Source of the DNA: Sulfurimonas sp.
Lineage (GTDB): Bacteria > Campylobacterota > Campylobacteria > Campylobacterales > Sulfurimonadaceae
Direction: 5' to 3'
Length of the DNA stretch: 16,932 bases
Assembly: GCA_026987995.1 (NCBI GenBank)
Contig: JALSMC010000138.1
Coordinates: forward strand, 1-16,932
A model generated the notes under the pieces. That model ran no database searches. It saw nothing but the letters and a program-made list of their open reading frames with translations, and had not been told where the DNA came from. A program made the position numbers and the translations under genes. Positions 1-16,932 of this stretch are shown here, piece by piece. Numbering within the stretch: position 1 is the stretch's first letter; the number at the start of each line of letters is the position of its first letter.

Positions 1-101
1 AAACCTATGAATATTTATCTTGGTTTTATACAAAAAACGGCATGATTTAGAGAGTTAATTAGGTGGAAATAAATTCGACCAAGAAATTGTCTGGATTTTT
101 C
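1..101. other. Non-coding left edge, no gene seen
   Basis: AT-rich sequence between the window edge and the degenerate last CRISPR repeat. I see no credible coding frame, no further repeat unit and no anti-repeat (tracrRNA-like) match to the CRISPR repeat on either strand. If the array belongs to a full type II-C locus, cas genes would be expected further left, outside the window; that is inference from the array orientation. Confidence 0.5.
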
Positions 102-167
102 AGGGCATTATCTACATGTAGGAATGGGGGCTATAACTCGTATGGTATTTCTAATAATACAATCGTA

Positions 168-176
168 ATTATAGCA
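168..176 (-). promoter_or_regulatory. Extended -10 promoter inside CRISPR repeat 2
   Basis: On the minus strand the last nine bases of the repeat read TGCTATAAT, a perfect extended -10 box (TGnTATAAT). No -35-like match is seen at the usual spacing, where the repeat reads CCCCCA, so recognition would rest on the extended -10. Initiation about seven bases downstream would fall inside the spacer at 138-167. That would give a crRNA with a shortened spacer, as known for Neisseria meningitidis type II-C arrays. Confidence 0.65.
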
Positions 177-233
177 TATACATGTAGGAATGGGGGCTAT
201 AACATCTTGTTTATATCTTGTAAAATTCGCTTG

Positions 234-242
234 ATTATAGCA
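234..242 (-). promoter_or_regulatory. Extended -10 promoter inside CRISPR repeat 3
   Basis: Same TGCTATAAT box at the minus-strand end of the leader-proximal repeat, placed to start transcription within the spacer at 204-233. The degenerate repeat at 102-137 has lost this box, as expected for a terminal repeat with no spacer to serve. Confidence 0.65.
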
Positions 243-309
243 TATACATGTAGGAATGGGGGCTATAACGTGTATGTTTTTAACTTGATAAATACTATAT
301 GTAGATTTT

Positions 310-402
310 ATAAATGAGTTAATAAAAATAGCCTAATATAGGCTATAGTATTGAATCACTTTTAAACCTTAAAGATGAATCAATAAATGAATTAATAAAA
401 AT
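310..402. repeat. Direct repeat pair flanking the terminator
   Basis: Two 20-base segments, 310-329 and 383-402, match at 19 of 20 positions (core ATAAATGA, then TTAATAAAAAT) and start 73 bases apart. The left copy overlaps the T-tract of the hairpin at 321-346. In AT-rich DNA this may be a local duplication with no function. Confidence 0.4.
321..346 (-). terminator. Rho-independent-like terminator after the BREX operon
   Basis: ATAGCCT (328-334) and AGGCTAT (340-346) form a perfect 7-base stem with a 5-base loop. On the minus strand the stem is followed by TTTTATT, giving a hairpin plus T-tract. There is no T-run on the plus-strand side. It lies about 207 bases beyond the brxL stop and before the CRISPR array, so it could end the BREX transcript and shield the array from read-through. 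The stem is short and only moderately GC-rich, so termination may be partial. Confidence 0.55.
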
Positions 403-552
403 TTTACTAACACAAATCAATTTCTCTCAAAAATGGACAGCTATTTAAAGAATTATTTTTTGTATAGATGAGTTACCTATAATATTTTAATCTTAATGAC
501 TATAAAATCAAATATAAAACAATACCGATCCCAATTATCTCAACCAACTAAA
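347..552. other. AT-rich spacer between brxL and the CRISPR leader region
   Basis: About 200 bases of strongly AT-rich DNA downstream of the brxL stop. I find no convincing reading frame, tRNA, repeat unit or CRISPR anti-repeat in it. It probably serves as the 3' untranslated region of the BREX transcript. The bases from 270 leftward of the terminator may include the CRISPR leader, but no sharp leader motif can be named. Confidence 0.45.
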
Positions 553-2607
553 CTACTCCATCAAAATACTTTTCTGCATCAACATCTGATTATCCGAATA
601 AAAAGGCACATCAGTATATCCAAGTACAGAAGCTGGTACATTTGTTAGTTCTGTTAAGTTATCCATTGGTACAACTACCGCTTTTGCTCCATTCTCTGAA
701 AGCATAGTAATTTTATCTGCAAAGTTTGTAGCTCTTTGTATCGCTCCACCAACAGAGATATCACCAAGTACAGCTAAACCTGCTTTTAAATTCTTTTTGT
801 ATATAGCCGACACTATTGCAATATATACAGCGGAACCTAGACCTGTGGAAATTGTAGCACCCAAAATATTACTTACTTGAATGGTTACATCAAAATTCTG
901 TAAAGAGTGTTGCTCACTAAGTATAGTTTTTTCATTCGCTTTGATATATTGATATGTATTTTTGATATTCTCTTTTACACTTGTATTACTTACTCCTGTA
1001 ATATTCAACTTTCCTGATCCAACAGTAGTGACGACTTCTATCCTAACAAGTGCCATATTCTCGCCATCACTTGTGCTTGTATAGCAAACCCCTGGTTGAA
1101 GAGGAGTGTTTTCAATAAGATGAGAACCTTTCTCTTCTGGGAGTCCTACAAAGAACTCCTCTTGAGTCTCTTTATCTATGTACGAAAAGTTTGTATCCCA
1201 AAACTCCATACCGCCTATTCGTTTGAGTTGTTCTTTTACTCGTCTTCTCATTTCAAGTGCAATTACAAGATACTCTCTCACATCTTCTTTTGTGTAGTTT
1301 CCATCAGGGTGCATTAGTTTTATAAATCCTGAGACAGTCTTTTTAACGGGTTTTGTATCCCGCTGTTTAAGATGTGAACCCAGAGCGAAAAACTCTTCAA
1401 GCACATCCGTATAAGTCACCCTTCTAAAAGATTTTAATGCCTCAGAAAAGTAGTCTGTACTAAAGCCAAAGTTTGAAGTAAAATGCTTTGGTGCAAACTT
1501 TACCACCTCCCAACCAGGAAGATAAAAATGAATACGATCTAAAAATGCAGTATCACTATTTACTTCATCAGAAAGTGGGCTAAATAGATTAGAAGTTTGA
1601 AGTACAGTCTCTACAGGCTGATTGATATTACCATTGAGAATGATTGATGCAACACCTGTTATCTCTCCACCTGAACCAGCACGAGAGAATGAACCAGACT
1701 CCATATAATCTTTCATCAGTGGAATCGCATCTCTATCTTTAAATATTTTATCAGTTGCTTCATCAAAACATATTGCATCCCATTGACCAACAGCACCAAC
1801 TTTTCCAGTTGAACCATGAACAAACAACTTAGCAATTGTTCCTTGACCACCAGAAATAAGCACAGCATAAGGAGTAAGCTCTTTATATACAAATGATTTA
1901 CCAGTGGAACGAGGACCAAGTTCTATAAAGTTAAAGTTTGGTTCAACCATTGGCAGTAAACGAGAAAGTAGTAGCATTTTCACTCTATCCGTTATTCCCT
2001 CTGCGTTTGGCTCATACCCACAACTACGAAGTAAAACATCCAGCCACTCTTCTTTAGTAAAGTCTTTTCTTTTATCTATGATTTTAGAATTATCAAATGA
2101 AGAGAGTTGAATAGGTTTTATATTTTGTACAACAAATGGAAAGATATTTTGACCAATCTTTATGCTTGGATCGTACTCAACATCAATTATTGCCCATATA
2201 CCACCCATTAGTATTTTATCGTGCTGATTTACAAGAGCATCATTGATATTGGCATCTTTGATATTACTATTTTGCAGATGAGCCCAGTATTTATCTTTTT
2301 TAGAATCAAGACGAACAGATATTTTATCGATAATCTTATACTTACCGTCCTCTCTAATACGAGAATGAATTTTTGTCGCTTCTTCAGGATTCACATAATG
2401 CTCAGAAAGAATCTTCTTTACATTATCAAGCCCCTCTTTTATCTTCTCTTCATCATCAGTAGAACAAGAGTTCGCTATGAGGTATTCAAGTACGAACACA
2501 GGTACATTTGCTCCAACTTTTACAGAACGGACCAAGTCTTTCTTAACAACATACCCTCTAAAGTTATCTAATAATTTTTGATCTAAGTCATCCAATACAA
2601 TCATCAT
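553..2607 (-). CDS. brxL: BrxL, BREX Lon-like AAA+ protein
   Basis: BrxL is the last gene of type 1 BREX operons. It is a DNA-binding AAA+ ATPase with a Lon-like C-terminal domain, required for phage restriction in the systems studied. In this 684-residue protein the Walker A is GPRSTGKS (231-238), the Walker B is ICFDEA (279-284), and an arginine-finger-like segment AFLDRIHFYLPGWE is at 354-367. The Lon-like domain covers about 500-680. By hand alignment to Lon, its catalytic lysine is present (K632 in FADKITML), but the Lon GPSAG serine site reads GLGSA (589-593), so the serine position holds glycine. Two ATG codons in tandem (2605-2607 and 2602-2604) follow AGGGG; the second has the better spacing, so the protein may be one residue shorter. 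The gene starts 12 bases after the pglZ stop and ends in TAG. Identity is strong; protease activity is doubtful. Confidence 0.95.
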   Translation of the reverse strand: MMIVLDDLDQKLLDNFRGYVVKKDLVRSVKVGANVPVFVLEYLIANSCSTDDEEKIKEGLDNVKKILSEHYVNPEEATKIHSRIREDGKYKIIDKISVRLDSKKDKYWAHLQNSNIKDANINDALVNQHDKILMGGIWAIIDVEYDPSIKIGQNIFPFVVQNIKPIQLSSFDNSKIIDKRKDFTKEEWLDVLLRSCGYEPNAEGITDRVKMLLLSRLLPMVEPNFNFIELGPRSTGKSFVYKELTPYAVLISGGQGTIAKLFVHGSTGKVGAVGQWDAICFDEATDKIFKDRDAIPLMKDYMESGSFSRAGSGGEITGVASIILNGNINQPVETVLQTSNLFSPLSDEVNSDTAFLDRIHFYLPGWEVVKFAPKHFTSNFGFSTDYFSEALKSFRRVTYTDVLEEFFALGSHLKQRDTKPVKKTVSGFIKLMHPDGNYTKEDVREYLVIALEMRRRVKEQLKRIGGMEFWDTNFSYIDKETQEEFFVGLPEEKGSHLIENTPLQPGVCYTSTSDGENMALVRIEVVTTVGSGKLNITGVSNTSVKENIKNTYQYIKANEKTILSEQHSLQNFDVTIQVSNILGATISTGLGSAVYIAIVSAIYKKNLKAGLAVLGDISVGGAIQRATNFADKITMLSENGAKAVVVPMDNLTELTNVPASVLGYTDVPFYSDNQMLMQKSILME

Positions 2608-2619
2608 TTACCCCTAATT

Positions 2620-4845
2620 TTATAATAGTCCGCCAAGATCTCTGGCATTATCTTTTTTTATTACAACCTTATCTAGTTGCTCTTTACTTGTAATATCTAG
2701 CAACTGAACTTCAATCTCTTCATATCCATCAAATGAGTACTCTTTTGTTGCACGAGAGCCACTTGTAAGTGTAATAATATCACTCTTAGATATCTGTTTA
2801 CCCTGTGCAAAAAATAAAAGATATACTTTTCTCTCTTGTGAAAACAGGTCATTTTTAGGTGAGTCAGCTTTTATTTTTATGCTATACAAGTTTCCCATAA
2901 CAGAAGCTAAATCACTTTTATTCGTGATACTAGCAGATAAGTTGTTTACATCTTCTTTTTCTGTCTCCCAGCAAAGAAATGGAGTTATTAACTCTTGTGG
3001 AGACAATCCACCATGACTAAAACCATAAGCTCCAACCGTTTTAAATGGACTCATCGTTGTTGAGAAATAGAGCCAGTTATATTCACCGTAAGGCTGCTCT
3101 TTTTCTATAAACATAGCTCTATCAACATTCTGTTTCTCAACAGTTCGTATATATCTTTCTGCTTTTTTAACCTGCCCACTGAAATTAGCTACTACTTTAT
3201 CAGACTCACTCAAGTGTCCAGTAAGAACAAACCCATGGTCCGTAATCAAGTATACTTTCTTATATCCATTGCTGAGTAACATCTCTATCTTTTGTGCAAA
3301 GTACTTCTCTGCTTCTGGAAAGTACTTTAGAGCTTTATTGTTCATCTTGTCGCCAAGTTCATCAATATCTTTATATTGACATACCAGATACTGATGCTGC
3401 GTATCTTCTGTTACTTTATCAAGATATACAAATCCAATATCTTTATCATTATGCTCGTCTGCAAAAAACTGTTCTCTTTTATGCAGTGTTGGTTCCACTT
3501 CAGCAGTTGAGATATAGATCTGACTCATGTTGTTCTCAGTTTCAGATGGAGTATCTACTAAAATAACATTATTACTCAACTTAAACTCTGAAGGGACTAG
3601 AGCTACAACATTCTGTGCAGCTTCATAAGTAACCCCATCCCCTACGATTATAGCAGTCTTTTGAGTGTTACTTTTGATAAGTCTATCTAGTGTTCCTGTC
3701 TGATTTTGCTCATATTCATCAAAGTATTTAAACCATTTATCCAAGAAAATCATGATGATATTTTTGTAGTACTCTTGATAAGGTTCGAGTATAGTTCTGT
3801 TTTCAATAAATTCAGTATAGAGTCTTCTCATAGACTGATCTACGCTATACAGATGTTTTGTATAAAATTCAATACATTCGGCCATAGATGAGAGCTGGTT
3901 AATATCTTTTTCATCAAACTCCACTAACTCTTTTACATCATTCCAAAAAATGATACCCATACTTTTAGCTTGTCGGTTCTCTCTTCTTTGGTTAATTTTT
4001 GAAAGACGCCTAACCATCACATCTTTATCATTTAAATCTAAACCTATCTCTTTTAACCATGCATGGTCAACAGATACAAAAGGATGAGAAGGGCTAACTG
4101 CCCAAATGTCTAAGTCTTGAGAAAGAGTATAGTTTTTAAGATATTTATCAAAAGAGTCTTTACACTCCCTAGAGTCCAACCAAGCTATATAAACATGTTC
4201 GAAAGTCTTATCTATACTTCCACTAGCTAATCCATCAAACATTGCCTTAAGGACTTCCTGCGCTAATGTCTCTGCTGGTTTTTCTATATAGTCTTGATTT
4301 AGATGTTCATTTATCTTTTTATAGAACTGAGTTTTAAGATGATTATCATATTTATCTGTATAACTTTTAGGGTCATGTAAAAATGGCAACAACTCTTTTT
4401 CCATATCAAATATCTCACCAACACCACTACTAAGACTAATCCAATAGCTTGCATCTTTACTTACACTCACTTGTGCAGCAGATATTAGTTCATCTTCTGT
4501 CATGTTGAGATTAAGGTTGAGAGTTATATGAAGTTTCTCTTTGATGTAGTTTTGTAGATACTTGATTTCAACAACACCATTAGTCTCGCAATACTCACGG
4601 ATAAATTTCAAGTCACTCTTTTCTCGTGAAGTATAGATAAGATACTTTTTGCCATCAGCTCTATTCTTTTCAATCAGATACTTTACATATAACTCTTCAA
4701 TTTCATTAGATACTTCATGAACCTCAATGCTTTCATCCAAGGTATCAAGTAAAAACTTTGCTTTTTGAGACTCATCGACAAATACTACGATTTGGTGTTT
4801 GTTGTAGATAGATTCTATGTCTTTTTTGAACCATTGATCAATCAT
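2620..4845 (-). CDS. pglZ: PglZ, BREX alkaline-phosphatase-family protein
   Basis: PglZ is a core BREX protein of the alkaline phosphatase superfamily. It is needed for the system, though its natural substrate is not settled. In this 741-residue protein the metal-site signature is split along the sequence: AIIVGDGVTYEAAQ (398-411) holds the nucleophile region with D403, VYLITDHGFVLTG (531-543) holds D536 and H537, and SHGGLSPQEL (610-619) holds H611. The order and spacing of the DG, DHG and HGG elements match the PglZ domain. The N-terminal half (1-390) has no motif I recognise. The ATG at 4843-4845 follows AAAGGAG by about ten bases. The gene comes after the AlbA_2 gene with a 66-base gap, the widest in the operon, and that gap holds a possible regulatory hairpin. 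Hand counts give about 30-32% GC, clearly below the outer parts of pglX. brxL follows after 12 bases. Confidence 0.93.
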   Translation of the reverse strand: MIDQWFKKDIESIYNKHQIVVFVDESQKAKFLLDTLDESIEVHEVSNEIEELYVKYLIEKNRADGKKYLIYTSREKSDLKFIREYCETNGVVEIKYLQNYIKEKLHITLNLNLNMTEDELISAAQVSVSKDASYWISLSSGVGEIFDMEKELLPFLHDPKSYTDKYDNHLKTQFYKKINEHLNQDYIEKPAETLAQEVLKAMFDGLASGSIDKTFEHVYIAWLDSRECKDSFDKYLKNYTLSQDLDIWAVSPSHPFVSVDHAWLKEIGLDLNDKDVMVRRLSKINQRRENRQAKSMGIIFWNDVKELVEFDEKDINQLSSMAECIEFYTKHLYSVDQSMRRLYTEFIENRTILEPYQEYYKNIIMIFLDKWFKYFDEYEQNQTGTLDRLIKSNTQKTAIIVGDGVTYEAAQNVVALVPSEFKLSNNVILVDTPSETENNMSQIYISTAEVEPTLHKREQFFADEHNDKDIGFVYLDKVTEDTQHQYLVCQYKDIDELGDKMNNKALKYFPEAEKYFAQKIEMLLSNGYKKVYLITDHGFVLTGHLSESDKVVANFSGQVKKAERYIRTVEKQNVDRAMFIEKEQPYGEYNWLYFSTTMSPFKTVGAYGFSHGGLSPQELITPFLCWETEKEDVNNLSASITNKSDLASVMGNLYSIKIKADSPKNDLFSQERKVYLLFFAQGKQISKSDIITLTSGSRATKEYSFDGYEEIEVQLLDITSKEQLDKVVIKKDNARDLGGLL

Positions 4846-4855
4846 AATTTCATTG

Positions 4856-4909
4856 CTCCTTTAATAAAACCTTTAATAAAATTTCTTTCAATTTCTAATT
4901 TATTAAAGG
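4856..4909 (-). promoter_or_regulatory. Inverted and tandem repeat at the pglZ ribosome site (possible RNA switch)
   Basis: In the mRNA sense an arm CCTTTAATAAA (4909-4899) is followed by two identical tandem 12-base units (4881-4870 and 4869-4858), each containing its perfect complement TTTATTAAAGG. The arm can pair over 11 bases with the first unit (18-base loop), leaving the ribosome site free. It can instead pair with the second unit (30-base loop), burying the AAAG-G part of AAAGGAG that serves pglZ. The two folds exclude each other. The geometry is seen in the sequence; regulation is inference. The stems are AT-rich with two G-C pairs, so stability is modest. It may instead be a scar of the cargo insertion. 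Confidence 0.45.
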
Positions 4910-4911
4910 AA

Positions 4912-6585
4912 TTAAACATCAGAAAACTCCCATATAGGCGAAGTATTCGTACCACTATTCTTAATTTTCTTTAATTTATTAGAGAGTTCATTAATAAGAT
5001 TATTAATTTTATTCTTTTTCTGTGTATCATCCATGTACTCAGGTAATTTCCCCCAAAGTAAGGAATTTATATCATTACGAGTCATTGAGCCATGTTCTGT
5101 AATAGATTTAATAATCAAATCAAGATAGTACTGTTTATCAAAAGCTCTATTTTTAGTGTAACTAGCTTTATCCCCAGTAGCTTGTGCCACTTTAGCAGAA
5201 ATATAGAGATGTGGTTTTCTTCCTTCAATTAAACCTTTGACCCTAAGATCACTAACAATAGCTTTATCCAAGTCCTGTTTTTTCACAATCCTATCAAGAA
5301 ATATGACATCCATAAGGCTAAGCTCTGAGTTTGAAGACAACAGCTTTGTGTACTTCTCATCTAATATCTTCCCATGAATAGTTACTTCAACTTTATTGTC
5401 AGCAATTTTATAATCAGGCATAGGAAAAAATCTCTTTTTTTGTATGGAGAACATTCTTTTGATACCACTACCAATAGTATCAATCATATTTATCTCAACC
5501 ATACAAGCACACAAAAATTTGTTTCGATAAACTTCAGATGGAGTATCTCGTTCTATGATGCTTTGTATATCTCCAGCCAAGAAACTACCTGCATTTGAGA
5601 TGACTAACTTATCTGGAAACTCAACTATATTCACTCTTCCTGCTACTTCATAATCTTGATGAGCAATACTATTGTGAAGTGCTTCGTAAAGAATCCAGTT
5701 GTCATATTTATCAACCTCTTCGGGGAAGAGTGTACTATCTGCCATGTATCTGTACTTAAAGTTTCGGATTTTATCATGAACTTCTTTTGCACTCAAAATA
5801 AGTGGCAGTCCAAAGTGTTCATAACTTTGCTCCATCCCATCCGCATCTTTTAGTATCCATGTTAATTGAGGAACAGATGAACCTAGCAGATAAGAAGACT
5901 CATCTTTTCCAAGTAGCAAGAGTGTAGAGTTTGTAATTTTTGAGTGTATAGTTAGTTTTGCTTTATTTAAAAACTGCTTATTACTCCAGTCATCAACTTC
6001 CTCAGCTATTCTAGAGTGCTTCTTTTTATACTCTTCTCTTGCAACTGAAATTGCTTCAGTCGAAAGATCTTCAAATGTTGCATCCTTACAAATATTTGCA
6101 GACCAGTCTGTATCTACAGCAATACTTTCATTTAGTATTACTGCTTCTCTCTCAGAAGTAAGCTCTATGAGACTATCTCCTTTTCTTTGCCATGCTGTTT
6201 TATGAGCATAGACAGGTTTTCGTGGCAAATGTTTAGGTATATGAATAATCCAAACTATTTGATGAGTATCAGAAGTGATAATCTCCTCGATTTGAAGTCC
6301 TTCACTGCTTAAGTTTGTACAGTTTTCAAGTAATCTGCGTGGAAGACTCTCAGCTGTATAAGCAGATAAGTTTTGAATTCCTTTTATAGCAAGAGAACCA
6401 TCTTCTACTCCAATTACTAAATTTCCACCTTGCATATTAGCTATAGCAGAGATATAAGAGATAATATCTTCTTTTCTTGCTCCTGAAACACTATGTTTAA
6501 GGTTTTTAAACTCTTTCCACTCACAAGCTTCATTCTCTTTTGGATAGTTTGTTTGTATATATGCTTGTAGTTCCTGTTTAGTCAT
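4912..6585 (-). CDS. AlbA_2/HATPase_c_4 ATP-binding protein (COG2865 type)
   Basis: Proteins of this type join a Schlafen AlbA_2 nucleic-acid-binding domain to a small GHKL-like ATP-binding module and a helix-turn-helix tail. They are usually annotated as predicted transcriptional regulators, and they occur often beside restriction and BREX genes. Counting from the ATG at 6585 the protein is 557 residues. The AlbA_2 domain covers about 10-150, with the core IANMQGGNLVIGVEDG (48-63). The HATPase_c_4-like part shows YEALHNSIAHQDYEVAGRVN (300-319) and DTIGSGIKRMF (369-379). The C-terminal third looks like winged-helix sequence (about 420-535). A TTG lies directly upstream, but GGAGG is six bases from the ATG and only three from the TTG, so I chose the ATG. 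It overlaps the gajB stop by eight bases (ATGACTAA), which implies translational coupling. It could regulate the operon or act as an added effector; the sequence does not decide. Confidence 0.85.
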   Translation of the reverse strand: MTKQELQAYIQTNYPKENEACEWKEFKNLKHSVSGARKEDIISYISAIANMQGGNLVIGVEDGSLAIKGIQNLSAYTAESLPRRLLENCTNLSSEGLQIEEIITSDTHQIVWIIHIPKHLPRKPVYAHKTAWQRKGDSLIELTSEREAVILNESIAVDTDWSANICKDATFEDLSTEAISVAREEYKKKHSRIAEEVDDWSNKQFLNKAKLTIHSKITNSTLLLLGKDESSYLLGSSVPQLTWILKDADGMEQSYEHFGLPLILSAKEVHDKIRNFKYRYMADSTLFPEEVDKYDNWILYEALHNSIAHQDYEVAGRVNIVEFPDKLVISNAGSFLAGDIQSIIERDTPSEVYRNKFLCACMVEINMIDTIGSGIKRMFSIQKKRFFPMPDYKIADNKVEVTIHGKILDEKYTKLLSSNSELSLMDVIFLDRIVKKQDLDKAIVSDLRVKGLIEGRKPHLYISAKVAQATGDKASYTKNRAFDKQYYLDLIIKSITEHGSMTRNDINSLLWGKLPEYMDDTQKKNKINNLINELSNKLKKIKNSGTNTSPIWEFSDV

Positions 6586-8383
6586 CAAAAACCTCCAAGA
6601 ATTTTGATATTCTTCTTCTCTTTACTCCACCCCAAGGCATTGTTCTTTGAAGAGGATATGTTACATACAGAAATCTTTTCGCTCTTGTAAATGCAACATA
6701 TAAATTGTTTTTTTCTTGCTTCAAGTCAACTCCCCCTTTTTGAACAGCTCTATAGTCTGGAAAGGTTTCATGATCCATACCAATTAGAAAAACAATATCA
6801 AATTCTTGTCCTTTCATTGTATGAACTGTACTAAGGGTAATACCCTTATGTTGTGTAAGAGTATGTGTTTGTCCCAATGCCATAGCATTTTTAAATTGAT
6901 GTAGAGACTTCTTATCTGTACTTTTTGCATAGTTAAGCCAATGCTTGACAAGTTCATCTATATCATGATAGAACATACTTTTTTCATCTTCATCAGTAAG
7001 GGTGATATTATCCCGAAAAGTTTCAAATAGTTTTTTCAAATTACTACCATCATCTTTAAGACTAGTTGTTATATCTAATATTTGTTTTACATCTTCATCA
7101 ATGATTTCATTGTTTGGATTCACTAAATTATCTAATCGTTCTCTATGTAAAATATCTTGAGGATTTATTCTAATACGAAAAGCCAAATCAAAGATTTTCA
7201 TTAATTTAGATTCAAACTTAACTGCCCCAGGAGTCATCTTGTAATTAAAAGGGATACCTGCTTCTTTCAGAGCTTTTTCTAATGGGTTAAATACATATTT
7301 ATTTCGGGCTAATACAACCATCGTTTCATATGTTATTTTACCTTCTATATCATCTTCAGACTGTTTTTTAATAAGCTTATGAATTCTCTTTATCACACAT
7401 TGAGCTTCTTCATTCTCATCTTCACATGATTTTAATTTAAACTTTCCCTCCAATGCCATAATAGAAGTATTTTTACTTTTTGGCAAAATCTTATTTGCTG
7501 CATCTAGCACAGCTTTTGAAGAACGATAGTTTTCACTTAACTCAAAAACTTTGGGACTAAAATCTTTAGCAAATTCTTTATCCATATAATCTGAAGATGA
7601 ACCTGTAAAATGAAAGATAGACTGATTAGGATCACCTACCATCATTACATTTTTATGTTCAGCATTATTTGTAAGTGCTAGTAGTAGCTTATATTGTGCA
7701 TTATTTAAATCTTGAGCTTCATCAATACATATAGTGTGAAAACCTCTACGATATAGTGAAGATATCTGGGGATAGTTGATAAATAATTTATATGTTAACA
7801 ACAATAAATCATCAAAGTCTATTGCATTTTGGGATCGTAATATATCTTGATAGTTTTGATACAGAAGCACCATATCCTCATTATTTGTATGTTTAATAAG
7901 CTCCTCATCAGGAATAAGTTCTCTTTTAACTTTAGCAATAAAATCAAGGGTGTTGTAACGATATAAATTTTTATCTTTAGAACTCTTTTCTTTATATTGC
8001 TGTGAATAAGTTGGTGTTTGATTTATTGCTTGTTCAATAAGTTCTAGTCTATCACTATCATTTTCAAAAATATGTGGCATTTTAGATAAGCCTATTGAGC
8101 TACCATGATTTTCTAATACATACCGACAAAACCCATGAAATGTACCAATAAATAAACGACTTTTAATATCAGAAGTCTCTGTAAGTCTAGTTCTGATTTC
8201 CTCACCAGCTTTATTTGTAAAAGTTAAAGCCAGAATCTTCTTTTTTGTTTTCGTAAGCAAATGTCTAATCCGTTCAGTCAATACACGAGTTTTACCACTT
8301 CCTGCACTAGCTTTAACATAGATTGGACCATCTTCTGCAAAGACTATTTCTTTTTGCTTTTCAGATAAATTAATTGTTTCCAT
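6578..8383 (-). CDS. gajB: GajB-like UvrD/Rep superfamily I helicase (Gabija)
   Basis: This 601-residue protein is an ATP-dependent helicase of the UvrD/PcrA group, the expected partner of the OLD nuclease encoded just upstream in Gabija defence. The full motif set is present: Q-motif LSEKQKEIV (6-14), Walker A ASAGSGKT (25-32), motif Ia LALTFTNKAGEEI (51-63), Walker B DEAQD (221-225), motif III GDPNQSIFHFTGS (250-262), motif IV ENYRSS (284-289), motif V TVHTMKGQEFDIVFLIG (519-535) and motif VI LYVAFTRAKR (561-570). It is about 100 residues longer than the Bacillus cereus GajB I recall (494), so a generic UvrD-like helicase fused into a Gabija-type pair is possible. The ATG shares a base with the gajA stop (TAATG), with GAGGAG just upstream, so the two are translated together. 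A stand-alone repair helicase is unlikely given this coupling. Confidence 0.9.
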   Translation of the reverse strand: METINLSEKQKEIVFAEDGPIYVKASAGSGKTRVLTERIRHLLTKTKKKILALTFTNKAGEEIRTRLTETSDIKSRLFIGTFHGFCRYVLENHGSSIGLSKMPHIFENDSDRLELIEQAINQTPTYSQQYKEKSSKDKNLYRYNTLDFIAKVKRELIPDEELIKHTNNEDMVLLYQNYQDILRSQNAIDFDDLLLLTYKLFINYPQISSLYRRGFHTICIDEAQDLNNAQYKLLLALTNNAEHKNVMMVGDPNQSIFHFTGSSSDYMDKEFAKDFSPKVFELSENYRSSKAVLDAANKILPKSKNTSIMALEGKFKLKSCEDENEEAQCVIKRIHKLIKKQSEDDIEGKITYETMVVLARNKYVFNPLEKALKEAGIPFNYKMTPGAVKFESKLMKIFDLAFRIRINPQDILHRERLDNLVNPNNEIIDEDVKQILDITTSLKDDGSNLKKLFETFRDNITLTDEDEKSMFYHDIDELVKHWLNYAKSTDKKSLHQFKNAMALGQTHTLTQHKGITLSTVHTMKGQEFDIVFLIGMDHETFPDYRAVQKGGVDLKQEKNNLYVAFTRAKRFLYVTYPLQRTMPWGGVKRRRISKFLEVFDD

Positions 8384-10236
8384 TATGCTGGCTCCTCAAT
8401 ATTTAATACATTTTTTATCTTCGCAAAAAGATTTCTAATTAATTGTGGTAACTCATTAGCACTTGCAACTATAGTTTCAGCTATTACTGGACCAAACTGT
8501 GTTTTTTGAGATGTCATACAATCATATAGAAAATCTTTAAATCCTTCATCTCCATCATAGTTTCGAAGTATATCTTCATATATATTTTGTTCACAATCGC
8601 TACATGTAGAAGCTGTTTTAATTCTTTTTTGAACAGTTCCATTTTTTTGTAAAAGTTCTTCTTCGAGATATGTAACACTTTCTAATTTTTCAAAAGCTAA
8701 TTTAATCTCTTCTATAAATCCTTCATTTAAAAGATACCTTTCAAAATCCGCTCCATCTTCTAATATAAATATATTTGTAAAAGTCGATAAATCCACTGTA
8801 TCTAACTTATAAACTTTTTTGATATCCTTCTTCAGTTTCTTTACTACAGGTGTTTCTCCATCACTTAAAATTATCCATGGAATTTTCAAATACTCAGCAA
8901 AGCGAATAAACGGCAAATAGTTTCCATAGCCTCCAACACCAACAAAATCAACTCCTAATTCAACTGATGTTTTTCCAAAATACTTATCAAAAAATATTGG
9001 CAAGGCTTGCTCTTCTGTTTCACCTTCAAATAGCACCAAGCACTTAGAAAAGAAAATTTCACCTCGTGTGTTAATAACTTGTCTGTTTATTTTTCGTAAA
9101 TCTTCTTTACTTAATTCATCAACATTTATCTGTCCACACTCTACAATTTCATTTTTATAAAAGTTTCTAACCTCTTCAATTTTAGCAGTTGCAGCAATAT
9201 ATGGTGAATGAGTTGATATTATTTTTTGACCTACAATATCATTGATTTGCGAATATAGTTTCTTTTGTGCATTAGGATGTAAATGTGATTCAGGCTCTTC
9301 TACTGCTACAATAGGAAAAAATACAGCATCATTTTGTTCAGAGTTAATTTTAAAAAATTCCACAAATGCCTTAAGAGTTAAGAGCGATGACCAACTTCTA
9401 GTACCCATTCCATGATACTCCATTAAAAAGCTATCCTCATTATCTCCATAACTAATAGTGAGACCTTTGCCTAAATCTCTTATTTTTTTAGTAAAAGGAG
9501 TTATTTCTACACCACCATTGGTAGAGTCCATAGCAGAATTTAATTCGGTCAAAGCAGTTTTAATTATTTTTAATATCTCACTTTTTTCTACTGCTGATTG
9601 ATTAAGTGATTCTATTTTCTCTTCTATCTCTGCAATATCTTCAGTACTATATTCTATTTTTGAAAGCATTTTTCCAATATAAGAGCTTTTTAGTTTAATA
9701 TCTTCTAAGATATCTCTTTGTGCATCCATATAAAAAAATGGTATCTCATCAAATCTAAAAGATGTCTCATTGCCATTATCAAGTTCATACCAATGATGTT
9801 CTGGATCTTCTCCAAATTTCAGTTCAATCCATTCTTGTAAAATATATTGTTTGATTCTTACATTATTTGTAATTGGGTCAATTGAAGCTATGGTTCTCAG
9901 AGGTATATAAGCAGAGTCCTCTGTGAATTTAATTCTAGCATCTGTAAACAATATCTCCCATTCTTCAGAAAAGTTTTTATTTTCATCCGTGTTGTTTGGA
10001 ATTATCATAATATCAACTATTATTTGAGTACCAATTGTATTGCCTTCGATATAAAAATCATCTTGAGATAAAAACTGACGATTTCCTAAAGCAATTTGCA
10101 TAGCTTTTAAAAATGATGTTTTACCTGAATTATTCATACCTGTAAGCACAGTTGTTTGTTCAAGTTCAACTTCAATATTCTTTAAACCTCTAAAACCATT
10201 AACACGAACTGTTTTTATTAAAATAGAATTACTCAT
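8383..10236 (-). CDS. gajA: GajA-like OLD-family endonuclease, ATPase plus TOPRIM (Gabija)
   Basis: OLD-family proteins join an ABC-type ATPase to a TOPRIM nuclease. When paired with a UvrD helicase they form Gabija, where the ATPase senses nucleotides and the TOPRIM domain cuts DNA. In this 617-residue protein the ATPase shows Walker A GMNNSGKTS (33-41), a signature-like region MGTRSWSSLLTLKA (277-290), Walker B IVAVEEPESHLHP (309-321) and the H-switch STHSPYIA (341-348). The TOPRIM part shows LFEGETEEQA (402-411, acidic cluster), ILSDGE (456-461), GADFER (495-500, matching the DLE element of OLD proteins) and QKTQFGP (577-583, the conserved lysine site at K578). All elements look intact. 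A cysteine pair CSDC (545-548) sits in the late TOPRIM region. Length is close to B. cereus GajA (578 as I recall). The start is an ATG ten bases after the pglX stop, with AGAGG overlapping that TAG stop. Confidence 0.92.
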   Translation of the reverse strand: MSNSILIKTVRVNGFRGLKNIEVELEQTTVLTGMNNSGKTSFLKAMQIALGNRQFLSQDDFYIEGNTIGTQIIVDIMIIPNNTDENKNFSEEWEILFTDARIKFTEDSAYIPLRTIASIDPITNNVRIKQYILQEWIELKFGEDPEHHWYELDNGNETSFRFDEIPFFYMDAQRDILEDIKLKSSYIGKMLSKIEYSTEDIAEIEEKIESLNQSAVEKSEILKIIKTALTELNSAMDSTNGGVEITPFTKKIRDLGKGLTISYGDNEDSFLMEYHGMGTRSWSSLLTLKAFVEFFKINSEQNDAVFFPIVAVEEPESHLHPNAQKKLYSQINDIVGQKIISTHSPYIAATAKIEEVRNFYKNEIVECGQINVDELSKEDLRKINRQVINTRGEIFFSKCLVLFEGETEEQALPIFFDKYFGKTSVELGVDFVGVGGYGNYLPFIRFAEYLKIPWIILSDGETPVVKKLKKDIKKVYKLDTVDLSTFTNIFILEDGADFERYLLNEGFIEEIKLAFEKLESVTYLEEELLQKNGTVQKRIKTASTCSDCEQNIYEDILRNYDGDEGFKDFLYDCMTSQKTQFGPVIAETIVASANELPQLIRNLFAKIKNVLNIEEPA

Positions 10237-10246
10237 GATTTATCCT

Positions 10247-13200
10247 CTACCAATCCGCTGCAAGATATTTTTTTAACTGCCCAGCATTGAGCACATCATA
10301 CGCTAACATCTTTTTCTTTTGTAGTGGGGCTATGTTTTTTCCTACTCCGCTGTCTAGGATTGGGTTGTAGCCTTCTTGTAGGAGTTCATCTATTTTTGTT
10401 TTGAACTCTTTTATCTCGGCTAGTTGTTTGTAGATGAGATCTTTTTCGTTTTGAGCTTGGGCTGAGTTGTTGTTAGCTAGGTCGCTTTGTCTGTTTACTA
10501 AGGCTCTTTCTCTGTGTTCTATGTAGACGGACTTTAGTCTGAAAAGGTTATCTCTGCTCCATTTGTAGATGATGATGTAGGCTTCAAAGCCTTTGTGTTC
10601 TCCGCTTGTCAGGTGCCAGATAAATGGGGTTTTTGGTAGGTACATGAAGAGGTTGAGATGATCGCTTAACTCTTTGAAAAAGTAGTTGTTTAGATAGTCG
10701 TTTAGTTTTCTTCCTATGAGGCTGTCAAAAGATGAGAACTGTGCAGAGCTGAAGCCTTTTTCGTGGAACTTATCTTGGATTCTCTCTATAAGGACTTTTT
10801 CTCCTGCGTTTTGTACAAGTGGGATGATGCCGTCTTCATCTTCCATCAGTATCTCTCTGATCATATCTGCTAAAAACTCCATAGCGATAGTATGCATTCG
10901 CTGTTTTGGAAGGGTTTTAGCTTCTTTAAACCAATACCAAACATTGATAGGATTTACTTGATGTCGGATGCAGAACTCTTCTAAGTCGTTGTTGCTTTGA
11001 TAGAGTGAGCCAAACTCAGCTATAACACTCTCTTTGTTTTCAAATTTCTCTTCTGGTAGGTTTTGTATATACTCTTTGATGTTATCAAGTGGAAACGCTG
11101 CTACTTCATCTGCAAGATAAGCTTCTTTAGACTCTTTTTCAACAGGCAATGAACCGATACTCTGCCCCTCTTTTTCAAGCACCATAGCGATGTCGTTTTT
11201 ATTTAACTCATAGATTTTAAAAATCTCTTCGTTGATGATGGCTTCATTAATGAGGATTTGTGTTAAGAGATGATTTTCGTGGTTTAGGTAGTCTGTGATT
11301 CTTTGCTTTATACTACTTTCCTTATTAAAAAGTAGCGGAGATTTCTCAAATTCCTTTTCTATAATACTATAGTTAAGTAGATTCTCTTTTATTTTAATAT
11401 TTTGATTTACTAAATTATCAATTGTTAATTCAATAACTTTTGATGGACTAACAAATGGTATCCTCTGCAAGTCACCTTCTGTAGTATTGACAGTAGGATT
11501 AAAACAATTAATAATATATATTGATAATTTAGAATTAATAAATCCTAATCCATAATTTAGGTTGGCATTTTCTATTGGAATTAATCCAGTTGCTCCTACA
11601 TCAAATATATGATTATCTGGGAAAAACCTATACGATACCCCTTTTGAAGAAGACCTTCCCGAACATGTAATTCCTTTTTGAAAATAGAAATTTTTATTCC
11701 TTAATGTTCCGCCATTGTCTTTTAGTAATTGTCCATTGTTTTCATAATTGACACACAACCAAATATTACCAGCCCACTTATTATATTCTCCACCTTTACA
11801 ATAATTAACCCATTTTTTATTATCTTCAATATAATTTTTTGAAATTGAATTACGATCTATTTCCCACCAAAATCTTAAAAATTTCAAATTATTTGCCGTG
11901 GATAATCCAGAACAAACTTTTAAATATTTATCGAGTACTTCAGTTGTAAACTTCTCCCTAAACTCATCACTAATCCAATAGATAAAAGGGTAAGACTTGA
12001 TGATCTTTAGTTTCTCTTGAGGGAGTGTGTAGTTGTGTTTGTTTGGTATCCCTTGGATGTAGTCGTCTAAAGCTTTTAAAAACTCACCTTTTTTATATTT
12101 TTCTTGTAGATTAGTAGTTAAATTAAAATACAAACCACTATCATCAGATTTTGACTTGGACAACACATAAAAAGTAGCATCAAGTAAAATACCAGGACCA
12201 AATAGATTGACCCTATCAAGACCATAGTCAACCATTACATCTATGTGCGTTTTCTCAATCATAAACTTTCTAACATCTTCAAAAGTTTTTATGAACATAA
12301 AAGTATGTGGATGGATTAATGCTATTTTCCCGTCATCATTAGCAAGTTCATAACATCGTTTTATAAAAGAGCTGTAAAGGTTCGTATGAAATTTATAAGG
12401 CTTTTTATAGTTCGCTTCTATAAATCCCTTCAAATCTTTCCCAAAATCACTACTATCCGTATAAGGTGGATTTGCCGTAGCCACATCATACTTGGTATTT
12501 AAAAGCTTCAAAAAAGTGATGGCATCTTGTGTTTTACACACCATAAAACTATTGCCCTCTTTTTTAGCATACTGAGCCACTGCCTTTTCAAGGTTTTCAA
12601 AAAACCTCTGCTCAAAAGCCTTATACTCTTGCAAGTCTGCGGTACTAAAGAGGTCTGCTCCCTCTCTTTGTATCTTCTCATAGAGAGCTTCTACCTGCAC
12701 TTTGATCTTCTCTTCTATCTTGATAAGTGAGCCAAACTTGTAAGCAAACTTCAAGTCATCCCAGATGCTTTGTATGAGCTGTTTTTGTTGAGAGTCCAGC
12801 TTGGTATCGTCCTCAAAGATGTACCTTACCTCTTCATACTCTGGCAGGTAAAAGTCAGATGAGACAACATTGAAACGCAGACTGCCGATACTTCGTCTTT
12901 TGCGTTTGGCTTTAACAAAGAGTCCAAGCTGTGCCAACTGTATGGCTCTATCGTCCAAGTCCACACCGTGAAGGTTATGCTCGATGATGAGTCGTGGTAT
13001 CTCATCTTCATCATACTCAGCCCCATAGTTCTCTATCTGATCGAGGTAGAGTTCATAAAAAAGGTCATATGCAAAGAGCAGAAAGTTCCCTGAACCCGAA
13101 GCGGGGTCTATGAGCTTTATCTCGGTGAGGGGTTTTCTATCTCGCACTTGCGTTTGTGGGGCATTGGCTATCTTGTGCTTCTCTTTTATCTCAGAGTCAG

Positions 13201-13936
13201 GGTACATCTCTAAGTAGAGCTTACCCAGTGAGTTCTCTACTAAAAACTGCACCACCCAACGAGGGGTATAGACTTGTGACTGTAGTGAAACCTTGTCGTA
13301 CTCTACTTTTTCATTGCTCTCTTTAAAAGCTAGTTTTTTGGCATTGTTATAACTCTCATAGAGCCAACCGAGTATGTCGTCACTCTGCCAAATGTTTGCT
13401 TCTACTTGAGCATCATCTTCTACCGCATTAAAAGCATCTATGATCTCGTTGAGTTCTATCACATAAGGAAGAAGTGCATAGGGGTAGTCTTTATGGTAAA
13501 GGGGGATGTCTTGACTGAGTACATTAAAAGCATCTTTAATGTAGAGACGGATACCTTCTAAATCTTCACTCCGCATAGCGGGATTCTCTTCGAGCCATGC
13601 CTTGTGACCAAACGACCTGTCTCCATGCTCACTCTGCTTGGTGATGATAGGAGGAAAGAGACTGTGTGCTTCCATCACTTTTATGGCTGCTATACGGTTA
13701 AAAAGGGTAAAAGTAAGTTCATCAAGTGCTTTTTCTCTTGCCTCTTCGTAGTTTCCCACTTCATCAATGTGGTTTTGAAGCAGTACATCCAGCTTTTGGC
13801 GTTTGTCGTGAAGTTCCACAGGGATCTTCTCGATCTCCATCATTTTACTTTGCCCGATGCCTAAACGAGCAAACTGCTTGTCAAAGGCTTTATAGGTCAA
13901 CTCTCGTATATGGTCTACATGATCACTTAATTTCAT
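10247..13936 (-). CDS. pglX: PglX, BREX adenine-specific DNA methyltransferase
   Basis: PglX methylates adenine in a non-palindromic site to mark host DNA and sets the specificity of BREX. This 1229-residue, full-length protein shows the N6-adenine methylase motifs: YTPRWVVQFLV (223-233), SAM-binding DPASGSGNF (277-285), acidic HGVDLDDRA (323-331) and catalytic NPPY (489-492). The region after about 500 holds target recognition and has little motif content. No frameshift or stop interrupts it. The ATG follows AAAGGGGC, which overlaps the brxC stop (gap 12 bases). Base composition changes inside the gene: sampled rows are 45-50% GC in parts of the outer thirds and 18-30% between about 11330 and 12000, suggesting an exchanged recognition domain. 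gajA follows ten bases later, marking the start of the accessory cassette. Confidence 0.96.
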   Translation of the reverse strand: MKLSDHVDHIRELTYKAFDKQFARLGIGQSKMMEIEKIPVELHDKRQKLDVLLQNHIDEVGNYEEAREKALDELTFTLFNRIAAIKVMEAHSLFPPIITKQSEHGDRSFGHKAWLEENPAMRSEDLEGIRLYIKDAFNVLSQDIPLYHKDYPYALLPYVIELNEIIDAFNAVEDDAQVEANIWQSDDILGWLYESYNNAKKLAFKESNEKVEYDKVSLQSQVYTPRWVVQFLVENSLGKLYLEMYPDSEIKEKHKIANAPQTQVRDRKPLTEIKLIDPASGSGNFLLFAYDLFYELYLDQIENYGAEYDEDEIPRLIIEHNLHGVDLDDRAIQLAQLGLFVKAKRKRRSIGSLRFNVVSSDFYLPEYEEVRYIFEDDTKLDSQQKQLIQSIWDDLKFAYKFGSLIKIEEKIKVQVEALYEKIQREGADLFSTADLQEYKAFEQRFFENLEKAVAQYAKKEGNSFMVCKTQDAITFLKLLNTKYDVATANPPYTDSSDFGKDLKGFIEANYKKPYKFHTNLYSSFIKRCYELANDDGKIALIHPHTFMFIKTFEDVRKFMIEKTHIDVMVDYGLDRVNLFGPGILLDATFYVLSKSKSDDSGLYFNLTTNLQEKYKKGEFLKALDDYIQGIPNKHNYTLPQEKLKIIKSYPFIYWISDEFREKFTTEVLDKYLKVCSGLSTANNLKFLRFWWEIDRNSISKNYIEDNKKWVNYCKGGEYNKWAGNIWLCVNYENNGQLLKDNGGTLRNKNFYFQKGITCSGRSSSKGVSYRFFPDNHIFDVGATGLIPIENANLNYGLGFINSKLSIYIINCFNPTVNTTEGDLQRIPFVSPSKVIELTIDNLVNQNIKIKENLLNYSIIEKEFEKSPLLFNKESSIKQRITDYLNHENHLLTQILINEAIINEEIFKIYELNKNDIAMVLEKEGQSIGSLPVEKESKEAYLADEVAAFPLDNIKEYIQNLPEEKFENKESVIAEFGSLYQSNNDLEEFCIRHQVNPINVWYWFKEAKTLPKQRMHTIAMEFLADMIREILMEDEDGIIPLVQNAGEKVLIERIQDKFHEKGFSSAQFSSFDSLIGRKLNDYLNNYFFKELSDHLNLFMYLPKTPFIWHLTSGEHKGFEAYIIIYKWSRDNLFRLKSVYIEHRERALVNRQSDLANNNSAQAQNEKDLIYKQLAEIKEFKTKIDELLQEGYNPILDSGVGKNIAPLQKKKMLAYDVLNAGQLKKYLAADW
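11330..12000 (-). other. AT-rich segment of pglX, putative swapped target-recognition region
   Basis: This stretch encodes about residues 646-869 of PglX. Hand counts on 60-base rows give 18% GC at 11341, 22% at 11401, 30% at 11461 and 22% at 11821. Rows in the flanking parts of the same gene give 45% at 10561, 45% at 12601 and 50% at 13081. A milder AT-rich stretch (27-28%) also appears at 12121-12420. The segment lies after the NPPY motif, where PglX and type IIL-like enzymes read DNA. The contrast is seen; recombination of the recognition domain is inference. Confidence 0.5.
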
Positions 13937-13948
13937 TGTATTGCCCCT

Positions 13949-16932
13949 TTACTGCTCATCTATGCTCAATTCTATCTGCTCATCATCACTAGCCCCTGCC
14001 AATGATTGAAGTTGTGCACTTAAAAGTGCTCTGTATTCACCTACGCTCATCTTTGTTTTAGAGATGTTTAAATGCACTTTTTTTGCTTCTTTAGGCTTAG
14101 GTGACTCACCCGGTTTTGGTTCTTGTTTTTTCTCTTTGACAAAACTGCTCTGAACAATCATAAGCTCTGACTCTTTGGTCTGAACCAATTGTATATAGTT
14201 AAGCACCTCTGAGAGTGAATAATTACAGCTTTTACACTCAATTGAATAGTCCATCTCAACTTTAGAGACGATACGCTTAGAACAGTATCTGTGAAGCTCT
14301 TGGAGTTTTTGAGCATTGTGGGTATTGAGTTCAGAAGGATAGGCACTAAGCTCTTGTTGTGCCTTGGTTACCTTTGCTTGAAGGGCAGTATAACTTGCCG
14401 TCATGATGGCAACATCAGACTGCATCAGTTTAAAATACATATCTTTAACAGTTTGTGCCAGCTCCTGAAGTTTAGCAAAGTTGCCGACCAGATCTTGTTG
14501 GTACAGCGTATTAAACTCTTCTTCTGCTTCTGCAATGGCATCATTGCTTTTGTCTGCTTTTGCAAGTTCTGCGACAACTTCTTGTGTAAAGTGCTTAAAC
14601 TCTTTGACTTTGACAAAGTTTTTCTTGATAAACTTCTGTGCTTTTAGTATGTTCTTGATCGCTTTGGTGAAACTCTCTTTGTTTTCTAAGAAGCTCACTG
14701 CCTTGTCGATGTAGTTGGCTTCTGTCGTCAGAGATGAAAAGTTTTGAAGTTCTCTTTTTTGCTCTGCAACTGTTGCAAAGACCTTTTCAAAATCAGGTAC
14801 GGTGTCTTTCATCGTGCCTAAGGCTCCTATGAAATGTTCTGCCAAAACTCTGATGGCATCAACCAGTTCAAAGTCGTTGGTGCTCCAATCTATCTTTTTG
14901 TCAGTATGCTCATAAAAGTCCAAGTCTAACATCGTCTGTACCAGTTGGTTCTTTTGGGTAGTGCTGAGTGTCTTAGAGAGCGACTTGAAAGAGGCTGCTC
15001 TAAAACGGTTACTGGTAGTAAAGACCTCATGTACCGATCTGTCCGAATAAGAGAAATACTCATGAGAGTTATGTCTAACGACCAACCTTCCTGCTCTAAA
15101 GAGTGTTGCTAAAGTAGTTACGATTGTTCCGTAGGTGTAACCCCATGGTGCTCCGGAGAGATCCATCTCTATGGATTTACCATCAGTAAAATTGGTGATC
15201 TTAGAGGTGATCTCTTCTACCACTTTGAGGTTGTCACCTATGAAGTTTCCGTTTTCATCAAAGAACTTAAAATCATCGCCTGAGAAGTATCGGTTAAGTT
15301 TATCGTTGCTCTTTTCATTGAGAAGTTTTGGGACAATACTTTCTGAGAGTTGAGAAGCAAGCCGTTTAGTGTAAGTGTTGTTGATAAGCTTGCGTTGCAC
15401 TTCATTTACGGTTCCCTTAAAACTGTCTCGGTTGAGAAGCTCTTCATCGTACATGTAGATGAGTGATCCTGTTACATAGGCATCTTCTATCTTGACAAGA
15501 AGGTCTTTCTCTTTCTCTTCTTTGATAATGGAGAACTCTCGTATGATCTGTCGTTTGTTCTGGTCGTTATCGTTGGCGTATTTGTCTTCCATAAAACCGT
15601 AGCGTCTTATCTCACCAATAAGCTTGTCTATCTCTGAAAAGTGTGCATTGTTGGGAATGAGGGTAATAAGATTTTTATCGTACTGTGTATCCATCTTAAT
15701 GCTTTCAACAAACGCTTGCCTTTCGCCGTTAATGTTAAAAAGACTGTAAGCGGTAATCCTCAAATGTTTGTTATTAGAAGCACTGATGTCGTCATCTAGG
15801 TCAGTCAAAATGTTAAACTTATAGGCAAGATCGTTGTCGTTAATATTTGCAACTGCAGTAAAGAGACCGGTTTTTTTAATGCAAGTAACAAGCTCACGCT
15901 TTTTGATATAGAGTTCTACCTCAAAGTCCTTCATCTCCTCAAGCATCTTACTCTCAAGGTCTGAAGTAATCTTATAGTTGTTGTTAGAGAGAAGCAGTAT
16001 TTTAGCTTCTACCAATAAGTCTAAAGCCTCTTCTACCATAGGCTTTGTAGCATAATAACTTTTGAGGTCAGAGATGTAGGTTTTTGTAATGTTTTCAACA
16101 GTTGGAGAAACAAGTTCTGATTCATTTAAAAAATGGATGGTTTTGAGGAGTAGCTCTCCTGCTAAGTTGGAATTGGCATTTTTCAAGACCTTTTTAGCAT
16201 TGTCGTACTTAACACCAAGGTCTGTAGGTGGTGCGGTTTGAGCTTCTGTACAGATGTTATGTGCTGTGGTAAATGTAAACAGTGAGAGATCTTTCATCTG
16301 TTTTCTAAGCACATCAAATGTCGTGATGATCATCCCTCTAGCAGCGACCTGATTGGCGACTAAGGCATTAGAGCTAAAGAGGAACTTCTGCAAGAGATGA
16401 AACTGGTACTTATGAAATGGATAATAAGTAGCAAAGTCATCTGCAGATTCTGTTTTGGTAGGGAATGATGAGTTTAAGTTGGTGGCATCTGCAATTTCAC
16501 CATTGTTTTTATTGTAAAAATCGACAAGTTCTTTGAAATACTGCTCTTTTTTCTGAAGCAGACGACCACGGATAATTATGTCAACATCGGTTGAGTCAAG
16601 GTGCATCTTGGTTTTAAAACGGTCAGTTACTTTGGTAAGCTGACTTTTGTTTACATTGGCATTGTTAATCACATCATCAAGTTTCTCTTGTGCAATGGCA
16701 ATCGTCCAAACTTTTCCACCCAAACTAGAAAGAGACTCACTGATGCCTTCAAGGTCAAGCAAGTTGAATTTGTTTTGACTGATGGCTTCACTCGCTTCAT
16801 CAAAAATAAAGACAACTCTTTCGTCTTTGAATTTTAAGATGTACTTTTCAATTTCATCTTTCAACTTGTTCGCATCGAAGTTTTGTATAGCATCACTATA
16901 GACTGCTTTGGTATCTTCATACTCACTTTCAG
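13949..16932 (-). CDS. brxC: BrxC, BREX P-loop ATPase (5' end beyond window)
   Basis: BrxC is the large P-loop ATPase of BREX, needed for restriction and also for methylation in the type 1 systems tested. The frame stays open to the right edge of the window, with 993 codons visible; a TTG at 16864 is an internal leucine codon and not the start. Family members are about 1200 residues, so roughly 200 N-terminal residues, including the Walker A, are missing. The Walker B is visible as VVFIFDEASE (about visible residues 39-48), followed by a sensor-like strand VWTIAIAQEKLDD and VTDRFKTKMHL, which may carry the arginine finger. The last third is rich in helix and coiled-coil sequence. A single cysteine pair (ECKSC) follows, then a Pro/Lys-rich linker and an acidic tail ending IDEQ. 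Sampled composition is near 40% GC. brxA and brxB are expected to the right. Confidence 0.93.
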   Translation of the reverse strand, partial: ESEYEDTKAVYSDAIQNFDANKLKDEIEKYILKFKDERVVFIFDEASEAISQNKFNLLDLEGISESLSSLGGKVWTIAIAQEKLDDVINNANVNKSQLTKVTDRFKTKMHLDSTDVDIIIRGRLLQKKEQYFKELVDFYNKNNGEIADATNLNSSFPTKTESADDFATYYPFHKYQFHLLQKFLFSSNALVANQVAARGMIITTFDVLRKQMKDLSLFTFTTAHNICTEAQTAPPTDLGVKYDNAKKVLKNANSNLAGELLLKTIHFLNESELVSPTVENITKTYISDLKSYYATKPMVEEALDLLVEAKILLLSNNNYKITSDLESKMLEEMKDFEVELYIKKRELVTCIKKTGLFTAVANINDNDLAYKFNILTDLDDDISASNNKHLRITAYSLFNINGERQAFVESIKMDTQYDKNLITLIPNNAHFSEIDKLIGEIRRYGFMEDKYANDNDQNKRQIIREFSIIKEEKEKDLLVKIEDAYVTGSLIYMYDEELLNRDSFKGTVNEVQRKLINNTYTKRLASQLSESIVPKLLNEKSNDKLNRYFSGDDFKFFDENGNFIGDNLKVVEEITSKITNFTDGKSIEMDLSGAPWGYTYGTIVTTLATLFRAGRLVVRHNSHEYFSYSDRSVHEVFTTSNRFRAASFKSLSKTLSTTQKNQLVQTMLDLDFYEHTDKKIDWSTNDFELVDAIRVLAEHFIGALGTMKDTVPDFEKVFATVAEQKRELQNFSSLTTEANYIDKAVSFLENKESFTKAIKNILKAQKFIKKNFVKVKEFKHFTQEVVAELAKADKSNDAIAEAEEEFNTLYQQDLVGNFAKLQELAQTVKDMYFKLMQSDVAIMTASYTALQAKVTKAQQELSAYPSELNTHNAQKLQELHRYCSKRIVSKVEMDYSIECKSCNYSLSEVLNYIQLVQTKESELMIVQSSFVKEKKQEPKPGESPKPKEAKKVHLNISKTKMSVGEYRALLSAQLQSLAGASDDEQIELSIDEQ

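Follow-up and report, generated by a model that had tools for sequence, protein, structure and literature searches.

Genes of other defense systems have been described inside BREX operons. BrxU of the pEFER plasmid, a GmrSD type IV enzyme encoded between brxC and pglX, brings an unrelated restriction activity into a BREX-1 operon as a complementary layer, and deletion tests in which BrxU and BREX acted on different phages provide a precedent for independent layers (PMC8565348). Nuclease-linked OLD ATPases, mostly TOPRIM-linked, were reported in BREX and related systems of at least 1242 taxa and Schlafen-HATPase-wHTH proteins in those of at least 1017 taxa (Rakesh and Krishnan, PMC12839542), and PglZ itself has been characterized as a nuclease (PMC12205998). 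In EcoprrI, too, an effector is encoded together with a modification-dependent system; this effector, the anticodon nuclease PrrC, is invariably type Ic-linked (PMC3874168), unlike Gabija. In Gabija of the Bacillus cereus VD045 type, a gene for GajA, which carries an ABC ATPase and a TOPRIM domain, adjoins a gene for an SF1A helicase, GajB; the two proteins assemble 4:4, and nucleotides keep DNA nicking in check. In Pseudomonas aeruginosa, Gabija is treated under the heading 'non-abortive', and antagonists of RecBCD license its action (PMC12407980).

Here we describe one more BREX operon serving as a carrier of other defenses; it holds a Gabija pair and a Schlafen-type gene, probably as co-expressed cargo acting as an autonomous second layer. 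Because OLD-TOPRIM and Schlafen effectors within BREX are already published (PMC12839542), the kind of arrangement is known and the present locus is a further member. Two features are absent from the passages of that paper on which we draw, namely a position between recognition and effector genes that is common to BREX and type I restriction-modification operons, and an exchange of the TOPRIM insert.

Organization of the operon

The window, that is, the whole analyzed stretch of 16,932 nucleotides from Sulfurimonas sp., carries on its minus strand brxC (truncated by the contig end), pglX, gajA, gajB, a Schlafen/AlbA_2-HATPase gene, pglZ and brxL, in this order. The features are as follows.

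13949..16930, minus strand: brxC, 5' end lost at the contig end, 993 aa left; PADLOC BrxC PDLC02493, 1143 bits
10247..13936, minus strand: pglX, BREX-1 adenine methyltransferase, 1229 aa; PADLOC PDLC02519, 1604 bits; NCBIfam NF033452, 595 bits (cut-off 500)
10237..10246, minus strand: ten-base spacer from the pglX stop to the gajA start (ORF coordinates and sequence)
8383..10236, minus strand: gajA, class 2 OLD nuclease (ABC ATPase and TOPRIM), 617 aa; PADLOC GajA PDLC00067, 739 bits; Pfam AAA_15, DUF2813 and OLD-like_TOPRIM above cut-off
8854..9027, minus strand: GajA TOPRIM acidic residues E404, D459 and E461 (conservation; HMMER alignment to GajA chains)
8512..8865, minus strand: GajA TOPRIM insert, residues about 458-575, long type with a CxxC pair (sequence comparison)
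8381..8385, minus strand: TAATG stop-start junction of gajA and gajB (sequence, ORFs)
6578..8383, minus strand: gajB, UvrD/PcrA-like helicase, 601 aa; PADLOC GajB PDLC00132, 763 bits; Pfam UvrD-helicase and UvrD_C; alignment
4912..6585, minus strand: Schlafen-type gene (AlbA_2 and HATPase_c_4), 557 aa from ATG, overlapping gajB by 8 bp; Pfam SLFN_AlbA_2, 45 bits, and HATPase_c_4, 50 bits, both above cut-off
2620..4845, minus strand: pglZ, 741 aa; PADLOC PglZ PDLC02545, 733 bits; Pfam PglZ, 22.6 bits, below the cut-off of 25
553..2607, minus strand: brxL, 684 aa; PADLOC BrxL, 944 bits; TIGR02653, 825 bits (cut-off 628)
328..346, minus strand: terminator-like hairpin about 200 bp past brxL, a possible operon end (consensus scan, weak)

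The presence of brxC, pglX, pglZ and brxL in one operon defines a type 1 BREX system. The first-pass annotation had placed a Gabija module of two genes in this operon, ten bases after pglX and in the same orientation, between pglX and pglZ. The placement was borne out, and the genes are packed with little room between them. The cargo consists of three genes rather than two, since an overlooked Schlafen-type gene separates gajB from pglZ. The spacing is +10 bp from pglX to gajA, -1 bp from gajA to gajB at the previously noted TAATG (8385-8381), -8 bp from gajB to the Schlafen-type gene and +66 bp from there to pglZ, all in one orientation, and a purine-rich stretch precedes each of these start codons. 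The gaps from brxC to pglX and from pglZ to brxL are +12 bp each.

Because the contig ends inside brxC, whose match in its own genome spans profile positions 211-1213, brxA, brxB and the operon start lie outside the window. A PF08849 search for brxA in the 82% complete genome gave no match, with a profile that was also silent in 14 of 14 controls. The hairpin is a weak terminator candidate since the window holds 12 such sites against 7.5 expected.

Assignment of gajA and gajB

By their best PADLOC profiles, gajA and gajB are assigned to Gabija, as had been concluded from the pairing of OLD and UvrD genes. GajA has the ABC ATPase and TOPRIM domains of a class 2 OLD enzyme, and the TAATG junction together with the PADLOC match supports gajB. 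The profile scores and the finding of gajB by tblastn in 76 of 80 relatives' loci (missed in L051, L052, L070 and L076) indicate a pairing beyond chance. Best matches to non-Gabija families, named beforehand as evidence against the assignment, did not occur in PADLOC; on the other side, NCBIfam profiles gave no Gabija-named match for the pair, and solved OLD and PcrA structures outscored solved GajA and GajB in profile comparison. The window GajA is distant from solved GajA (38 bits to 8sm3). The window GajB, at 601 aa, is longer than the solved GajB chains (493-499 aa), to which its family profile gives 123-124 bits compared with 434 for PcrA.

The motifs are intact in open frames, as the first-pass annotation had stated. 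GajA has GMNNSGKT, EEPESHLH, STHSPY and the TOPRIM motifs FEGETEE and LSDGE, and GajB has the helicase motifs ASAGSGKT, IDEAQD, GDPNQ, ENYRSS, TVHTMKGQE and VAFTRAKR. Of the Gabija TOPRIM residues E, G and DxD, the window GajA matches with E404, G435 and D459, while the second acid of the pair is Glu (E461), giving DxE instead of the DxD of the B. cereus VD045 type, from which the pair also differs in being nested in BREX. E404 and D459 are invariant in 32 of 32 sequences, and Asp and Glu vary across GajA relatives at the position of E461. The counterparts of E404, D459 and E461 in BcGajA are E379, D432 and D434 (PMC10781630).

The Schlafen-type gene

With AlbA_2 and HATPase_c_4 domains, the third cargo gene has the composition of a bacterial Schlafen gene, and two glutamates of its product, E18 and E23, are nearly invariant (conservation of at least 90% over 12 aligned rows). 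A Pfam search for a C-terminal wHTH gave no match at E<=0.001. Schlafen genes lie close to Gabija in L022 (gajA-gajB-Schlafen-hsdR) and in L036 (BrxC-Schlafen-PglXI-gajA-gajB-BrxHII-PglZ). Two further candidates are doubtful: the protein in L049 is related through its HATPase part but does not align as AlbA_2 at the N-terminus, and the candidate in L019 is a 132-aa frame only. The idea of a GajA-GajB-Schlafen trio as a conserved unit is thereby weakened.

Gabija and BREX in relatives

A gajA frame is present in 79 relatives' loci, of which 4 are nested in BREX, a lower bound because many contigs are short: L042 and L064 in type 1, L036 and L041 in type 3. On the tree, the BREX-nested state requires 3 changes (2 forced) and the state nested between hsdS and hsdR 8 changes (6 forced). 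Nesting of Gabija in this sample extends over type 1 BREX, type 3 BREX and type I restriction operons and involves more than one GajA lineage; a similar position is found also in unrelated bacteria. The patterns are hsdS-gajAB-hsdR, pglX-gajAB-pglZ and PglXI-gajAB-BrxHII, so that nested copies with both flanks readable always lie between recognition or methylation genes and effector or motor genes. A 4-bp overlap with the upstream gene occurs in L029, L038, L042, L045, L047 and L064, and a Septu pair adjoins Gabija in the pglX-pglZ interval of L064. Five of the 16 copies labeled type I-linked sit 3' of hsdR. A literature search on Gabija in restriction operons returned nothing specific.

Outside BREX, gajAB forms a unit in genome G189. 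The closest relative with readable surroundings has its copy outside BREX, which leads us to reject a Gabija clade or subunit dedicated to BREX. On plasmids it was outside BREX in 8 of 8 regions viewed, with neighbors including a recombinase, hsd operons, umuDC and conjugation genes. GajA of L042 had no plasmid match at 1e-60.

The pglX-pglZ interval had been named as a known cargo site. Plasmid BREX loci agree with this: 8 records had a PglZ match, PglX (sought by tblastn) was also found in 7, and all 7 have other genes in the interval. For the PglZ of the window, a search of 397 genomes of the class matched a single genome, the window's own, and 72,556 plasmids gave no match at 1e-20. Among 135 genus genomes the BrxC model reached full strength only in the window, with four distant matches of 113-133 bits.

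Role of the cargo

Gene content, intact motifs, packing and recurrence elsewhere are direct observations, and on them a mechanism can be outlined. A self-contained gajA-gajB module and a Schlafen-type gene would have been inserted between pglX and pglZ of a type 1 BREX operon, where they would be transcribed from the BREX transcript and work as an autonomous second layer. GajAB would target phage DNA missed by BREX, such as linear DNA that has been injected and is shielded from RecBCD, or DNA in nucleotide-depleted cells, and the Schlafen protein may cut tRNA as a last resort. The first-pass annotation had likewise proposed expression with BREX, and a second layer that might catch phages evading exclusion by methylation. 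We favor the second-layer reading because gajAB is also found by itself, away from BREX (G189 and the plasmid regions), because other GajA lineages nest in BREX and the pglX-pglZ slot accepts other genes, and because profiles, motifs and tight packing in one orientation support a Gabija module within the operon.

The repeated junction of recognition and effector genes is more than would be expected of mere cargo and hints at a link, regulatory or physical. As for PrrC, which is kept silent by the type Ic restriction protein and activated by the T4 peptide Stp (PMC3874168, PMC12409349), the BREX recognition complex might silence GajAB, the Schlafen protein or both, nesting would reflect a physical link, and a phage anti-restriction protein that blocks BREX would free them. 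Ocr, a DNA mimic of this sort, does block BREX (PMC7261183), and the position of gajAB-slfn in the window, its parallels in relatives and the frequent 4-bp overlaps agree with such control. We nevertheless regard it as unlikely, given that gajAB also stands alone on plasmids and chromosomes, that the copies 3' of hsdR fall outside the pattern, that Gabija is described as working without a restriction partner (PMC12407980 among the sources) and that RloC, a PrrC relative, is free of control by Acinetobacter baylyi restriction-modification proteins (PMC3874168). Should position imply control, Gabija might serve to signal that restriction has been blocked. A broader version appears rather doubtful: Gabija of these lineages as a guard recruited to the pglX-pglZ, PglXI-BrxHII and hsdS-hsdR junctions, monitoring the complex and firing upon phage inhibition, with the exchanged TOPRIM insert as a fast-changing surface for recognition or for a counter-inhibitor.

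It is improbable that the cargo is a defense-island neighbor with its own promoter and regulation, beside pglX by chance. Promoter-like strings are present within pglX, but a scan of the window gave no signal (53 promoter-like sites, fewer than the 64.6 expected from shuffled sequence), the ten bases before gajA are too short for a promoter outside pglX, and the position recurs. From 0.38 in pglX, GC3 drops to 0.17-0.19 across gajAB, with values of 0.24-0.28 for the Schlafen-type gene, pglZ and brxL; this pattern fits an insertion and is also compatible with separate expression.

Decay is seen within the genus: a related BREX locus in genome G505 is a decayed remnant, and in G456 (4.9 kb contig) gajB reads as two frames. 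This and Glu at the second TOPRIM acid might point to a passive, non-functional passenger; with three open cargo frames, conserved motifs and family-wide D/E variation at that site, we consider this very unlikely. Least credible is GajAB as an integral BREX subunit replacing or aiding PglZ/BrxL in restriction, as tight packing and nesting in more than one GajA lineage might hint, since pglX, pglZ and brxL are full length, the closest readable relative lies outside BREX and few relatives' loci (4 of 79, a lower bound) are nested there.

The TOPRIM insert of GajA

Two unlike types of the TOPRIM insert alternate among 120 GajA relatives, with at least 10 changes forced. A literature search on exchange of this insert found nothing specific. 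The exchangeable insert points to a fast-changing part of GajA and is a possible target for structural work.

The operon and its Gabija pair

The source genome of the window has 2.0 Mb in 334 contigs and is 82% complete; the window, at 16932 bp, appears to be one entire contig (C138). On the minus strand, the long genes follow the order brxC (cut), pglX, gajA, gajB, a Schlafen-type gene (slfn), pglZ, and brxL, with spacings of 12, 10, -1, -8, 66, and 12 bp, respectively. The coordinates, TAATG junction, and ten-base gap reported in the first-pass annotation were all correct on checking the sequence, whereas its gene list was incomplete, a third cargo gene having been overlooked:

6585-4912, minus strand, Schlafen-type gene (slfn) between gajB and pglZ

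The GC3 values were 0.41 for brxC and 0.38 for pglX, 0.17 for gajA and 0.19 for gajB, and 0.24, 0.28, and 0.25 for slfn, pglZ, and brxL. Such a drop at gajA would fit cargo of foreign origin but is no proof of it, the comparison being among the genes of this operon.

The pair had been proposed to be Gabija from the sequence alone, and the best PADLOC profiles bore this out. The best families in PADLOC, a set of defence-gene profiles, were GajA (PDLC00067, 739 bits) and GajB (PDLC00132, 763 bits), and the pair is Gabija under the definition applied. Neither protein matched a Gabija-named NCBIfam, and both are far in sequence from the proteins of the solved Bacillus cereus Gabija. A single-sequence search with the window's GajA retrieved no GajA structure; a profile of 32 relatives scored 38 bits to GajA (8sm3) and 78 bits to a class 1 OLD protein (6p74), and the GajB family profile scored far higher to PcrA (434 bits) than to solved GajB (123-124 bits). 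Compared with the GajA active-site residues in the accessible text of PMC10781630, the E, the G, and the first D were matched, while the second D was replaced with E.

Relatives of the pair outside BREX

The GajAB lineage of the window does not belong to BREX. At E ≤ 1e-40, a search of 397 genomes of the class gave one further GajA homolog, and a search of 135 genomes of the genus gave two. In genome G189 (locus L115), gajAB lies outside BREX; in G456, whose copy (L117) is on a 4.9-kb contig, no BREX match was present in the 0.6-0.7 kb on each side, and gajB occupies two reading frames. Sixteen plasmid records had a GajA match, and none of the eight viewed had BREX near it: two copies were downstream of an hsdM-hsdS-hsdR operon, and the others adjoined a recombinase gene, umuDC, conjugation genes, or CRISPR-Cas. 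At L115 (4477-16287), whose gajAB is closest to that of the window, DndC and DndD/PbeC-like genes adjoin on the other strand and an Orf5-type gene is near. In genome G505 of the same genus, a related BREX locus survives as a decayed remnant (L130, 17404-19422; L131, 5404-7422), in which a slfn piece 92% identical to the window's gene is followed by pglZ pieces and a brxL end.

Genomic positions of gajAB

The sample of relatives consisted of the best 80 loci from a scan of genome contigs, 76 of which had gajB by tblastn. The ORFs of these loci, L115, and the eight plasmid loci were annotated with profiles grown from starting proteins, and key neighbours were checked with PADLOC. Labels from these profiles are approximate: some proteins called 'HsdR' or 'PglX' are type IIG-like or SNF2 proteins (L005, L014) or BrxHII (L036, L041).

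Table. Positions of gajAB in relatives' loci
BREX-nested, type 1: L042, L064; gajA-gajB between pglX and pglZ
BREX-nested, type 3: L036; BrxC, Schlafen, PglXI, gajA, gajB, BrxHII, PglZ
BREX-nested: L041; gajA, gajB, BrxHII; upstream gene a cut 283-aa piece, no label
Directly 3' of brxL: L032, L054
Between hsdS and hsdR: L004 (hsdR cut), L006, L013, L029, L038, L045, L047, L049
Grouped with the preceding: L022; gajA-gajB-Schlafen-hsdR, upstream cut
3' of hsdS, contig ending before any hsdR: L007, L052
3' of hsdR: L068, L069, L071, L118, L122

Further frames lie ahead of hsdR in L006, L038, and L045. By Pfam, same-strand upstream neighbours of at least 100 aa included 10 HsdS (37 of 47 scanned), and downstream neighbours included four HSDR_N (25 of 36 scanned). 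No gajAB between hsdM and hsdS was seen in the lists of annotated loci. In L049, the operon that carries gajAB has in that slot (7151-8638) a protein of HATPase type with an N-terminus that fails to align as AlbA_2.

Several loci showed other arrangements. L064 carries a Septu-like pair (PtuA, PtuB; 14014-15551) downstream of gajB, the PtuA frame starting from profile position 109; since this pair and gajAB share one slot between pglX and pglZ, two extra systems lie within one BREX operon. L036 (1687-18380), from a Gracilibacteria MAG, is a BREX of type 3 in which a Schlafen gene separates BrxC from PglXI and gajAB separates PglXI from BrxHII. In L077 (4419-17041, labelled 'other'), a type I operon has gajAB inverted in the interval from hsdS to hsdR, and in L014 (1956-13080) gajAB has a pair of type IIG-like methylases on one side and a PrimPol-type protein on the other.

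A FastTree phylogeny of GajA was built from 88 rows: 79 of the relatives' 80 loci (all but L070, which has no gajA frame), L115, seven of the eight plasmid loci, and the window. Nesting labels were assigned by hand after annotation, loci cut by contig ends being counted as 'other'. The BREX-nested label (5 rows) requires three changes, at least two changes being forced by supported branches, and the label for the position between hsdS and hsdR (11 rows, including L007, L052, and L022) requires eight, at least six being forced; the 3' labels did not group. All 16 nested rows fell in one half of the tree (16/65 vs 0/23; Fisher p 0.009, relatedness ignored), and the closest row to the window's GajA, L115, is labelled 'other'. 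In this sample, Gabija thus entered BREX two or three times, the window being one such case, and some GajA groups are nested at the junction of recognition and effector genes more often than others.

The interval between pglX and pglZ

This interval had been regarded in the first-pass annotation as a cargo site, and plasmid BREX loci agree. Eight plasmid records had an L042-like PglZ; tblastn located PglX upstream of pglZ in seven and found no pglX in the Polaromonas record. Other genes lay between the two in all seven readable loci:

P. veronii: two genes, one Orf5/HEC-06-type by PADLOC
Azospirillum: a 580-aa frame
Aeromonas: 426-aa and 202-aa frames
Two Deinococcus plasmids (annotations): HNH, DarT, and IS3 in one; DarT and GTPases in the other
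Haliscomenobacter and Runella: each with one AAA gene plus one gene annotated as McrC or restriction

In Deinococcus NW-56, the space between brxC and pglX contains a gene annotated as UvrD; its similarity to GajB is weak (50 bits), and no OLD gene accompanies it. Because the first slot is occupied and the second is also used, the interval between pglX and pglZ is a general cargo site and not the sole one.

Possible modes of action

In its accessible text, PMC12839542 catalogues OLD-TOPRIM modules (Gabija and PARIS are named) and Schlafen-HATPase-wHTH effectors in BREX loci, so the window's kind of arrangement is already known. No description of the positional parallel between BREX and type I operons for gajAB was found in one open-access library. 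The plainest and most likely reading is that gajAB and slfn would ride the BREX transcript as cargo and act autonomously. Its precedent is BrxU, an enzyme embedded in BREX that, according to the portion of PMC8565348 available, struck a different phage set in deletion tests. Alternatively, as in the PrrC model in the literature accessible to us, Gabija might be an effector silenced by the restriction complex and freed by an anti-restriction protein; the position of gajAB favours such silencing, but gajAB lives autonomously elsewhere. Triggers proposed for Gabija, in the accessible parts of the respective papers, are linear DNA without RecBCD (PMC12407980) and nucleotide depletion (PMC10568477).

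Probable exchange of the TOPRIM insert

The part of GajA that begins near the DxD/DxE motif and runs to residue 575 occurs in two unlike types among 120 homologs (P0001 and P0004-P0122), and the window has the long type:

8512-8865, TOPRIM insert, GajA residues 458-575

Ninety-one homologs have the long type with a CxxC pair (four assigned by eye where the pattern missed them) and 29 the short type. A literature search in one open-access library found no description of such exchange, which is weak evidence of novelty. On a tree of residues 1-450, the insert type changed 15 times, at least 10 changes being forced, and from these sequences we read the insert as a module that has probably been swapped repeatedly by recombination. 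Eighty-four long-short pairs were at least 85% identical over residues 1-450, and the 15 most alike had insert identities of 0.24-0.51; in 119 control long-long pairs of 85-97% identity, insert identity averaged 0.73.
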